Part shown: positions 1 through 64,000 of the stretch, one piece after another
How positions within the stretch are numbered: the stretch's first letter is position 1
Layout: every line of letters starts with the position of its first letter
DNA from: Ectothiorhodospiraceae bacterium
Lineage (GTDB): Bacteria > Pseudomonadota > Gammaproteobacteria > Nitrococcales > Aquisalimonadaceae
Length of the DNA stretch: 64,000 nt
Reading direction: 5' to 3'
NCBI GenBank assembly: GCA_003565775.1
Contig: PXAT01000112.1
Location: forward strand, 1 to 64,000
The notes under the pieces: generated by a model
Seen by the model: the letters and a program-made list of their open reading frames with translations, nothing else
The model's database searches: none
Told to the model about the DNA's origin: nothing
Program-made: the position numbers and the translations under genes

Positions 1-81
1 CCCTCGCGCGGCGCACCGCGCCTGGCAGGCCAGCGAATCCGACGGTCACGCGACGGCGTGCAACGGTGCATGCTTCCCTGG

Positions 82-217
82 AGGCCCGGCCGGTTTTGTC
101 CCCTGGCGGCGTTGCGCCACCGGCCCGGTAGAATCACTACCGGACCGGCACCGCGCCTTGCCAGATGACCAAAACCGGTCTCGGGCGCAGACGCGGGAAA
201 ACTTCAGCGCTTCCCTA
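82..217. repeat. Truncated copy of dispersed palindromic element (right half)
   Basis: This is the right-hand half of the element seen in full at 19057-19334 and 24984-25258. It keeps the outer right-arm stem (CCGGTTTTG near 88, CCAAAACCGG near 169), the inner hairpin (CGGTAG, loop AATCA, CTACCG), and the terminal end TCAGCGCTTCCCTA. The end overlaps the apbC stop codon, TAG on the minus strand at 215-217. The left arm is missing. Bases 11-42 resemble a right-arm fragment of another copy (compare 25190-25222), so the window may begin inside a second, decayed element. No gene is supported in 1-214. Confidence 0.8.
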
Positions 218-1312
218 TGTGTTCTCGACCACAATCTTCGGGAATCGGCTGGCCGATTCCTGCGACTGGAGCGACAGACGGGCGGAGATGTTGAGCGCGA
301 TTTCCCGGTAGCTGCAGGCCAGGGCCCCGTCAGGATCCGCAACCACCGTCGGCTTGCCGCCGTCCGCCTGCTCGCGAATACGGATATCCAGCGGCAGCGA
401 ACCGAGCAGATCGATGCCGTACTGCTCCGCCATGCGGCCACCGCCACCTTCGCCGAAGATGTGCTCCTCGTGGCCGCACTGGCTGCAGATATGCGTGCTC
501 ATGTTCTCCACGATTCCGAGTACGGGCACATTGACCTTCTCGAACATCTTCAGGCCCTTGCGCGCATCGAGCAGGGCGATATCCTGCGGCGTCGTCACGA
601 TGACCGCGCCGCTGACCGGCACTTTCTGCGACAGGGTCAACTGGATGTCGCCAGTACCCGGCGGCATGTCGATGACCAGATAGTCCAGATTGTCCCAGTT
701 GGTCTCGCGAAGGAGTTGCTCGAGTGCCTGGGTGGCCATCGGACCGCGCCAGATCATCGGCGTCTCCTCGTCGATCAGATAACCGGCAGACATGGACTGG
801 ATGTCGTAGTTGACCATCGGCTGCAGCGACTTGCCGTCCGGCGATTCGGGTTTGCCGGTAATGCCGAGCATGCGCGGCTGGCTGGGACCATAAATGTCGG
901 CATCCAGGATGCCAACCCGTGCACCCTCCGCCGACAGAGCCAGAGCCAGGTTGACGGCGCAAGTGGACTTGCCCACCCCGCCCTTGCCCGAGGCGACGGC
1001 AATGATGTTCTTCACGCCCTTGACCGCATCGGTGCTGCGGTGCGTGCCGTGCGTGCGAACCTCACAATCGACTTCGATCTTGACGGCGCTCACACCGGCG
1101 ACCGCGCTGACGACCTGATGCACGGACTCGCCGAGCCGCTGGCGCGCGTCGGGACTCATCGGGAACCCCAGTGCGACCTGCACGCTGACACTGCCGGCAT
1201 CGTCCACGGCGATCTCACGCAGTGCATTGGCGGCAACCAGATCGCGACCGAGGTGCGGCTCGGTCCAGCCCTGAAGCGCCTGTTCGACCTGTTCGCGTGT
1301 CACCGTACTCAT
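215..1312 (-). CDS. apbC: Mrp/ApbC-type Fe-S cluster carrier ATPase
   Basis: Cytosolic P-loop ATPase of the Mrp/NBP35 family, known to bind and transfer Fe-S clusters to apoproteins. The 365-aa protein has an N-terminal DUF59/MIP18-like domain (about residues 5-85), a deviant Walker A motif GKGGVGKS (109-116), the DADIYGPS switch region, DMPPGTGD, and the cluster-binding CxxC (CSQC, 276-279). The chosen start at 1312 is preceded by AAGGAG; the frame stays open upstream to 1477, but that part lacks family similarity. The stop codon TAG lies in a dispersed palindromic element. Its neighbour ankyrin gene is divergent. Confidence 0.93.
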   Translation of the reverse strand: MSTVTREQVEQALQGWTEPHLGRDLVAANALREIAVDDAGSVSVQVALGFPMSPDARQRLGESVHQVVSAVAGVSAVKIEVDCEVRTHGTHRSTDAVKGVKNIIAVASGKGGVGKSTCAVNLALALSAEGARVGILDADIYGPSQPRMLGITGKPESPDGKSLQPMVNYDIQSMSAGYLIDEETPMIWRGPMATQALEQLLRETNWDNLDYLVIDMPPGTGDIQLTLSQKVPVSGAVIVTTPQDIALLDARKGLKMFEKVNVPVLGIVENMSTHICSQCGHEEHIFGEGGGGRMAEQYGIDLLGSLPLDIRIREQADGGKPTVVADPDGALACSYREIALNISARLSLQSQESASRFPKIVVENT

Positions 1313-1476
1313 ACTGCTGTCTCCTTGTGCGTGGCCTTGGCGCCACACATGTCCGTCTGCGAGAAACATCCGAAGCCGCGCCATCTTTCGCTTGCCCGAA
1401 GGTAAACGGTCTGCTATCGCTAGAGACACATCGCTATGTTCCCGCGGCTTCAGTTGACTATTCGGGAAAGCCACCA

Positions 1477-2124
1477 ATGATAACGCATCGCGCCAGCGCT
1501 TTCGCCCCGTGGGCCCTTCTCCTGCTGCTCCTGCCGTTCAACACTGTCGCCGATGACCTGATCAGCGCCATTCAGGCCGGCGACCGGAACGCGGCCGACC
1601 GGCAACTGAGTGAGGGCGCTGACCCGAACACAGCCACCGGAGACGGCGAGTTCGCCGGCAAGACCGCACTCATGTGGGCGGCGGAAATCGGTGACCGGGA
1701 GCTGTCGCGTCTGCTGCTGGATGCCGGCGCAGAGGTGGACGCAAGGAACCCCAAGGGCGGCACCGCGCTGATGTATGCCGCGGTGAACGGCCACGCCTCC
1801 GTGATACGGGTGCTGGTGGACGCTGGCGCCGACGCCAGGCATGAAGTCAGCAATGGCTGGTCGCCGCTGATGCTGGCAGCCGCCAAGGGACACGCGGCTG
1901 GCGCTCGGGAGCTCGTCGGCCGCGGAGCTGACCCCGATAGCCGCGATGTCTACGGCTGGACGCCGCTGATGCGGGCCGTGCATAACGGCCACCGCGAGAT
2001 GGTGGAAACTCTCATCGACCTGGGCGCCGACACCGCTATCAGCGACGGCAACGGCGTTACCGCCAGGGTCATTGCCGAAAGCACGGGCCGCAAGGATCTG
2101 GCCCGGTTGCTGGAAACGGATTAG
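1477..2124 (+). CDS. Exported ankyrin-repeat protein
   Basis: A 215-aa protein. A hydrophobic signal peptide (about residues 1-25, ending near NTVADD) is followed by four to five ankyrin repeats with typical motifs such as GKTALMWAAEIGD, GGTALMYAAVNGH, WSPLMLAAAKGH and WTPLMRAVHNGH. Such proteins are usually periplasmic protein-interaction scaffolds; the partner cannot be read from the sequence. Start chosen at the ATG directly before the signal peptide; the in-frame upstream stretch from 1222 is antisense to apbC and has no signal-like features. Divergent from apbC, convergent with the Rieske-like gene. Confidence 0.85.
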   Translation: MITHRASAFAPWALLLLLLPFNTVADDLISAIQAGDRNAADRQLSEGADPNTATGDGEFAGKTALMWAAEIGDRELSRLLLDAGAEVDARNPKGGTALMYAAVNGHASVIRVLVDAGADARHEVSNGWSPLMLAAAKGHAAGARELVGRGADPDSRDVYGWTPLMRAVHNGHREMVETLIDLGADTAISDGNGVTARVIAESTGRKDLARLLETD

Positions 2125-2175
2125 CCAGACACAGGCCCACCCTGCTGACCCCGCAGAAGCTCCGGGGAACGCGCC

Positions 2176-2886
2176 TCAGCAGCGCATGATGTTGCTGCTG
2201 TATCGATCCAGCGTCTCAACCGTCACTTCACCGCTGACCGGCGCGCGGGCGTCGCCCTGCGGATATTCAAGACTGAGGCGCGCTTCGAACTCGGAGAAGA
2301 ACCGATCGAACATCTCGCCGCCCAGGGTGCCGACGGCGAACAGCTCATCGCTCGCCGCATCATGCTCCAGCAGGATCGCGGCCAGTGGCTGCTTCGCCGG
2401 CCCGTCCAGCACCTGCGCCCCACGCAGGGGGTCGTACAGGCTGTTTTCCGCGCAGCAGCTGATGACGCCGGTTTCCGGCTCGTCACTGTTCCGCGCTTCG
2501 CGGAAGCGAATGTAACTGACCGCCGGTGTGGGATGCGCCATCTTGTGCGCACAGATCGCACAGTAGGCGACGATGCTCCCGTCTGCCCCCACACCCTGAT
2601 GGGCCTGATAGGACGCTCCATCCTCTGTTCGCAATGTCTGCGACGGTGTCGCCGGCGCACCGAGATCGAACAGAAAGGCCGGGGTCGCTTGAAAGGGATA
2701 ACTGAAGACGTAATTTCGCCGACGCTCGAGGGCGGCGGCACGCAGCGGATCTCCTCCTGGCTGCACGAGCCGGACCCGTTCGTAGTAGCGCGGTCGCAGA
2801 TTCCGATCTGCCAGCAGGGAGGACGGTGCCAGGCTGGCGCAGCCGGCACCAATGGCACATGCCTTCACGAAATCACGACGACGCAT
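2176..2886 (-). CDS. Tat-exported Rieske-like [2Fe-2S] protein with altered ligand motif
   Basis: A 236-aa protein with a twin-arginine signal (MRRRDFVKA, then a hydrophobic stretch ending near SSLLA), so probably exported folded. The cluster region keeps a first motif CAICAHK (C-x-H) but the second reads SCCAENSLYDP where a canonical Rieske protein has CPCHGS-FD: the second histidine position is glutamate, and a second cysteine precedes it. It therefore looks like a non-canonical cluster protein or one with different ligands. Partner and electron path are unknown. It lies 95 bp downstream of sodC on the same strand. Confidence 0.7.
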   Translation of the reverse strand: MRRRDFVKACAIGAGCASLAPSSLLADRNLRPRYYERVRLVQPGGDPLRAAALERRRNYVFSYPFQATPAFLFDLGAPATPSQTLRTEDGASYQAHQGVGADGSIVAYCAICAHKMAHPTPAVSYIRFREARNSDEPETGVISCCAENSLYDPLRGAQVLDGPAKQPLAAILLEHDAASDELFAVGTLGGEMFDRFFSEFEARLSLEYPQGDARAPVSGEVTVETLDRYSSNIMRC

Positions 2887-2981
2887 ACCTCAGCCCTCCC
2901 CGCGCCCGGTTCGATCTGCGGTCAGGCGCTCCTGGCAATGACGCTCTGCTTATGCGCCACCGCCGGGAACGCCAGCCACTT

Positions 2982-3515
2982 TCAGACGCCTTCGATCACG
3001 CCGCAGGCAATGCGCGCGCCGGCACCGCCGATCGGCTGGGTGATGTGGTCATCCGGCTTTTCATGGATCACCAGTGCAGCACCGTCATCATCCAGGATTT
3101 TGGCGCCGTAACTGCCGTCCAGGCTGGCCCGTGCATTGAAAAGTTCGGCCCAGGCCGTACCGTCGTCGTGCACGTAGAAATTGTTCAGGTCACCGGCATC
3201 CGGACCTTCGGGGTTGAGCAGGCCATGCTTCTTGTCATCAGGATTGAGGTGGCCGGCGGAGTCCTGAAAACCCTCGTGATGATCTTCGCAGGTGCCCACG
3301 GCGTGAATATGGATCGCCTTCGGCCCGACCGGCAGACCGTCGATCTCCAGCACGATCAGGGTGCCGTTCGGCCCCTGCGTCAGATGCGCCTCGCCCACGG
3401 CATTGCCGTCGTTGTCGATGAAGGCAGCATGCGCCTTCGGCATGTCATCGGCGGCCAGCGCCAGCGGCGCGGCAAGCACGGCACCTGCCAGCATGCGAAT
3501 CATTGCGCGTTTCAT
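2982..3515 (-). CDS. sodC: Periplasmic Cu/Zn superoxide dismutase
   Basis: Converts superoxide to peroxide and oxygen in the periplasm. The 177-aa precursor has a signal peptide (MKRAMIRMLAGAVLAAPLALA) and the SodC copper/zinc ligands in order: HIHAVGTC (H-x-H plus disulfide Cys), GHLNP, NNFYVHDDG, and VIHEKPDDH near the C-terminus, followed by GGAGARIACGVI with the second disulfide cysteine. Length is usual for bacterial SodC. It is followed in the same direction by the Rieske-like gene and preceded by moaB (119 bp gap). Confidence 0.95.
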   Translation of the reverse strand: MKRAMIRMLAGAVLAAPLALAADDMPKAHAAFIDNDGNAVGEAHLTQGPNGTLIVLEIDGLPVGPKAIHIHAVGTCEDHHEGFQDSAGHLNPDDKKHGLLNPEGPDAGDLNNFYVHDDGTAWAELFNARASLDGSYGAKILDDDGAALVIHEKPDDHITQPIGGAGARIACGVIEGV

Positions 3516-3634
3516 CGTTTTCTCCTTGGGGACTGTGTTGTCCTCGGTTTGACCGAAAAAGGCGCCAGGGTTCCTGGCCGCAACTCGCCGTCACAACTCC
3601 GGCCCTGGAAAAGGCGAGACTGCCCAGGAACATA

Positions 3635-4186
3635 CTACTGATTCCGCGAGGCCTGACCTTCACGCAACCGCGGAATCAATGACACGAAATTACAGGGCTT
3701 GTGGCGCAGATCCAACTGTTTCACCAGAATGCCGTCCCAGGCCGTCCGACAGGCACCGCTGGAACCCGGCAGCACGAACAGCAGCGTGGCGTTGGCAACG
3801 CCGGCAACGGCCCGTGACTGGATCGCGGAACTGCCGATCTCGTCAAAGGACAGCTGCCGGAACAGTTCGCCAAACCCGTCGACCCGCATGTCCATGAGCG
3901 GCACCAGCGCCTCGGGCGTGGTATCGCGGCCGGTAATACCGGTACCGCCCGTGCTGATCACCACCTTGACGCCTTCATCGGCAATCCAGCGCGAGACCAC
4001 TTCACGAATACGATAGATGTCGTCAGGCACGATCGCGCGGTCGGTCAGGTGGTGCCCGGCCTGCCGCAGGCGCTCCACCAGCAGATCGCCGGACTTGTCG
4101 TCAGCGGCCGTGCGGCTGTCGGAAACGGTGAGGACCGCGATCGGCAGTGCCAGAAACCCGCTTTCGTCCACGTCGACTGCACTCAT
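3635..4186 (-). CDS. moaB: Molybdenum cofactor biosynthesis protein B
   Basis: MoaB/MogA-type molybdopterin-binding protein, 183 aa; the family adenylylates molybdopterin or acts accessory to that step. Seen motifs: LTVSDSR near the N-terminus, [20 protein letters not shown], and [19 protein letters not shown], all in the usual order. Its start overlaps the moaE stop by 4 bp, so the two are translationally coupled in a moaD-moaE-moaB operon. MoaA and MoaC are not in this window. Confidence 0.93.
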
Positions 4187-4635
4187 GAGCGGGTACCCTC
4201 GTCGGATTGCGCCGCCGTCTCCAGCGGCACGCCGTCCTGGAAGCCTTCGCTGCCGTCATCATAGAAATCATGCTTCCAGACCGGCAGGCGCAACTTCAGG
4301 GTATCGATGGCATAGCGCGCACCATCAAAGGCATCGCCGCGATGCGGCGCGCGCACCACGACCAGCACGCTGGCCTCACCGATAGCCAGATCCCCGGTGC
4401 GGTGGACGATCCGGCATTCGCTGACCGGAAATTTCTCCAGCGTTTCCTGTTCCAGTTCGGTCAGCACCTTCTCGGCCATCGGTCCGTAGGCGGAATAGCG
4501 CATGCCGGTGACGCCCTTGCCGCCGTGATGGTTGCGCACGATACCGCCGAACACCACCAGGGCACCGCAGGCATCGTTCTCGGTTTCGCGCAGCAACTGG
4601 TCCATATCCAGCGGCTGATCGGTCATTCTGCTCAT
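4183..4635 (-). CDS. moaE: Molybdopterin synthase large subunit
   Basis: Catalytic subunit of molybdopterin synthase, which moves sulfur from the MoaD thiocarboxylate onto precursor Z (cyclic pyranopterin monophosphate). The 150-aa protein has the family signatures VVFGGIVRNHH, IVHRTGDLAIGEASVLV, and LKLRLPVWKHDFYDDG with the conserved lysine. It is 15 bp downstream of moaD and overlaps moaB by 4 bp. Confidence 0.95.
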   Translation of the reverse strand: MSRMTDQPLDMDQLLRETENDACGALVVFGGIVRNHHGGKGVTGMRYSAYGPMAEKVLTELEQETLEKFPVSECRIVHRTGDLAIGEASVLVVVRAPHRGDAFDGARYAIDTLKLRLPVWKHDFYDDGSEGFQDGVPLETAAQSDEGTRS

Positions 4636-4650
4636 GACTACCTCGACGGT

Positions 4651-4896
4651 TCAGCCACCACTGACCGGTGGCAACAGCACCAGCGGGCGGCTCGTATCAA
4701 TCCTCTGATCCTGCCGGATCAGACTGTCACCCTGCGCACAGGCAACGCGCTGCAGGTAAGGCGCCAGCGCCGGATAATCACGACCCAGCACGGCCAGCAC
4801 CGCGGCCGCAGTCGGTTCGTCCGGCAACGTGTCCAGCTGCAGGCGCCGATCACCGGCGGCTTGCTGCAGAACACCGAAAAGTTCGACCTCCAGCAT
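4651..4896 (-). CDS. moaD: Molybdopterin synthase sulfur carrier subunit
   Basis: Small ubiquitin-fold sulfur carrier, 81 aa, ending in the required Gly-Gly (LLPPVSGG) whose C-terminus becomes a thiocarboxylate. First gene of the moaD-moaE-moaB operon. Divergent from sufE, with a 144-bp intergenic region that should hold both promoters; I could not assign them. Confidence 0.94.
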   Translation of the reverse strand: MLEVELFGVLQQAAGDRRLQLDTLPDEPTAAAVLAVLGRDYPALAPYLQRVACAQGDSLIRQDQRIDTSRPLVLLPPVSGG

Positions 4897-5040
4897 CAGT
4901 CACTCCGTACTCGTGGGGTTCGCCCGTGGCATCACCCGGGCTCTGCCTCGAAGTATGCCACAGCGGGTGCTTCCGGAGCCGACGGACAAGCCGTCGTGTT
5001 ACGATACACAGCTGTTTGCAGCAAATCGCAAGGCATCGTC

Positions 5041-5457
5041 ATGCAACTGGATGAAGTGGTCGAAAGTTTCGAATTTCTCGACAACTGGGAAGACCGATAT
5101 CGCCTGCTGATCGATCTGGGACGAGAGCTTCCGGAGTTTCCGGACGAGGCCAGAACCGAGGATTTCCGGGTCGAGGGCTGTGTCAGCAATGTCTGGCTGG
5201 TGCATGACGTCGAGAGCGGATCGCCGCCGCGGCTGACCTTTCGGGCCGACAGCGACGCCTTCATCGTCAAGGGTCTGATCGCCCTGATCCTGATGGCCTA
5301 TTCCGGACGGACGCCGGCCGAAATCCGGGAGACGGACATCGAGGGCCTGTTCCGGAAACTGGGCCTCGAGCAGCAGCTCACCCCCAACCGGCGAAACGGA
5401 TTTTTCTCGATGGTGGAACGCATTCGTCAGATCGCGGAGCAGGCTCAGGCGGCTTAA
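5041..5457 (+). CDS. sufE: SufE/CsdE family cysteine-desulfurase sulfur acceptor
   Basis: Accepts persulfide sulfur from a cysteine desulfurase and passes it to the Fe-S assembly scaffold. The 138-aa protein has the SufE core, including RVEGCVSNVWL with the acceptor cysteine, and the conserved GLIALILMAYSGRTPAEI helix. The start is the ATG at 5041; the longer upstream frame is antisense to moaE and moaD. No desulfurase partner gene lies nearby. Its TAA stop is the first TAA of a dispersed palindromic element (TTAAGGAAGC). Confidence 0.9.
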   Translation: MQLDEVVESFEFLDNWEDRYRLLIDLGRELPEFPDEARTEDFRVEGCVSNVWLVHDVESGSPPRLTFRADSDAFIVKGLIALILMAYSGRTPAEIRETDIEGLFRKLGLEQQLTPNRRNGFFSMVERIRQIAEQAQAA

Positions 5458-5612
5458 GGAAGCGCTGACATATTCCCGCGTCTGCGCCCGAGACCGGCTT
5501 TGGTCATCTGGCAAGGCGCGGTGCCGGTTCGGTAGTGATTCTACCGGGCCGGCAGTGGACCAGCCGGGCCGGTGGCACAACGCCGCCCGAGGGCAAATTC
5601 GGCCGGGGCTGT
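5454..5612. repeat. Truncated dispersed palindromic element at sufE stop
   Basis: Starts TTAAGGAAGCGCTGACA, then continues as the reverse complement of the right half of the full element at 19057-19334 (CCGCGTCTGCGCCCGAGACC and onward). The inner hairpin is intact: CGGTAG, loop TGATT, CTACCG. An extra segment (CAGTGGACCAGCCGG) interrupts it near 5555. The loop is the complement of that in the 82-217 copy, so these two copies are close relatives. The right boundary is approximate. The rest of the gap to 5663 shows nothing I recognise. Confidence 0.8.
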
Positions 5613-5663
5613 AACAGAGTGCTGCGACCCGGTCAGCGCATCGTTACGTCCCGACTCGCGGAA

Positions 5664-7190
5664 TCAGGCGCCCTCGATCACCGGGATGCCACCGATCCGG
5701 GCGCGCCACTCGCGTGGCCCGGTTTCATGCACCGACTCACCGTTCGCATCCACGGCCACCGTGACCGGCATATCCTCGACCACAAACTCGTGGATCGCCT
5801 CCATGCCCAGATCCTCGAACGCCACCACCCGTGACCGGCGAATCGCCTTGGACACCAGATAGGCGGCCCCGCCCACGGCCATCAGATAGACCGCGCGGTG
5901 CTTGCGAATCGCTTCGATGGCGGTCGGACCCCGTTCCGCCTTGCCGATCATCCCCAGCAGACCGGTCTTCTCCAGCATCATGTCGGTGAACTTGTCCATT
6001 CGCGTGGCCGTAGTGGGTCCAGCGGGCCCGACCACCTCGTCGCGCACCGGATCCACCGGCCCCACGTAGTAGATGAAGCGATTGCGCAGGTCGACTCCGT
6101 CGGGCAGCGACTCGCCGCGCGCGAACAGATCGGCGATGCGTTTATGGGCGGCGTCGCGCCCGGTCAGCATGCTGCCGGAAAGAAGCAGGGTCTCGCCGGG
6201 TTTCCAGCTGGCGACGTCTTCCGCCGTCACCGTGTCCAGGTTGACGCGACGCACGTTGTCACCGGTCTCGCGCGTGATCGCAGGCCAGTCATCCAGCGAC
6301 GGCGGCGTCAATGCGGCCGGGCCGCTGCCATCGAGTACGAAATGCGCATGGCGGGTAGCGGCACAGTTGGGAATCATTGCCACCGGGAGATTGGCGGCAT
6401 GGGTCGGGAAATCCCGGATCTTCACATCCAGAACCGTGGTCAGCCCGCCCAGACCCTGAGCGCCGATACCCAGCTGATTGACCTTGTCGAAGATCTCGAG
6501 TCGCAGTTCCTCCGCCCGATTCTGCGGGCCCCGCTCCTTCAACTCATGGATGTCGATCGACTCCATGCAGGCTTCTTTCGCCATCAGCATCGCTTTTTCG
6601 GCGGTGCCACCGATACCGATGCCGAGGATGCCCGGCGGGCACCAGCCGGCGCCCATGGTCGGCACTGTCTTCAGCACCCAGTCGACGACGCTGTCCGAGG
6701 GGTTGAGCATGGCGAACTTGGACTTGGCCTCGGAACCACCACCCTTGGCCGCGAGTTCCACCTCGACCGTGTCACCCGGCACGATCCGGGTATGAATCAC
6801 CGCCGGAGTGTTGTCGCCGGTATTCCTGCGCGCGCCAGCCGGATCCGCCAGCACCGAGGCCCGCAGGATGTTGTCGGCATGCCCGTAGGCGCGCCGGACA
6901 CCCTCGTTGACCATGTCCTCGACACCCATGTCCGCCTCCCAGCGCACATCCATGCCGATGCGCAGCAGCACCGTGACGATACCGGTGTCCTGACAGATCG
7001 GACGCCGCCCTTCGGCGCACATCCGCGAGTTGATCAGGATCTGCGCCATCGCGTCCCGCGCCGCCGGCGACTCCTCGCGCTCCCAGGCCGCCGTCACCGC
7101 CTGCACGAAATCCTTCGGGTGGTAGTAGGAGATGTACTGCAGGGCGTCGGCCACGCTCTGGATGAAATCGGACTGACGGATAACGGTCAT
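5664..7190 (-). CDS. Class I (4Fe-4S) fumarate hydratase
   Basis: Interconverts fumarate and malate in the citric acid cycle. The 508-aa length and single-chain alpha-beta layout match oxygen-sensitive FumA/FumB-type enzymes. Cluster-ligand cysteines appear in RPICQDTG (about residue 60), in [13 protein letters not shown], and in IPNCAATRH. The C-terminal beta domain begins around the [15 protein letters not shown] stretch. Start at 7190 (ATG) is preceded by GAGG; the frame is open upstream but that part has no family match. Tartrate dehydratase is a possible alternative but is normally split into two chains. Divergent from metG. Confidence 0.92.
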
Positions 7191-7334
7191 GACGCACCTC
7201 GGCTGTTCGTAACAGGCGGAGTCTACCCGCGATGGTGCAACGCGGCAAAAACCGCGAAAGCCCCCGGATCGTCGCATGAACGCCGAATCTGGCATACTTT
7301 GCGGCCTTCTTTTTTCACCGTGAGACGAGGCTTC

Positions 7335-9359
7335 ATGTCGCGCAAGATTCTGGTCACCAGCGCCCTGCCCTACGCCAACGGCCCGATTCATCTGGGCCAC
7401 CTGGTGGAATACATCCAGACCGATATCTGGGTCCGCTTTCAGCGGCTGCGCGGGAACCGTTGCATCTATGTCTGCGCCGATGACGCCCATGGCACGCCGA
7501 TCATGCTCAAGGCGCGCGAACTCGGCGTCACGCCAGAAGAACTGATCGCGCGCATCGGCGCCGAGCATCAGGAGGATTTCGCCGACTTCCTGATCGAGTT
7601 CGACAATTACTATTCGACCCACTCCGAAGAGAACCGGACCTTCGCCGAACTGATCTATACCCGGCTGCGCGATGCCGGCCACATCACCAGCCGGGTCATC
7701 AAGCAGGCCTATGATCCCGTCGAAAACATGTTCCTGCCGGACCGCTACATCAAGGGCGAATGCCCGCGCTGCGGTGCTGCCGATCAGTACGGCGATTCCT
7801 GCGAATCCTGCGGTGCCACCTACACCCCGGCGGAATTGAAAAACGCGATCTCGGTGGTCTCCGGCGCGTCACCGATCGAAAAGGAATCGGAACACTATTT
7901 TTTCCGCCTGCAGGACTTCAGCGACATGCTGCAGGCCTGGGCCGCTGACGGCCACGTTCAGGACGAAGTGGCGAACAAGCTCAAGGAGTGGTTCGATGGC
8001 GGCCTGCGCGAATGGGACATCTCGCGTGACGCCCCCTACTTCGGATTCCGGATCCCGGACACCGACGACAAGTATTTCTACGTCTGGCTGGACGCGCCGA
8101 TCGGCTACATGGCCAGTTTCAGCAACTGGTGCCAGCGCAACGGCGAGGATTTCGACGCCTGGTGGCGACCGGACTCGGACACCGAGCTGTACCATTTCAT
8201 CGGCAAGGACATCGTCTACTTCCATGCCCTGTTCTGGCCGGCCATGCTCGAGGGAGCCGGCTTCCGCAAACCGACACGGATCTGCGCCCACGGCTTTCTC
8301 ACCGTCAACGGGCAGAAGATGTCCAAGTCCCGCGGCACCTTCATCATGGGGCGCACCTACCTCAATCATCTGAACCCGGAGTATCTGCGCTACTACCTGG
8401 CAGCGAAGATGGGCAGCAACGTGCATGACCTGGACCTGAGCCTGGACGACTTCATCCAGCGCGTGAATTCGGATCTGGTCGGCAAGCTGGTGAATATCGC
8501 CAGCCGCAGTGCCAGCTTCATCAACAAGCGCTTCGATGGCCGCCTGGCCGATCGCCTGGAGGCACCGGAGCTGTTCCGCGCCGCGACCGCCCGCGGTGAT
8601 CGTATCGCCGAGGCCTTCGAGGGCCGGGAGTTCTCCCGCGCCGTCCGCGAAATCATGGCCCTGGCCGACGACGCCAATCAGTATTTCGACGAACGCAAGC
8701 CCTGGGTTCTGGCCAAGAATCCCGACACGCTGCCGCAGGCACAACTGGTCTGCACCCAGACGCTGAATCTGTTCCGGCTGCTGATGACCTATCTCAAGCC
8801 GGTGGTGCCGCGCATCGCCGAAGACGCGGAGACCTTTCTCCGGATTCCGCCGCAGAGCTGGGCCGATGCGGGCCAGCCGCTGCTCGATCACACCATCGGC
8901 GATTTCAAGCCCCTGGCGACCCGGGTGGAACGGGAGGCGGTCGACGCCATGCTGGAGGAATCACGCGACACCCTGGCGTCGAAGGAGACCTCGGCACCGG
9001 CAACCGGCCCCCTGGTCGACAACCCCATCGCCGAGCAGATCGAGATCGGGGATTTTGCCAGGGTTGACCTGCGCGTCGCCCGTATCGAGAAGGCCGCGCT
9101 GGTGGACGGCGCCGACAAGCTGCTGCAACTGACCCTGGACCTCGGTGGCGAACAACGGACGGTCTTCGCCGGCATTCGCTCGGCGTACGATCCGGCCGAT
9201 CTGGAAGGCAAGCTGACCGTCATGGTCGCCAATCTGAAGCCGCGCAAGATGCGCTTCGGCCTGTCCGAAGGAATGGTTCTGGCCGCAGGGCCGGGCGGAA
9301 AGGACCTGTTCATCCTGGAACCCCATGAGGGGGCAGCGCCGGGGATGAAGGTTAAATAA
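7335..9359 (+). CDS. metG: Methionyl-tRNA synthetase
   Basis: Charges tRNA-Met. The 674-aa class I synthetase shows the HIGH-type motif HLGH near residue 21, a zinc knuckle (CPRCG and CESCG), KMSKS (KMSKSRG), and a C-terminal EMAP-type tRNA-binding domain beginning at [16 protein letters not shown]. Start at 7335 has GACGAGG upstream; the same frame is open for 480 codons before it, but that is antisense to the fumarase gene. An extended -10-like TGGCATACT (7290-7298) may be the promoter. Confidence 0.97.
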
Positions 9360-9535
9360 AAGCGCCCGGCGCCCGGCTTGAGGGGTGCGAGGCAGGACTC
9401 TGATTGACCGTGCCGATGTTGCGAATGCCCTGGCGATAGAGTGAGTTTCCAGTAATGCAGATGGCTGCGGCCAATATGTGGGCGGAGACACTGGCGGGCC
9501 TTGCGCCTCATCGCTGGCAGCCGCCATCTGCCCGT
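9360..9535. other. Intergenic region after metG
   Basis: No gene, clear terminator with T-tract, or RNA gene is seen. The sequence includes a GC-rich repeat-like stretch (GCGCCCGGCGCCCGGC, 9361-9376). It should contain the rsxA promoter, which I could not identify. Confidence 0.4.
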
Positions 9536-9570
9536 CCGAAAACCAAAAACCGAAAACCGAAAACCCGCGC
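9536..9570. repeat. Heptamer tandem array (CCGAAAA) upstream of rsxA
   Basis: Four consecutive 7-bp units, CCGAAAA, CCAAAAA, CCGAAAA and CCGAAAA, followed by CCCGCGC. A short palindrome (CGCGCCGAAGGCGCG) follows directly and ends 5 bp before the rsxA ATG at 9586, so it would occupy the ribosome-binding region. A second heptamer array of different sequence lies after nth at 15487-15588. Confidence 0.8.
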
Positions 9571-9585
9571 CGAAGGCGCGCTCCC

Positions 9586-10167
9586 ATGTCCGACATCGCG
9601 TTAATCCTTCTGGGTACGGCGCTGGTCAACAACTTCGTGCTGGTGAAGTTTCTTGGTCTGTGTCCGTTCATGGGGGTGTCGCGGAAGCTCGAGACCGCGG
9701 TGGGCATGGGCCTGGCGACGACCTTCGTGCTGACGCTGTCGGCGGTGCTCAGTTACCTGGTCAATACCTGGCTGCTGGCGCCGCTGGGGCTGGAGTACCT
9801 GCGGACTATCGCCTTCATTCTGGTGATCGCCGCCGTGGTGCAGTTCACCGAACTGGTCATCCATCGCAGCAGCCCGCTGCTGCATCAGGTGCTGGGTCTG
9901 TTTCTGCCGCTGATCACGACCAATTGCGCCGTGCTCGGCGTGGCCCTGCTCAATGTGCAGGAGGGCCACGGGCTGCTGCACTCGGCGTTTTACGGCTTCG
10001 GTGCGGCGCTGGGCTTTACCCTGGTCCTCGTGCTGTTCGCCAGTCTGCGCGAACGCCTGGCGGTGGCCGATGTGCCGCAACCGTTCCAGGGTGCCGCCAT
10101 AGCGCTGATCACCGCCGGTCTGATGTCACTGGCCTTCATGGGCTTCACCGGCCTGGCGCGACTTTGA
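9586..10167 (+). CDS. rsxA: Rnf/Rsx electron transport complex subunit A
   Basis: Integral membrane subunit of the Rnf complex, which couples ferredoxin:NAD+ electron transfer to ion movement (or reduces SoxR in enteric bacteria). The 193-aa protein has six hydrophobic segments and the conserved [13 protein letters not shown] and [14 protein letters not shown] stretches, each with the membrane cysteine thought to bind a cluster shared with RsxE. First gene of rsxABCDGE-nth. The start at 9586 lacks a clear Shine-Dalgarno; a GC palindrome occupies that position. Confidence 0.96.
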
Positions 10168-10253
10168 CGACCGGGACACCGCCGGCAGGCGCGGCCGTCG
10201 CTGACAGCACCGCCGCCCTTTCGATACTGCAGTGAACATGGTGCACTACCGCA

Positions 10254-10766
10254 ATGCTTGAAGCCTTGCTCGTCATGGGTCTGCTGGCCGCCGTGCTCGG
10301 CGGCATTCTCGGTTTCGCGGCGGTGAAACTGAAGCCCGACAGCGATCCCCTGGTGGAACAGATCAACGCACTGCTGCCCCAGACCCAGTGCGGTCAGTGC
10401 CAGTATCCCGGCTGCCGCCCCTATGCCGAGGCGGTCGCGCGCGGCGAGGCGCCGATCAATCGCTGTCCGCCGGGCGGTGAAGCCACGATCCGGGATCTCG
10501 CCGACCTGCTGGACCGCGAACCCGAGCCCCTGGATACCCGCCATGGCACCACGCCGGAGATGCCCGTCGTGGCGCTGATCGACGAGCCGTTATGCATCGG
10601 CTGCACGCTGTGTATCCAGGCCTGCCCGGTGGACGCCATTCTCGGCGCCCGCGGCCAGATGCACACGGTGCTGACGGAGGAATGTACCGGTTGCGAATTG
10701 TGTATCGAGCCCTGCCCGGTGGACTGCATCAGTCTGATCCGGCGCGATCGCTTCGCTGCGGCCTGA
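10254..10766 (+). CDS. rsxB: Rnf/Rsx subunit B, Fe-S protein
   Basis: Peripheral electron-carrier subunit, 170 aa. An N-terminal membrane helix (about residues 5-25) is followed by a 4Fe-4S domain (CGQCQYPGC and a later NRCPPGG cysteine) and then two ferredoxin motifs, [16 protein letters not shown] and [16 protein letters not shown]. Located 86 bp after rsxA and 11 bp before rsxC in one operon. Confidence 0.96.
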
Positions 10767-10777
10767 GGATCGACGAC

Positions 10778-12334
10778 GTGGCGCAACACGGCTTCCCCGG
10801 CGGTCTGCAGCTGCCCGACTGGAAACACTGGAGCGATGACGCGCCGTTGCGCACGCTGCCCGTCCCCCCCGAACTGGTCATCCCGCTGGATCAGCCCAAC
10901 GGTCGCAGTCGTTTGCTGCTCGAACCCGGCGACCCGGTTATGCGCGGCCAGATCATCGCTGAACCCGGTGAGGGCTGGGCCAGCCCGGTCTTCGCCACCA
11001 GCTCGGGCCGGCTCGCAGCCGTGGAATGGCGTCTGACGGCACACCCGGACGGTCAACGGGTCCGCTGCGCGATCCTTCACTGCGATGGCCATGACACGCC
11101 GCTCGATAGCCCAGCGGCAGCGCTGCCCCACCCGTTATCACTACATCCCGCCGAACTGCGTCGACGGATCCGCGACGCCGGCATCAGCGGTCTGGGCGGC
11201 GCCGCGTTCCCCACTGCGGAAAAGCTGGACGCCGCGGCGGATCAGGGCATCCACACACTGATCATCAACGCCATCGGCTGCGAACCCTGCATCACCTGTG
11301 ATGACCGCCTGCTGCGCGAACGTGCGCCGGAGACTCTTGCGGGCGCCGCCGTGCTGGCGCGAGCCAGCGGCGCAACGCGAATCATTGTTGCCATCGAAGA
11401 GGATCGCAAAGCGGCGATCGCTGGCGTGCAGTCGGCGATGGCGACCGCGCACGACGTGGCAGTGACGCTACAGACCGTTCCGGTGCGCTATCCGTCCGGC
11501 GGTGAAAGACAGCTGATCCGCAACCTCACCGGCCGCGAGGTCCCCTCCGGTGCGCTGCCCATCGACATCGGCTTCCTGGTGCAGAATGCCGGCACCGCTG
11601 CCGCCGCCTGGCAGACACTGCGCGACGGCGGGCCGTTGCTGGAGCGGATCATGTCGGTTACCGGACCGAACCTGCCGCAGGCCGGTAATGTACGGGTCCG
11701 CTTCGGCACGCCGATGCTGTGGATTCTGGGGCACCTCGGCATTGCCTGGCAGGGAAAGCGCATGGTTCAGGGCGGTCCGATGATGGGCAGTCTGATTCAG
11801 GATCCGCGCTGTCCGGTCACCGCGGCCAGCAATTGTCTGCTGCTGGCCGACGACGCCCTGCTCGGCAACAGCGCCGTCGAACGACCCTGCATTCGCTGCG
11901 GTGAATGCGCCCGCGTCTGCCCGGTCCGTCTGCTACCCCAGCAGTTGCACTGGTTTGCGCGCGACGATGACCGCGACTCGCTGCGCCAGCACGGACTGAT
12001 GGATTGCATCGAGTGCGGCGCATGCGCCGTGGTCTGTCCCAGCCATATCCCGCTGGTTCAACAATACCGGGAAGCCAAGGCAGGCCTGATTGCAGCCGAC
12101 ATCGAGCAGGATCGCGCACGACGGGCGCGCGCACGTTTCGAGGCGCGAGAGGCGCGCCTGCAACAACGGGCCGAGGAGCAACAGCAGCGCCGTGCAGAAA
12201 AACGTGAAGCGCTGAAAGCAGCACAACAGGACGACGCCGATTCGCACAAGGACCCGCGCAAGGCGGCGATCGAAGCTGCCCTGGCCCGCACCCGGCATAA
12301 ACGCAGCAAGGACGCCGGGAGCACCGACCGTTGA
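10778..12334 (+). CDS. rsxC: Rnf/Rsx subunit C
   Basis: The NADH/FMN- and Fe-S-containing entry subunit, 518 aa. Seen: an N-terminal barrel-like domain, the NuoF-like nucleotide domain (SGLGGAAFPTAEK, INAIGCEPCITCDDRLL), and two 4Fe-4S motifs, CIRCGECARVCP and CIECGACAVVCP. The tail after about residue 435 is Arg/Glu/Gln-rich and probably a coiled coil; it is short compared with enteric RsxC. GTG start at 10778 is chosen because GAGGAT precedes it directly after rsxB. Confidence 0.94.
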   Translation: MAQHGFPGGLQLPDWKHWSDDAPLRTLPVPPELVIPLDQPNGRSRLLLEPGDPVMRGQIIAEPGEGWASPVFATSSGRLAAVEWRLTAHPDGQRVRCAILHCDGHDTPLDSPAAALPHPLSLHPAELRRRIRDAGISGLGGAAFPTAEKLDAAADQGIHTLIINAIGCEPCITCDDRLLRERAPETLAGAAVLARASGATRIIVAIEEDRKAAIAGVQSAMATAHDVAVTLQTVPVRYPSGGERQLIRNLTGREVPSGALPIDIGFLVQNAGTAAAAWQTLRDGGPLLERIMSVTGPNLPQAGNVRVRFGTPMLWILGHLGIAWQGKRMVQGGPMMGSLIQDPRCPVTAASNCLLLADDALLGNSAVERPCIRCGECARVCPVRLLPQQLHWFARDDDRDSLRQHGLMDCIECGACAVVCPSHIPLVQQYREAKAGLIAADIEQDRARRARARFEAREARLQQRAEEQQQRRAEKREALKAAQQDDADSHKDPRKAAIEAALARTRHKRSKDAGSTDR

Positions 12335-13332
12335 GCTTCCGGCCTGCGCCACATCTGCGCCCCCGCAACGACGTCCCGAACCTGATGCGTCGCGTGCTGC
12401 TGGCACTGGTGCCGGGAACGGCGATCATGGTCTGGCTGTTCGGCGGCGGGGTACTGCTGAACATCCTGCTCTGTTCGGCGACAGCGCTGGCCACGGAAGC
12501 GGCCATGCAGCGTCTGCGCGGCCGGCCGGTGGCGCCGGCCCTGAACGACCACAGTGCGCTGCTCGCCGGGGTCCTGCTCGCGCTGTGCCTGCCGCCGCTG
12601 CTGCCGTGGTGGATGCCGGTCCTGGGCACCGCATTCGCGCTGGCGCTGGGCAAGCACGTCTACGGCGGCCTCGGTTTCAATCCGTTCAATCCGGCCATGC
12701 TCGGCTACGCCTTCCTGCTGATTTCCTTTCCCGCCCAGATGGTGCTGTGGCCGGCCCCGGAGCTCGCAACCCCTGGCCTGTTGCAGGCCATTGCCTTCAG
12801 CGGCGGCGCCCTCGAAATCGACATGATCAGCGGTGCAACCCCGCTGGACCGTTTGAAGACCGGTCTCGGCCAGGGCGAGACCATCATCGGGTTGCAAGCC
12901 GAGCGCGCCCTGTTTTCACTGCATCCCGATCTGCGCTGGCCGCTGATCAACGGACTGTTCCTGCTCGGCGGACTGTATCTGCTGCAGCGTGACTATATCC
13001 GCTGGCAGATTCCCCTCGGTGTGCTGCTCGGTCTCGCCACGCCGGCACTGTTGTTCTGGCTGATCGACCCGCAGCGCTTCGCCGATCCCCTGTTCCACCT
13101 GTTCGCCGGCGGCGCCATGCTCGGCGCGTTTTTCATTGCAACGGACCCGGTATCGGCGGCAACCACAACGCGCGGCAGGCTTTACTACGGGCTCGGGATC
13201 GGGATACTCGTGTGGGTCATCCGCACCTGGGGCGGTTATCCCGACGGTGTGGCGTTCGCCGTGCTGCTGATGAATCTGGCGGCACCATTGCTGGACCGTC
13301 TCTGCCGCCCACGCATTCAGGGTCACTCATGA
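12331..13332 (+). CDS. rsxD: Rnf/Rsx subunit D, membrane flavoprotein
   Basis: Membrane subunit, 333 aa, with about nine hydrophobic helices. It carries the covalent FMN attachment motif ISGATPLD (Thr acceptor) and the conserved GLGFNPFNPAM and FFIATDPVSA stretches. The proposed TTG start at 12331 overlaps the rsxC stop and has GGGAG upstream; an alternative ATG at 12385 would drop about 18 residues. Confidence 0.93.
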   Translation: MSFRPAPHLRPRNDVPNLMRRVLLALVPGTAIMVWLFGGGVLLNILLCSATALATEAAMQRLRGRPVAPALNDHSALLAGVLLALCLPPLLPWWMPVLGTAFALALGKHVYGGLGFNPFNPAMLGYAFLLISFPAQMVLWPAPELATPGLLQAIAFSGGALEIDMISGATPLDRLKTGLGQGETIIGLQAERALFSLHPDLRWPLINGLFLLGGLYLLQRDYIRWQIPLGVLLGLATPALLFWLIDPQRFADPLFHLFAGGAMLGAFFIATDPVSAATTTRGRLYYGLGIGILVWVIRTWGGYPDGVAFAVLLMNLAAPLLDRLCRPRIQGHS

Positions 13333-13357
13333 ACCGCCCGGAGGCAGTGGCTTTGCC

Positions 13358-14188
13358 ATGACCAGCCACCAAGCTGCAATTCGTCAGATGCTGATCGCCG
13401 GCGGGCTGCTGCTGGCCTTTACCCTGCTCGGCGTGGGTCTGGTGGCAGTGACCTACGATTCCACGCGAGAACAGGTCGAAGAGAACCGCCGGGCCCACGT
13501 GCTGCGCCAGCTCGGTGCGGTCGTGCCGCCCGGAACCTACAACAACGAGCCGGTCGATGATGTCATGCAGGCCAGCGATCCGGCGCTGCTCGGCACCAAC
13601 AGGCTGTTACCCGTTTACAGACTGCGCAAGGACGGCGAAGCGGTGGCCACCGTGATCACGGCCGTCGCACCGGACGGATACTCGGGCGACATCGTGCTGC
13701 TGATCGGGATCGACACCGATGGTGTCATCAGTGGGGTACGGGTCGTGTCCCACAGCGAGACGCCGGGGCTCGGCGACGCCATCGAGCGCAGCCGCAGCAA
13801 CTGGATCACGCAGTTCGAGGGCCTGGCGCTCAAGCCGCTCGTGGACGAGGACAACGACATCGGCGAAGAACAGGCGCCGGACTGGCGCCTGCGGCGCGAC
13901 GGCGGCGACTTCGATCAGATCAGTGGCGCCACGGTAACCGCCCGGGCCGTGGTCATTGCAATCCACAATGCACTGCAGTTTCACCAGCAGTATCACGAGC
14001 TGCTGTTCGCCGACGCCGCGACTCTGGATGACGCCAGGGCGCAGCAGGAGGCGGAACGGGCTGAACTGCAGGAAAGTCTGCCGGACTTGACCGAGGAACC
14101 CGTGATCGAGCCGGATGCCGCGCCCGAGCCGGCTGAAGAACCTGACACCGAGGAGGCCGAAGGGATCGATGACGACGATGCATCGTGA
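13358..14188 (+). CDS. rsxG: Rnf/Rsx subunit G with long acidic tail
   Basis: Periplasm-facing flavoprotein subunit, 276 aa: one N-terminal membrane helix (about residues 10-32), then an FMN-binding domain with the covalent attachment motif [10 protein letters not shown] (Thr) near residue 190. The region after about residue 220 is an extra 55-residue tail rich in Glu, Asp, Ala and Pro, which ordinary RsxG proteins of about 210 residues lack. The 3' end overlaps the start of rsxE. Confidence 0.93.
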
Positions 14189-14852
14189 GCGCATCCGGGA
14201 AGGGCTTTGGAGCAATAATCCGGCGCTGGTTCAGCTGCTCGGGCTCTGTCCCCTGCTGGCGGTGACCGCAACGCTGATCAACGGGCTGACGCTGGGTCTG
14301 GCAACACTGCTGGTGTTGCTGGGGGCGAACACCGCGGTTTCCCTGGTACGCCATCAGGTCCGGCCGGAAATCCGCATCGCCGTATTCATCCTGATCATCG
14401 CGTCGCTGGTGACGGCAGTGGAACTGGTCATGAGCGCCTTTTTCCATGAGCTCTATCGGGTGCTCGGCATCTTCGTCCCGTTGATTGTCACCAACTGCGC
14501 GATTCTCGGCCGCGCCGAGGCGTTTGCATCACGCAACCCGCCGGGACTGGCGGCACTGGACGGACTGATGATGGGGCTCGGCTTCTGCGCGGTGCTGGTA
14601 ACCCTGGGTGGACTGCGCGAAGTGCTAGGCCATGGCACGCTGTTCCGCGGCGCAGATCTCCTGTTCGGCCCCTGGGCCGTTGCTCTGGAAATCCGGCTGA
14701 TGCCCTTCGACGAGGGCCTGTTGCTGGCACTGCTGCCGCCCGGCGCGTTCATCGGTCTCGGTCTGCTTCTGGCATTGAAGAACTGGTGCGATCAGCGTCG
14801 GCGACCGCAGCCGGTGGCGGCCGCGAAACCGCTGGCGGGTGAAACCGGATGA
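14169..14852 (+). CDS. rsxE: Rnf/Rsx subunit E
   Basis: Integral membrane partner of RsxA, 227 aa if started at 14169 (224 aa from the ATG at 14178). It contains six hydrophobic helices and the paired cysteine motifs [10 protein letters not shown] and [17 protein letters not shown]. The start lies inside the rsxG end, so translation is probably coupled; the exact ATG is uncertain. Confidence 0.94.
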
Positions 14853-15481
14853 ATCGGGAAAAACGCCGGCAGATCTTCAGCCTTTTGCGTGAAACGAATC
14901 CGGAGCCGCGCACCGAGCTTCGCCATGACACGCCGTTCGAGTTGCTGATCGCGGTGGTGCTGTCGGCCCAGGCCACGGACCGCGGGGTGAACAAGGCCAC
15001 CGCACGATTGTTTCCGGTGGCGAATACCCCGCAGGCCATTCTCGACCTCGGCGAGGAGGGGCTGAAAGAGCACATCCAGACCATCGGCCTGTTCAACAGC
15101 AAGGCGAAGAACATCATCGGACTCTGCCGCATGCTGCTGGAGCAGCACGGTGGCGAGGTACCGCAAACGCGGGAACAGCTGGAAGCGCTTCCCGGCGTCG
15201 GCAGAAAAACCGCCAACGTGGTCCTGAACACGGCCTTCGGCCAACCGACCATGGCGGTCGATACGCACATCTTCCGGGTCGCCAACCGCACCGGCCTCGC
15301 CCCAGGCAAGACCGTCCGTCAGGTCGAGGATCGGCTGGTGAGACTGACGCCCAGGGAATTCCTCCAGGACGCCCACCACTGGCTGATCCTCCACGGACGG
15401 TACGTCTGCACCGCCAGAAAACCGAGATGCGGGGCGTGTCTGATTTACGACCTCTGCGAATTTCGGGAGAAGGCGGAATAA
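14849..15481 (+). CDS. nth: Endonuclease III
   Basis: Bifunctional DNA glycosylase/AP lyase that removes oxidised pyrimidines. The 210-aa protein shows the helix-hairpin-helix [12 protein letters not shown] with the catalytic lysine, the catalytic Asp in [10 protein letters not shown], and a C-terminal 4Fe-4S loop with four cysteines ([17 protein letters not shown]). Overlaps the rsxE stop by 4 bp; the rnf-nth linkage is typical of gammaproteobacteria. Confidence 0.97.
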
Positions 15482-15486
15482 ATGAC

Positions 15487-15588
15487 AGGTGCGAGGAACG
15501 AGGTTCGAGGAGCGAGGAAAGGAACTTCCTCGGCGCGAGCAGTAACACCTCGTACCTCGTACCTCGTACCTTGAACCTTGAACCTTGA
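15487..15588. repeat. Inverted heptamer array between nth and the DUF1841 gene
   Basis: Left half (15487-15517): 7-bp units AGGTGCG, AGGAACG, AGGTTCG, AGGAGCG. Right half (15547-15588): ACCTCGT three times, then ACCTTGA-type units three times. The halves are largely complementary and could fold into a long imperfect hairpin about a 29-bp centre. The array occupies nearly the whole intergenic space between nth and the next start at 15607. Confidence 0.85.
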
Positions 15589-15606
15589 CCCCCGGACGCC
15601 GACCCT

Positions 15607-16038
15607 ATGTTTTCCTCCGACCGTGACACCATGCGCAAGCAGTACGTCGAAGCCTGGCGGAAGTTCCGCGCCGGAGAGGTAATGACGCCGCTCGAGGACA
15701 TGATTGCCCGGGTGATCGTCGACCATCCTGAATACCATGCCCTGCTGGAATCCGGTGAAAAGGGCATGCAGCGCGAGTATCTGCCGGAGGATGGCGAGAC
15801 CAATCCGTTCCTGCATATGGGGATGCACCTGGCGATCCGCGAGCAGGTCGGTACCGACCGGCCGCCCGGGATTCGTGCAGTCCATCGGCAACTGAGTGAG
15901 CGTCATGGCGGGACGGTGGCAGCCGAGCATCGCATGATCGACTGCCTGGCCGAGGTCCTGTGGCGCGCACAGCGTGATCAGACGGCGCCTGACGAGCAGG
16001 CCTATCTGCGTGATCTGGAGGCTCTCCTCCGGCGATAA
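15607..16038 (+). CDS. DUF1841 family protein
   Basis: A 143-aa soluble protein, with no signal peptide or membrane segment, that I recognise as the DUF1841 family of proteobacteria (YVEAWRKFRAGEVMTPLEDMIA; NPFLHMGMHLAIREQ). It has several conserved His, Glu and Asp residues (HMGMHLAIREQ, ERHGG, EHRMIDCLAE) suggestive of a helical bundle, but no function is established to my knowledge. Same direction as nth, but separated from it by the heptamer array. Confidence 0.8.
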   Translation: MFSSDRDTMRKQYVEAWRKFRAGEVMTPLEDMIARVIVDHPEYHALLESGEKGMQREYLPEDGETNPFLHMGMHLAIREQVGTDRPPGIRAVHRQLSERHGGTVAAEHRMIDCLAEVLWRAQRDQTAPDEQAYLRDLEALLRR

Positions 16039-16158
16039 GCGACCATCCAATCCCAGGTTCGGCCCGCGGCTCCAGGCGATGAAATGAGGGCGGGTTTGTC
16101 GACGGCGGACAGCGTCGTTATCATGAGCGGTTCACACATTATCCGGGGGATTACACCC

Positions 16159-16620
16159 ATGCAGATTCAGAACGACACGGTCGTCGCCATCGACTACACC
16201 CTGAAAGACGACGAAGGCGCCGTCCTGGACACCTCCGAGGGCAAGCAGCCCCTGACCTACCTGCATGGCGCGGGCAACATCATCCCCGGCCTGGAGAAGG
16301 CATTGGAAGGCAAGGGCTCCGGTGAAGAGGTCAGTGTGCGCATCGAGCCGGCGGATGCCTATGGCGAGCGCCGGGACGAACTCAAGCAGGCCGTCCCGCG
16401 GAACCTGTTCGAGGGCGTGGAAAACCTGGAGGCCGGCATGCAGTTTCAGGCCCAGGGTGACGGAGGCACGCAGATCGTGACCGTGGTCGAAGTTCAGGGT
16501 GACGAAGTGACCGTGGACGCCAACCACCCGATGGCCGGCGTGCCACTGAACTTCGACGTCAAGGTGGTCGAAGTACGGGAAGCCACCGGTGAGGAAAAGG
16601 AACACGGACACGCTCACTGA
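16159..16620 (+). CDS. SlyD-like FKBP-type peptidyl-prolyl isomerase
   Basis: Proline isomerase/chaperone of the SlyD group, 153 aa. Seen: DTVVAIDYTLKDDEG and PLTYLHGAGNIIPGLEKALEG (FKBP part), then an insert-in-flap domain around DAYGERRDELKQAVPRNLF, FKBP strands resuming near HPMAGVPLNFDVKVVEV, and a short metal-binding-like tail HGHAH. The start at 16159 is preceded by GGGGGA. A weak promoter candidate (TTGTCG, 16-bp spacer, TTATCA) lies near 16097-16124. Confidence 0.9.
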   Translation: MQIQNDTVVAIDYTLKDDEGAVLDTSEGKQPLTYLHGAGNIIPGLEKALEGKGSGEEVSVRIEPADAYGERRDELKQAVPRNLFEGVENLEAGMQFQAQGDGGTQIVTVVEVQGDEVTVDANHPMAGVPLNFDVKVVEVREATGEEKEHGHAH

Positions 16621-16633
16621 CGCGTGCCCGGCC

Positions 16634-16663
16634 GGCAAGGCGGCCCCAGCACGCCGCCTTGCC
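16634..16663. terminator. Bidirectional hairpin terminator
   Basis: A perfect 10-bp stem, GGCAAGGCGG / CCGCCTTGCC, with a 10-base loop lies between the convergent isomerase and isochorismatase genes. It has no long T-tract, so it may act with another signal or as an mRNA end stabiliser. Confidence 0.65.
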
Positions 16664-16715
16664 GTTGACTGCTGCGCCCTGCGCCGCCCCGGTTCCTGTT
16701 TTTACCGCTCCCTGC

Positions 16716-17291
16716 TCAGACGATGAAGGTCTTTGACACCTTCTTGAACTGATCGGTACCTGCGCGGTTCAGCCATTCGAAGGCCACCATTTCACGCGAC
16801 ACCACCTGAGCGCCGGCATCGCGCATGCGCGCCAGCCCGAGTTCGGTGTCCCGCGGCTTGCGGCTCGCCACCGCCTCGTCGACGACGAACACCTGGTAGC
16901 CATCCTCCAGCAGCTGGAAAGCGCTCTGCAGCACGCATACATGGGTCTCGGTCCCCGCCAGGATCACCTGACGGCGACCCAGAGCCGCCAGTTCGCGGCG
17001 AATGGGGTCGGCATCCAGACAGGAGAAATGAACCTTCTCCAGCAGCTCGTCGTCCAGCACCTGCGAACGGACCCTGGCCACCGTCGGGCCCAGTCCGCGC
17101 GGGTACTGCTCGGTGAGTCGCACGGGCACATCCAGCTCGCGTGCCAGCCTGATCAGCCAGGCCACATGGTCGAGCACCGCCTCGCCGCCGTGAATCGCCG
17201 GAATCAGCTTCTCCTGCACGTCGATCACCAGCAGGCATGATGCGCTGCTCGTCATCCGCAGGCTGGTGCCGTTTCGTTTGCGCTCGGTCAT
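16716..17291 (-). CDS. Isochorismatase-like cysteine hydrolase
   Basis: A 191-aa cysteine hydrolase of the isochorismatase/nicotinamidase superfamily. The triad positions are visible: Asp in LLVIDVQEK, Lys near EKVHFSCLD, and Cys in GTETHVCVLQSA. Start at 17291 is chosen because a strong GGAGGAG lies 11 bp upstream. Substrate unknown. It follows the GNAT-nitrilase gene by 39 bp in one operon, so it may act on a related amide. Confidence 0.87.
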   Translation of the reverse strand: MTERKRNGTSLRMTSSASCLLVIDVQEKLIPAIHGGEAVLDHVAWLIRLARELDVPVRLTEQYPRGLGPTVARVRSQVLDDELLEKVHFSCLDADPIRRELAALGRRQVILAGTETHVCVLQSAFQLLEDGYQVFVVDEAVASRKPRDTELGLARMRDAGAQVVSREMVAFEWLNRAGTDQFKKVSKTFIV

Positions 17292-17330
17292 GGTTTCTGC
17301 TTCTCCTCCGGTTCTGGCGGTCAACGTCGT

Positions 17331-18932
17331 TCAGGCGATGTCCCGGTCGCCGGGATCGGTCACCGGTGTTGTCGAGCCGTCACTCCAGTGCACCTGGAAC
17401 AGGTCCAGTCGCCGGTCCTGATAATTACGCACCGAGCCCTGATAGCGCAGCTCGCGAAGCTTCTCCATGTCCAGATCCACGATCAGGGTCATCTCGGTAT
17501 TCGGTGTCGCCTCCGAAACCACCGCGTCGTGCGGAAAGGCAAAATCGGAGGGCGAGAAAACGGCTGACTGGGAGTACTGGATATCGACGTTTTCGATCTT
17601 GGGCAGATTACCGACACTGCCGGTGATCGCCACGTAGCACTCGTTCTCGATCGCCCGCGCCTGGGCGCAGCGACGTACGCGCTGATAGCCGTTCTTGGTG
17701 TCGGTCCAGTAAGGCACGAACAGGATCTTCATGCCCTGCTCCATCAGCACCCGCGAGAGCTCGGGGAACTGCACGTCGTAGCAGATCAGAATGCCTATTT
17801 TGCCGACGTCGGTATCAAACACCTGCAGCGCATCCCCACCGCGCAAACCCCAGTAGCTGCGTTCGTCGGGCGTGATGTGCAGCTTGTGCTGGCTTTCCGT
17901 GGTGCCGTCACGACGACACAGGAACGAGACGTTGAACAGTTCCTGGCCGTTGTAGACCGGCATGCTGCCGGCGATGATGTTGATGTTGTAACTGACCGCC
18001 AGGGCCTGAATCGCGTCCCGGATCTCGTCGGTGTACTGAGACAGGCCACGTATCGCGTCGGCCGGGTTTTCCTGATTGAAATTGCCCATCAGCGGCGCAT
18101 TGAAGAACTCCGGAAACACCGCGAAGTCGGCGTTGTAGCCCGCCAGTGCGTCGACGAAGAACTCGACCTGCTGCATCAGCTCGTCGACCGTCTCGGTGCG
18201 ACGCATCTGCCACTGTACCGTGCCCACCCGGACCGACGCCTTGTCGCCACCGAACAGGGGCTGGTGCTTTTCCTCGTAGAAGATGTTGTTCCATTGCACC
18301 AGCGTCGCATAGGCCTGGGACTCCCGGTCCTCCGGCAGATAGCCGGTAATCACACGACGCACATGAAAGTCGTTGGCCAGCTGGAAGCTGAGGATCGGAT
18401 CATAGATTTCCTGTCGCTTGACCAGCTCGATGTACTGATCCGGGGTCATTTCCGCGGCATGCTCGCGGTAGCCAGGGATCCGTCCGCCGGCGACAATGGA
18501 ACGGCAGTTCAGCTTGCGGCACAGCTCCTTGCGCGCGTCATAGAGCCGCCGACCCAGGCGCATACCCGAATACCGCGGATGCACGAAAACGTCGACGCCG
18601 TAGAGCACGTCACCGTTGGGGTCATGCGTGGTGAAAAAGCCGTCCCCGGTGATCTTGTCGTAGGTGTGCTTGTCGCCGAACCGCTGGTAGTCGACGATGA
18701 TGGTCAGCGCCGCAGCCACCACCTTGCCGTTGTCCTCGATGCAGATCTGGCCATCAGGAAAGCGATTCAGCTGGGCCGCGAACTGTTGCCGGGTCCAGGC
18801 CCCCATCGTGGGGTAAACCGCCTCCATGATCTCCTCGATATCCGCGTAGTCCTCGTTCTGGAGGGTTCGCAGTCGCAGGTGATGCTCATCATTATCATCC
18901 TGCAAGTCGCGCTGATCCTGATCGTCCGTCAT
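17331..18932 (-). CDS. GNAT acetyltransferase-carbon-nitrogen hydrolase fusion
   Basis: A 533-aa two-domain protein. Residues about 20-215 form a GNAT-type domain (VDVFVHPRYSGMRLGRRLYDARKEL, an acetyl-CoA binding pattern). Residues about 228-520 form a nitrilase-superfamily amidase with all three catalytic positions: Glu in AVFPEFF, Lys in QHKLHITPDE, and Cys in GILICYDVQFPE. This fusion architecture is known among bacteria, but the substrate is not established as far as I know. The 18932 start has a poor ribosome-binding site. Confidence 0.9.
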   Translation of the reverse strand: MTDDQDQRDLQDDNDEHHLRLRTLQNEDYADIEEIMEAVYPTMGAWTRQQFAAQLNRFPDGQICIEDNGKVVAAALTIIVDYQRFGDKHTYDKITGDGFFTTHDPNGDVLYGVDVFVHPRYSGMRLGRRLYDARKELCRKLNCRSIVAGGRIPGYREHAAEMTPDQYIELVKRQEIYDPILSFQLANDFHVRRVITGYLPEDRESQAYATLVQWNNIFYEEKHQPLFGGDKASVRVGTVQWQMRRTETVDELMQQVEFFVDALAGYNADFAVFPEFFNAPLMGNFNQENPADAIRGLSQYTDEIRDAIQALAVSYNINIIAGSMPVYNGQELFNVSFLCRRDGTTESQHKLHITPDERSYWGLRGGDALQVFDTDVGKIGILICYDVQFPELSRVLMEQGMKILFVPYWTDTKNGYQRVRRCAQARAIENECYVAITGSVGNLPKIENVDIQYSQSAVFSPSDFAFPHDAVVSEATPNTEMTLIVDLDMEKLRELRYQGSVRNYQDRRLDLFQVHWSDGSTTPVTDPGDRDIA

Positions 18933-19056
18933 GGTGCGTCAACCCGGGCCGTGAAACATGAAAAAAGCCAACCATATGGCTGGACGCCAGCTGACATAGG
19001 GGGCCTGCCGCACCAGACACAGAGGCACATCGCCTCCGTCTGCACGGCGCCCCCCT

Positions 19057-19334
19057 TTAAGGAAACGCTGATCTATTGCCACGCCTGCGTTGGAGTCCGC
19101 ATTTTTTCCGAGGCAAGGCGCGCTGCGCGGCGCCGCAGTCATTCTGCGGTCAAGCAGCGCAACACGGCATTCGGGAAAAATGCGGCCCAACCCGAAGGGC
19201 CCGGCCGGTTTTGGCCCCTGTCGGTGTTGCGCCACCGGCCCGGTAGCTCGGGCTACCGAACCGGCACCGCGTCTTGCCAGATGACCAAAACCGGTCTCGG
19301 GCGCAGACGCGGGAATAGATCAGTGTTTCCTTAA
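19057..19334. repeat. Full-length dispersed palindromic element (copy A)
   Basis: A 278-bp imperfect palindrome. Termini: TTAAGGAAACGCTGATCTAT at the left and the complement of TTAAGGAAACACTGATCTAT at the right. Left arm: outer stem CCGCATTTTTTCC / GGGAAAAATGCGG, inner stems GCGCTGC / GCAGCGC and CCGCAG / CTGCGG. Right arm: outer stem CCGGTTTTGG / CCAAAACCGG, inner stem CGGTAG / CTACCG. Together it could fold as a stem with two branched arms. It lies 80 bp past the tpx stop and 124 bp before the GNAT-nitrilase start, with no coding potential of its own. Confidence 0.9.
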
Positions 19335-19413
19335 GAAAACACCAGTCTACTGTCCTTCAGAGACTGTCCGCGGAAACAATGCGTCATCCCCCGCGACTGC
19401 GCGTGCGATCCGT

Positions 19414-19911
19414 TCAGAGTTTCGCCAGGGCCGCATCATAGTCCGGTTCATCAGCGATTTCCGGCACCTGCTGCGCGTGGACCACCTGACCGCTGGCGTC
19501 GATCACGAGCACCGCGCGGGACAACAGGCCTACCAACGGGCCATCGGCGAAGGCGACACCGTAGTCGTTGCCGAATTCCGGGTTGCGGAAGCAGGACGCG
19601 GAGGTCACGTTATCCAGGCCTTCGGTACCGCAGAAACGCTGCTGGGCGAAGGGGAGGTCGGCCGACACGCAGAGCACGACAGTATTCGGCTTTTCACTGG
19701 CGTGTGCGTTGAATGTGCGCACCGAGGTGGCGCAGGTCGGCGTATCGACACTGGGGAAGATGTTCAGAATCACGTTCTTGCCGGACAATTCATCCAGCGT
19801 GACCTCCGACAGATCTGTCCGGACCAGAGTGAAACCGGGCGCCGGCTGACCCACGGCAGGAAGTTCGCCCACGGTGTGCACCGGATTGCCTTTCAATGTG
19901 ATCTGCGCCAT
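19414..19911 (-). CDS. tpx: Thiol peroxidase
   Basis: Atypical two-cysteine peroxiredoxin reducing peroxides with thioredoxin. The 165-aa protein carries the peroxidatic cysteine in NIFPSVDTPTCATS (near residue 60) and the resolving cysteine in TSASCFRN (near 94), plus the Tpx-typical N-terminus ITLKGNPVHTVGELP. ATG at 19911 has GAGGAG upstream; a TTG one codon earlier is less likely. Confidence 0.95.
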   Translation of the reverse strand: MAQITLKGNPVHTVGELPAVGQPAPGFTLVRTDLSEVTLDELSGKNVILNIFPSVDTPTCATSVRTFNAHASEKPNTVVLCVSADLPFAQQRFCGTEGLDNVTSASCFRNPEFGNDYGVAFADGPLVGLLSRAVLVIDASGQVVHAQQVPEIADEPDYDAALAKL

Positions 19912-20027
19912 CAAACATTCTCCTCGTCACGGTTATCGAAATCAGGTCGTCATCGTCTCCGCCCGGCGGCAGCCTTGCAAGTACCGATCACGCCGTGCCG
20001 CGCTCGTGTGACACCAAAGAATCCTTG

Positions 20028-21272
20028 TCAGCTCCTGAACCCGAGATATAGATCCATGACGTTGGTGCCGGTGGGCCCGGTGCGGATGAGGTCGCCACTG
20101 GCGGCAAGGAAGGAACCGCTGTCGGCGGCCTCGAGGCTTGCCAGCGGATCCAGACCGGCCGCCCGACCTCGCGCGCAGGTGTCGCCATCGACCACGGCAC
20201 CCGCATCCTCACCAGGTCCGTCGGTCCCGTCGGTGCCCGCGGCCAGCAGCGCGATATCGGTGCCGCCTTCAAGCTCCAGGGCCGCCTGCAGCGCCAGCGC
20301 CTGGGCACGCCCTCCACGGCCCGGATCCGGCGGCAGTCTGACCGTCGTCTCGCCACCGAACACATGCAGCCCCGCTTCGCCTTGCGCGAGGCGCCGGACG
20401 ATATCGCGTCCGGCTGTCGCCGTGTTGCCCTCGATCAGTTCACGGTGATGCCAGACCTGTAACCCTTCGCGACGCGCAAGCCGCACCACCGCCTCCCTCG
20501 CCAGACGATTACTGGCAACGATCTGCCAGTCGGTGGCCAGGTGCCGAAGATCCGCCTCTCGCGGTTGCGGCGGTGCCGCAGCGGCCATGGCGCCGACCTC
20601 GGCCGGCAGATCATCCGGCAACGGCTGCTCATCGGCCGACGGAAACAGCAATCCCGAACCGATCACGGACGGGTCGTCGCCGGGCACATCGGATATCAGG
20701 TAAACATGCAGGGACCGGTCGCCGAGCCGTGACCTGAGGCGTCCGCCCTTGATGCAGGACACCGAGCGGCGCACCGCATTGACGCGGTCGATGGGCAGAT
20801 CGCGGGACAGCAGCCAGCGGTTCATCCCGGTGAGGGATTCGACGCCGAAACCGTCCGGTAACTCCTCCACCAGACTGGACGCGCCGCCGGACAACATGAC
20901 CAGCAACGGGAGCCCGGCGGGCAGTTCATCAAGGAATCGGGTCAGAGCGACACCCGCATCCAGTGAACGTTGATCCGGCAACGGGTGTGCCGATTCGATA
21001 CTGTGCAGGCGCGGATCGGTCCGCACGCGGGTCGAGAGATGCCCCTGTTTGGTAATCAGGAGTCCGATCTGCACCGCATCGCCGAGGACATCCAGCGCAC
21101 CCCGGCACATGCTGTCCGCCGCCTTGCCGATCGCCAGCACGGCGACCGGCGCATCGGGCGCGATTCCACCACGGCGGCGCAGTGCCCGGGCCATGGCCAC
21201 ATCACCGGACACCGACGAGACCGCGTGCGCGAAAAACCGCTGCAGGAGTTCTCTCGCGAACGCTGCGCGCAT
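20028..21272 (-). CDS. Glycerate 2-kinase (MOFRL/DUF4147 family)
   Basis: Phosphorylates glycerate, usually to 2-phosphoglycerate, in glyoxylate or serine breakdown. The 414-aa protein has the N-terminal DUF4147 domain (VLAIGKAADSM, LVMLSGGASSL, RRSVSCIKGGRL) and the C-terminal MOFRL domain (VFGGETTVRLP, GTDGTDGPGEDAGAVVD, GPTGTNVMDLYL). It starts 3 bp after metZ, so it is probably co-transcribed with it and subject to the SAM-II riboswitch. Confidence 0.9.
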   Translation of the reverse strand: MRAAFARELLQRFFAHAVSSVSGDVAMARALRRRGGIAPDAPVAVLAIGKAADSMCRGALDVLGDAVQIGLLITKQGHLSTRVRTDPRLHSIESAHPLPDQRSLDAGVALTRFLDELPAGLPLLVMLSGGASSLVEELPDGFGVESLTGMNRWLLSRDLPIDRVNAVRRSVSCIKGGRLRSRLGDRSLHVYLISDVPGDDPSVIGSGLLFPSADEQPLPDDLPAEVGAMAAAAPPQPREADLRHLATDWQIVASNRLAREAVVRLARREGLQVWHHRELIEGNTATAGRDIVRRLAQGEAGLHVFGGETTVRLPPDPGRGGRAQALALQAALELEGGTDIALLAAGTDGTDGPGEDAGAVVDGDTCARGRAAGLDPLASLEAADSGSFLAASGDLIRTGPTGTNVMDLYLGFRS

Positions 21273-21275
21273 CAG

Positions 21276-22466
21276 TCAGGCGGGTCGCAGCGCCCGGCCG
21301 AGATCGGCCTGCAGATCGGCGAGATCCTCGATCCCGACCGACAGACGGATGAGGTTCTCGCCGACACCACAATCCTCCCGCTCCTGGGCACTGATGCGGC
21401 CATGGGTGGTGCTGGCCGGATGCGTGATCGTGGTCTTCAGATCGCCGAGATTGGCCGTGATCGAGATCAGGCGCACGCCGTCGATCACGCGCCAGGCCTG
21501 CTCGCGTCCGCCGTCCACCTCGAACGAGACGATACCGCCATAGGCGCTCTGCTGGCGCGTCGCGAGTTCGTGCTGCGGATGACTGGCAAGCCCGGGATAG
21601 TTGACCCGGGTCACGCCGGGCTGATGCTGCAACCAGTCGGCCAGCGCCAGGGCATTGTCGGAATGCGCGCGCATCCGCAACTGCAACGTCTCCAGCCCCT
21701 TGAGAAAGACCCAGGCATTGAACGCGCTCATGGTCGGTCCGGCGGTGCGCAGAAAGGCCTGCACCTCTTCGCCGACCCGCTGCTGATCGCCGACCACGGC
21801 ACCGCCAACGCAACGCCCCTGTCCGTCCAGATACTTGGTCGCTGAATGAATGATGATGTCGGCGCCCTGACTGAGCGGTTTCTGCAGCGCGGGCGTGCAG
21901 AAGCAGTTGTCTACCACCAGCAGACAATCATGTTTGCGGGCCAGCTCCGAGAGCCTTGCCACATCCGCCACCTCGGTCAGCGGATTGGAAGGAGTTTCCA
22001 GATACAGCATGCGGGTGCGCGGACCAATAGCCCGCTCCCAGGCTGCATAGTCGGTTAGCGGCACGAAACTGGTCTCGAGGCCGAAGCGAGACAGAATCTT
22101 GTTGAACAGATTCACCGTGGTGCCGAACACACCACTGGAACTGACGATGTGATCCCCGCTGCGAAGCAGGCTCATGCAGGTCGCGAGGATGGCCGACATG
22201 CCCGAGGCCGTGGCAACGCAGCTTTCCCCGCCCTCCATCGCCGCCAGCCGATCCTGGAATATGCGCACGGTGGGGTTGCTGAAACGCGAATAGATGTTGC
22301 CGATTTCTTCGCCGGAGAAGCGTGCAGCGGCCTGGGCCGCGCTGTCGAAGGTAAAACTCGACGAGAGGAAGATCGGCTCGGACTGCTCCTGCTCGTTGGT
22401 GCGCACATGTCCGGCGCGCACTGCGAGGGTGCTCAGTCCGTAATCCTTGTCGTCAGCACTCGTCAT
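21276..22466 (-). CDS. metZ: O-succinylhomoserine sulfhydrylase
   Basis: PLP enzyme of the Cys/Met metabolism family making homocysteine directly from O-succinylhomoserine and sulfide. The 396-aa protein shows the PLP-lysine motif IHSATKYLDGQGR, SNPTVRIFQDRLAAMEGGE, and the C-terminal HPASTTHGRIS. MetZ is favoured over MetB/MetC by its position after purF in gammaproteobacteria. ATG at 22466 follows AAAGGACCG. Preceded by a SAM-II riboswitch and terminator. Confidence 0.92.
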   Translation of the reverse strand: MTSADDKDYGLSTLAVRAGHVRTNEQEQSEPIFLSSSFTFDSAAQAAARFSGEEIGNIYSRFSNPTVRIFQDRLAAMEGGESCVATASGMSAILATCMSLLRSGDHIVSSSGVFGTTVNLFNKILSRFGLETSFVPLTDYAAWERAIGPRTRMLYLETPSNPLTEVADVARLSELARKHDCLLVVDNCFCTPALQKPLSQGADIIIHSATKYLDGQGRCVGGAVVGDQQRVGEEVQAFLRTAGPTMSAFNAWVFLKGLETLQLRMRAHSDNALALADWLQHQPGVTRVNYPGLASHPQHELATRQQSAYGGIVSFEVDGGREQAWRVIDGVRLISITANLGDLKTTITHPASTTHGRISAQEREDCGVGENLIRLSVGIEDLADLQADLGRALRPA

Positions 22467-22504
22467 CTGTCGGTCCTTTCCCGGTAAACATCCGGCGGGC
22501 ATGA

Positions 22505-22541
22505 AAAAACCCGCCCCTGGCCAAAGCAGGAAAGCGGGTTT
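22505..22541 (-). terminator. Rho-independent terminator of the metZ riboswitch
   Basis: Read on the minus strand: AAACCCGC, an 18-base loop, GCGGGTTT followed by further Ts. The 5' half (CCGCTTT, + strand 22531-22537) is also complementary to AAAGCGG at + strand 22551-22557, the end of the riboswitch aptamer. This gives a mutually exclusive antiterminator. Confidence 0.85.
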
Positions 22542-22549
22542 GTCCGATC

Positions 22550-22624
22550 TCCGCTTTAGCTGAATTTCACGACCGGTGGATGACCGGTCGTGGCGCCCGC
22601 AAGCTGATATCAAATCGGCGCCGC
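22550..22624 (-). promoter_or_regulatory. SAM-II (metA-type) riboswitch aptamer upstream of metZ
   Basis: Minus-strand RNA shows the SAM-II core in order: P1 5' strand GGCGCC, GAUUUGAUAUCAGCUUGCGG, P1 3' strand GGCGCC, then, after a 9-bp hairpin (ACGACCGGU / ACCGGUCGU), the pseudoknot strand GCUAAAGC. The loop patterns GAUUUG, GCUUGC and GCUAAA match the SAM-II consensus as I remember it. When SAM is bound, the GCUAAAGC strand would be held in the pseudoknot, freeing CCCGC to form the downstream terminator and shutting off metZ and the kinase gene. The internal hairpin is an insertion relative to the minimal motif. Confidence 0.85.
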
Positions 22625-22685
22625 TCGGCCCCTTCGGGACCAGAACTGGCCTTAGATGTTAGGAAGCCGGCCGGCCGGTGTCAAT

Positions 22686-24203
22686 TCAGGCGCGGTCCAT
22701 CTGTTCGACCAGATCATTCATCCCCAGCTTGTGGCGTCGTGACTTGGCATCGTCGGAACGCTGCTGCTGAAGGCTGTCGAGATACTGGCCATCAACGTCG
22801 CCGGTGATGTATTCACCGTTGAAACAGGACGCATCAAAGCGGCGGATCTCGGAGCTCTTGTGCCGAACCGCCTCTATCAGGTCGTCCAGGTCCTGATAGA
22901 TCAGGCGATCGGCGCCGATCCTGCGGCACACTTCCTCATCACTGCGGCCATGGGCAATCAGTTCACTGGCCGCCGGCATGTCGATGCCGTAGACATTGGG
23001 GTAACGCACCGGCGGCGCCGCCGACGCGAAGTAAACCTTGCGTGCGCCCTCGTCCCGCGCCATCTGGATGATCTGCTCGCAGGTCGTGCCACGGACAATG
23101 GAATCATCCACCAGCAATACGTTCTTGCCCTTGAATTCGAGACCGATGGGGTTGAGTTTCTGACGCACGGATTTCCGGCGCTGGGTCTGGCCGGGCATGA
23201 TGAAGGTCCGGCCGATATAACGATTCTTGATGAAACCTTCCCGGTATTTCACCCCGAGCGCATGAGCCAGTTCGAGCGCCGAGGTCCGGCTGGTGTCGGG
23301 CACCGGAATCACAACGTCGATATCGTTATCCGGCCACTCCCGCAGGATCTTCGCCGACAGCTTCTCGCCCATCCGCAGCCGGGCCTTGTAGACCGAGATC
23401 TCGTCGATGATGGAATCCGGCCGCGCCAGATAGACATACTCGAACAGGCACGGTGAAAACACCGGATTATCGGCACACTGGCGCGCCGAAAAGCTGCCGT
23501 CGGTGCCGAGGAAAACCGCCTCTCCCGGGGTCAGCTCGCGAATCAGCTGAAAGCCCAGGGTGTCGAGCGCCACACTCTCCGAGGCGACCAGGTATTCCAT
23601 GGCGCCATCCGCACCCTCGCGTTCCCCCACACAGATCGGGCGGATGCCATGCGGATCGCGGAACGCGAGCACGCCGTAGCCGTTGATCATGGCTACCGCG
23701 GCATAACCGCCGCGACAGCGTCGATGCACCGCCGCCACCGCATCGAAGATGTCATCGGTGGTCACCGTCAGCTTGCCGCTCCGACCCAGTTCATGAGCGA
23801 ACACGTTGAGCAGGATTTCGGAATCGGAATCGGTATTTATGTGGCGCAGATCCTCGAGAAACATTTCCCGTTTGAGCTGCTCGGCATTGGTCAGATTACC
23901 GTTGTGCGCAAGGCTGATGCCGTAGGGCGAGTTGACGTAGAACGGCTGAGCCTCGGCCGAGGTGGAGCACCCGGCCGTCGGATAGCGCACATGGCCGATA
24001 CCGATATTGCCCTGCAGCTGTTCCATGTGCTCCTGCCGGAACACGTCCCGCACCAGACCGTTGTCCTTGCGCAGGAACAGCCGCCCCGCATCGAAGGTCA
24101 TGATGCCTGCGGCATCCTGTCCGCGATGTTGCAGGACCGTGAGCCCGTCATACAGCGCCTGATTGACCGGGCTGCCCGCCACCATTCCGATTACACCGCA
24201 CAT
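22686..24203 (-). CDS. purF: Amidophosphoribosyltransferase
   Basis: First committed enzyme of purine synthesis: PRPP plus glutamine to phosphoribosylamine. The 505-aa protein begins MCGVIG, with the N-terminal nucleophile Cys2 of the glutamine amidotransferase domain; no propeptide is present. The PRPP loop is [13 protein letters not shown] in the C-terminal phosphoribosyltransferase domain. It follows cvpA by 48 bp, the usual cvpA-purF pair. Confidence 0.97.
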
Positions 24204-24251
24204 GAATGCTGCCTACCTTTTTGCAAGAACCGTCCGATCACGACCGCCGCA

Positions 24252-24884
24252 TCAGACTTCATCGTGCTCCGGCTCCGGATCGTCCGGGACCGTCGGCTCG
24301 ACCTCGTCCACAGACTCGTCACCACGGACCCCGGCACAGAAGTCACTCCAGTAGTCCGCCGCCGCAGTGCCGTCCGCCTGTGCCTCGGCATCGCCGAGGG
24401 GTGCGCGGAATGTCCGGCCCTCAAGCCAGTCCTCGACGCCGACCCGGCAGACCCAGGGGGTCAGCTGCTCGACCAGCACCGACTCCTGCCACCACTGCTC
24501 CCGCGGTACCGCCGTCAGCGCAGCGGCCAGCATCAGTATGGCAATCACCAGCACGCCGCGGGCGAGGCCGAAGAACAAACCGATGAAGCGATCGGTGCCA
24601 CTCAGACCGGTACGGCCGACCAGCTGGCTCGCGAAGTAATTGAGAATACCGCCGAGAATCAGCACGGCGACGAACAGCGCCGCAAAGGCCGCGCCAATGC
24701 GCAGACTCGGCGAGGCAATGACCCCTTCCATGGTGCCTGCAACCGGCTCGGCAAACTGCAGACCGATCCAGATCGCGGCAATCCAGACCACCAGCGACAG
24801 GGTTTCACGGACAAAGCCGCGAACCAGGCTGATCACGACTGACAGACCGATCACGGCGAGTATGGCGAGGTCGAGCCAGTTCAT
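24252..24884 (-). CDS. cvpA: CvpA family inner-membrane protein
   Basis: Membrane protein of the colicin V production family, 210 aa, with four hydrophobic helices (starting MNWLDLAILAVIGLSVVISL) and a polar, acidic C-terminal tail. Start at 24884 is chosen from the family-typical MNW-DL start; the longer upstream frame is unlike the family. It precedes purF as in other gammaproteobacteria. The function is poorly defined (envelope homeostasis). Confidence 0.92.
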   Translation of the reverse strand: MNWLDLAILAVIGLSVVISLVRGFVRETLSLVVWIAAIWIGLQFAEPVAGTMEGVIASPSLRIGAAFAALFVAVLILGGILNYFASQLVGRTGLSGTDRFIGLFFGLARGVLVIAILMLAAALTAVPREQWWQESVLVEQLTPWVCRVGVEDWLEGRTFRAPLGDAEAQADGTAAADYWSDFCAGVRGDESVDEVEPTVPDDPEPEHDEV

Positions 24885-24983
24885 GGGCGATCCGGAAATG
24901 AGGGGCGGCGAAGGCTCCGAAGCCGGAATGGTAGCAAAGCGGTCACGGGCCGGAAAGAAAACCGACACACGCTGGAATCGATC

Positions 24984-25258
24984 TTGAGGAGACGCTGATT
25001 AATTCGCACGTTCGCGTTGGCATCGCATTTTTCCGAGGCCAGGCGCGCTGCGCAGCGCCGCAGTCACTCTGCGGTCAAGCAGCGCAACACAGCAGTCGGG
25101 GAGAATGCGATGCCAACCCCTTGGGGCTCGGCCGATTCTGGCCCCCGGCGGTGTTGCGTCGCCGGCCCGGTAGCGACGGCTAACGAATCGGCACCGCGCC
25201 TTGCCAGGCTGCCAGAATCGACTCGAGCGCGAACGCAGGTAAATCAGTGTCTCCTTAA
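24984..25258. repeat. Full-length dispersed palindromic element (copy B)
   Basis: A 275-bp copy with the layout of 19057-19334. Termini: TTGAGGAGACGCTGATT and the complement of TTAAGGAGACACTGATT. Left-arm outer stem is a perfect 13 bp (TTGGCATCGCATT / AATGCGATGCCAA); right-arm outer stem CGATTCTGG / CCAGAATCG is perfect. Both differ from copy A by paired changes that keep pairing. The inner left hairpins are identical to copy A. It lies in the SPOR-cvpA gap, and the SPOR stop codon TAA (25255-25257, minus) is in its right end. Confidence 0.9.
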
Positions 25259-25914
25259 CGATGCCGCACCACGATGCTGTCAATACCCGCCTCGTCACTG
25301 ACTCGCTGTTTCAGGGTATCCGCGTCCCCCCGGGTGGCAACCGGGCCGACACGGAGTCGGTAGATCTCACCATCGGCGTCGCTGGACTCGACCACAAAGG
25401 CCGGCAGGCCTTCGTCACGAAGGCGGTCCCGGAGCCCCATGGCATTGTCGCGACTGCGGAAGCTGCCGACCTGCACGGCGAATCCGTCATCCTCGGTCAC
25501 CGTCGGCTCGGGTTCGGATTCCGGTTCCGGCTCGGGCTCGGGCTCGCGTTCCGGCTCAGGCTCCGGTTCCGGTTCGACCAGGGCCGCATCGTCCGACGGC
25601 GTCGAGTCGGTCGGCGCCTCATCCAGCATCTGATCGGGGTCATCGCCGGGCAGCACATCGGGCATCGCCGACGGCTCGTCGGGAGTCGCCTGTTCATCAT
25701 CCGGTTCGCGCACCGGGATACGTTCGAGCATCGGGGTGTCATCGTCGCCATCCCGCTCAGCCGCATCTTCCGCGGTCGGTGCCGGCGGGATTTCCATCGG
25801 CAGATCGAGCGCCTGACGCTCCACCGGGCCGCGCAGCAGCATGGGCAGGAAAATCACCGCCAGCGCGACGATCACGATCGCGCCGACAAGACGTTGCTGA
25901 TGCCGCTTCTCCAA
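25255..25914 (-). CDS. SPOR-domain membrane protein (DedD-like)
   Basis: A 219-aa inner-membrane protein: one N-terminal helix (IVIVALAVIFLPMLL), a long Pro/Glu/Asp-rich periplasmic linker with PEPE-type repeats (about residues 110-137), and a C-terminal SPOR domain (FAVQVGSFRSRDNA... YRLRVGPVATRGDA) that would bind denuded septal peptidoglycan. The TTG start at 25914 is supported by AAGGAG 8 bp upstream. Fits the folC-SPOR-cvpA-purF order; possibly the local DedD. Confidence 0.88.
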   Translation of the reverse strand: MEKRHQQRLVGAIVIVALAVIFLPMLLRGPVERQALDLPMEIPPAPTAEDAAERDGDDDTPMLERIPVREPDDEQATPDEPSAMPDVLPGDDPDQMLDEAPTDSTPSDDAALVEPEPEPEPEREPEPEPEPESEPEPTVTEDDGFAVQVGSFRSRDNAMGLRDRLRDEGLPAFVVESSDADGEIYRLRVGPVATRGDADTLKQRVSDEAGIDSIVVRHR

Positions 25915-25931
25915 CCGTCCAACTCCTTACG

Positions 25932-27224
25932 CTAGCGTGACGCCGTATCCACGGCCGCGGGGATGACCTGGCGAGTCTCATGCCGTTTCAGCAGCATCTG
26001 CTCGACCGTGCGGAATGACCCGCAAACCACAAGTTGATCCGATGCCTGCAGCATGCCGTCGGCAGCCCCCACCAGAGCAGCCGCGTCGCCCTGCTGCAAC
26101 ACGCCGCCCACAGGCAGGTGCCCGGCCAGTTCGGCCGGCGTCCAGGCCTCCGGATCCTGCAGATCCAGCAACAACCACCCATCCACATAAGGCATCAGCG
26201 GCTCGAGCACCGCAATCGGATCCTTGCGTCGCATGAGACCGATGACAGCCAGCCGTCGGCCGGCCACCGGGTGCGTCGCCAGCCACTGCGAGAGAACCCG
26301 CGCGCTGTCCGCATTGTGGGCCACATCCAGCAGCCATTCCACTGGTCCGGACAGACGTTGCAGGCGTCCCGAAAGACGCGTCCCGGCAAGCCCCTCCCGG
26401 ATCGCATGTTCTTCGATCCGCAGCGGCAGCTGACCCAGCGCGGCAACCACGCCGGCTGCATTGGCAATCTGGACCGCGCCGGGTATGCCCGGCGCCGGCA
26501 ACGCCATCAGGCAGCGTGCATCATCCTGCCACTGCCAGCTTCCGGCATCGGTTTCCGACCAGTGGTAATCCTCGCCCGCACGCAGCAGCCGGCTGCCACG
26601 GGCTGTCGCCACCTCGGCAATGGAATCGGGCATGGTGGCATCGGCGAAGATCGCGGCCCGTTCGGCGCGGAAAATACCGGCCTTTTCGCGACCGATGGAT
26701 TCCAGATCATGCCCGAGCCACTCGGCGTGATCCATGCCGATCGACGAGACCAGGGCGACATCCGCGTCCAGCAGGTTGACCGCATCGAGACGGCCCCCGA
26801 GCCCCACCTCAAGGATCTGCACATCCACCGCCGCCTCCCGACACAGATACAGGGCGGCCAACGTTCCGAATTCGAAATAGCTGAGTGTGCTCTGCCCCCG
26901 GGCACCGTCGATGGCATCGAAGGCGCGCACCAGATCACCGTCGCTGCATTCCGCACCGTCGATCCGGATTCGCTCGTTGTAGCGCAGAAGGTGCGGGGAC
27001 GTGTAGGTACCGGTGCGGTAGCCTGCGGCCCGCAGAATGGATTCGGCATAGGCCACCGACGAGCCCTTGCCGTTGGTACCCGCGATGGTCAGGGTCAGGC
27101 AGTCCGGCCGGTCGAGTCCGAGGACCCGGGCTACGCGACTGACCCGCTCCAGGCCGGGGTCGATAGCCCGGGGGTGCAGGGTTTCCTGCCAGCGCAGCCA
27201 CTCCTGCAGGTGCTGAAAACGCAT
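25932..27224 (-). CDS. folC: Dihydrofolate synthase/folylpolyglutamate synthase
   Basis: Joins glutamate to dihydropteroate and then extends folate polyglutamates. The Mur-ligase-fold protein is 430 aa from the ATG at 27224 and has the ATP loop TIAGTNGKGSS, GTYTSPHLLRYNERIRI, EVGLGGRLDAVN, and the DVAHNADS motif. A GTG at 27260 would add 12 residues, but GGAGG precedes the 27224 start. 37 bp after accD. Confidence 0.95.
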   Translation of the reverse strand: MRFQHLQEWLRWQETLHPRAIDPGLERVSRVARVLGLDRPDCLTLTIAGTNGKGSSVAYAESILRAAGYRTGTYTSPHLLRYNERIRIDGAECSDGDLVRAFDAIDGARGQSTLSYFEFGTLAALYLCREAAVDVQILEVGLGGRLDAVNLLDADVALVSSIGMDHAEWLGHDLESIGREKAGIFRAERAAIFADATMPDSIAEVATARGSRLLRAGEDYHWSETDAGSWQWQDDARCLMALPAPGIPGAVQIANAAGVVAALGQLPLRIEEHAIREGLAGTRLSGRLQRLSGPVEWLLDVAHNADSARVLSQWLATHPVAGRRLAVIGLMRRKDPIAVLEPLMPYVDGWLLLDLQDPEAWTPAELAGHLPVGGVLQQGDAAALVGAADGMLQASDQLVVCGSFRTVEQMLLKRHETRQVIPAAVDTASR

Positions 27225-27261
27225 CGATCTGCGGCCTCCGGGCCGAACGGGCCGGGTCACC

Positions 27262-28173
27262 CTATGGTGCGCTTACCGGTTCGGTCTCGTCGGTTTCGAT
27301 CCGGCGCAGTTCCGGCGCCGGCTGACGGGTCAACATGGCCAGCATGCTTGCCAGAGTCGCCTTCATTTCACGCCGGTCGACAATCCGGTCAATGGCACCG
27401 TGCTCGAGCAGGAATTCGGAGCGCTGGAAGCCATCCGGCAGCGTTTCCCGCACGGTCTGCTCGATCACCCGCGGGCCGGCGAAGCCGATCAGGGCACGGG
27501 GCTCGGCGAGATTGATGTCACCGAGCATAGCGAGACTCGCCGAGACGCCGCCCATGGTCGGATCGGTCATCACCGAAACATAGGGAACACCGGCGTCACG
27601 CAGGCGACCGAGCGCGGCACTGGTCTTGGCCATCTGCATCAGTGAGACCAGCGCCTCCTGCATGCGGGCGCCGCCGCTGGCGGAAAAACAGATCAGGGGG
27701 ATGCGTTCTTCCAGTGCGGTGTGCACGGCCAGCACGAAACGTTCACCGACCACGCTCCCCATGGATCCACCCATGAAGTCGAAGTCGAAGGCGCAGGTCA
27801 CCACGTCCATGCCTTCGAGCCTGCCGCGCAGGACAACCAGCGCATCATCCTCGCCGGTGGCTTTCTGAGCTTGCAGCAGCCGGTCCTTGTACTTCTTGCT
27901 GTCCTTGAACCGGAGTATGTCCACCGGCTGGATCCCGGCGCCGATCTCCATGGCGGTATCAGCATCCAGTAGCGCGTTCAGTCGAATCCGCGCATTGATT
28001 CGCATGTGCTGGCCGCACTTGGGACAGACCTCAAGGTTTCGTTCCAGCTCCGGCCGATAGAGTACCGCGCTGCAACCCTTGCACTTGGTCCACAAGCCCT
28101 CCGGCACGCTCCGCGGCCGCTCTGTCGCATCCGTACGGATGCGTGACGGCATCAATTTCTGGAACCAGCTCAT
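27262..28173 (-). CDS. accD: Acetyl-CoA carboxylase carboxyltransferase subunit beta
   Basis: Beta half of the carboxyltransferase that makes malonyl-CoA with AccA. The 303-aa protein has the N-terminal four-cysteine zinc ribbon (CKGC and CPKCG, about residues 31-53) and the crotonase-fold core ([34 protein letters not shown]). Follows trpA by 28 bp, the usual trpA-accD-folC linkage. Confidence 0.96.
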
Positions 28174-28201
28174 GGGCGTCCTCCCCTTCCGATCCGCTGC
28201 A

Positions 28202-29023
28202 TCAGACCGCAGCGGTCACTTCGGCGTCCATCGCCGAACGCATGGACGCCAGCAGCCCGGTTACCTTGCTCAGGACCGCCGCATCATCGTCGGCATTCTC
28301 CTGGATCTGACGCACCAGTGCACTGCCAACCACGATGGCGTCCGCCGCCTGACTCATCTGCGCCGCCTTTTCCGCCGTACTGATGCCGAAGCCGACGCCC
28401 ACCGGCAGGCCCGTCATCTGATTCAGACGGTCGACCCGCGCCGCAACGGCGCCGATATCCAGCGAATCGGAGCCGGTTACGCCCTTGAGCGACACGTAAT
28501 AGATGAAGCCGCGGGCATGATCACAGATCACCTGCATGCGCGCCTCCGTCGTGGTCGGCGCAATCAGGAAGATCGGGTCGAGGCCTGCTCCGGCCAGGCA
28601 TTCGCTGAGATCGCCCATCTCCTCCGGCGGCATATCAACGGTGAGTACTCCGTCGACTCCGGCTTCGGCCGCGGCCTCGGCGAACCGGGGATAGCCCATG
28701 ACCTCGATCGGGTTCATGTACCCCATGAGCACGACCGGCGTCTCGCTGTCGGTCTCGCGGAATTCACGCACCATGTTGAGCACGTCACGAATGCTGGTGC
28801 CATGCGCCAGCGACCGTTCGCAGGCCAGCTGGATCACCGGACCGTCACCGATCGGATCGGAGAACGGCACGCCGAGCTCGACGATATCCGCGCCGGCCTC
28901 CACCAGGCCGTGCATCAGTCGCACGGTCAGGCCCGGGTTGGGATCACCGGCGGTGACGTACGGGATCAGGGCCCGGCGCCCTTGCGCCTTCAATGCCTCG
29001 AAGCGGGCCTCGATGCGGCTCAT
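28202..29023 (-). CDS. trpA: Tryptophan synthase alpha chain
   Basis: Cleaves indole-3-glycerol phosphate to indole, passed to TrpB. The 273-aa protein has [11 protein letters not shown], the catalytic glutamate in [18 protein letters not shown], the catalytic aspartate in [14 protein letters not shown], and the phosphate-binding GVGFGIST. Overlaps trpB by 4 bp. Confidence 0.97.
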
Positions 29024-30231
29024 AGCGTAATTCCCTCATGATTGGCGACGGTCTGCAGATCCTTGTCCCCGCGACCGGACAGATTGACCACGATGATCTT
29101 GTCCGGGCCCAGCTCCTTCGCCAACGTCTCGGCGCGGGCCAGAGCATGCGCCGTTTCCAGCGCCGGAATGATGCCCTCGGTGCGGGTGACCGCGTGGAAG
29201 CCCTGCATCGCCTCTTCATCGGTCACCGAGCAGTAAACCGCACGCTTGAGGTCCTTGAGCCACGCGTGTTCCGGCCCGACGCCCGGATAATCCAGGCCGG
29301 CGGAGATGGAATGGGTACCGATGATCTGACCCCATTCGTCTTCCATCAGGTAGGTGCGATTGCCGTGCAAAACCCCCGGCTTGCCGGCGCACAGGGGTGC
29401 CGCATGCTGGCCACTGGCAATGCCGCTGCCACCGGCCTCGACGCCGTGCATCTGTACCGACGCGTCGTTCAGGAAAGGGTGAAACAGGCCGATGGCGTTC
29501 GATCCGCCGCCGACGCAGGCGACCAGGGCATCGGGCAGACGCCCCTCCTGCTCGAGGATCTGTTCACGGGTCTCGCGCCCGATGATGGTCTGGAAATCAC
29601 GCACCATCAGCGGATAGGGATGCGGGCCGGCCACGGTGCCGATGATGTAGAAGGTGTCATCCACGTTCGTGACCCAGTCACGCATGGCCTCGTTCAGCGC
29701 ATCCTTGAGCGTACGCGTGCCGGATGTCACCGGTACGACCTTCGCGCCCAGCAGCCGCATCCGGAACACGTTCGGCGACTGGCGCTGGATATCGTCGGCG
29801 CCCATGTAGACGACGCAGTCCATGCCCAGCCGCGCGGCCACGGTGGCGGTCGCCACCCCGTGCTGCCCGGCACCGGTCTCGGCGATGACCCGCTGCTTGC
29901 CCATGCGCTTGGCCAGCAGCGCCTGCCCCAGGGCATTGTTGATCTTGTGGGCGCCGGTGTGATTGAGGTCTTCGCGCTTGAGATAGATGCGCGCGCCACC
30001 GATCTTCTTGCTCCAGCGCTCGGCGAAGTACAGCGGCGACGGCCGACCCACGAATTGCGTGGCATCGTTGTCGAACTCGCGCAGAAACTCGGGATCATTC
30101 CGATAACGCAGATAGGCCTCGGACAATTCGGCGAGCGGCGCCATCAGGGTTTCGGGGACGAACCGGCCGCCATAAGTGCCGAAATGACCGTCAACATCCG
30201 GGAACTGGCTGTAATCGACTGTCATCTGCAT
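29020..30231 (-). CDS. trpB: Tryptophan synthase beta chain
   Basis: PLP enzyme condensing indole with serine. About 403 aa, with the PLP lysine motif GAHKIN ([13 protein letters not shown]), the [10 protein letters not shown] loop, and the phosphate-binding GGGSNAIG. Start is either the ATG at 30231, 4 bp after the trpF stop, or 30225 two codons on; the spacing to the weak GAAG signal is better for the latter, so this is uncertain by two residues. Confidence 0.96.
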
Positions 30232-30235
30232 GTCT

Positions 30236-30865
30236 TCAACTGTCTTCGCCACGACGCACCTCGTTGACAAACCTGAGTACCTTGTCGGGACACTTCCGCC
30301 CCGGCTCTCGTTCCACCCCACTGCTGACATCCACGGCAAAAGGCCGGCACTGCCGCACCGCCCGCGCCACGTTGTCACAACGCAGACCGCCGGCCAGGAT
30401 CAGCGCCCTGGGATAGGCTTGCGGAAAACTGTCCCAGTCGAACACCCGTCCGCTGCCGCCCTGTTCGCCCGGCGCATGACTGTCAAGCAGAAACCCGGCC
30501 GCCCGGGCATGTTTCGTGACCTCACCGTCCAGATCGGCCTCGGCGCCGGCCATGGCCAGCGCCTTGATATAACGTCGCCCGAATTGCTCGCAGAAGGCGG
30601 GCGATTCGGTGCCATGAAACTGCAACTGATCGACCGGAAGGCGGTCCAGCACCTGCCGTACGGCATCGGCATCGGGATCCAGGAAGAGCGCCACCACCGT
30701 CACGAACGGCGGCACGGCATCGATCACCGCCGCGGCGCGATCCAGATCGACGCTGCGCGGACTGGCCGGATGGAATACCAGTCCAATAGCATCGACACCG
30801 GCGGAAGCTATCTGTTGCGCATCCGCCGGGTCGGTAACCCCGCAAATCTTGATTCGAGTGCGCAC
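30236..30865 (-). CDS. trpF: Phosphoribosylanthranilate isomerase
   Basis: Third step of tryptophan synthesis. The 209-aa TIM barrel begins [11 protein letters not shown] with the catalytic cysteine, and continues with [21 protein letters not shown], and the catalytic aspartate in [12 protein letters not shown] start at 30865 is chosen for GGAG upstream and because family members begin just before KICG; the frame stays open to 30922. Confidence 0.94.
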
Positions 30866-30896
30866 GCCGGCGGCTCCTGCCCGAGGGGCAACGATA

Positions 30897-31715
30897 CTAA
30901 CCCGCACCCTGTGGCGACGCAAAAACCGGCGGCGCGGGCGGCTCCGGCAGCCCGAAACGCTGCGGATAGGCCACCGACACCATGTACAGACCGTCAGCCG
31001 GCGCGGTTATCCCGCCAGCCCTCCGGTCACGGGCCGCCAGCACCTCGGCCGCCCAGTCGATCTCCGCCTCACCGGCACCGATCGCCATCAACACCCCGGC
31101 GATGTTGCGAACCATGTGATGCAGAAAGGCGTTGGCGGTGATGTCGAGATAGACGAACGGACCGTCAGCGACGACATCCAGTCGTGTGACGCAGCGCCGC
31201 GCATGCCGGGCCTGACAGGCGATGGCCCGGTAGGACGTGAAGTCATGCTCGCCGAGCAGGGCCCGGGCGGCGGTCTGCATGCGCGCCGCGTCCAGTGCTT
31301 TCCAGGTCCAGGCAACCCGTCCGTGGAACAGGCCCGGGCGTGTCTGACGGCAGAGAATCGCGTACCGGTAACTGCGTGCCGTGGCGGCGAACCGTGCATC
31401 GAAATCCTCAGCGACCGGTTGCACCCAGGTCAGCGCCACATCGTTCGGGAGATTGGACGTGACGCCGCGCAGCCAGCTGTAGGGATCGCGCGGCGACGGG
31501 CTGTCGAAATGCACCACCTGGCCGAGGGCATGCACGCCGGCGTCAGTGCGTCCGGCACAGGTCACGGCAACCGGATGATCTGCCACCCTGGAGATGGCCT
31601 TTTCAACGGTTTCCTGAACCGATGGTGCATGCCGTTGACTCTGCCAACCCGCATAACGCCGACCATCGTATTCGACACCGAGGGCTAGGCGCACAGCATG
31701 GATCCCGCTCGCCAT
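30897..31715 (-). CDS. truA: tRNA pseudouridine synthase A
   Basis: Makes pseudouridines 38-40 in the tRNA anticodon arm. The 272-aa protein has VEYDGRRYAGWQ, the catalytic aspartate in CAGRTDAGVHALGQ (about residue 66), and FLHHMVRNIAG. Start at 31715; the upstream extension overlapping fimV is not family-like. Sits between fimV and trpF, as in Pseudomonas. Confidence 0.95.
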   Translation of the reverse strand: MASGIHAVRLALGVEYDGRRYAGWQSQRHAPSVQETVEKAISRVADHPVAVTCAGRTDAGVHALGQVVHFDSPSPRDPYSWLRGVTSNLPNDVALTWVQPVAEDFDARFAATARSYRYAILCRQTRPGLFHGRVAWTWKALDAARMQTAARALLGEHDFTSYRAIACQARHARRCVTRLDVVADGPFVYLDITANAFLHHMVRNIAGVLMAIGAGEAEIDWAAEVLAARDRRAGGITAPADGLYMVSVAYPQRFGLPEPPAPPVFASPQGAG

Positions 31716-31746
31716 GCGCTCACCGCAACGCGACGTCCGCTCGCGC

Positions 31747-34386
31747 TCACGATTCGCCCGAGGTCTGCTCCAACAGTGTCTGCGCCCGCGCCTTCTGCGC
31801 ATCACTGCCCTCGTCCATGACTTCTTCCAGCAGAGCCTTCGCTCCCTCACTGTCTCCCATGTCGATGTAGGCCTGCGCCAGATCCAGCTTGGTATCGCTC
31901 TCGCTCAGCAGGCCCTCATCGGCATCAGCGGTCGGATCGCCGGCATCCGCATCGGACGCATCATCGAGTGGCAGCACGTCATCACTGGCATCCGCATCGC
32001 CATCATCATCGTCGTGCACCGCGAAATCCAGGCCGAAATCGTCATCCGGATCGTCGCCGGTGGACACCGCCTCATCGGCGTCTGCAGCAGGCGTATCGGT
32101 CTCCATGTCGAGTTCGAAATCCAGTGTCAGGTCGTCGTTGTCCGGCGTCTCCGCGTCGTCAGCCGTTTCCGGCTCCACCGATGCTGGCACCGCAGCCGGC
32201 GGTTCGTCCTCGAGCGGGACCCGGTCCTCGGCACCCGGCACGCCGTCGTCCAGCGGACGATCCGGCTCCTCGTCGAGATCGAAATCCAGATCGCCGACCA
32301 GCTCGTCGTCCACGGACCCGGTGTCCGGCTGCATAGGCTTCGCCACCTCGTCGGCCTCGGGTTCCGGTTCCGGTTGCGCAGCAGCCTCCTCGACCAGCGG
32401 GCTTTCCTCCGGCGCGGACGCCGCCGGCGCTGCGGCGCGGAACATCGGATGTGCCGAGCCGATGCTGGCGGCCAGTGTCACCGCTTCCTGCCAGACCGGA
32501 TCAGCGCGATCAGCCACCTGACGCTTGAGGGTTTCCGCTTCCGCCTCGAACGCCGCCAGATCACCCCCGTGTTCATGCAGACGCAGCAACCGCAGCCGTA
32601 ACTGGACGTTGTCAGGCTCGAGAATCAGGCCGCGATTGATGACTTCCCGCGCGGTGCCGTGGTTGCCGTCCGCCAGGGCCGCATCCGCGGCCTCCAGCGG
32701 CGACCGCGTCACCAGCGCCTCGTCGGCCGCGAACGCGTCGGCACCCTTGCCGGCAGCAGCGCCAACCACCGCCGATGCGGGCAGCGGACTGTGAATTTCC
32801 CGGTATTCGGCCTCTTCCAGCTCTGCCTGCTGACGACGCCGACGCACCACAAGCAGGATCAGCAGAAGCAGCAGTAACAGGGCGGCCCCGCCGATATACT
32901 GCAGACGGGGATCCGCAAGCATGGCCTCGATGCTGGTCTGCTCCGGCTGTGCCACCGGGTCGACCGGCTCGGGACCGGCTTCGGCGCCAGCCGGCGCGGC
33001 CGGCTCCTCGGCTGCCGCCACGACATCATCCTCATCCTCGCGGGGCCGCTCCAAGCTGTCGGCAGCGACCTCGGCGTCGTCGCCGGTGGCGCCATCCCGC
33101 TCCGCGTCGCCCGGCTCGTCCGGCCGGTCCGCGGCAACACCGGGATCCGCAGGCAGATTGACTGCCCGCTCCAGCGCATCCAGCCGCGCCCGCATTTCGT
33201 CGGTCATCTGGCGCAGCTCTTCGTTTTCCGAACGCAGTGCGGCCTCGCTGTCGCGCATCGCGACCAGCTGATCCTGAAGTAACCGGACGTTGTCCTGCGT
33301 CGCCTCGAGATCATCCTCCAGCAGCGCCTGCGTCGCGTCATCGCCGGCCAGATCCGCCGCGCCCCGCAGTTGCAGGCGGCCGTCCGTCAGCTCGTCGTCG
33401 GCGTCGGCCTCCGCTGCCGCAACCTCGGCGTCGTCATCATCGTCGACGGCAGCAACGTCTTCTTCGTCGTCGTCCTCGCCAGCGGCAACGTCTTCGTCGT
33501 CCTCGTCGGCAGTCGCATCGGCATCGTCATCGGCGGCCGCGACCTCCGGCTCGTCGTCCACTGCAGACTCGGCGTCGTCATCACGCACGGCTTCCTCGGC
33601 CACCACGGGCGGTTCCTGAGGCGCCGGCTGACGGCCGCTCTCCCAGGCCTCGGTCTGCTGCACGAACTGGCGACGAGCCTCGGCTTCGGACAGGGCACCA
33701 AGCTCGTCACGATCCGGCACCTGCAGCGTTACTCCGGCGCGCAGGTTGTTGACGTTGCCGTCGCGGAAGGCCTCAGGGTTGGCGCGCAACAGGGCCATCA
33801 TGGTCTGGTGCACTGAAAACCCGGACTCGCGCACGGCGCTGGCAACCTGCCAGGCCGTCTGACCCTGTCGGACCTGATAGGTACCCGGCGCGCTGCGGCG
33901 GGGTTCCGCGGTCGGGGGACGCGACGGTGTCGCGTCGCGCGGCGATGCCTGCTCCGTGGCCGGCGCATCGCGCGGCGCGTCCCGCCGCTCGCTGTAAACG
34001 GGTGGATCCAGAAACAGGGTATATTCGCGCCGCAGGCGGCCGCCCGACCAGCGGATGTCGGCGAGAAAGGCAATGAACGGCTCCCGCACCGGGTCCTCGG
34101 TGCTGACCGCCAGATAAGGTGCACCGGAGCCGCTGGTGACCGTCTCGAAAACCATGCCTGACAGAGCAAAAGGCCGCTCGAGCCCGGCAGCACTGAAGGC
34201 GTCGTCGGAGGCCAGCTCCGCGCGTAGCGAATCCAGCTCCTCCGCATCCGCTCGCAGCGGGATCCGCGCATCCAGCGGTTCATTCAACGCCGAACGGACT
34301 TCGATCGGACCCAGACCGAGCGCCATGGCCAGGGATGGGAAGAGGAGAATCAGGCCTGCAAGCCCGAAAAGCAGTCGCTGCGCCAT
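31747..34386 (-). CDS. fimV: FimV-like polar hub protein
   Basis: Inner-membrane protein organising cell-pole functions such as type IV pili and twitching. The 879-aa protein has a signal/anchor start, a conserved periplasmic domain (GLGPIEVRSALNEPLDARIPL), a LysM-type peptidoglycan-binding domain (about residues 170-225), a very acidic Asp/Glu/Ala linker, a coiled coil, one membrane helix (GGAALLLLLLLILLVV, around residue 500), a cytoplasmic acidic region, and a FimV C-terminal TPR-like motif (LAQAYIDMGDSEGAKALLEEV). Start at 34386 has AAAGGGA; an ATG at 34410 is possible. Confidence 0.93.
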   Translation of the reverse strand: MAQRLLFGLAGLILLFPSLAMALGLGPIEVRSALNEPLDARIPLRADAEELDSLRAELASDDAFSAAGLERPFALSGMVFETVTSGSGAPYLAVSTEDPVREPFIAFLADIRWSGGRLRREYTLFLDPPVYSERRDAPRDAPATEQASPRDATPSRPPTAEPRRSAPGTYQVRQGQTAWQVASAVRESGFSVHQTMMALLRANPEAFRDGNVNNLRAGVTLQVPDRDELGALSEAEARRQFVQQTEAWESGRQPAPQEPPVVAEEAVRDDDAESAVDDEPEVAAADDDADATADEDDEDVAAGEDDDEEDVAAVDDDDDAEVAAAEADADDELTDGRLQLRGAADLAGDDATQALLEDDLEATQDNVRLLQDQLVAMRDSEAALRSENEELRQMTDEMRARLDALERAVNLPADPGVAADRPDEPGDAERDGATGDDAEVAADSLERPREDEDDVVAAAEEPAAPAGAEAGPEPVDPVAQPEQTSIEAMLADPRLQYIGGAALLLLLLLILLVVRRRRQQAELEEAEYREIHSPLPASAVVGAAAGKGADAFAADEALVTRSPLEAADAALADGNHGTAREVINRGLILEPDNVQLRLRLLRLHEHGGDLAAFEAEAETLKRQVADRADPVWQEAVTLAASIGSAHPMFRAAAPAASAPEESPLVEEAAAQPEPEPEADEVAKPMQPDTGSVDDELVGDLDFDLDEEPDRPLDDGVPGAEDRVPLEDEPPAAVPASVEPETADDAETPDNDDLTLDFELDMETDTPAADADEAVSTGDDPDDDFGLDFAVHDDDDGDADASDDVLPLDDASDADAGDPTADADEGLLSESDTKLDLAQAYIDMGDSEGAKALLEEVMDEGSDAQKARAQTLLEQTSGES

Positions 34387-34670
34387 CAGTGTCCCTTTAC
34401 TCTCGATCATTCAAGCGGATTGCCTACAAAACGGCCGCCAGCGGGCCGGTGCGCTCCAGGCGACCGCGGAAACCGTACGCTGCCGTGCAGCGAACAGTGT
34501 GCCGCAACGTTCCGCGACCGCTACCGGATCGGCTCGGACCCCTTTGAGCACCCTACGTCGTCACCACGCGATGGTCTGTGACTCATTCGTCATACTGCCT
34601 CTCCCGGCGATGGTCGAAAGGCACCACGATGGCACCCCCCGGTGACCGCTCCCGCCCGGTTCCGGCGTTC
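34387..34670. other. fimV upstream region with a 10-codon open frame
   Basis: This 284-bp gap between asd and fimV should carry the fimV promoter, which I could not define. On the minus strand, 34561-34593 is a 10-codon frame (MTNESQTIAW then stop) with a strong GGGAGAGG 5 bp before its ATG. It may be a leader peptide or chance; no attenuator-type terminator was recognised between it and fimV. Confidence 0.3.
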
Positions 34671-35780
34671 TCAGACCTCCTGCAGGATCCGCAGCATGCG
34701 GCGCAGCGGCTCTGCCGCACCCCACAGCAGCTGATCGCCGACGGTGAAAGCGGACAGGTATTCCGGCCCCATGGCGAGTTTGCGCAAGCGACCGACCGGA
34801 ATCTGCAAGGTACCGCTGACCGCAGCCGGGGTCAGCGAACGCAGGGTCTCGTCCTTGTCGTTGTCGATGACGCGAACCCAATCATTGGCCGCCGCCAGGC
34901 AATCATTGACCTCGTCCAGCGGTACGTCGCGGTTCAGCTTGATGGTCAGGGCCTGGGCATGCGAACGCATGGCGCCGACGCGCACGCAGAGGCCATCGAT
35001 CGGAATCGGATTGTGGTTCCGCCCGAGAATCTTGTTGCTCTCGACGCCGGCCTTCCACTCCTCCTTGCTCTGGCCGCTGTCCAGCTTCTTGTCGATCCAG
35101 GGCAGCAGGCTGCCGGCGAGCGGGAAACCGAAATGCTCGCTGGGGTAACTGTCATCGCGGATCGCAGCGGTCACCGCGCGATCCAGATCGAGGATCGACG
35201 AGGCTGCATCCATCTGACCGCCGGCAGCGTCATGCAGGTAACCCATTTGCGCAATCAGCTCGCGCATGTTCTGGGCGCCGGCACCGGATGCGGCCTGATA
35301 GGTCATCGGGCTGATCCACTCCACCAGTCCCTGGCGAAACAGGCCGCCTACCGCCAGCAGCATCAGACTGACCGTGCAGTTGCCGCCGACATAGGTCCGG
35401 ACGCCGGCATCCAGGCCCTGATCAATGACGTCGCGATTTACCGGATCCAGCACGATGATGCTGTCCTCCGCCATGCGCAGGGTGGATGCGGCATCGATCC
35501 AGTAACCGTCCCAGCCGCTTTCGCGCAGTGGTTCGTAGACCGAGCTGGTGTAATCACCGCCCTGGCAGGTGAGCACCACATCCATGGCCTTGAGCGCGCC
35601 TAGATCGTTGGCGTCCTGGAGCACACCTGCGCCCTTGCCGACATCCGGTCCGGCCTGACCGGCCTGCGATGTGGAGAAGAACACCGGATCGATGTCACGG
35701 AAATCATTCTCTTCCCGCATGCGTTGCATCAGGACCGAACCGACCATGCCGCGCCATCCGACAATTCCGACCTTTTTCAT
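34671..35780 (-). CDS. asd: Aspartate-semialdehyde dehydrogenase
   Basis: Makes aspartate semialdehyde for Lys, Met, Thr and diaminopimelate. The 369-aa protein has the NADP loop [17 protein letters not shown], the nucleophile cysteine in [11 protein letters not shown], and [14 protein letters not shown]; the family is the Gram-negative (E. coli) type. Start at 35780 follows GGGAGACGACAC. Between leuB (40-bp gap) and fimV. Confidence 0.96.
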
Positions 35781-35820
35781 GTGTCGTCTCCCTCGTTTTG
35801 ATGTCTTCAAGATCGGCTGT

Positions 35821-36903
35821 TCAGCCGGCATGCAGTGCGTTCACCACCGCGTCGCCCATCTCGACGGTACCGACCAGCCGCGTGTCCGGCGTGTGGATAT
35901 CCGCGGTCCGCAGGCCCTGGTCGAGCACCTGACCGACCGCCGCCTGGATGCGCTCGGCCAATGCCGGTTCGTCCAGCGAATGGCGCAGCATCATCGCCAC
36001 CGAGAGGATCGTGGCCAGCGGATTGGCGATACCCTTTCCGGCGATATCCGGCGCCGAGCCGTGAATCGGCTCGTACATGCCGCGCCCGTCACGGTCCAGC
36101 GAGGCCGACGGCAGCATGCCGATGGAGCCGGTGAGCATCGAGGCGCAATCCGAGAGAATGTCGCCGAACATGTTCTCCGTCACCAGCACATCGAACTGCT
36201 TCGGCGCCCGCACCAGTTGCATCGCGGCGTTATCCACGTACATGTGACTCAGCTCCACATCCGGATAGTCGGCCGCCAGACCGGTCATCACCTCGCGCCA
36301 CAACTCCGTGACTTCCAGCACATTGGCCTTGTCCACCGAGCACAGGCGCTTGTTGCGCCGCCGGGCCGTCTCGAAGGCGAGCCGTCCGATGCGCTCGATC
36401 TCGGATTCGCTGTAAACCAGTGTGTTGTACCCCTGCCGCTCGCCGTTCTCCAGTGTGCGGATACCCCTGGGCTCGCCGAAGTACAGACCACCGGTCAATT
36501 CGCGCACGATCATGATGTCGAGCCCGGAGACCACATCCGGCTTGAGCGCCGAGGCCGCCGCCAGTTGCGGATACAGGATCGCCGGACGCAGATTGCCGAA
36601 CAGTCCCATCTGCGCGCGGATGGCAAGCAGGCCGCGCTCGGGCCGCAACGGCCGATCGAGGCCGTCGTAGGCCGGGCCACCGACCGCACCGAGGAGCACG
36701 GCGTCCGACTCCATCGCCAGGCGCAGCGTCTCGTCGGGCAGCGGCTTGCCGGTGGCATCGTAGGCGGCACCGCCGATCAGCCCATGCTCCAGTTCGGCAT
36801 CCAGACCATGCTCCTGCCGCAGACAATCCAGCACCTTGACAGCCTCGGCGACGATCTCCGGGCCAATGCCGTCACCCGGCAGCACGAGAATCCTTTTACT
36901 CAT
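35821..36903 (-). CDS. leuB: 3-Isopropylmalate dehydrogenase
   Basis: NAD-dependent oxidative decarboxylase of leucine synthesis. The 360-aa protein shows [14 protein letters not shown] at the N-terminus, the substrate/metal region [13 protein letters not shown] (the YxDxxxM pattern), the metal-binding [11 protein letters not shown], and the NAD-binding [18 protein letters not shown]. LeuC/LeuD are not in the window. Downstream of the MFS gene by 35 bp. Confidence 0.97.
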
Positions 36904-36938
36904 CGATCCACCCCGATTCGATCCTGAAAGGCGCCCGA

Positions 36939-38108
36939 TTATACGGATGCGCTCGCTTTTGTCTCGTTACGCCGAAGCGCGAAATGGGCGCAGAACAGCG
37001 ACAGCAGCGCGGTCATCGCCGCCAGATAGAAGGTCATGCTGCCACCGACCTGGTCCCAGAGCAGGCCTGCCCCGAGACTACCCACCGCCACCCCGGCACC
37101 GAAGGTGATGCTGCTGTAAAGCGCCTGACCGCGACCCTGATTACGGCCGACAAAGAAGCGATTGACCAGGTGAATGCCCACCGCATGGTAGACCCCGAAC
37201 GAAGCCGCATGCAGCGCCTGTGCGCCCAGCAGCACCGGCAGGCTGTCGGGGACCGCGCCGATGAGCACCCAGCGCAGCACGGTGAACTGCACCGCAAGCA
37301 GAAACAGCAGGCGCGGGCCGAACCGCGGCAGCAGTCGGTGCATCAGCAGGAACAGCCCGATCTCGGCAACAACACCGACCGCCCACAGCACGCCGATCAT
37401 GCTGCTCCGGTAACCGTGCGACTCCAGATAGATACTGAAGAAGGCGTAGTAGGGGCCATGGCTCGCCTGCAGCAGAAAGCAGGCGAGCAGGAACCCTGCC
37501 ACTTCGGGTCTGAACAACACCCGCAGAATCGGTTCGGCGCTGCGCGTCTGCCGCTGCTGCCCGGCTTCGGGCGACAACTGGGCGGAGACGAAAAGACCGG
37601 CGAAGGCGAGCAGTATCAGCCAGGGCAGCAGGTCCACGCCGTAGACGTCGATCAGCTCGCCGAAGGCCAGTACCGCAATGATGAAACCGACCGAGCCCCA
37701 CAGGCGGATCCGGCCGTAGGTATGCGCGGCGGAGCCGAGGTGATTCATGGTGTTGGCTTCGAACTGGGGCAGCGCGGCGTTCCAGAAGAAGCTGAACACG
37801 GTCATCACCAGGGCCAGCCACCAGAACTGGTTGCTCACCAGCACCCCGGCAAAACTCATCAGGGCGACCAGCGAACCCAGCCGCACCACCCACATGCGAT
37901 GGCCGCTGCGATCCGCAATCCAGCCCCAGATATTAGGCGCGATAATCTTCGTGCCGTGCAGAATTGCGATCAGCAGACCGATTTCCAGCGCACTGAAGCC
38001 CTGCGCCTTGAGGTACGGCCCCCAGTACGGGGCGAGCCCGCCGAGCACGGCAAAGAAGCACAGGTAGAAGGCCGACAGCCGCCAGTACGGCAAGGGCATC
38101 CCGCTCAT
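36939..38108 (-). CDS. MFS transporter (phenylpropionate-permease-like family)
   Basis: A 389-aa protein with 12 predicted membrane helices, starting [22 protein letters not shown]. It has the HcaT/LacY-like signatures [18 protein letters not shown] and [19 protein letters not shown] (the MFS loop 2-3 motif). Substrate unknown; HcaT-type is by resemblance only. Located between aroC and leuB, all same strand with 35-bp gaps. Confidence 0.85.
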
Positions 38109-38143
38109 CAGGGCTCCCGGTGGAAGAGAAATTGGTGGCGGCT

Positions 38144-39238
38144 TCAGCCGCCCGGGATCAGCGGCGCCGTGGCATGCACATCCATGTTCTGGGCACGATG
38201 GCGTAAGGCATGGTCCATCAGCACCAGGGCCAGCATCGATTCGGCGATGGGCACGGCGCGGATGCCGACACAGGGGTCATGCCGGCCCTTGGTCACGATC
38301 TCCACCGGTTCGCCGTTGCTCGACACGGAACGACCCGGCGTGACGATGCTGGAGGTGGCCTTGAGCGCCATGCTCACACGCAGCGGCTGGCCGGTGGAGA
38401 TACCGCCCAGCACGCCGCCGGCATTGTTGCTGAGGAAGCCCTCGGGGGTGATCTCGTCGCGATGCTCGCTGCCCCGCTGCTCCACCGATGCGAATCCGGC
38501 ACCGATCTCCACACCCTTGACCGCGTTGATGCTCATCATGGCGTGGGCCAGATCGGCATCGAGTCGGTCGAACACGGGTTCGCCCCAGCCCGGCGGGCAG
38601 CCTTCGGCAATCACGTCGACCCGCGCGCCAACCGAATCCAGGTCGCGCCGCAGTTGCGTCATGTATGCCTCGAGTTCGGGGATCCGCTCCGGATCGGCAC
38701 AGAAGAACGGATTCTGCTCCACCGCGTCCCAGTCCTTCAGCGCCAGCGGGATCGGGCCGAGTTGACTGAGGTGGGCGCGGATCCGCACGCCGTAGCGCTC
38801 TGCCAGGTATTTGCGCGCGATGCCGGCGGCGGCGACACGCATCGCCGTCTCGCGGGCCGACGAGCGGCCGCCACCACGGTAGTCGCGGAAACCGTACTTG
38901 TGGTCATAGGTGTAATCGGCATGCCCGGGGCGGTACTGCTGGCTGATCGCGCCATAGTCGCGCGAACGCTGATCGGTGTTCTCGATCAGCAGACCGATCG
39001 GCGTGCCGGTGGTGCGCCCCTCGAAGACGCCGGACAGAATACGTACCTGATCCGGCTCCTTCCGCTGAGTCGTGAACTTCGAGCTGCCGGGGCGACGGCG
39101 ATCCAGGTCCCGTTGCAGGTCGGCTTCGGCGAGCTCCAGCCCCGGCGGGCAGCCGTCGACCACGGCGCCCAGCGCCGGACCATGGCTCTCGCCGAAGGTG
39201 GTGACGGTAAACAGTTTGCCAAAGGTATTACCAGACAT
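38144..39238 (-). CDS. aroC: Chorismate synthase
   Basis: Last step of the shikimate pathway, needing reduced FMN. The 364-aa protein has the three signatures [35 protein letters not shown]-type ([15 protein letters not shown]), and GHDPCV-type [15 protein letters not shown]. Typical position after prmB. Confidence 0.97.
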
Positions 39239-39258
39239 GAGCGATCCGTCTTTTCAGG

Positions 39259-39285
39259 TTCAGGGGAATACTTCAGTGTTCCCTA
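39259..39285. repeat. Solo end of the dispersed palindromic element at prmB stop
   Basis: On the minus strand: TAG GGAACACTGAAGTATTCCC, which matches the terminal end of copies A and B (GGAAACACTGATCTATTCCC) with one deletion and a few substitutions. The TAG is the prmB stop codon. The internal arms are absent. Confidence 0.65.
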
Positions 39286-40188
39286 AAGGGTGCGTAACTG
39301 GTCCGCGGTCAGCAGGAAAACGCCATGGCCGCCGCGCTCGAACTCGAGCCACAGGAAAGGAAGTTCCGGATACGCCTCGGCCAGCGCCCACTCGCTGTTG
39401 CCGACCTCGCACACCAGGATGCCTTGATCTGTCAGTCGTTCACCGGCGTCCCGCAGGATCCGTCGCACGACATCCAGCCCGTCCTCGCCCGCGGCCAGTG
39501 CGCTGCGGGGTTCATGGCGGTACTCGGGCGGCAACGCCGCCATGTCCTCGGCGTCCACGTACGGCGGATTGCTGACAATCAGATCAAACCGGTCACCAGC
39601 CGGCAGATCATCGAAGACATCGGACAGTAACAGCCGGACCCGCTGTTCGAGACAGTGGCGCCGCACGTTCTCATCGGCCAGCGCGAGGGCACCGGCGGAA
39701 ACGTCAGTCGCAACGATGTCGGCCTCCTCGAAAGCCAGCGCGCAGGCCACCGCAATACAACCACTGCCGGTGCCGATTTCCAGCACCGCACCGACATCGT
39801 CGGGATCCAGCCAGGGCGCAAAACCCGCGTCGATCAGCTCGGCGATCGGCGAGCGCGGAATCAGCACCCGGCGATCGACACGGAATGGCAGGCCGACAAA
39901 CCAGGCCTCGTTGGTTATGTATGGCAGGGGCAGCCGCGTCTCGATGCGTCGTGTTACCCGATCCAGAACCAGACGCTGTTCGGCCCGGGTAAGCCGCGCG
40001 TCCCAGTACAGATTCGGGATCTGCGGCGGCAGATGCAGGCTGTGGCTGACCAGTGCCGCGGCCTCGTCCAGCGCGTTGTCGGTGCCATGGCCGAACACCA
40101 GACCGGCCGCGGTAAAGCGGCTGGCGGCCCAGCGCACGTGGTCGCGGACCGTGGTCAGGGAATGCTCGGCATCGCGAGTCTCGGACAT
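39283..40188 (-). CDS. prmB: Ribosomal protein L3 N5-glutamine methyltransferase
   Basis: SAM-dependent methyltransferase of the HemK/PrmC group, 301 aa. Seen: VLEIGTGSGCIAVA (SAM motif I) and the catalytic SNPPYVD. PrmB rather than PrmC by the FGHGTDNALDEAAALV N-terminus and the position directly before aroC. Start at 40188 (ATG); upstream codons are not family-like. Stop TAG belongs to an element end. Confidence 0.93.
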   Translation of the reverse strand: MSETRDAEHSLTTVRDHVRWAASRFTAAGLVFGHGTDNALDEAAALVSHSLHLPPQIPNLYWDARLTRAEQRLVLDRVTRRIETRLPLPYITNEAWFVGLPFRVDRRVLIPRSPIAELIDAGFAPWLDPDDVGAVLEIGTGSGCIAVACALAFEEADIVATDVSAGALALADENVRRHCLEQRVRLLLSDVFDDLPAGDRFDLIVSNPPYVDAEDMAALPPEYRHEPRSALAAGEDGLDVVRRILRDAGERLTDQGILVCEVGNSEWALAEAYPELPFLWLEFERGGHGVFLLTADQLRTL

Positions 40189-40349
40189 GATCAAGCGCTT
40201 GCTCGTCGGGACAGGCGCGAGATGATACCGCAAAGCGGACCTGCCCAGCCCCCCCCGGCGGCGAACCGGGCGGATCAGTTGCACGCAAGCGGAATCCCCA
40301 TGCATGGCTGCTGTCAATCGGGGACGACTGTGACAGAATCCGGGCCACC

Positions 40350-40991
40350 ATGACGATGAAAACGAACTTACCGATATTCGCCGCAGCCGCCCTCGCCGGC
40401 GTGATTGCGCTTGGCGGTGGCATATTCGCCGCTTCCCACCTGTTCGCCCCGAGCACGCTCGACAGCGACGCGATCGGTGCCACGTACCTGGACGGCGGGC
40501 GTGAAGTCACCGACTTCTCGCTGGTGACCCATGACGGCACGCCGTTCACCGAGGACGATTTCCGCGATGGCTGGAGCCTGGTGTTCTTCGGCTTCACCAA
40601 CTGCCCGGACATCTGCCCGACGGCAATGATCGATCTGGCCCGGGTGCAGGAATCGCTGAACGCCGAAGATCGCCTGCGGACCCTTTTCATCACCGTCGAT
40701 CCGGATCGCGATACCAAGGAACGGCTGGCCGCCTATGTTCCGGCCTTTCACGAAAGCTTCACCGGCATCACCGGGGATCTGGAGCAGATCGACCGCCTGG
40801 CCCGCGATCTCGGCATCGTGCACATTCGGCACAACGAGAATGGCGAGACCGACTACATGGTGGATCACGGCTCCGCGATCCTGCTGATCAACCCCGAGGG
40901 ACGGCTGCAGGCGATCTTTCAGGCGCCGCACCGGCCGGATGACATGAGTCGGGACCTGCAGGCCATCCTCGATCATCACGCCGGTCGCTGA
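40350..40991 (+). CDS. SCO1/SenC copper chaperone
   Basis: Membrane-anchored thioredoxin-fold protein that delivers copper to cytochrome c oxidase CuA. The 213-aa protein has an N-terminal anchor helix, the copper motif FTNCPDICPTAM (CxxxC), and the third ligand histidine in YMVDHGSAILLI. No cox genes nearby. It is 2 bp before psd on the same strand. Confidence 0.9.
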   Translation: MTMKTNLPIFAAAALAGVIALGGGIFAASHLFAPSTLDSDAIGATYLDGGREVTDFSLVTHDGTPFTEDDFRDGWSLVFFGFTNCPDICPTAMIDLARVQESLNAEDRLRTLFITVDPDRDTKERLAAYVPAFHESFTGITGDLEQIDRLARDLGIVHIRHNENGETDYMVDHGSAILLINPEGRLQAIFQAPHRPDDMSRDLQAILDHHAGR

Positions 40992-40993
40992 GC

Positions 40994-41950
40994 ATGGTTG
41001 ATCGCCAGGGTCCGCACGGGCTGACGGCACCGCCCAGCCTGGCGGACTGGTGCAAGAGCCTGCCGCTCTACCCACTGCCCCATCATGCCGTGTCACGGCT
41101 GGTGCATCGCTTCACCCGCATCCGGGAACCACGCATCCGGGAGCCTTTCACGCGCTGGTTCGTGCGTCGCTTTCAGGTACCGATGGATGAAGCCGTCGAA
41201 CCGGATCCCTGCGCCTATCCGACCTTCAACGCCTTCTTTACCCGAGCCCTCCGCGCCGAAGCCCGACCGATGCCGACAGATCCGGCTGCCATCTGCAGCC
41301 CGGCCGACGGCGCCGTCAGCGCCTTCGGCACGATCCGGGGCGACAGCATTCTGCAAGCCAAGGGACAGGACTATTCACTGACGACGTTGCTCGGCGGCAT
41401 GACGGACCATGCGCAGGCTTTCCAGGGGGGCAGCTTTCTGACGGTGTACCTGTCACCGCGGGATTATCATCGCGTGCACATGCCCTTGCGCGGCACCCTG
41501 CGCGAGACCGTACATGTGCCGGGACGACTTTTCAGCGTTGGTCGACACACGGTACGAACGGTACCGGGTCTGTTCGCACGCAATGAACGTCTGGTCTGCA
41601 TGTTCAGCACCGCCATCGGACCGATGGCGGTGATTCTGGTGGGCGCGATCAACGTCGCCAGTATCGAGACCGTCTGGGCCGGCGAAGTCACGCCGCCTCG
41701 CGGGCGCCGCGTCACGGTCCGGCGCTTCGATACCGATGCACCCGCGCTCGACCGCGGTGCGGAGCTCGGGCGTTTCAACATGGGCTCGACGGCCATCGTT
41801 CTCCTGCCGCCGGGCGTGGCCGAGCTGGCCGATACGCTGCAGGTCGATCAGGCGGTGCGCGTACGCCAGGCCGTCGGCCGAACGGTCGAGACGACCGCCG
41901 GCGAGACCGGGCCCGCACGGGCAGTGCAGGCCCGTCCACCGACGACGTGA
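40994..41950 (+). CDS. psd: Phosphatidylserine decarboxylase proenzyme
   Basis: Makes phosphatidylethanolamine at the inner membrane; self-cleaves to form a pyruvoyl group. The 318-aa proenzyme has CSPADGAVSAFG, YLSPRDYHRVHMPL, and the cleavage motif FNMGSTAIVL (Gly-Ser, where many family members have LGST). Start at 40994 immediately after the SCO1 stop. Confidence 0.95.
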   Translation: MVDRQGPHGLTAPPSLADWCKSLPLYPLPHHAVSRLVHRFTRIREPRIREPFTRWFVRRFQVPMDEAVEPDPCAYPTFNAFFTRALRAEARPMPTDPAAICSPADGAVSAFGTIRGDSILQAKGQDYSLTTLLGGMTDHAQAFQGGSFLTVYLSPRDYHRVHMPLRGTLRETVHVPGRLFSVGRHTVRTVPGLFARNERLVCMFSTAIGPMAVILVGAINVASIETVWAGEVTPPRGRRVTVRRFDTDAPALDRGAELGRFNMGSTAIVLLPPGVAELADTLQVDQAVRVRQAVGRTVETTAGETGPARAVQARPPTT

Positions 41951-41951
41951 C

Positions 41952-42416
41952 TCAGCCGGCGGCGTCCAGGCCTGCCGCCAGGCCCGCCGCTTCGATGCCG
42001 GCGACGGCACAGGCTGCGTCCTGGTCCGAGGCATCACCACTGACGCCAACCGCACCGATCATCCGTTTCCGGGCGTCCAGCACCAGCACGCCGCCGGGGA
42101 CCGGCACGAACGTGCCACCGGAGGCCACGGCAACGGCAGCGAGGAACGCATCGCGACCCTGGTTGCGGGCGCCGATGGTGCCGCTGTCGATGCCTATTCC
42201 CAGGGCGGCGCGTGCCTTGCCCAGGGCCACCTCGGTGCGCATCATGCCGGCACCGTCGGCACGGTCCATGGACACGACATTGCCGCCGGCATCGAGCACC
42301 ACCACGGTCAGCGGCTGAAGCTTGCGGGCCTCGCCCTCGGCCATTGTGGCGGCGATGATCTTGCGCGCGTCATCGAGTGGTAAGGTCACGACTGCGTGAA
42401 ACACATCTGCTGGCAT
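41952..42416 (-). CDS. GlcG/HbpS family heme-binding-like protein
   Basis: A 154-aa protein of the GlcG/HbpS (DUF336) family; some members bind heme, but many have no known role. Seen: TVVVLDAGGNVVSMDRADGAG and ALGKARAAL, GGVLVLDARKRMIGAVGVSGDASDQD. It faces psd end to end with a 1-bp gap. The long upstream frame (to 44060) is antisense to the helicase and not real. A short palindromic repeat lies just upstream. Confidence 0.87.
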   Translation of the reverse strand: MPADVFHAVVTLPLDDARKIIAATMAEGEARKLQPLTVVVLDAGGNVVSMDRADGAGMMRTEVALGKARAALGIGIDSGTIGARNQGRDAFLAAVAVASGGTFVPVPGGVLVLDARKRMIGAVGVSGDASDQDAACAVAGIEAAGLAAGLDAAG

Positions 42417-42434
42417 GGATCGGCTCTCCGGTTG

Positions 42435-42505
42435 TTGAAGGGGGACACTGGCTTTTCCCTGAAGCCCGCCTCGCGGGGCGGAAATAAGCCGGTGTTTCCC
42501 CTGAA
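42435..42505. repeat. Possible 71-bp mini-version of the palindromic element
   Basis: Inverted ends TTGAAGGGGGACACTGGCTT and the complement of TTCAGGGGAAACACCGGCTT enclose a small hairpin (CCCGC CTC GCGGG). The ends resemble those of copies A and B (GGAAACACTGATCTATTCCC) but the body is far shorter. Family membership is likely but not certain. It separates the GlcG-like and helicase promoters. Confidence 0.5.
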
Positions 42506-42590
42506 AGGTCGCCCATGGAAGCAGAAGACGGCCCGTCTGACCAGACGACCGTGGTGCCACCTTCTGAATCTTTCGCAGGAGTAAGCCGCA

Positions 42591-44600
42591 TTGCCGCAGG
42601 TATTTTCGCTGGATCCGGATCAGCAACAGGTTGTCGCCCACCGCGACGGCCCGGCCGCCGTGCTGGCCGGCGCCGGCTCCGGCAAGACACGCTGTACCAC
42701 CGAGCGCGCCCTGCGACGGCTGCGCAGCGACGGTCTGCCGCCGGCATCCATGCTGCTGCTGACTTTCACCAATCGCGCCGCGGGCGAGATGCGGGAGCGA
42801 CTTCAGCAGTCGCTCCCGGCGGATCATGAACTGCCGTTCATCGGCACGTTTCACGCCTATGGTCGGCAGTTGCTGCGGGACCATGGCGAACGGATCGGCA
42901 TCCCGCGCAAGGCCACACAGATGGACGGCGACGACAGCCGGCGCATGCTCGACACCCTCCTCGCCGGCGTCATCGGCGACCGCCTCCGCCGACAGGCCGC
43001 GGTCGGCGTCCATGAAGCCTGTACCGCCAATGGTCTCGATATCACCGCGGATGACGATCTGGCCGCGATTCATGCGGCATTGTCCGCTGCCGGCTTCGGA
43101 CCGGTGGCCAGTGCCCGCTGCCTGCAGCGGTTGCGCCGCTTCGAGGCGCAGAAACGAGAATCGCGACTGCTCGACTACAACGATCTGATTCTGCTGCCCT
43201 CGCGGCTGCTGCGCGCGAACCCCGACCTGGCCGACGAACTGCGCCAGGCCTACCGCGACATCACCGTGGACGAAGCGCAGGACACCGACGGCGCGCAGTT
43301 CCGGCTGCTCAAGCTGATCGCGCCACCCTGCGGCAGCGTCGTCCTGGTGGGTGACGATGACCAGGCCATCTACGAGTGGCGCCATGCACGCCCCGACAAC
43401 CTGCGCGACTTCATTACCCAATACCGGGCCCGCGTCTACCGGCTGGAGCGGAATTACCGATCCCGCCCCGGCATCGTCGAGGGCGCCGGTCGTCTGGTCG
43501 CACACAACGAGAACCGACTGGACAAGACACCGCGCGCCGTGCGCGCCGGCGCCGACGGGGCGAGCGCGATGGAACTGCATCTGCATCCGGACATGGACCA
43601 TCTCGCCGTCAGACTGGCCGACGATATTCGCCGCCGCATCGACCATGGCACACCGGCTTCGGATATCGCCATTCTGTATCGCAAGAAACGCATGGCCCGC
43701 ACGCTGGAAACCGCGCTGCTGGAACAGGGCATTCCGTTCACGGTGCGCGGCAGCATGGACCTGCTGGCGTACGCCGATGTCCGCATGATGCTGGCCGCCG
43801 CACGGCTGGCGCTGAACCCGCGCGACAGCGGCGCACTGATCCGCCTCGCGGACCTGCTGCCCGGCCTCGGTGCGCGCGGCGTCGGCCGGCTGATGACCCA
43901 GACCGGCGCCACACCGCTGCAGGCCGCCGCCCAGATGAAGCCGGGCATCGCCGAGGCGGCGGAGCAACTGGATGCGGCATTGACCAGGCTGCGGCGTACC
44001 GGCCCCGAATCCCTCGCGCGATGGTGCCGGGAAACACCCTTGTTCCGGCGCTGGTTGCAACGGCGGCGCGGCGGGCCCTCCCTCGATCCGGAACGCCAGC
44101 AGTTCCCCCGGCTGGACACGCTGCAGCGCATCATCGATCGCCGCGCCGGATCAGCCGGCGACGACCCGGCCGCACGCTGGCAGCGGGCCCTGGAGTCGGT
44201 GATCGCCGGACAGACCGACGACACACGGTCGGCCGTGGTCCTGAGCACCATCCACGCCGCCAAGGGCCTGGAATGGCCGGAAGTCCACGTGGCCGGTTTC
44301 AGTGAGGGCCTGATGCCTCTGGAGCGCGAGGGCCGCATCGGCAATGCCGCCGAGGAGCGCCGCCTGGCCTATGTCGCCATCACCCGGGCACGGGAACGCC
44401 TGATGCTGCATCATGCCGACCTGCTGACCCTGGACGGTGTCCCGCAGACCAGGCCGCCGTCACCTTATGGTGGCGAAATCGGCGCAGGCCTGACCCGCAG
44501 GGATCACCGGGTTGCCCTGCCCGACGAGGCGGCGGCACCGCAAACCGGCAATGACTGGCTTGCCGCCATGCGACGGCAACTCAAACAACAGACGACATGA
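42591..44600 (+). CDS. UvrD/Rep-family superfamily I DNA helicase
   Basis: A 669-aa SF1A helicase. In order: Q-motif region SLDPDQQQVVAHRDGP, Walker A AGAGSGKT, TFTNRAAGEMRERL (Ia), VDEAQDTDGAQF (II), VGDDDQAIYEWRHA (III), ERNYRS (IV), STIHAAKGLEWPEVH (V), RRLAYVAITRARERL (VI). Rep versus PcrA-like cannot be settled from motifs alone. The TTG start at 42591 is supported by CAGGAGTAA upstream. Confidence 0.9.
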   Translation: MPQVFSLDPDQQQVVAHRDGPAAVLAGAGSGKTRCTTERALRRLRSDGLPPASMLLLTFTNRAAGEMRERLQQSLPADHELPFIGTFHAYGRQLLRDHGERIGIPRKATQMDGDDSRRMLDTLLAGVIGDRLRRQAAVGVHEACTANGLDITADDDLAAIHAALSAAGFGPVASARCLQRLRRFEAQKRESRLLDYNDLILLPSRLLRANPDLADELRQAYRDITVDEAQDTDGAQFRLLKLIAPPCGSVVLVGDDDQAIYEWRHARPDNLRDFITQYRARVYRLERNYRSRPGIVEGAGRLVAHNENRLDKTPRAVRAGADGASAMELHLHPDMDHLAVRLADDIRRRIDHGTPASDIAILYRKKRMARTLETALLEQGIPFTVRGSMDLLAYADVRMMLAAARLALNPRDSGALIRLADLLPGLGARGVGRLMTQTGATPLQAAAQMKPGIAEAAEQLDAALTRLRRTGPESLARWCRETPLFRRWLQRRRGGPSLDPERQQFPRLDTLQRIIDRRAGSAGDDPAARWQRALESVIAGQTDDTRSAVVLSTIHAAKGLEWPEVHVAGFSEGLMPLEREGRIGNAAEERRLAYVAITRARERLMLHHADLLTLDGVPQTRPPSPYGGEIGAGLTRRDHRVALPDEAAAPQTGNDWLAAMRRQLKQQTT

Positions 44601-44622
44601 CAGAAAAACGGAGCACTGCGAC

Positions 44623-45012
44623 ATGCTGATCAATGACGAATTCGGCAAACTTATCCTGCGCCAGACGCTGGGCATCCTCATGCTGTTCCATGGCGTGCAC
44701 AAGCTGATTCACGGCATCGACGGCATCAGGGGCATGGTGGTCAATGCCGGTCTGCCGGAAATCTTTGCCTACGGTGTGTACGTCGGCGAGGTGATTGCAC
44801 CGATCCTGATCATTCTCGGTTTCTACAGTCGCATCGGCGCCCTGCTGATCGTGATCAACATGCTGGTGGCGATCTGGCTGGCGCACCCCAACGAACTCTT
44901 CATGCTGACCCAGCATGGCGGCTGGGCGCTGGAACTGCAGGGCTTCTTCCTGCTCACCGCAGCGGCGCTGTTCTTCACCGGCCCCGGGGCATTCAGCGTC
45001 AATCGACGTTGA
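44623..45012 (+). CDS. DoxX family membrane protein
   Basis: A 129-aa integral membrane protein with four hydrophobic helices (LGILMLFHGVHKL; GEVIAPILIILGF; ALLIVINMLVAIWLA; GFFLLTAAALFFTG), matching the DoxX/YphA-type family. Some members help redox or thiosulfate-oxidation systems; no role is assigned here. It follows the helicase by 22 bp. Confidence 0.85.
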   Translation: MLINDEFGKLILRQTLGILMLFHGVHKLIHGIDGIRGMVVNAGLPEIFAYGVYVGEVIAPILIILGFYSRIGALLIVINMLVAIWLAHPNELFMLTQHGGWALELQGFFLLTAAALFFTGPGAFSVNRR

Positions 45013-45036
45013 AAACGGACGCTCGAGGCTGCCGGC

Positions 45037-45063
45037 CCGGATGCACGCCCATGGTGCATCCGG
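45037..45063. terminator. Hairpin after doxX
   Basis: A perfect 10-bp stem, CCGGATGCAC / GTGCATCCGG, with a 7-base loop lies 25 bp past the DoxX stop. No T-tract follows, so intrinsic termination is not certain. Confidence 0.5.
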
Positions 45064-45137
45064 CTGGCCTGGGCGCAGCGACGGCCGGACGTTTAACGGC
45101 CGCGCGGCAAAAATGCGGCAAATATCCCCGGTATGCA

Positions 45138-45165
45138 TTGGCGAAGCCCCGGTATTGGGTATACA
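45138..45165 (+). promoter_or_regulatory. Candidate promoter of the cold-shock gene
   Basis: TTGGCG (45138) and TATACA (45160) are separated by 16 bp. This predicts a 5' leader of about 120 nt before the cold-shock ATG, in line with the long leaders of cspA-type genes that respond to temperature. No cold-box motif was identified. Confidence 0.5.
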
Positions 45166-45293
45166 TTTGGAGCTAGCAGAGTCAGCCCTGTCGCAAGATC
45201 CGGTAGTCTTCCCGTGTTGGTAGTCACTCCAGGATGTCGTTCAGTCAAGACCTGCTACATGTTGTTAACAGTATCCGAAGGAGCAGACTCCAG

Positions 45294-45497
45294 ATGATGA
45301 CCGGTACCGTGAAGTGGTTCGATGAAAGCAAGGGCTTCGGCTTTATCTCACCGGAAGACGGCGGCAAGGATGTGTTCGTGCATTTCTCCGCCATTCAGGG
45401 CGACGGCTTCCGCACCCTGACCGAAGGTCAGCGCGTGCAGTTCGAAACCCAGACCACCCCGAAGGGTCTGGCCGCTGCCAACGTCTCCGCCGTCTGA
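45294..45497 (+). CDS. Cold-shock domain protein
   Basis: Single-stranded nucleic-acid-binding RNA chaperone of the CspA family, 66-67 aa. Contains both RNP motifs: [11 protein letters not shown] (RNP1) and [10 protein letters not shown] (RNP2). AAGGAG lies 9 bp before the first ATG (45294) and 12 bp before the second (45297). Followed by a strong terminator. Confidence 0.96.
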
Positions 45498-45514
45498 ACG
45501 GTCGGAACTTGTGC

Positions 45515-45544
45515 AAAAAAACCCCGCCGCGGCGGGGTTTTTTT
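45515..45544. terminator. Strong bidirectional Rho-independent terminator
   Basis: A-rich run, stem CCCCGCC / GGCGGGG, then a run of seven Ts. Works for the cold-shock gene and, read from the other strand, for the operon ending at 45571. Confidence 0.95.
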
Positions 45545-45570
45545 ATGTCTGTCCAGCGGTTCCCCGACGC

Positions 45571-46155
45571 TCACAGTTCGAGACCTTCCACCCCCTGAAC
45601 GAACTCGAGGGTCATGTCGACGCGTGGCATGTCATCACCGCTCTCCCGGTGGCCGATCCAGACATTGAAGTTGCCGGGACTCACCCCTTCGACCAGCAGG
45701 CCGACCTGGCCTGTTTCGGTGCCATCCGTCGGCGGCGAACAGACCCATTCCCGCTCGCTGGTATACACCACGATCATCAATGGCTCACGGGTCGCCAGGC
45801 GGATGATCAGGTCTCGCGGCTCATCGGTACGCAGATTGAGATCCAGGTCCGGCTGCGCAAACTCGACGTAACCGGCACAGGCCTCGCCCGCCTCCTCCGG
45901 CATCGGCGTACTGCCGCCGGCCCGCACCGGAATCATGGACAGCCAGTCGACCTCGTCGGCGTGCGCGTTCAAGGTGCCGTAAAGCGGCACGCCCTGCCAG
46001 TCCGGATAGGTCCCGGCCGCCAGCGGCGTCAGGCATGTCAGCAGCAGCCCGGCCGCGACGACGCCGCCACGAACCGCCCCGGACAGACGACGTCCGACAG
46101 GTGTCGGCGCGCCTTCTCCTGTCGAAGCCTGCCTGCCTGCACCCGACCAGTTCAT
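45571..46155 (-). CDS. Exported protein of unknown function
   Basis: A 194-aa protein with an N-terminal basic segment and a hydrophobic signal-like helix (GGVVAAGLLLTCLTPLAAG). The mature part has VPLYGTLNAHADEVDWL and CAGYVEFAQPDLDLNL, followed by VEGVSPGNFNVWIGHR, a beta-sandwich pattern that resembles an exported-domain family I have seen in other bacteria but cannot name. Its start overlaps the TraB/GumN gene by 4 bp, so they are likely co-translated and perhaps linked in function. Confidence 0.65.
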   Translation of the reverse strand: MNWSGAGRQASTGEGAPTPVGRRLSGAVRGGVVAAGLLLTCLTPLAAGTYPDWQGVPLYGTLNAHADEVDWLSMIPVRAGGSTPMPEEAGEACAGYVEFAQPDLDLNLRTDEPRDLIIRLATREPLMIVVYTSEREWVCSPPTDGTETGQVGLLVEGVSPGNFNVWIGHRESGDDMPRVDMTLEFVQGVEGLEL

Positions 46156-47051
46156 TGCTCGCTCCCGTCAATTCTCTGCACCGTATACCCGGCCTGTTCG
46201 AGACCGCGGATGATGCTGTCCTCGCCCACCAGATGCAGCGCACCGACGGCGACGAACCAGGTTCCGGAATCCGCCAGCATGCTTTTGAACTGGGGCAGCC
46301 ACTGGGCGTGGCGATCAAGCACCAGCGCCCGGTACAGGTTCGGATAATCACTGTAGGTCTCGAGCAGATAACGTTCCTGCGCGGCCACGTCACCTTCGGC
46401 CCAGGCTGCCAGTGTCTGCTGTGTGACCCGTTCGATTTCGTCCATCTCGCGGACGGTCTGCATCAACAGGGCGATCTGGGTTTCTTCCGGCAGGTCCGAG
46501 AGCACGCCGAGCTGTTCGCGAAAGCTCTCGAGCTCCCGGACCTCGACCGCGTCATCGACGCGCGCCAGCAGGTAGGATTCCACGCCCCGTTCCGGACGCA
46601 TGCCCTGACCATGCAGGGCTGCCACCGTCAATGTCATACCGGCCAGCCAGGGCTGCATGCCCTCCAGCAGCACGGGCTGCAGGCCGATCTCCCGGACCGC
46701 CGCCTCCACTTCCGGCCAGCGCTCGGTACCGACAATGCCGGACAGCCGACGTCCGTCGGTGTTGAGCCCACGACGGAACATCAGTTGCTGGATTTCCGAC
46801 TGATTCATCGCACTCAGATTCATCTCCAGCACCAGCGCATCACTGGCATCGACGGCACGCTCGATAACCGGCGCCAGGGGCGTGTAGCCCTCCGGCAGCA
46901 TGTGCATGGTGCCAAACAGGTAGAGGGTGGCGTCCCCGCTGTCGACGCGCCATAACGCGGGATGCGTCTCGTCATCCGCGGTCGCGGGCCACGCCAGAAC
47001 GAACAGCAGAGCAAGGAAAGCAAGTCCGGAGTATCGGGTCGTTGCGCGCAT
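46152..47051 (-). CDS. TraB/GumN family exported protein
   Basis: A 299-aa protein with a signal peptide (GLAFLALLFVLAWPATA) and the TraB/GumN core: LYLFGTMHMLPEG and VAVGALHLVGEDSIIRGLEQAGY. The two GxxH motifs and a conserved EMNLS glutamate suggest a metal-dependent hydrolase fold. ATG at 47051 has GAGG at good spacing; alternatives are 47060 and TTG 47066. Role unknown in this operon. Confidence 0.87.
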   Translation of the reverse strand: MRATTRYSGLAFLALLFVLAWPATADDETHPALWRVDSGDATLYLFGTMHMLPEGYTPLAPVIERAVDASDALVLEMNLSAMNQSEIQQLMFRRGLNTDGRRLSGIVGTERWPEVEAAVREIGLQPVLLEGMQPWLAGMTLTVAALHGQGMRPERGVESYLLARVDDAVEVRELESFREQLGVLSDLPEETQIALLMQTVREMDEIERVTQQTLAAWAEGDVAAQERYLLETYSDYPNLYRALVLDRHAQWLPQFKSMLADSGTWFVAVGALHLVGEDSIIRGLEQAGYTVQRIDGSEQ

Positions 47052-47062
47052 GGCGAACATCC

Positions 47063-47680
47063 TCAAAGGGAAAACAGGTATTCCTGCATGCCGTTGCCCA
47101 GCAGCACGGCGCGATCAATCTGCAGGCCGCCGAGGCGCCTCTGCAACTCTGCCGGCGCATGCCGCGGAGCGGCTCTCGAACCGCCAGCATGAGCGCCTGC
47201 TCGCCGCACGGCGCCGTCGCGATCGAGAAACAGTGGGTACATGGGATCAGGCATGGTGCTGGCACTGTATTCGGTGAGGGCATGGATCCGGCCGCCCGTT
47301 GCCAGCAGCGCGCACAGCCGACGCCCCAGAGCCTCGAGCACCGGATACTCGATGTAATCCAGCAACTGCCAGCATAGAATCAGGTCGGCACCGCCGAAAT
47401 TGTCCTCGGGCAGGAGCCGGAGGAACGCCCGATCAAGGGCCGCTGCCGACTGCTCTGGATCGAGTTCAACGATTGCCTGCAGCACGTCGGCAATACCCAG
47501 CCGGCAACGAAATCCCGACAGGAAGTCCAGGGTACCGGGCTGCGCCCGGCCCAGATCGAGCAGCACCTGCCGCTCGCCCTGTTCCAGGCGCTCGATGGTG
47601 GGTTGCAGAAGGCGCGCCGGAAACGGAACTGCCGCCCCCGCGGCGAGCGAGTCCGCCTGTCTCCGCTGCGCCATGGTCAT
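47063..47680 (-). CDS. Class I methyltransferase-like protein with a degenerate SAM motif
   Basis: A 205-aa soluble protein with a Rossmann methyltransferase pattern: VLLDLGRAQPGTLDFLSGF at motif I (the usual GxGxG is degraded), IVELDPEQ, then DLILCWQLLDYIEYPVLEAL and GGRIHAL. It may bind SAM weakly or have lost activity. It lies between bactofilin and TraB/GumN in a same-strand run with 36- and 11-bp gaps. Confidence 0.6.
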   Translation of the reverse strand: MTMAQRRQADSLAAGAAVPFPARLLQPTIERLEQGERQVLLDLGRAQPGTLDFLSGFRCRLGIADVLQAIVELDPEQSAAALDRAFLRLLPEDNFGGADLILCWQLLDYIEYPVLEALGRRLCALLATGGRIHALTEYSASTMPDPMYPLFLDRDGAVRRAGAHAGGSRAAPRHAPAELQRRLGGLQIDRAVLLGNGMQEYLFSL

Positions 47681-47716
47681 GCGCTGCCCGGCGACATCGC
47701 CGGGGCTCCCGGGTGA

Positions 47717-48328
47717 TCAGGACCCACCCTTGCCCCCGGCCGCCTCCGCAGTCGCCTTGCCGCCAGCCGATCCGGCGCCGGCCGCCCGGGATTCCGCTGC
47801 CGAGGCGGCGGTCGCAGTGGCTGTCGTAGCGGATTCGCCGGCGTTACTCTGCTTGGCCTTGCTCATGGCCGATTCGACGGCCTTGGCATCCATTTCGATC
47901 GCACCCTTGAAGCGCGCGCCTTCCTCGAGCGCCACCCGCGGCGCCATCAGGTTGCCGCGAATCTCCGCAGTCTTGCGGATAACGATGCGATCACCACCGA
48001 ACAGATCACCCTCGACGGTGCCTTCGACATACACCGTGTGCGCGTAGACCTCGGCCTTGAGCCGGCCCTTGGGACCAATGGTCAGGCTGTTCTCGGGGAG
48101 ATGTACGCGGCCGCTGATCTGCCCCTCGATGATCAGGTCTTCGCCACCACGCAGCGTACCCTCGATGTGAATGGACGGACCGATGACGGCAGCACCGCCG
48201 CGACCCTTCTCTCCTGCCGGCGCTACCGGTGCGGACGTGCTTTCCCGGTCCTGCATCGTTGTCCCCTCCTCGTTGCCTTGCGGCTTGCTGCCGCTGTCCC
48301 CGCGTTTACCCAGATCAAACATGGACAT
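47717..48328 (-). CDS. Bactofilin family cytoskeletal protein
   Basis: Polymer-forming beta-helix protein that often localises peptidoglycan or polarity factors. The 203-aa protein has an N-terminal tail, a bactofilin core of hexapeptide-like repeats (VIGPSIHIEGTLRGGEDLIIEGQISG onward in pieces, ending near GRFKGAI), and a low-complexity Ala/Gly/Thr C-terminal tail. ATG 48328 follows GAGGAG. 95 bp after glgC. Confidence 0.9.
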   Translation of the reverse strand: MSMFDLGKRGDSGSKPQGNEEGTTMQDRESTSAPVAPAGEKGRGGAAVIGPSIHIEGTLRGGEDLIIEGQISGRVHLPENSLTIGPKGRLKAEVYAHTVYVEGTVEGDLFGGDRIVIRKTAEIRGNLMAPRVALEEGARFKGAIEMDAKAVESAMSKAKQSNAGESATTATATAASAAESRAAGAGSAGGKATAEAAGGKGGS

Positions 48329-48423
48329 TGCCGTCTTCTCCTCCAGATGCCCGCCACCCGGCGCCGGACGGCGCGTCGGGGGGCACGATTCGATCATGAA
48401 CATTGTCTCGGGCCGGATCCGGA

Positions 48424-49704
48424 TCAGCGCACATGATCCACCTCCTGGCCCAGCATTTCCGGCGTCACCAGTACCACGCCGCCCGGTGAAACATAGAAGC
48501 GACGTCGATCCTGTTCCAGGTCATAGCCGATGACGGTGCCATTGGGAATCCGGCAACCTTCGTCGATTACGGCCCGGCGAATCCGGCAACCCTGCCCCAC
48601 TACCACCGCTGGCAGCACCACCGAATCTTCCACCACCGACTGAGGATGCACCTGAACCTGCGAAAACAACAGACTGTGTCGCACCAGCGAGCCGGCGATG
48701 ATGTCACCGCCGGAAACCATGGAATCCAGGGCCATGCCGGGGAGCTCGTCGTCATTCATGCTGACGTTGATGAACTTCGCCGGCGGCAATTGCGCCTGAT
48801 AGGTCCAGATCGGCCACAACTCGTCATAGATATCGAGTTCGGGTTTCGCGCCGATCAGTTCCTGATTCGCCTCGTAGAAGGCGTCCACGGTTCCGACATC
48901 CCGCCAGTAGGGCTGCTCACCACTTTGCGGGTCACGGAACGGATAGGCGACAACCTTGGCTTCATGGATGGCGCGCGGAATGATGTCCTTGCCGAAATCC
49001 CGCGACGAGTCCGGATCGTCGGCATCCTGACGCAGAGCGCGAAACAGATAATCCCGGTTGAACACGTAGATCCCCATGGAGACCAGTGCATTGTCGGCAT
49101 CGCCCGGAATCGGCGCCGGATGCTCGGGCTTTTCACTGAATTCCAGCACCTGGCCATGTTCGTCCACGCTCATCACGCCGAAGGCACGCGCCCGCTCCAA
49201 TGGCGTCTCGACACAGCCCACGGTCATCTCGGCACCGGATTCCACATGGCGCGCGATCATCGTGCCGTAATCCATCTTGTAGACGTGGTCGCCGGCCAGC
49301 ACCAGCACGTAACGCGGGTCGTGCGCGGTGATGATGTCGATGCTCTGAAACACGGCATCGGCAGTACCGGCATACCACAGGGGCTGGTCAAGGCGCTGCT
49401 GCGCCGGCACCAGTTCGACGAACTCGCCGAATTCGCCACGCAGGAAGCCCCAGCCACGCTGCACGTGCTGAATCAGGGAATGGGCCTTGTACTGGGTCAG
49501 CACCTGGATACGGCGAATGCCGGAATTGATGCAATTGGAAAGCGGAAAGTCGATGAGCCGAAACTTGCCGCCGAACGGCACCGCCGGCTTGGTCCGCCAG
49601 TCGGTGAGGTTGACCAGCCGTCCACCCCGACCACCGGCCAGAATCATGGCCAGTGTGTCCCGGGTCAGGCGACTGACAAAACGCGGATTGCTCTCGAGAA
49701 ACAT
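48424..49704 (-). CDS. glgC: Glucose-1-phosphate adenylyltransferase
   Basis: Makes ADP-glucose for glycogen. The 426-aa protein has the nucleotide loop [33 protein letters not shown], the [14 protein letters not shown] aspartate, and a C-terminal left-handed beta-helix ([17 protein letters not shown]). Start at 49704 is preceded by AAGG; the open frame continues upstream without family match. No other glg genes in the window. Confidence 0.95.
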
Positions 49705-49835
49705 GGATCTGCCTTGTGCTGGTTCCCGGGCGCGGGACGTCGCATTCGGGCGACATCCGGCCGGCTTCTGACCGGTGGCCGGGAAATCCTCCATGGGCGG
49801 GTGCGTCTCGGGGTGGAAACGGCCTCGCCTTCTGT

Positions 49836-49869
49836 GAGGGAAACGCGAAAATGGATCAGCGTTGCCCTC
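49836..49869. repeat. Short palindrome resembling an element end
   Basis: GAGGGAAACGC, a 12-base loop, and GCGTTGCCCTC form an 11-bp stem with one mismatch. The GGGAAACGC and ATCAGCGTTGCCC parts resemble the terminal sequence of the dispersed element. It lies in the 200-bp gap upstream of glgC. Weak evidence. Confidence 0.35.
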
Positions 49870-49904
49870 GGGCAGCATACTGGCGCCCGGGGTTCGTGCC
49901 AACG

Positions 49905-50549
49905 TCAATGGCCGCTCGACCCACGGTGCCACGGGCGGAGGATACCGGTGCGCAACAGCCGTTTCAGGTCGGGCAGTTCATCCACATCCCACGATGATGC
50001 CAGCTCCCGCAGGCAGCCCCCGGTGCGGCGCATCTGCACGCGGCTGCGCTGCAACACACGTTTGCTGCCCCAGGGAATGGAACGCAGCAACAGGGCGGGT
50101 GGATCATCCGCGGCCAGCAGCACGTAACCCCCATCCTCCGCCGGAATGACCAGGGCATCACCCGCGGCCAGCGGGGTAAACGCCGCCTCCTGCAAAAGAC
50201 TCACGGCAACGGGGGTACAGTCGGCGCCGAGGATCAGTACCCGCCCGCGTGTGCGGCCGCGCCGCCGGCTCGCACGCCACATCCGTCGCCCGAGATTCCC
50301 CGGTGGCTGAACGTGCAAGGGCAAATGCCAGCGGCGCGCGAGGCCGCGCAACCAGGGGTGATCGCGGTGGGGTGTGAGCCAGAGCTCCACCGGCAGGCCG
50401 CTGGCAACCGCCCGCTCCACCGTGGTCTCCAGAAGACGCCGATACCAGAAGCAGGCAGCCCTGGCGCCGAGGTGACGAGCGAGACGCGTCTTGACCCGTC
50501 CGGGCACCGGGCTCTTCGCAAAAATCACCAGCCGGCAATCTCCGCTCAC
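49905..50549 (-). CDS. TIGR04282-type glycosyltransferase-like protein
   Basis: A 214-aa Rossmann-like protein (DUF2064) beginning RLVIFAKSPVPGRVKTRL, with LILGADCTPV and a DALVIPAEDGGYVLLA pattern. The family is annotated as arsenosugar-biosynthesis-associated glycosyltransferase, but direct evidence is limited. GTG start at 50549 is chosen because it sits at the previous gene's stop with GAGGGG 6 bp upstream. Paired with the TIGR04283-type gene, as is common. Confidence 0.8.
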   Translation of the reverse strand: MSGDCRLVIFAKSPVPGRVKTRLARHLGARAACFWYRRLLETTVERAVASGLPVELWLTPHRDHPWLRGLARRWHLPLHVQPPGNLGRRMWRASRRRGRTRGRVLILGADCTPVAVSLLQEAAFTPLAAGDALVIPAEDGGYVLLAADDPPALLLRSIPWGSKRVLQRSRVQMRRTGGCLRELASSWDVDELPDLKRLLRTGILRPWHRGSSGH

Positions 50550-51232
50550 AACGACCCCTCGCGATAAAGCCGCGCCAGCTCCCGGGGATCCGCACCGCGC
50601 CAGAATCGATAGCGCAATCGCCACATCAAAAGGACCGTCGCCATCACACCGCCCCGTTCCCAGCGCCGCGCCGATGTTCGCACTCGCTGTCGCAGACAAC
50701 GGGGTCGGGACCCGGCCTTGAGCGCAGTGCTGAGGGCGATATCCTCCATCAGGGGAATCGGCGGAAACCCACCGACCGTTTCGAACCAGTCACGACGGAC
50801 GAACATGGCCTGATCACCGGTCGCGATGCCGCTCAGGCGGCTGCGCTGGTTCATGCACCACTCAATGACGCGGAATGCGCTACCCGGTGCATCCAGGCGG
50901 ACGTCGAACCGTCCCCAGACAGCGCCCGCGGCAACCGCTTTCAGAACCGCGCCACCGGCATGCACCGGCACCAGCGTGTCGGCATGCACGAACCAGAGCA
51001 CATCACCCTTTGCCCGCGCCGCCCCGGCATTCATCTGCAGCGCCCGCCCGCGTTCCGCCGGAAAGACCCGATCCACCAGATCGGCCGCCAGCTCCGGACT
51101 GCCGTCCGTACTACCACCATCCACCAGCAGAACCTCGTGGCCCTCGCGCCGCAGTTGCTGCAGCGGTGCGAGCACCAGAAACAGGGATTCCGCCTCGTTC
51201 AGACAGGGCACGATAATCGAGAGACGGCTCAT
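50546..51232 (-). CDS. TIGR04283-type family 2 glycosyltransferase
   Basis: A 228-aa GT2 protein: [26 protein letters not shown], the metal-binding [10 protein letters not shown], and [16 protein letters not shown]. Overlaps the next gene by 4 bp. The frame is open upstream to 51427, but that part is a read-through of tRNA-Ala and is not protein. Confidence 0.85.
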
Positions 51233-51330
51233 GCAATCAGCGGTACCGACCTCGGCCGGACACCCTCCTCGCGAGTCTTGGTGGCATCGTAGTTTGGTGG
51301 TACGCTTCGCGCGCTGGCAAGCAATTGCAT

Positions 51331-51406
<76 letters not shown>

Positions 51407-51762
51407 CTTTCCCGTCAGTGATTGCATGCAAAACTTCTGATCGGATCACCAAACTCTGATCCCTGGCCGGTACAGCGCCGGGCGCATCCAGAGGGGCCAT
51501 CCCGTCAACCTGGGGCGCCAGGCAAGCGTTCTCCCGAATCTTCCCGCACCGTTTTTTCGCTTCGCCGCCGCCCGCATCAGGGGCATCCGGCTTCTGCATG
51601 CTGACTCGCCGGCCATCCCCGACCGGGGCAGCGACGACAATGCGCCGCGGAGTTGAAACCACCTATCCCAGCTGCGATGGACGAGTCGCGGTCCATTGCC
51701 ATTCCTGCTGTTGCCACTGGTCCGGAACCAGGCGAAGCGCCCGCCCACCGGGATTCGTTCGC
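51407..51762. other. 356-bp gap after tRNA-Ala
   Basis: No supported gene. A minus-strand frame here begins outside the tRNA and is its shadow. No integrase, direct repeat of the tRNA 3' end, or terminator with a T-tract was seen, so there is no sign of an integrated element. Confidence 0.4.
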
Positions 51763-52848
51763 CTACCTCCCGGGCAGAAGCTCCGCGACGTGCTGATCGA
51801 TGGTTTCGTGAATGCGCAATCGTGTGAACAGGTCGTCGGCGAAATCACCGTGCAGAAGCCCCATCAGGACACCCAACACCGCGCCGCGATGGGCGTTGTC
51901 GCCGCCGACGTTGGTGTTGGCCAGCAATGCATCCAGCGGACGTTCGCCATGGCGGCCGGCAAAATACAGCACGGCGGGCCAGGCGTCGCTGATGTAGCAG
52001 GCGCTCGACAGCCGGCCGCCGATGACGTCGCGGTCGGTTCTCTCACCGCCGATCAGCGTTGCGAGCTCGCGGCGCGGCAGACCCAGGCACGCGTCAAGCA
52101 GATCCTCGCGCATGGTCTCGACGTTGGCTGCAAACAGCCAGCGATCCAGCAGCGTCACGTAGCGTTCACAGACAGCCGCCAGCGCATCATCCGGATGGGT
52201 CAGGAACAGATGCTGGCGACACAGCGCCTGCACCTGATCCAGCGCTGTACCGGCCAGGCGTTCGGCGAAGACAATCGGCGCGATCATCACCAGACCGCCG
52301 ATCGACGGCGTGTCATGGGTAACGGCGGCGCAATGCTCCGGCGGCTTGCCCAGAGCGAGATTGGCGAAAAATCCGCGATGGAACGACTCGGCATAGGTGT
52401 CGGGATGCTGCGGTGGGTCCGCGGTCATCAGCGCGACATAGTGGTCGAGAAAGGCGGCGCGGGAGTAGCGGCCGCCGGCGCTGCGCATCGAACGCATCAA
52501 TGCCAGCGTGCAATAGGCGTTTAGGGTGTTGTCCCCGGCCTGCATCCCCTGGTGGTAGTGCACGTTGGGACGATTCCAGAAGGCCTTCTTTTCCTTCAGG
52601 ATAATCTCGCCGACCACCTCGGGCTGACCGCCGGCACCAGCCCCGCGCCGCCCGCCGCCGGCCGTGGAATGCAGGGACATGATCGAAGACGGATGCCGCG
52701 CTGGCGGCGCCTCCAGTCGGCGGATGCCGCCCGGAAAGGCGCGATCGATGTCGGCGACGTTGTAGAACCAGTGCACCGGCATCGCCAGGGCGTCGCCGAG
52801 GAACAGGGCCCGAAGTGCACTGCGTGCGCGATCTGCCGGCGTGCTCAT
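51763..52848 (-). CDS. ADP-ribosylglycohydrolase-family protein with altered metal site
   Basis: A 361-aa member of the ADP-ribosylglycohydrolase fold: ALFLGDALAMPVHW (usually GDALG), GDNTLNAYCTLALM (usually TDDT), and NVGGDNAHRGAVLG (usually GGDTDT). Two of the usual di-magnesium ligands are therefore changed: the second Asp of TDDT is Asn and the second Asp of DTDT is Ala. It may not hydrolyse ADP-ribose bonds. Its start overlaps ovoB by 4 bp, so it is the third gene of the ovothiol operon. Confidence 0.8.
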   Translation of the reverse strand: MSTPADRARSALRALFLGDALAMPVHWFYNVADIDRAFPGGIRRLEAPPARHPSSIMSLHSTAGGGRRGAGAGGQPEVVGEIILKEKKAFWNRPNVHYHQGMQAGDNTLNAYCTLALMRSMRSAGGRYSRAAFLDHYVALMTADPPQHPDTYAESFHRGFFANLALGKPPEHCAAVTHDTPSIGGLVMIAPIVFAERLAGTALDQVQALCRQHLFLTHPDDALAAVCERYVTLLDRWLFAANVETMREDLLDACLGLPRRELATLIGGERTDRDVIGGRLSSACYISDAWPAVLYFAGRHGERPLDALLANTNVGGDNAHRGAVLGVLMGLLHGDFADDLFTRLRIHETIDQHVAELLPGR

Positions 52849-54026
52849 GGCGAACCACTCCCAATGGCTGTGCTGATGCGTTCAAGCGCCCGGTCGATGA
52901 TGCCGGCCGGAGCGCCGATGTTCATGCGCATGAAACCGCTGCCCTGCTCGCCGAAGCGAACACCGGGGTTCATGCCGACGCCCGCCTCCTGAACAAGGAA
53001 TTGCGCCAGGGCGTCATCCTCCAGGCCCAGGTTTCGGCAATCCAGCCAGAGCAGGAAGGTGCCCTGGGGGTCGATCACCGAGATTTCGGGGCAGTGGCGG
53101 TGGAGGAAGGTGGTGACCCGATCGCGATTGCCTTGCAGATAACGCAACAGGGCATCCAGCCAATGCCCGCCGTGGCGATAACCGGCCTCGAAAGCAGCGA
53201 TGCTGAAGGGATTGCATTGCAGCGCCGGCAGGCGGTCGAACTGGCCCTGCACGGTGCCGCGCAGCTTCCCGCACGGGCAGAGCAAGGCTGCCAGCCCCAG
53301 GCCCTGGATGTTGAAGCTCTTGCCGGGTGCCACCGCGGTGATGACCGCATCCCCGGCGCCGGCAAGGTTGACCAGCAAGGTGTGAGCGGGGCGATCCGGG
53401 TAGACCAGATCGGCGTGAATCTCGTCGGAGAACACAACCAGACCATGCCGCCGTGCGATGTCCAGCAGCCGATCGAGCTCCTGTTCCGACCAGATCCGTC
53501 CGATGGGGTTGTGCGGCGAACACAGCAGCAGCAACCGGTTGTCCGTCTCGCTGGCGCAGGCTTCCAGGTGATCGAAATCCATCCGGTACTGCCCGTCGGT
53601 CAGTCGTAGCGGGCTCTCGATCAGACGCCGATCGCCGGCGCGGATGGCATCGAAAAACGGCGGGTAGACCGGCGGCATCACGATCACGCCCTCGCCCGGG
53701 CGACTGAACGCTTGCACGACGGCATGCAGCGCAGGGATTACGCCGCCGATCAGCCGGACATGCTCGCGTTGCCCGGACCAGCGGTGCCGCTGCGCGAGCC
53801 ACTGCATCAAGGCGTCGAACAGGCTGTCCGGGCATTCCGTGTAGCCATACACCGGATGCCTGGCCCGCTCGATCAGCGCCTCGCTGACTGCCGGTGGCGA
53901 GGCAAAGTCCATGTCGGCCACCCACAGCGGTATCACGTCCTCGCGGCCGAATACCCTGCTGCGCGCGACCCACTTCGTGGCATGGGAGCCCGCCCGGTCG
54001 GGCGGTCGGCTGAAGGCATCACTCAA
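52845..54026 (-). CDS. ovoB: PLP-dependent 5-histidylcysteine sulfoxide lyase (OvoB-like)
   Basis: A 393-aa fold-type I PLP enzyme of the PatB/MalY group: PLWVADMDFASPPAV, the PLP aspartate region FSDEIHADLVYP, and the lysine in VAPGKSFNIQGL. The family contains cystathionine beta-lyases, but it overlaps ovoA by 4 bp, and OvoB, the enzyme cleaving the OvoA sulfoxide product, belongs to this class. The OvoB call therefore rests on context. Confidence 0.82.
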   Translation of the reverse strand: MSDAFSRPPDRAGSHATKWVARSRVFGREDVIPLWVADMDFASPPAVSEALIERARHPVYGYTECPDSLFDALMQWLAQRHRWSGQREHVRLIGGVIPALHAVVQAFSRPGEGVIVMPPVYPPFFDAIRAGDRRLIESPLRLTDGQYRMDFDHLEACASETDNRLLLLCSPHNPIGRIWSEQELDRLLDIARRHGLVVFSDEIHADLVYPDRPAHTLLVNLAGAGDAVITAVAPGKSFNIQGLGLAALLCPCGKLRGTVQGQFDRLPALQCNPFSIAAFEAGYRHGGHWLDALLRYLQGNRDRVTTFLHRHCPEISVIDPQGTFLLWLDCRNLGLEDDALAQFLVQEAGVGMNPGVRFGEQGSGFMRMNIGAPAGIIDRALERISTAIGSGSP

Positions 54027-56164
54027 GCCCTGCGCTCCCAGACAGTCACCTCGGTGAAGCTGTGCTGGTACTTGTTGGCGGTCTCGCGGATCACGAACGG
54101 AACCTTCCGCGGTTGGCCAAGCATCCGGAAGTGGTCACCCAGCGCGTCCTGCAGCCCGTCAAGCGTCGAGTAGTTCTCGCCGTCCTTCTTGAAACCGCCC
54201 AACCAGTGCTCGCGAGGGGTGTGCTCCTGCAACCAGGTATAGGGCGAGGCAATCACCAGCAGCCCGCCCGGATTGACCCGTTCCGGAATCTGCGCCAGAA
54301 ACTGAATCGGCTTGTAAAGACGGTCGATCAGGTTGCTCGCCAGCACCAGATCATAACCGGTGAACTGGGGCTTCAGATTGCAGGCGTCGGCCTGCCAGAA
54401 TTGCACCCGGTCGGCAACCTCCTGCAGGCCGAGGTCGCTGAGTCGGCGTGTACGATAGGCGACCAGTTCGCCCTCTTCGACCATGGCGTAGCGCAGGCTG
54501 CCGCGCTCGGCCATCTCGACCCCCTGGGCAATGAAACGGGCCGAGAAATCCACGCCTGTCACCTGCGGAAAACGCCGCGCCAGCTCGAACGCGGAGCGAC
54601 CGGTAGCGCAGCCGATTTCCAGCGCCCGGCGGCAAGGGCGCTCGCCCATGGCCTCCATCGCCAGTGCGGCAATGGCACGCGGGTAATTGGGCACGCCCAG
54701 CCATTCGTCACCGTAATGGAACTCGGCGTATTCCGAGAGCACCTTGTCGGTCTCGTAGACCCTCGCCGGCGGCGTCGCTGGCGCCTCGGAGACCACATAG
54801 CGAAAACCGGCATGCTGGAAGAAATGCCGCCGGAAGGCATAGCGCGCACTACGCAGCGTTTCATTGCCGCAGGAGATCCAAGAGCCGCCCTTGATCAGAT
54901 TGTGCTGATTGTCGAAGGTCGGCGTGGTGAAGTCGTCGTACAGCGGATGCACGTCGAAACCATCGAAGGGATAGGTGGGTGTTTCGGTCCATTGCCAGAC
55001 GTTGCCGACCACGTCGAAAAACCCGCCATGGGCGAACCGGTCAACCGGACAGGAGGACGCCCAATGGTCCAGATGCAGATTGGCCCCGGCCACCCGGTCG
55101 GCGGGCACATCCTCCAGCCCGGCCACGTCGTACAGGCGTTGCCATTCGTCCTCGGTGGGCAGCCGCACGGGACGGCCGGTCTCGCGAGCCAGCCAGTGAC
55201 AGAACGCCTTGGCCTCGTGGTAGTTGACCTCCACCGGCCAGTTCCAGGGCATGGCGATGACCTCGGTCATCAGACGAAGCTTCCAGCCACCATCGTCAAC
55301 CCAGAAACTGGGGTGTCTTGCTTCGGCGAACTCGCGCCAGGCCATGCCCTCCTCGCTCCAGACACCATCGTCGGCATAGCCGCCGGCCTCGACGAAGCGC
55401 AGAAACTCGCCATTAGTGACTAGATACCGGCTCGCCTCGAAGTCCGCCACATCGGCCCGGTGGTATCCGTACTCGTTGTCCCAGCCGTAGAACGGCGCAT
55501 CAAAGGGCTTGCCGAGCCGGACCTCGCCGCCGGGCACGGCTACCAGCGTGTTCTCCGGGGCTGCCCCATGATCGCGACAGGGCTGCCAGTCGGGATGCGG
55601 GCGGACATAATCGAGGCGATGCTGACGGATCAGCACCGACGAGGTCTCCAGATGAATCCGTTCGTGCTCGATGCCCATGACGATGGGCCACCAATCGCTT
55701 TTCCAGTTGACGGGTAGCTGCAGGGGCAGGGAATCGATCAGGTGCAGGACCGCCTCGCGCACCTTGCGACGGTAATCGAACACCGCATCCACGCTGGGCC
55801 AGTCGTAGTTGGCCTCATCCAGGTCATCCCAGCTCATCTCGTCGACGCCCACCGCAAAAGTGGATTCCATCTGTGCGTCGATCCGCTCGGGCAGCAGCTT
55901 GGCCAGCATCAGCTTGTTGACGTAGAAGGTGGCCGTGTGGCCAACGTAAAAGATCAGCGGGTGCCGCAACGGAATGGACTTTTCGAAGAAGGCCTCCTCC
56001 CGCGCCAGGGTGCAGAACAACGACTCGTAGCGATCCCAGGTATCGAGAAAATAGGCGCGAATCTCGGCGCGCTTTTCGTCCACGGGGCCACCGTCGAGGC
56101 GAGGTGTGCGTTTGACCTGGAATGCTTCGGCGTTGCTCGGTAGTGCGGACTCGGCAAGGGTCAT
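54023..56164 (-). CDS. ovoA: OvoA: 5-histidylcysteine sulfoxide synthase/methyltransferase
   Basis: Makes the first ovothiol intermediate by joining cysteine to histidine C5 with oxygen and iron, and N-methylates the thiohistidine. The 713-aa protein has an N-terminal DinB-like domain (about residues 35-190) with the HxxxHxE iron motif (GIEHERIHLETS) and an upstream histidine in VGHTATFYV, a formylglycine-enzyme-like domain (about 205-455, ending with KGGSWISCGNETLRSARYAFR), and a C-terminal SAM methyltransferase (about 465-713; ALEIGCATGRSAFELA). Start at 56164. Confidence 0.93.
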   Translation of the reverse strand: MTLAESALPSNAEAFQVKRTPRLDGGPVDEKRAEIRAYFLDTWDRYESLFCTLAREEAFFEKSIPLRHPLIFYVGHTATFYVNKLMLAKLLPERIDAQMESTFAVGVDEMSWDDLDEANYDWPSVDAVFDYRRKVREAVLHLIDSLPLQLPVNWKSDWWPIVMGIEHERIHLETSSVLIRQHRLDYVRPHPDWQPCRDHGAAPENTLVAVPGGEVRLGKPFDAPFYGWDNEYGYHRADVADFEASRYLVTNGEFLRFVEAGGYADDGVWSEEGMAWREFAEARHPSFWVDDGGWKLRLMTEVIAMPWNWPVEVNYHEAKAFCHWLARETGRPVRLPTEDEWQRLYDVAGLEDVPADRVAGANLHLDHWASSCPVDRFAHGGFFDVVGNVWQWTETPTYPFDGFDVHPLYDDFTTPTFDNQHNLIKGGSWISCGNETLRSARYAFRRHFFQHAGFRYVVSEAPATPPARVYETDKVLSEYAEFHYGDEWLGVPNYPRAIAALAMEAMGERPCRRALEIGCATGRSAFELARRFPQVTGVDFSARFIAQGVEMAERGSLRYAMVEEGELVAYRTRRLSDLGLQEVADRVQFWQADACNLKPQFTGYDLVLASNLIDRLYKPIQFLAQIPERVNPGGLLVIASPYTWLQEHTPREHWLGGFKKDGENYSTLDGLQDALGDHFRMLGQPRKVPFVIRETANKYQHSFTEVTVWERRA

Positions 56165-56516
56165 GATGTGTTGTTCTCACATTGAGCGGTTCAACCGCGT
56201 TTCAACGGACGGTTTTTCGGGAATCGGGAGCCTTCGGGTTCCGTTCGGCAACCTCTCAGGGCACGCCCCGAGAGACAAACCTGCAGACCGAGAGTTCTGC
56301 GCGCCGGCCGAAACGTGCACGGCCGGTCAGGTCGGGGTGTCTCCGGATCTGCATGCACAATCCAGGACCGCCTCGATGCCGGGCCCGGGAATCTAACCGG
56401 CGATCAATGGGCGGCATCCGCCGATGCCGTCCCGCAATTGGCCCGCAATCGCTCGAAGGAAACGCTGAGCCATGGCAGCAACGGATACCTTCGGTTACCC
56501 TTTCGCGGTCGCCGAC
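56165..56516. other. Gap between ovoA and tRNA-Arg
   Basis: A 352-bp gap with no supported gene. It should hold the ovoA promoter, not recognised. An AAGGAAACGCTGA sequence at 56456-56468 is identical over 13 bases to the left end of element copy A and may be a relic of an element. Minus-strand frames here are tRNA shadows. Confidence 0.45.
56456..56468 (+). repeat. Possible relic of the element terminus
   Basis: The 13 bases AAGGAAACGCTGA equal positions 19059-19071 of copy A. Nothing else of the element is recognised around it. It lies 49 bp before tRNA-Arg. Confidence 0.35.
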
Positions 56517-56593
56517 GCCCTGGTAGCTCAGCTGGATAGAGCAACCGCCTCCTAAGCGGTAGGTCGCAGGTTCAAATCCTGCCCAGGGCACCA
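56517..56593 (+). tRNA. tRNA-Arg (anticodon CCT)
   Basis: A 77-nt cloverleaf: acceptor GCCCTGG / CCAGGGC, D-arm GCTC AGCTGGATA GAGC, anticodon arm ACCGC CTCCTAA GCGGT (anticodon CCT), T-arm GCAGG TTCAAAT CCTGC, encoded CCA. Reads the rare AGG codon. Confidence 0.97.
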
Positions 56594-56613
56594 TCCACGG
56601 ATCGGCTTGAGGC

Positions 56614-57234
56614 ATGGAAGACCTTCACGACGCGCGTCTCAACTTTGTCATCGGCAGCCTGCTGGACTGCGGTGCCCGCAACTTCATCGATCTCGGGTGT
56701 GGTGCCGGCTCGTTGTTGAAGAAGGCGCTGCTCAGCGGATATTTCGATGCCATCGTGGGTCTGGAGACGGCCGCGGACTCGCTGGCCGTGGCGCGTGCCG
56801 AACTGGCCGATTACCTCCGGGGCCCGAGTCCCGAGTTGCGCCTGATCAACGGGTCTGGCCTGGACGTACAGCCACAGTTGCAGGATTTCGACGCAATCGT
56901 CATGGTCGAGACCATCGAACACATCGATCCGCGCCAGCTATCACGCCTCGAAGACGCCCTGTTCGTCGGCTATCGCCCAAAGCATGTCATCCTGAGCACG
57001 CCCAACCGCGACTACAATCCGCTGTACGGACTGGCCGCGCACGAACTGCGCGAACCCGACCACAAGTTCGAATGGTCACGCATTCGCTTCCGCTCGTGGG
57101 GATTGCGTCTGGCCCGGCAATACGGCTACCACGCCAGATTCGCCCACATCGGCGAGGCCCACCCGGAACTCGGTTCCCCGACCCAGGCGATCCGCTTCAG
57201 CCGGATCGACGATCAACGATTCAATCCCGCCTGA
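56614..57234 (+). CDS. Hen1-type RNA 3'-terminal 2'-O-methyltransferase (stand-alone)
   Basis: A 206-aa class I methyltransferase: FIDLGCGAGSLLKKAL (SAM motif I), then the Hen1 metal site VETIEHIDPRQL (E-x-x-E-H), TPNRDYNPLY, and DHKFEWSRIRFRSWG with the fourth ligand histidine. These are Hen1 signatures; Hen1 methylates the 2'-OH of RNA 3' ends to protect them. Bacterial Hen1 is normally an N-terminally extended partner of Pnkp; here only the catalytic domain exists and no pnkp is nearby. It begins 20 bp after tRNA-Arg. Overlaps the convergent reductase by 14 bp. Confidence 0.8.
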   Translation: MEDLHDARLNFVIGSLLDCGARNFIDLGCGAGSLLKKALLSGYFDAIVGLETAADSLAVARAELADYLRGPSPELRLINGSGLDVQPQLQDFDAIVMVETIEHIDPRQLSRLEDALFVGYRPKHVILSTPNRDYNPLYGLAAHELREPDHKFEWSRIRFRSWGLRLARQYGYHARFAHIGEAHPELGSPTQAIRFSRIDDQRFNPA

Positions 57235-57832
57235 GCTTGCGGCAGGTGTCCACCAGGCGGCCGACCAGCGCATCCAGCGCCGCAGCCTGGTCGCCGTCCT
57301 TCAGACTGCCGTCATCGGCGAAGGCATCGCCCGCACCGCCGACAGCCAGTTGTTTCGGCAGTACCTGAACACCGATCCCGGAGAGCAGCACACGCAAATG
57401 TGGCAGTCCCCGCAGCCCACCAAGCCCGCCGGGCGATGCCGCGGCCAATGCTGCCGTCTTGTCGGCGAAAGCGGCCAGCGGCGGCTCGTCCGCCGATTCG
57501 CGGCGGGACAGCCAGTCCACGGTGTTCTTGAGCAGGGGCGTAAAGAACCCGTTGTATTCCGGTGACGCGATGAACAGACCATCACAGGCGACAAATCGTG
57601 CCTTCAGGGCGCGGACCGCGTCCGGCAGTCCTTCGGCCTCTTCCAGATCCCCGTCGTACAGCGGCATCGGGTAATCGGCGAGTTCGAGGAGCTGCGCATC
57701 GGCGCCATGCGCCGTGGCGCGTTGGCAGGCAAGGGCAGCCAGTCGCCGGTTGAACGAGCCCTGCCGAAGACTGCCTGCGAACACCAGAATCACCGGTCTG
57801 TCGTCACTCGAGGAAGGCGTCGTCTCGCTCAT
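57221..57832 (-). CDS. NADPH-dependent FMN reductase-family flavoprotein
   Basis: A 203-aa flavodoxin-like protein: ILVFAGSLRQGSFNRRLAAL (FMN phosphate loop), DYPMPLYDGDLE, and FIASPEYNGFFTPLLKNTVDWLSR, the YNG signature of the ChrR/YieF/NADPH:FMN reductase group. Probably a cytosolic quinone or metal reductase. 3' end overlaps the Hen1-like gene. Confidence 0.9.
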   Translation of the reverse strand: MSETTPSSSDDRPVILVFAGSLRQGSFNRRLAALACQRATAHGADAQLLELADYPMPLYDGDLEEAEGLPDAVRALKARFVACDGLFIASPEYNGFFTPLLKNTVDWLSRRESADEPPLAAFADKTAALAAASPGGLGGLRGLPHLRVLLSGIGVQVLPKQLAVGGAGDAFADDGSLKDGDQAAALDALVGRLVDTCRKLRRD

Positions 57833-57931
57833 GCGTCATCTCCTTGCAAACCTGCGTGTCACTGTTGATTGATGTCCTGCGGACCGCGACTGTCGCCCAA
57901 TGGTTCGGACCGTGCTGCGCAGGACTCATCA

Positions 57932-58675
57932 TCACCCTCCGGGGTCGCGCGGGCGTCGGTACCAGAACCAGGTCAGTGCGCGAAACCGGCCCGCCCACGG
58001 AAACAGGACAAAGGTCAGCAGGACCAGCATGTGCTGCCAGGGCGAAAACCAGCTCAGCTTGCGCCCGGAACTGATCACCGGCGGCACGTCGAGGATACCG
58101 AAGCGCATTCCGCTGCGCCTCGCCAGACGGCCGAGACGCCGCGAATAGCCCAGTTCCTCGCCCGCGTATACGCGCTCGTCAAAGCCTCCGATCGCCCGAT
58201 GCAGATTCCGGCGAACAAACAGAAAACAGCCGGCTGCGAGACGCAGATGCCAGGATGCCTTGTTCCACAGCTTCAAGCCGTAGCCGGCGACGCCGGCAAC
58301 CGGGCGATCCAGACCCACCAGCGCCCCACCACCAGCCCAGCCCTCCGCAAACGCGCGGATGACCTGCTCGATATGCACGGCGACCACGCGTGTGTCCGCA
58401 TCGAGAAACAACAGACGATCCGAACGCGCTGCGCGCGCCCCGGCATTGCGTGCAGCGGCGATGCGTCGTTGCGGTTCATGCACCACCCGGGCGCCGGCAC
58501 GCCGGGCAACCGTCGCAGTGTGATCGCTGGAGTCGTTATCGACGACGATGACCTCGGCAACGACACCGGACTCGGCCAGCGCTGCGTCGAGCGCCGCCAG
58601 TGTCGCCGGCAGGTACGACTCCTCGTTCCAGGCGGGTACCACGACGCTAAGCTGGAGCGGGCGCTCTGCCTTCAT
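57932..58675 (-). CDS. Family 2 glycosyltransferase
   Basis: A 247-aa GT2 enzyme: QLSVVVPAWNEESYL, VIVVDNDSSDHTA, LLFLDADTRVVA (the metal-binding DxD), and a C-terminal hydrophobic helix (LVLLTFVLFPWAGRF). Product unknown. Start at 58675; the frame is open to 58753 but that part is antisense to the next gene's promoter. Divergent from the exonuclease gene by 105 bp. Confidence 0.85.
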   Translation of the reverse strand: MKAERPLQLSVVVPAWNEESYLPATLAALDAALAESGVVAEVIVVDNDSSDHTATVARRAGARVVHEPQRRIAAARNAGARAARSDRLLFLDADTRVVAVHIEQVIRAFAEGWAGGGALVGLDRPVAGVAGYGLKLWNKASWHLRLAAGCFLFVRRNLHRAIGGFDERVYAGEELGYSRRLGRLARRSGMRFGILDVPPVISSGRKLSWFSPWQHMLVLLTFVLFPWAGRFRALTWFWYRRPRDPGG

Positions 58676-58780
58676 CAATACTTTCTCGCCTGCTGATCGG
58701 ATAGGTCCGTGCGTCTGAATCCCGTAACCTCGGAGGAGGGACACCGGTTTCAATGGCGACGTTTTCAGGGAGCTCGGTCG

Positions 58781-60184
58781 ATGGCCACACTCGAATTTCT
58801 CGGTGCCGTAGGCGAAGTCACCGGATCATGCTATCGACTGATACCGGACGAGGCGGACGCCGAAGGCTCGATTCTGCTCGAATGCGGCATGCATCAGGGC
58901 GGTGCCGCTGCCGACGCCGCCAATCGCGAAGATCTCACGTCGCTGGCAGGGACGCTATCGGCCGTCGCGCTGTCCCACGGCCATCTGGATCACGCCGGCC
59001 TGCTGCCGAAACTGGTCCGGGACGGCTACCGCGGGCCGATTCACTGCACCAACGGCACCCGGGCGCTGCTCGAGATCATGCTTGCAGACGCAGCGATGGT
59101 CATGGAACGCGACACGGACTGGCAGAACCGGAGGCGGCGTGGTCGCGAACCGCTGACACCGATCTATACCATGGACGACGTCGAGCGGACCCTCGATCAG
59201 TGCCAGGGGCACGGCTACGGTGAAGTGGTTCATCTGCCGTCGGGAATTCGCCTGGTCTTCCGCGATGCCGGACATATCCTCGGTTCGGCCTGCGTCGACC
59301 TCATGGTGCCGTCCGCCGGACGTGAACGACGGCTCGTTTTCTCGGGAGATCTCGGCAATCCCGACTCGGTACTGATGCGCGCCCCGGAACGCCTTCAGGA
59401 TGCGGATATCGTCCTGATGGAAAGCACCTACGGGGACCGCGACCACCGCTCCCTGGAGGAGACACTTCTGGAGTTCCAGCAGGTACTGAACGAGGCACAC
59501 AAGGGCGGTGGCAATGTGCTGATCCCCGCGTTCGCGGTCGGTCGCACGCAGGAAATCCTGTATCACCTCAGTCGTCTGCACCACGCCGGTTCCTTGCCCC
59601 AGACACGGATCTTTCTCGACAGCCCGATGGCCATTCGCGTGACCGATCTGTATGCAAGATATCGGGAGCTGCTCGACCCCGAAGACCTGCGCATCCTGCA
59701 TCAACTGGCCGCCGGCGATCCGGCGCAGTATCTCCCGGGCCTGCGCCGCACGAGAACCGTTGAAGAGTCCATGGCCATCAACCGGGTGCATGGCGGCGCC
59801 ATTATCATCGCCGGCGCCGGCATGTGTAGCGGCGGACGCATCCTGCATCATCTTCGGGAGAACATCGGCAAGCGGGCCACCCGGATCATCATTGTCGGGT
59901 TTCAGGCTGCAGGCACCCTCGGTCGACAACTGGTGGATGGCGCCAGCTCGGTACGCATTCTCGGTGATACCCTGGACGTTCGCGCCTCCGTCCATACCAT
60001 CGGCGGCTTTTCCGCCCATGCCGGCAAGAGCCAGTTGCTGGCCTGGGCCGGCGCCTTCCGCAATCGACCCCGGTTCTACCTGGTCCATGGTGAGCCCGCT
60101 GCACAGGAGGCCCTGCAACAGGCAATGCAGGACCAGCAGATGGATGCCCGCATTCCCGCCCCCCTGGACAGGATCGACCTTTGA
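58781..60184 (+). CDS. Beta-CASP metallo-beta-lactamase RNA exonuclease/endonuclease
   Basis: A 467-aa MBL-fold nuclease of the CPSF73/YSH1-like group: SHGHLDHAGLLP (the HxHxDH zinc motif), RDAGHILGSA, FSGDLGN, ESTYGDRDH, beta-CASP motif MCSGGRILHHL, and the C-terminal histidine motif GFSAHAGKSQL. Probably an RNA 3' or 5' processing nuclease. Start at 58781 has AGGGAG upstream. Its TGA stop is the first TGA of an element end (TTGAGGAGAC). Confidence 0.88.
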   Translation: MATLEFLGAVGEVTGSCYRLIPDEADAEGSILLECGMHQGGAAADAANREDLTSLAGTLSAVALSHGHLDHAGLLPKLVRDGYRGPIHCTNGTRALLEIMLADAAMVMERDTDWQNRRRRGREPLTPIYTMDDVERTLDQCQGHGYGEVVHLPSGIRLVFRDAGHILGSACVDLMVPSAGRERRLVFSGDLGNPDSVLMRAPERLQDADIVLMESTYGDRDHRSLEETLLEFQQVLNEAHKGGGNVLIPAFAVGRTQEILYHLSRLHHAGSLPQTRIFLDSPMAIRVTDLYARYRELLDPEDLRILHQLAAGDPAQYLPGLRRTRTVEESMAINRVHGGAIIIAGAGMCSGGRILHHLRENIGKRATRIIIVGFQAAGTLGRQLVDGASSVRILGDTLDVRASVHTIGGFSAHAGKSQLLAWAGAFRNRPRFYLVHGEPAAQEALQQAMQDQQMDARIPAPLDRIDL

Positions 60185-60250
60185 GGAGACACGGATTTAT
60201 TCCCGCGTCTGCGTTGGAGAGCGCATTGTTTCCGAGGCAAGGCGCGCTGC
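60181..60250. repeat. Truncated palindromic element after the exonuclease gene
   Basis: TTGAGGAGACACGG, then TTATTCCCGCGTCTGCGTTGG and GTTTCCGAGGCAAGGCGCGCTGC, matching the left arm of copy A but stopping before its return strand. The exonuclease stop TGA (60182-60184) is inside the first bases. The rest of the gap to 60429 holds no other element piece that I could see. Confidence 0.8.
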
Positions 60251-60366
60251 CGGTCCGGTAACAGAAACGCCCGGCCCCGAGCTGGCATCGCTTATGCATT
60301 GGTTGCTCGTGACCCGTGCCGGTCCGGCACCCCAACGACCGCAAACGGGCGCGGTGTTCGATCCGA

Positions 60367-60387
60367 CGCATGCATCCGCTGCATGCG
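60367..60387. promoter_or_regulatory. Candidate operator upstream of the Amt-GGDEF-EAL gene
   Basis: A perfect 8-bp inverted repeat, CGCATGCA / TGCATGCG, with a 5-bp spacer lies 42 bp before the coding start. It could be a dimeric regulator's binding site. No regulator gene is adjacent, so this is a suggestion only. Confidence 0.35.
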
Positions 60388-60429
60388 GGTGCAAAGGGGT
60401 CCATTACTGCTGCATAACGGTGCGTACGG

Positions 60430-63400
60430 TTGACTCTCGACACTATCGACATTCTCTGGATTGCCCTTTGTGCCGGTCTCGTCTTCATGATGCAGGCGGG
60501 ATTCCTTTGCCTTGAATCCGGACTGACGCGAAACAAGAACGCGACCAATGTGGCGATCAAGAATGTCGCGGACTTCGGCGTCGCCGTCGCACTGTTCTGG
60601 GCCTTCGGGTTCGCTCTCATGTTCGGCATCAGCGCCGGCGGCTGGGTCGGCAGTAGTCATTTCCTCACCAATGTCGGCCACGGGGCAGAAGCCTGGCTGG
60701 CCGCATTCTTCCTGTTTCAGGTCATGTTCTGCGCCACCGCCGCGACCATCGTCTCCGGCGCAGTGGCCGAGCGCATGCGCTTCGTCTCCTATCTGATCGT
60801 TACCGCGCTGGTCGCGGGACTGATCTATCCCGTCTTCGGCCACTGGGCCTGGGGCGGCGTCTTTCACGGCGAACCCGGCTGGCTTGCAGCTCTCGGTTTC
60901 GTCGACTTTGCCGGTTCGACCGTGGTGCACGGCGTCGGCGGCTGGGTCGCCCTCGCGGCCGTTCTCATCATCGGGCCACGCGCCGGCCGGTTTACCGATG
61001 ACCGGAAAACCGGCTATGCCATCAATGCAGGCAATCGGCCGATGGCCATGCTCGGCGGGCTGCTGCTGTTTCTGGGCTGGTTCGGTTTCAATGGCGGCAG
61101 CACCTTCGCCTTCGATCAGACGGTACCCGGCATTCTCACCAATACGACGCTGGCCGCGGTATCCGGCTCGCTGATCGCGATGGCGCTGGGCTGGCGTCTG
61201 CGCGGTTACGGCGAAGTGGTGTATGCCCTGAACGGCAGCATTGCCGGCCTGGTGGCCATTACCGCCTCGGCCCATGCGGTCAGCTCAACCCAGGCCATGC
61301 TGATCGGGCTCGCCGGCGGCACGGTCATGGTGCTGACCGATGACTGGCTGCAACGCAAGCGGATCGACGACGCGGTGGGTGCGGTGCCGGCCCATCTCGC
61401 GGCCGGCATCTGGGGCACGGTGGCCGTGGCCCTGTTTGGCGACCTGGACACCCTGAATACCGGACTCTCACGCGGTGAGCAGCTCGGCGTGCAGATCATG
61501 GGCATCGTCGTTTGCGGCGCGTGGGCCTTCGGCGTTGCCTGGATCGTCCTGCGCGGCATTGATCGCTGGCAGCCGCTGCGGGTCAGCAGCGAGGCAGAGC
61601 GCATCGGTCTCAATGTGTCCGAGCATGGTGCCCACACGGAACTGCAGGCCCTGCTGGAAACCATGCAACAGCAACAGACGGGGCAGGACCTGGCGGTGCG
61701 CGCTCCGGTCGAACCATTCACCGAAGTCGGTCAGATCGCGAGCAGCTACAACCGCGTGATGGACGCGCTGGAACGCGCTGTCGGGCAAACCCGCTCGATC
61801 ATTCGCGATATCCGGGACGGGGTCGTGACCACTACGCCGGAAGGTCTGGTGCGCAGCCTGAACCCCGGGGCCGAGGAGCTGTTCGATGTCGCGGCCGGAG
61901 AGGCCATCGGGCAACCCCTGACTTCCCTGCTCGGCGAGCATGGCATCGCGAACAGTCAGGGCTGGAAACCCGGTGCTCGTTTCGAATTTCAGCTTTCGCG
62001 GGAGTCCGGTAGAACTCGCGTGCTGGAGGTGTCGGTCAGCGAAAGCGCGTTGCCCGGAGAAACCCTGTTGACAGGCATGGTGCGGGACGTCACCGAACGC
62101 AGGCGTATTCAGGACGAGATGCAGCACCAGCGAGAGCTGGCCGAGGTGACCCTTGCCTCGATCGGCGACGCCGTGATCACGACCGATGAGTCGGGCACGG
62201 TCAAATACCTGAATCCGGTGGCGGAACTGCTGACCGGCTGGCAACTGCGGGAAGCGCGGGGCATGGATGTCAGGCAGATCTTCAGGTTGCGCGACGAACT
62301 CACCGGTGACTCACTCGACAACCCGGCAAGAACCGTACTGGCCATCGGCCGGGAAAGCCGCCGCCCGGGACATGCCCTGCTCATCCGTCAGGACGGCGAG
62401 ACCATCGCGGTCCGCGATATCGGCGCGCCCATCCGTGACCGGCATGGCCATCTGATCGGTTGTGTGCTGGTCTTTCATGACGTCAGTGCGACCCTGCAAC
62501 TCACCCGTGAGCTTAGTCATCAGGCCAGCCATGATGCCCTGACCGGCGTGCCCAATCGCCGCGAGTTCGAACGCCGCTTGGGCGCTCTGCTCGGCACCAA
62601 ACGATTGGCCGACAGCCATCATGTGCTGTGTTATCTCGATCTGGACCAGTTCAAGGTCGTCAATGACACCTGCGGGCATGTCGCCGGCGACGAACTGCTG
62701 CGGCAGGTCACCGCCCTGCTGCGGGGCCGGATCCGCGAAAGCGACGTGCTGGCCCGACTGGGCGGTGACGAATTCGGCATCCTGTTTCTCAACTGCCCGC
62801 TGGACAAGGCCATGGGACTCGCCGAAGGCCTGCGCCAGAGCATCCAGGAGTTCCGCTTTTCCTGGGACGACAGGAGCTTCGCCATCGGCGTGAGCATCGG
62901 CGTGGTGCCGATGGACGGGGAACAGACCGACCTGGGCAGACTCCTGGCGACCGCCGATACCGCCTGCTATGCCGCCAAGGAAGCCGGGCGCAATCTGGTC
63001 TGGCTATACCGCGAAAACGACAGCGACGTACAGGCACAGCGGGGGCAGATGCAATGGGTCAGCCGCATCCGCCAGGCGCTTGACCAGGATCGATTGCGCC
63101 TTTTCGTGCAACCGATCGTGGCGCTGGAACGCGAGCATGTCGGTCCCTCGCATTATGAAATCCTGGTCAGGCTTGAGGAGGACGGTGAACTGATCGCCCC
63201 GGGCTCTTTCATCCCCGCAGCCGAGCGTTACGGCCTGATGGTGGAAATCGACCAGTGGGTGATCGGCAATACCCTGTCATGGCTCGGTGATGCCTGCCGC
63301 AGCGGCGAACAGCCGCAGGCAACCTTCTGCATCAATGTCTCCGGCGCGTCACTCAGCAGTCCTGCCTTCCGGCAGATGGTGGTGGCCAAACTACGGGACA

Positions 63401-63819
63401 GCAACCTCTCCGCCGGCGCCGTCTGCCTCGAGATCACGGAAAGCGCGGCCATCGCCAACCTGTCCAAGGTGGTGGACCTTATCCGCCAGCTGAAACCACT
63501 GGGATGCACTTTCGCGCTCGATGATTTCGGCAGCGGCCTGTCCTCGTTCGCCTATCTCAAGGCCCTGCCGGTGGATTATCTGAAGATTGATGGCAGCTTC
63601 GTCCGTGATCTCGAACATGACCCGGTGGATCTGGCCATGGTGCAGGCGATCAACACCATCGGCCATACGATGGAGCTGAAAACGGTCGCCGAATTCGTCG
63701 AAAGCGAGGCGATCCTGGAGCGGTTGCGCGAGATGGGCGTCGACTACGCGCAGGGCTACCATATCGGCAGACCACAACCGCTGCTGGACCTGCACCCGGT
63801 GCGGATGATGCCGCGTTAA
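60430..63819 (+). CDS. Ammonium-transporter-like sensor fused to PAS, GGDEF and EAL domains
   Basis: A 1129-aa protein. Residues about 1-390 form an Amt/Rh channel-like membrane domain (QAGFLCLESG; twin-His positions in TVVHGVGG and VPAHLAAGIWGT). Two PAS-type domains follow at about 455-555 and 570-690, then GGDEF (about 695-855; LARLGGDEFGIL intact) and EAL (about 870-1120; YEILVRLEE, LEITESAAI, DDFGSGLSSF, KTVAEFVES). Both cyclic-di-GMP synthase and phosphodiesterase sites look intact. TTG start at 60430 is needed for the first helix. TAA stop is in an element end. Confidence 0.9.
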   Translation: MTLDTIDILWIALCAGLVFMMQAGFLCLESGLTRNKNATNVAIKNVADFGVAVALFWAFGFALMFGISAGGWVGSSHFLTNVGHGAEAWLAAFFLFQVMFCATAATIVSGAVAERMRFVSYLIVTALVAGLIYPVFGHWAWGGVFHGEPGWLAALGFVDFAGSTVVHGVGGWVALAAVLIIGPRAGRFTDDRKTGYAINAGNRPMAMLGGLLLFLGWFGFNGGSTFAFDQTVPGILTNTTLAAVSGSLIAMALGWRLRGYGEVVYALNGSIAGLVAITASAHAVSSTQAMLIGLAGGTVMVLTDDWLQRKRIDDAVGAVPAHLAAGIWGTVAVALFGDLDTLNTGLSRGEQLGVQIMGIVVCGAWAFGVAWIVLRGIDRWQPLRVSSEAERIGLNVSEHGAHTELQALLETMQQQQTGQDLAVRAPVEPFTEVGQIASSYNRVMDALERAVGQTRSIIRDIRDGVVTTTPEGLVRSLNPGAEELFDVAAGEAIGQPLTSLLGEHGIANSQGWKPGARFEFQLSRESGRTRVLEVSVSESALPGETLLTGMVRDVTERRRIQDEMQHQRELAEVTLASIGDAVITTDESGTVKYLNPVAELLTGWQLREARGMDVRQIFRLRDELTGDSLDNPARTVLAIGRESRRPGHALLIRQDGETIAVRDIGAPIRDRHGHLIGCVLVFHDVSATLQLTRELSHQASHDALTGVPNRREFERRLGALLGTKRLADSHHVLCYLDLDQFKVVNDTCGHVAGDELLRQVTALLRGRIRESDVLARLGGDEFGILFLNCPLDKAMGLAEGLRQSIQEFRFSWDDRSFAIGVSIGVVPMDGEQTDLGRLLATADTACYAAKEAGRNLVWLYRENDSDVQAQRGQMQWVSRIRQALDQDRLRLFVQPIVALEREHVGPSHYEILVRLEEDGELIAPGSFIPAAERYGLMVEIDQWVIGNTLSWLGDACRSGEQPQATFCINVSGASLSSPAFRQMVVAKLRDSNLSAGAVCLEITESAAIANLSKVVDLIRQLKPLGCTFALDDFGSGLSSFAYLKALPVDYLKIDGSFVRDLEHDPVDLAMVQAINTIGHTMELKTVAEFVESEAILERLREMGVDYAQGYHIGRPQPLLDLHPVRMMPR

Positions 63820-63852
63820 GGAGACGCTGATCCATGCGCATGTTCGCGTTGG
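63816..63852. repeat. Truncated palindromic element after the Amt-GGDEF-EAL gene
   Basis: TTAAGGAGACGCTGATCCAT, then GCGCATGTTCGCGTTGG, matches the left end of copy B (CGCACGTTCGCGTTGG) and then breaks off. The gene's TAA stop (63817-63819) is the first TAA. Confidence 0.75.
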
Positions 63853-63855
63853 ATC

Positions 63856-63883
63856 GACCAGCGGTTTCCACGAAACGCTGGTC
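63856..63883. terminator. Hairpin after the Amt-GGDEF-EAL gene
   Basis: GACCAGCGGTTTC / GAAACGCTGGTC, a 12-bp stem with one bulged base and a 3-base loop, follows the truncated element. No T-tract. The remaining sequence to 64000 shows no supported gene. Confidence 0.5.
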
Positions 63884-64000
63884 ACGATAGCCCATGCTGC
63901 CGGGCGCGGCGCATCGCCCCGCCTGACAGTACCGTTGGTTCCCATCACGCCGGCTGGCGTGGATACTCGCAGGTTGTAATCGCCATGCATGCTGATCCCA

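Follow-up and report, generated by a model that had tools for sequence, protein, structure and literature searches.

Copies of an IS5-type MITE with a YTAR target duplication adjoin stop codons in a GC-rich bacterial genome

The termini of the insertion sequence (IS) IS5 of Escherichia coli start with GGAA. Upon insertion IS5 duplicates the target Py-T-A-Pu (PMC5493358). IS-derived bacterial MITEs such as MITEAba12 are short, non-coding, share terminal inverted repeats with an IS, are flanked by a target duplication and occur in many copies; MITEAba12 has a length of 113 bp and 9-bp duplications (PMC6382973). The MITE QMITE2 of Coxiella is often found in 3' untranslated regions, and one of its copies lengthens a reading frame (PMC5896051). 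ERIC/IRU, Correia and similar repeats are built of inverted repeats, lie in transcribed intergenic DNA and can become fused to reading frames (PMC2229807). Here we analysed a 64,000-bp stretch of DNA, referred to as the window, which contains copies of an IS5-type MITE, a new family of a known kind. According to a first-pass annotation of the window, the element ends always place the stop codon of the preceding gene in the same register. The stop codons of all six genes named in support were found in place, each adjoining an element end. The features are as follows.

82..214, - strand: MITE copy at apbC, left end at 214
215..218, - strand: flank ATAG; TAG 215-217 is the stop of a Mrp/ApbC gene (215-1384, - strand; Pfam)
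5454..5457, + strand: YTAR target TTAA; TAA 5455-5457 is the stop of a SufE-domain gene (4207-5457; Pfam)
5458..5612, + strand: MITE copy at sufE, left end intact (GGAAGCGCTGACATATTCC), right terminal repeat absent
19061..19330, - strand: full-length 270-bp MITE with a perfect TTAA/TTAA duplication (19057-19060, 19331-19334); no stop codon there
24988..25254, - strand: 267-bp MITE with flanks TTGA and TTAA, the TTAA being 25255-25258
25255-25257: stop TAA of a SPOR-like gene, within TTAA 25255-25258
39264..39282, - strand: solo terminal-repeat end with one A lost, adjoining TAG 39283-39285 of a prmB-like gene
60181..60184, + strand: flank TTGA; TGA 60182-60184 is the stop of a beta-CASP/RMMBL gene (Pfam)
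60185..60260, + strand: left end of a degenerate MITE copy
63816..63819, + strand: flank TTAA; TAA 63817-63819 is the stop of an Amt-GGDEF-EAL gene
63820..63855, + strand: the other MITE end, with a degenerate terminal repeat and subterminal bases (GCGCATGTTCGCGTTGGATC v TCGCACGCCTGCGTTGGAGTC, compared by eye)

The Mrp/ApbC, SufE-domain and beta-CASP/RMMBL identities agree with Pfam, and the SPOR-like, PrmB-like and Amt-GGDEF-EAL identities were taken from reading the translations. The nearest relatives of the ApbC protein belong to Ectothiorhodospiraceae/Chromatiales (70%). In the copy at 63820 the end is degenerate and the subterminal bases still match. At the sufE locus the gap is 205 bp, compared with 15 bp at the syntenic locus of a relative (G001). 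Positions 5613-5658 beside the sufE copy have no counterpart in G001; because of this and of the missing right terminal repeat the copy was considered truncated or chimeric. The claim that the elements always share one register stood for the six named genes and failed beyond them. The element at 19061-19330 lies within the window and is not at a stop, and in the analysed part of the genome approx. 21-26% of the insertions adjoin one.

The window belongs to a fragmented 3.2 Mb assembly (G000; 215 contigs, 97% complete). Statistics were taken from 1.29 Mb of it, picked around element copies and containing 165 insertions, and the empty (null) YTAR sites were drawn from these same stretches, outside elements. 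For orthologues 1.12 Mb of the less fragmented G001 assembly was used, and a complete genome of the same bacterial family (G004) was included. Genes were predicted by a codon-usage gene caller built for this analysis (1,163 genes); the stops among called G000 genes were TGA (783, 70%), TAG (201) and TAA (141). The 3.2 Mb assembly contains 116 matches to the element core (at most 3 mismatches). Several contigs end in or near element copies (e.g. G000:C105:57, C117:1 and C152:3), therefore the fragmentation of the assembly is partly due to the MITE.

Defined by paired inward-facing ends, the element is 269-270 bp long and has an additional form of approx. 160 bp; the lengths of end pairs peak at 260-279 bp (33 and 13 copies) and at approx. 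150-169 bp. The terminal inverted repeat, GGAAACGCTGAnnnATTC, runs inwards from both ends, as seen in aligned copies, and is present at both ends of 72 paired copies. We detected 521 candidate ends in the G000 stretches, compared with 52 in mononucleotide-shuffled sequence. Their 4-base flanks were most often TTAA (94) and CTAG (37), then TTGA, TCAA, CCAG and TTAG, with the consensus Y-T-A-R over all 521. Identical 4-bp flanks were found in 28 of 97 paired candidates against a permutation mean of 10, and flank identity over 5 bp was never seen among these 97. Perfect duplications were observed in G001 in 8 of 11 full-length and 11 of 19 paired copies, and in G000 in 25 of 72 paired insertions, with 29 more off by one base. 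The single differences in the imperfect G000 duplications are mostly transitions in the central TA (YTAR vs YTGR or YCAR), few of which were seen in G001. They could result from decay, assembly chimeras or looser targeting.

The elements are thus short (160 and 269-270 bp) and transposase-free; in a copy taken as an example most frames contain stops. They have terminal inverted repeats and a fixed 4-bp duplication, are present in many copies, and orthologous sites are found empty. We concluded that they are a MITE with a 4-bp YTAR target duplication. REP/BIME palindromes (Y1 transposase, RAYT), which are GTAG/GGAG-tagged short hairpins with no target duplication, were excluded by the paired ends, the 4-bp duplication and the long terminal repeats. 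At L050:9958-10499 (C127) and L060:12247-12789 (C143) two full-length MITEs are adjacent with a single 4-bp CTAG or TTAA between them, as if the later copy had used the target duplication of the earlier one as its insertion site.

The element family was found across the genus and the bacterial family. G004 contains four identical copies of an intact 1,202-bp IS with the termini GGAAACGCTGATTTATTC and GGAAGCGCTGATCTAA and the flanks TTAG/TTAG, CTAA/CTAA, TTAG/TTAG and CTAA/CTAG. Its transposase of 327 residues matched NCBIfam NF033581 (IS5 family) with E 1.5e-101, as well as PF01609 and PF05598. The likeness between the MITE and IS termini covers approx. 30-40 bp. Termini in common with an autonomous IS coding for an IS5-family transposase, together with the YTAR 4-bp duplication, place the MITE in the IS5 group. 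A transposase 95% identical to that of the G004 copies (L095-L098) was observed in another genus of the family (G011:C67:30549-31529); judged by sequence, the identical copies and this transposase suggest recent activity or transfer. No IS5-group transposase of this type was found in the 215 contigs of the 97% complete host assembly G000, therefore the copies there look orphaned, given the incomplete assembly. Two PF01609 matches in G000 were rejected as the parent transposase, as they are without such termini.

The distance between stop codon and element end, with the gene reading into the element, was exactly 0 in 37 of 246 reliable ends, and every other distance occurred at most 3 times. 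At these 37 ends the stops were TAG (18), TAA (15) and TGA (4, all of them in TTGA). In G001 all 13 element-adjoining stops were TAA or TAG. Since TAA or TAG was found at 33 of the 37 stops although 70% of the genes end with TGA (odds ratio 21, p 5e-14), we concluded that the target is YTAR and not the stop codon. The first-pass annotation had compared the shared register with a random frame that would be right one time in three. This null is not appropriate, since a TAR that lies in frame is always a stop codon.

When stops plus intergenic sites were used as the denominator, the share at stops fitted the availability of sites. In G000 it was 36 of 139 insertions (26%) compared with 22.2% of empty non-coding YTAR sites (p 0.31), and in G001 13 of 59 (22%) compared with 20.8% (p 0.87). 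Divided by gene arrangement, the stop shares of occupied v empty sites were 59% v 55% (convergent), 21% v 30% (co-directional) and 0 v 0 (divergent) in G000, and 36 v 40 (convergent) and 21 v 21 (co-directional) in G001. Insertions with a flank that is still YTAR displayed a modest excess at stops, 29 observed v 18.2 expected of 85 in G000 and 13 v 9.2 of 43 in G001, which probably arises as selection maintains TAR at stops but lets the flanks in intergenic DNA decay. Coding sequence was overlapped by 26 of 165 insertions v 284 of 858 empty YTAR sites (p 5e-6), consistent with the loss of gene-breaking insertions. Contrary to the first-pass annotation, the copies do not always lie downstream in the mRNA: the nearest outside boundary was a gene start at 115 ends and a stop at 93. 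The statement that the elements insert or are kept at stops applies to approx. one quarter of the copies, without the stop codon itself being what is recognised.

For ten element-adjoining genes of G000 a close orthologue is present in G001 (at least 75% identity), in every case with the same last residue. An element-like end follows the stop in G001 for L017 and L065, and none does for the other eight. The sufE gene ends with QAQAA-TAA followed by the element in G000 and with QAQAA-TGA without an element in G001, the last residue being the same. The apbC gene ends with VVENT-TAG in both, and the beta-CASP/RMMBL orthologue also ends at the same residue; in G001 both are without an element. Twelve paired insertions have flanks that are syntenic in G001, where the sites are empty, and the G001 locus of the window element 19061..19330 is empty as well. 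The orthologue comparison that the first-pass annotation had proposed thus agreed with it: the last residue of the protein is the same where the element is absent, and random extension or truncation was not seen for the main register.

The arrangement is very probably explained by an IS5-type MITE that inserts at YTAR, with the stop register as the product of the ordinary target-site rule and natural selection and with no targeting of stop codons. A non-autonomous IS5-group MITE would depend for its movement on an IS5-family transposase acting in trans, with YTAR as the site that is cut and duplicated; bases 2-4 of YTAR are TAA or TAG. If the target is the gene's own stop, an insertion there should be nearly neutral, because the duplicated YTAR would re-create the stop in place and leave the protein unchanged. 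Insertions at other YTAR sites within genes would break the gene and mostly be lost, purifying selection presumably being the filter. In a GC-rich, gene-dense genome about one fifth of the harmless YTAR sites would be stops, therefore a similar share of the surviving copies should sit at stops, in a fixed register.

Targeting of stop codons or 3' gene ends by the element or its transposase beyond YTAR (via terminating ribosomes, terminator hairpins or transcription ends) would also produce the sharp spike at distance 0 and the slight excess observed where the YTAR flanks are intact. We consider this highly improbable, because no excess was detected across all insertions in two genomes, nor within convergent or co-directional intervals; moreover TGA, 70% of all stops, is almost never used, and 40 of the 165 G000 units sit in divergent intervals. 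An IS5-type system with a preference for translation-stop sites beyond YTAR, for example via the DNA state at gene 3' ends, is likewise very unlikely; if true, it would represent a built-in choice of safe sites. It could also be imagined that the element supplies the stop, in-frame insertions being kept where its sequence ends the protein. Such cases exist, and here again the register is not always the same: nine genes stop at a TGA in element bases 9-11 (loci include L019:10314-10441, L004:5175, L045:8846, L054:5095 and L057:4832), and their proteins gain C-terminal residues encoded by the element (e.g. GKR or GRH). The product of the L019 gene, which ends in such residues, is shorter by 4 residues than the G001 orthologue. 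In the third frame no gene was seen reading through, two probable false end matches aside. This covers the minor second register only; in the 37 cases of the main register the stop predates the insertion, since element-free orthologues share the last residue, and as a general explanation a supplied stop is extremely unlikely.

Selection of the elements as 3' untranslated hairpins, kept beside stops as terminators or mRNA stabilisers, appears very improbable too. The full-length element folds as RNA into one long hairpin (-165 kcal/mol, z -10.7), but the long inverted repeats of any MITE fold, copies are found equally at starts and in divergent intervals, the 12 insertion sites with syntenic flanks are unoccupied in G001, and there was no match to an Rfam family, which also excluded a known RNA family. 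None of the tests run here revealed a role for the hairpin. The end sequence had in addition been interpreted as a Shine-Dalgarno site, for which we found no support: in the copies that were read, GGAAAC/GGAGAC is directed towards the interior of the element, and there is no start codon 5-10 bases further on.

Insertion at YTAR followed by selection gives a simple quantitative account of repeats that seem welded to stop codons: one class of in-gene site is harmless because the duplicated target itself contains TAA or TAG. In GC-rich genomes the genes ending with TAA or TAG would then offer YTAR-inserting elements a refuge that can be measured, and the test of occupied v empty target sites is usable for other TA-targeting repeats. 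In a limited look at the MITE and IS5 literature we did not find such an account stated.

Among the described repeats, ERIC/IRU, Correia and their like (PMC2229807) share with the window elements the inverted repeats, the position in transcribed intergenic DNA and the capacity to fuse to reading frames, but they have other sequences and another target, and their termini are not IS5-type. Coxiella QMITE2 is a MITE as well, but it has 7-11 nt direct repeats of variable sequence and other termini (PMC5896051). The likeness to MITEAba12 (PMC6382973) comprises all the general properties of IS-derived MITEs named above; the stop-codon register is seen here, unlike in MITEAba12, because the duplication of the window element is 4-bp YTAR. 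With the IS5 group (E. coli IS5; PMC5493358, PMC11677980) the family has in common the NF033581 transposase of the relative's IS, the 4-bp Py-T-A-Pu duplication and the GGAA termini. Unlike E. coli IS5, the window elements are short and without a transposase gene, and their commonest flank is TTAA, compared with CTAG for E. coli IS5.

Follow-up and report, generated by a model that had tools for sequence, protein, structure and literature searches.

A bacterial MITE is commonly regarded as a shrunken transposon whose interior has no meaning. MITEPsy1 of Pseudomonas syringae has IS5-like ends and a CTAG/YTAA duplication and has been caught transposing (PMC3189936). A repeat of about 275 bp in the DNA analyzed here, a 64-kb stretch called the window, resembles MITEPsy1 in having no ORF, IS5-type terminal inverted repeats (TIRs) and a 4-bp CTAG/YTAA duplication. 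It differs in that MITEPsy1 is 100 nt long, has few copies, is narrowly distributed and is not known to have a two-hairpin core. The repeat is probably a non-autonomous IS5-type MITE with a conserved two-hairpin core, which is the best explanation of the data as a whole.

Copies of the repeat in the window and its genus

The window contains two full copies of the repeat, 80% identical to each other, and four partial copies. The original prediction, made from sequence alone, had claimed full copies at 19057-19334 and 24984-25258, with TIRs enclosing two hairpin arms, and truncated copies at 82-217, 5454-5612, 60181-60250 and 63816-63852. The full copies held without change of coordinates, and the truncated copies held with slightly adjusted ends (83-217 or 76-217, 5454-5607, 60181-60250 and 63816-63856). 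The copy at about 76-217 sits at the very start of the contig (stretch 1-217). There is no complete element among the four partials; 60181-60250 is a truncated left half and 5454-5607 is a scrambled right half. The parts of the window copies are listed with bit scores for the conserved hairpin cores.

19057-19334, + strand: full copy 1, including both target duplications (TTAA at 19057-19060 and TTAA at 19331-19334)
19061-19088, + strand: copy 1 left TIR (GGAAACGCTGATCTATT...), 5' side of stem P1
19303-19330, - strand: copy 1 right TIR, 3' side of stem P1
19089-19191, + strand: copy 1 arm 1, a long hairpin (from the fold)
19112-19170, + strand: conserved hairpin core of copy 1 arm 1 (match to covariance model R3, 68.5 bits)
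19199-19302, - strand: copy 1 arm 2, a long hairpin inverted relative to arm 1 (from the fold)
19219-19278, - strand: conserved core of copy 1 arm 2 (R3 match, 35.7 bits)
24984-25258, + strand: full copy 2, ends TTGA/TTAA, between a cvpA-like gene (24252-24968) and a SPOR-domain gene (25255-25914) whose stop codon comes from the right TTAA of the copy
25037-25095, + strand: hairpin core of copy 2 arm 1 (65.9 bits)
25146-25205, - strand: hairpin core of copy 2 arm 2 (42.1 bits)
76-217, + strand: right-hand half copy with the arm 2 core (104-162) and the right TIR, close to the start of the contig; the end of the copy supplies the stop codon of a minus-strand ORF (215-1477)
5454-5607, - strand: scrambled right half with TIR and arm 2 pieces; TTAA at 5454-5457 contains the stop of a SufE-like gene (4207-5457)
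60181-60250, + strand: left half with TIR and the start of arm 1; TTGA at 60181-60184 contains the stop of a beta-CASP/RMMBL gene (58709-60184)
63816-63856, + strand: left TIR fragment; TTAA at 63816-63819 contains the stop of an ORF (60430-63819)

Elsewhere in the window, 45083-45545 is a cspA thermoregulator RNA (RF01766, 94 bits), and a second one is present in locus L215 of genome G009.

The window's own genome (G000; 3.2 Mb, 215 contigs, 65% G+C) was searched with a 21-base core allowing up to three mismatches, and the same pattern reversed served as the control. At least 111 matches were found with the core and none with the reversed pattern, which confirms the claim of many copies in the genome. 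BLAST of G000 gave 318 first-look candidates, of which 40 were scored; most of these are complete or nearly complete copies bounded by TTAA/CTAG. All four genomes of the genus (G000-G003) have the repeat; G001 is Methylonatrum kenyense AMT 1. A covariance model of arm 1 (R1) matched at least 98 places in G000, 69 in G001, 91 in G002 and 28 in G003. These counts correspond to roughly one copy per 30-45 kb in G000 and G001, and the repeat makes up about 1% of both genomes. The genome searches scored at most 40, 98 or 15 places per genome. Many copies are at contig ends in G000 (for example C3, C127, C154 and C185). The repeat is probably a cause of breaks in this assembly, and the true copy number is therefore likely to be higher. 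The repeat fulfills the size and structure criteria of a bacterial MITE in being shorter than 500 bp (about 275 bp), lacking a transposase and having many dispersed copies.

The ends carry 4-bp target duplications

The flanks of 95 full copies were read to characterize the insertion sites. There are 23 copies with TTAA/TTAA, 19 with CTAG/CTAG and one with TTAA/CTAG, and the others carry changes. Concordant TTAA or CTAG pairs thus number 42 compared with a single mixed pair. Both tetramers are palindromes, so these flanks alone cannot distinguish duplication from a longer inverted repeat. Other copies are flanked by non-palindromic direct repeats, namely TTAG/TTAG (L148, L228), CTAA/CTAA (L227), CAAG/CAAG (L224), TAAA/TAAA (L230) and ATAA/ATAA (L212), which indicates duplication rather than inverted-repeat extension. 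Copy L217 has inverted flanks (TAAA/TTTA). In tandem arrays, two copies that differ in subtype have a single tetramer in common, which is the pattern that insertion of a new element into an existing copy's tetramer would produce. These results show the target duplications and fulfill the 4-bp target site duplication criterion of a bacterial MITE.

The 28-bp TIR stem is paired in 92.8% of alignment cells, which fulfills the TIR criterion. Mismatches in the TIRs are near balance within the genus (64 G-T/T-G versus 48 A-C/C-A), with no clear strand preference. A transposase that recognizes the two ends independently would not need the strong covariation between left and right TIRs, and the proposed reading does not explain this covariation. 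One M. kenyense copy (L115:613-889) has the usual core with a very different, almost perfectly paired terminal stem (GGGCACCATGGACATAATTTCGC), which we interpret as end replacement within one genome.

An IS5 family element shares the ends of the repeat

Two sister-genus genomes, G008 (four copies) and G010, carry an intact 1,202-bp IS with a 327-aa transposase that is assigned to the IS5 family by NCBIfam NF033581 (340 bits, cut-off 140). The ends of this IS are GGAAACGCTGATTTATTCGCCTGC and GGAAGCGCTGATCTAATGCC, and the end of the repeat is GGAAACGCTGATTTATTCGCACGC. The flanks of the four G008 copies are CTAA/CTAA twice, TTAG/TTAG and CTAA/CTAG. These data show a partner IS that matches the repeat in ends and target, as required for a bacterial MITE. 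Only the ends of the repeat and the IS were seen to agree. The repeat as a deletion derivative of its IS was considered and rejected; none of the IS copies gave a hairpin match with the arm model R3. Similar ends are found in related IS5 elements from plasmids of other proteobacteria. Adjoining an IS5 copy in G010 is a 181-bp one-arm element (L242:891-1071) with TTAA-GGAGCCTCTGATCTATTCGCATGGGG ends and a core match of 57.6 bits.

M. kenyense has a fossil of such an IS5 transposase, interrupted by a stop, near TTAGGGAAATGCTGATTTATTTC, and nothing more complete was found in the window's genus. In none of its four genomes did the searches find an intact IS5 transposase whose ends match, so the repeat is not proven to be mobile there at present. 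IS5-type transposases (PF05598, PF01609) are absent from G001-G003. Two PF05598/PF01609 transposases of G000 (contigs C198 and C214) were rejected as partners as their ends do not match. These contigs (L162, L074) are small, carry DDE transposases and look richer in A+T than the remainder of the genome; they may be assembly contamination.

Copies occupy non-orthologous sites in sister species

Contig C1 of G001 is collinear with the window, and the two share about 75% DNA identity. The orthologous places in G001 and G002 contain neither of the full window copies in full, and a G001 copy in the syntenic block (C1:154298) has no counterpart in the window. A check for empty sites in the sister species found none that could be aligned base by base because the intergenic DNA is too diverged. 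The polymorphic-insertion criterion of a bacterial MITE is thus fulfilled, although without a base-exact empty site. Identity between copies of different species reaches 96%, and 28 of 88 copies have their nearest relative in another species. The non-orthologous sites and the cross-species identity point to either repeated movement from several source lineages after the species split or horizontal spread. The closest sampled pair within one genome is only 96.8% identical, which gives no sign of a very recent burst. The G001 site orthologous to that of window copy 1 (C1; L056:11026-11085) has a palindrome of about 57 bp with both TIRs and no arms, possibly an arm-less derivative or an independent short element.

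Versions of the element gave no blastn match in plasmids (PLSDB) or phages, and two IMG/VR contigs carrying an 18-mer had no convincing arm. Matches from the 18-mer scan outside Methylonatrum were discarded; most look like chance, and the profile gave only two weak matches there.

The TIRs, 4-bp duplications, non-orthologous sites, shared tandem tetramers and matching IS5 support a MITE-like element moved in trans, one of the two possibilities raised in the original prediction. Mobilization in trans is inferred.

Insertion sites often coincide with stop codons

The 64-kb window has only 17 TTAA/CTAG sites, and 6 of these are within repeat copies. The tetramer, or a mutated form of it, contains the stop codon of the adjacent gene at five of the six window copies (the minus-strand ORF at 215, the SufE-like gene at 5457, SPOR at 25255, beta-CASP at 60184 and the ORF ending at 63819). 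At the 65% G+C of this genome, YTAR is rare, and it frequently overlaps TAA or TAG stops, so insertions fall at gene ends. We infer that the duplicated TTAA/CTAG would regenerate the stop codon and that such insertions would therefore cost little. Stop-codon targeting offers a concrete reason why elements of this kind could come to occupy about 1% of a compact genome without harming it; that this tolerance underlies the success of the repeat is inferred.

Gene context was determined with a simple ORF caller, and the counts are therefore approximate. Copies between co-directional genes are equally divided between orientations (15 same, 15 opposite); 10 copies are between convergent genes, 9 are between divergent genes and 1 is inside an ORF. 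The 15:15 orientation and the lack of an excess of copies at convergent gene ends lend no support to the other possibility raised in the original prediction, structured RNAs that mark the ends of transcripts.

The interior folds into two paralogous hairpins

The fold of 19057-19334 was compared with dinucleotide shuffles, giving z scores of -10.0 for plus-strand RNA, -12.0 for minus-strand RNA and -9.1 for DNA. Both arms are inverted, paralogous copies of one hairpin with the core GGCAAGGCG..stem..CGCAACGCC, and together with the TIR stem they form a three-way junction. The interior is not a shrunken transposase gene. Full-length relatives with 71-76% identity are present in other genera of the family, and nearly all that were folded have a TIR stem and two long arms.

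Covariation was measured in a MAFFT alignment of 21 copies from nine genomes using the fold of one G010 copy. In this alignment, 89.9% of cells pair. Both sides changed in 63 of 106 pairs compared with 40.3 in shuffles and 14-23 in slid controls, and 297 cells have double changes compared with 106 and 35-44, respectively. None of 500 shuffles reaches any of the five covariation measures. The arm 1 basal stem of G004 and G008 is only 15-23% identical to that of G010, yet 17-18 of 20-21 pairs form. Across 61 distinct arms, 96.7% of stem A is paired, with many pair types. The alignment behind these class-wide stem A figures was fitted to the model and is biased towards it; an alignment-free reading without this bias gives 85% pairing versus 60% for re-paired arms. 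These results show the structure and its compensatory changes across genera.

Each arm has its excess of G-U (or G-T) pairs on its own core strand, even though the two arms are oppositely oriented. The ratio of G-U to A-C on the core strand is 93:13 in arm 1 and 49:24 in arm 2 (24:49 on the plus strand), and the class-wide ratio for stem A in core orientation is 16:2 over 61 arms. The pattern fits a symmetric use of one hairpin per strand better than a single transcript. This is merely suggestive, given that the copies lack independence and that a single strand was used to choose the structure. The minus-strand fold is on average about 9 kcal/mol more stable, and it is the better one in 77 of 88 copies, which again lack independence.

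Two G004 copies (L213 and L221) that are otherwise about 97% alike differ by a clean inversion of arm 2 (0.13 direct versus 0.91 inverted). We interpret this as an intramolecular flip across the arm's own stem. It indicates that hairpin processes at the DNA level act on the palindromes and could explain part of the covariation.

The core is more widely distributed than its ends

R1 finds the hairpin in 18 of 54 genomes of the order. The wider covariance model R3 matches 76 of 369 sampled Gammaproteobacteria genomes in 58 genera, with E-values down to 1e-14. Most R3 matches in fetched loci form inverted pairs separated by about 104 bp, which is independent evidence against chance matches. The core is found within elements having at least seven different ends, most beside YTAR, and is more widely distributed than any single kind of end. 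This feature could not be seen by the original prediction. Ends of the GGAAACGCTGA type frame the core in the window and in the f1, f2 and f4 genomes. The others are CTAG-TACTCTTTCAAGG, CTAG-TGTACCGCGCC, CTAG-TGTCCTGTCACAC, CTAG-TGGGCCAAGTGG, CTAG-GGCCTGTTGAGG, CAAG-TGGTCCATCAAT and CTAA-GGAAGGCCTGCACGAATC. End types were grouped by eye, and the transposases serving those not found in the window are undetermined. One-arm elements are also present (L302, L307 and L310). Fourteen small genomes of one genus in the same order (g15, G038-G051; 1.2-2.2 Mb) have no match and several larger relatives do; loss with genome streamlining and never having gained the core are both possible.

The repeat has no Rfam match at gathering score, and permissive searches gave only sub-threshold, chance-like matches. 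A lack of further copies or a match to an Rfam family would have refuted the original prediction, and neither was the case. The open-access literature searched has no description of the core, of MITEs in this host or of similar two-arm repeats; a precedent in subscription journals or ISfinder is not excluded. These data show the distribution of the core, and the family can readily be annotated with the covariance model.

Discussion

The proposed mechanism starts with an IS5-family transposase made elsewhere that would recognize the TIRs of the repeat, about 20-30 bp long. The transposase would insert the element at TTAA or CTAG (YTAR) and duplicate the 4 bp. The duplication would return the stop codon, and the element would stay harmless and abundant. 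On each DNA strand, the core may be recognized as a hairpin. The middle of the repeat is its more widely conserved part, common to elements with different ends, meaning that either the core aids transposition or something in the host uses it. We infer that the core is most likely selected as a strand-specific hairpin used in mobility; selection itself is an inference. Unlike the well-supported MITE reading, the role of the core as a DNA hairpin, an RNA or a neutrally maintained palindrome is not settled by the data.

A bolder reading, which remains possible, is that one two-hairpin DNA module of ancient origin is spread across Gammaproteobacteria and has acquired at least seven different YTAR-type ends. 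On this view, selection would act on the module itself, and a shared factor, from the host or a transposase, would recognize its strand-specific hairpins and make whatever ends surround it mobile or tolerated.

Neutral upkeep is another explanation that may apply. The repeat would still be a MITE, but template switching on hairpins during replication would keep the arms and TIRs complementary by correcting one side from the other, and the fold would have no function. The nearly balanced TIR mismatches (64 G-T/T-G versus 48 A-C/C-A) and the arm 2 inversion in G004, which shows that the palindromes behave as DNA hairpins or inverted repeats, support this view. However, correction accounts for pairing and not for the conserved unpaired motifs (AAGG.., CAAG, AAC), and it leaves the class-wide conservation of arm length, arm number and the spacing of about 104 bp unexplained.

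The repeat is unlikely to be a structured RNA in which a transcribed three-way junction acts on the neighboring mRNA (as a terminator or in stability or processing) and mobility serves only to spread it. In its favor are the very stable fold, the compensatory changes in nearly every helix and the excess of G-U over A-C in stem A in core orientation (16:2, 61 arms). Against it, orientation to co-directional genes is 15:15 with no convergent-end excess, and no Rfam family matches. Because the arms are mutually inverted and each has its G-U excess on its core strand, one transcript cannot show the excess in both arms. A REPIN-like element moved by a RAYT (Y1) transposase would account for the dispersed, intergenic layout of two inverted hairpins but is very unlikely, as G000 and G002 have no Y1_Tnp gene (G001 and G003 have one each, that of G001 weak) and the repeat is about 275 bp long with IS5-type TIRs and 4-bp duplications, which REPINs are not known to have.

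Comparison with known systems

REPINs resemble the repeat in that their mobile unit is two inverted hairpins, and they differ in being RAYT-dependent, shorter and without IS5 TIRs (PMC3116915). ERIC, RUP and Correia/NEMIS are likewise small intergenic TIR elements with stable folds, but they have TA termini, a length of about 100-200 bp and one long stem (PMC2229807; no direct sequence comparison). The CIR elements of Caulobacter and Brucella are intergenic and have two long inverted repeats as two arms; in contrast to the repeat, they lack TIRs, have a GANTC motif and belong to another class of bacteria (PMC2229807). The IS5 family IS of G008 and G010 (NF033581) differs from the repeat in having a transposase and no detected hairpin core, and has the TIR GGAAACGCTGATTTATTCG and the YTAR duplications in common with it.
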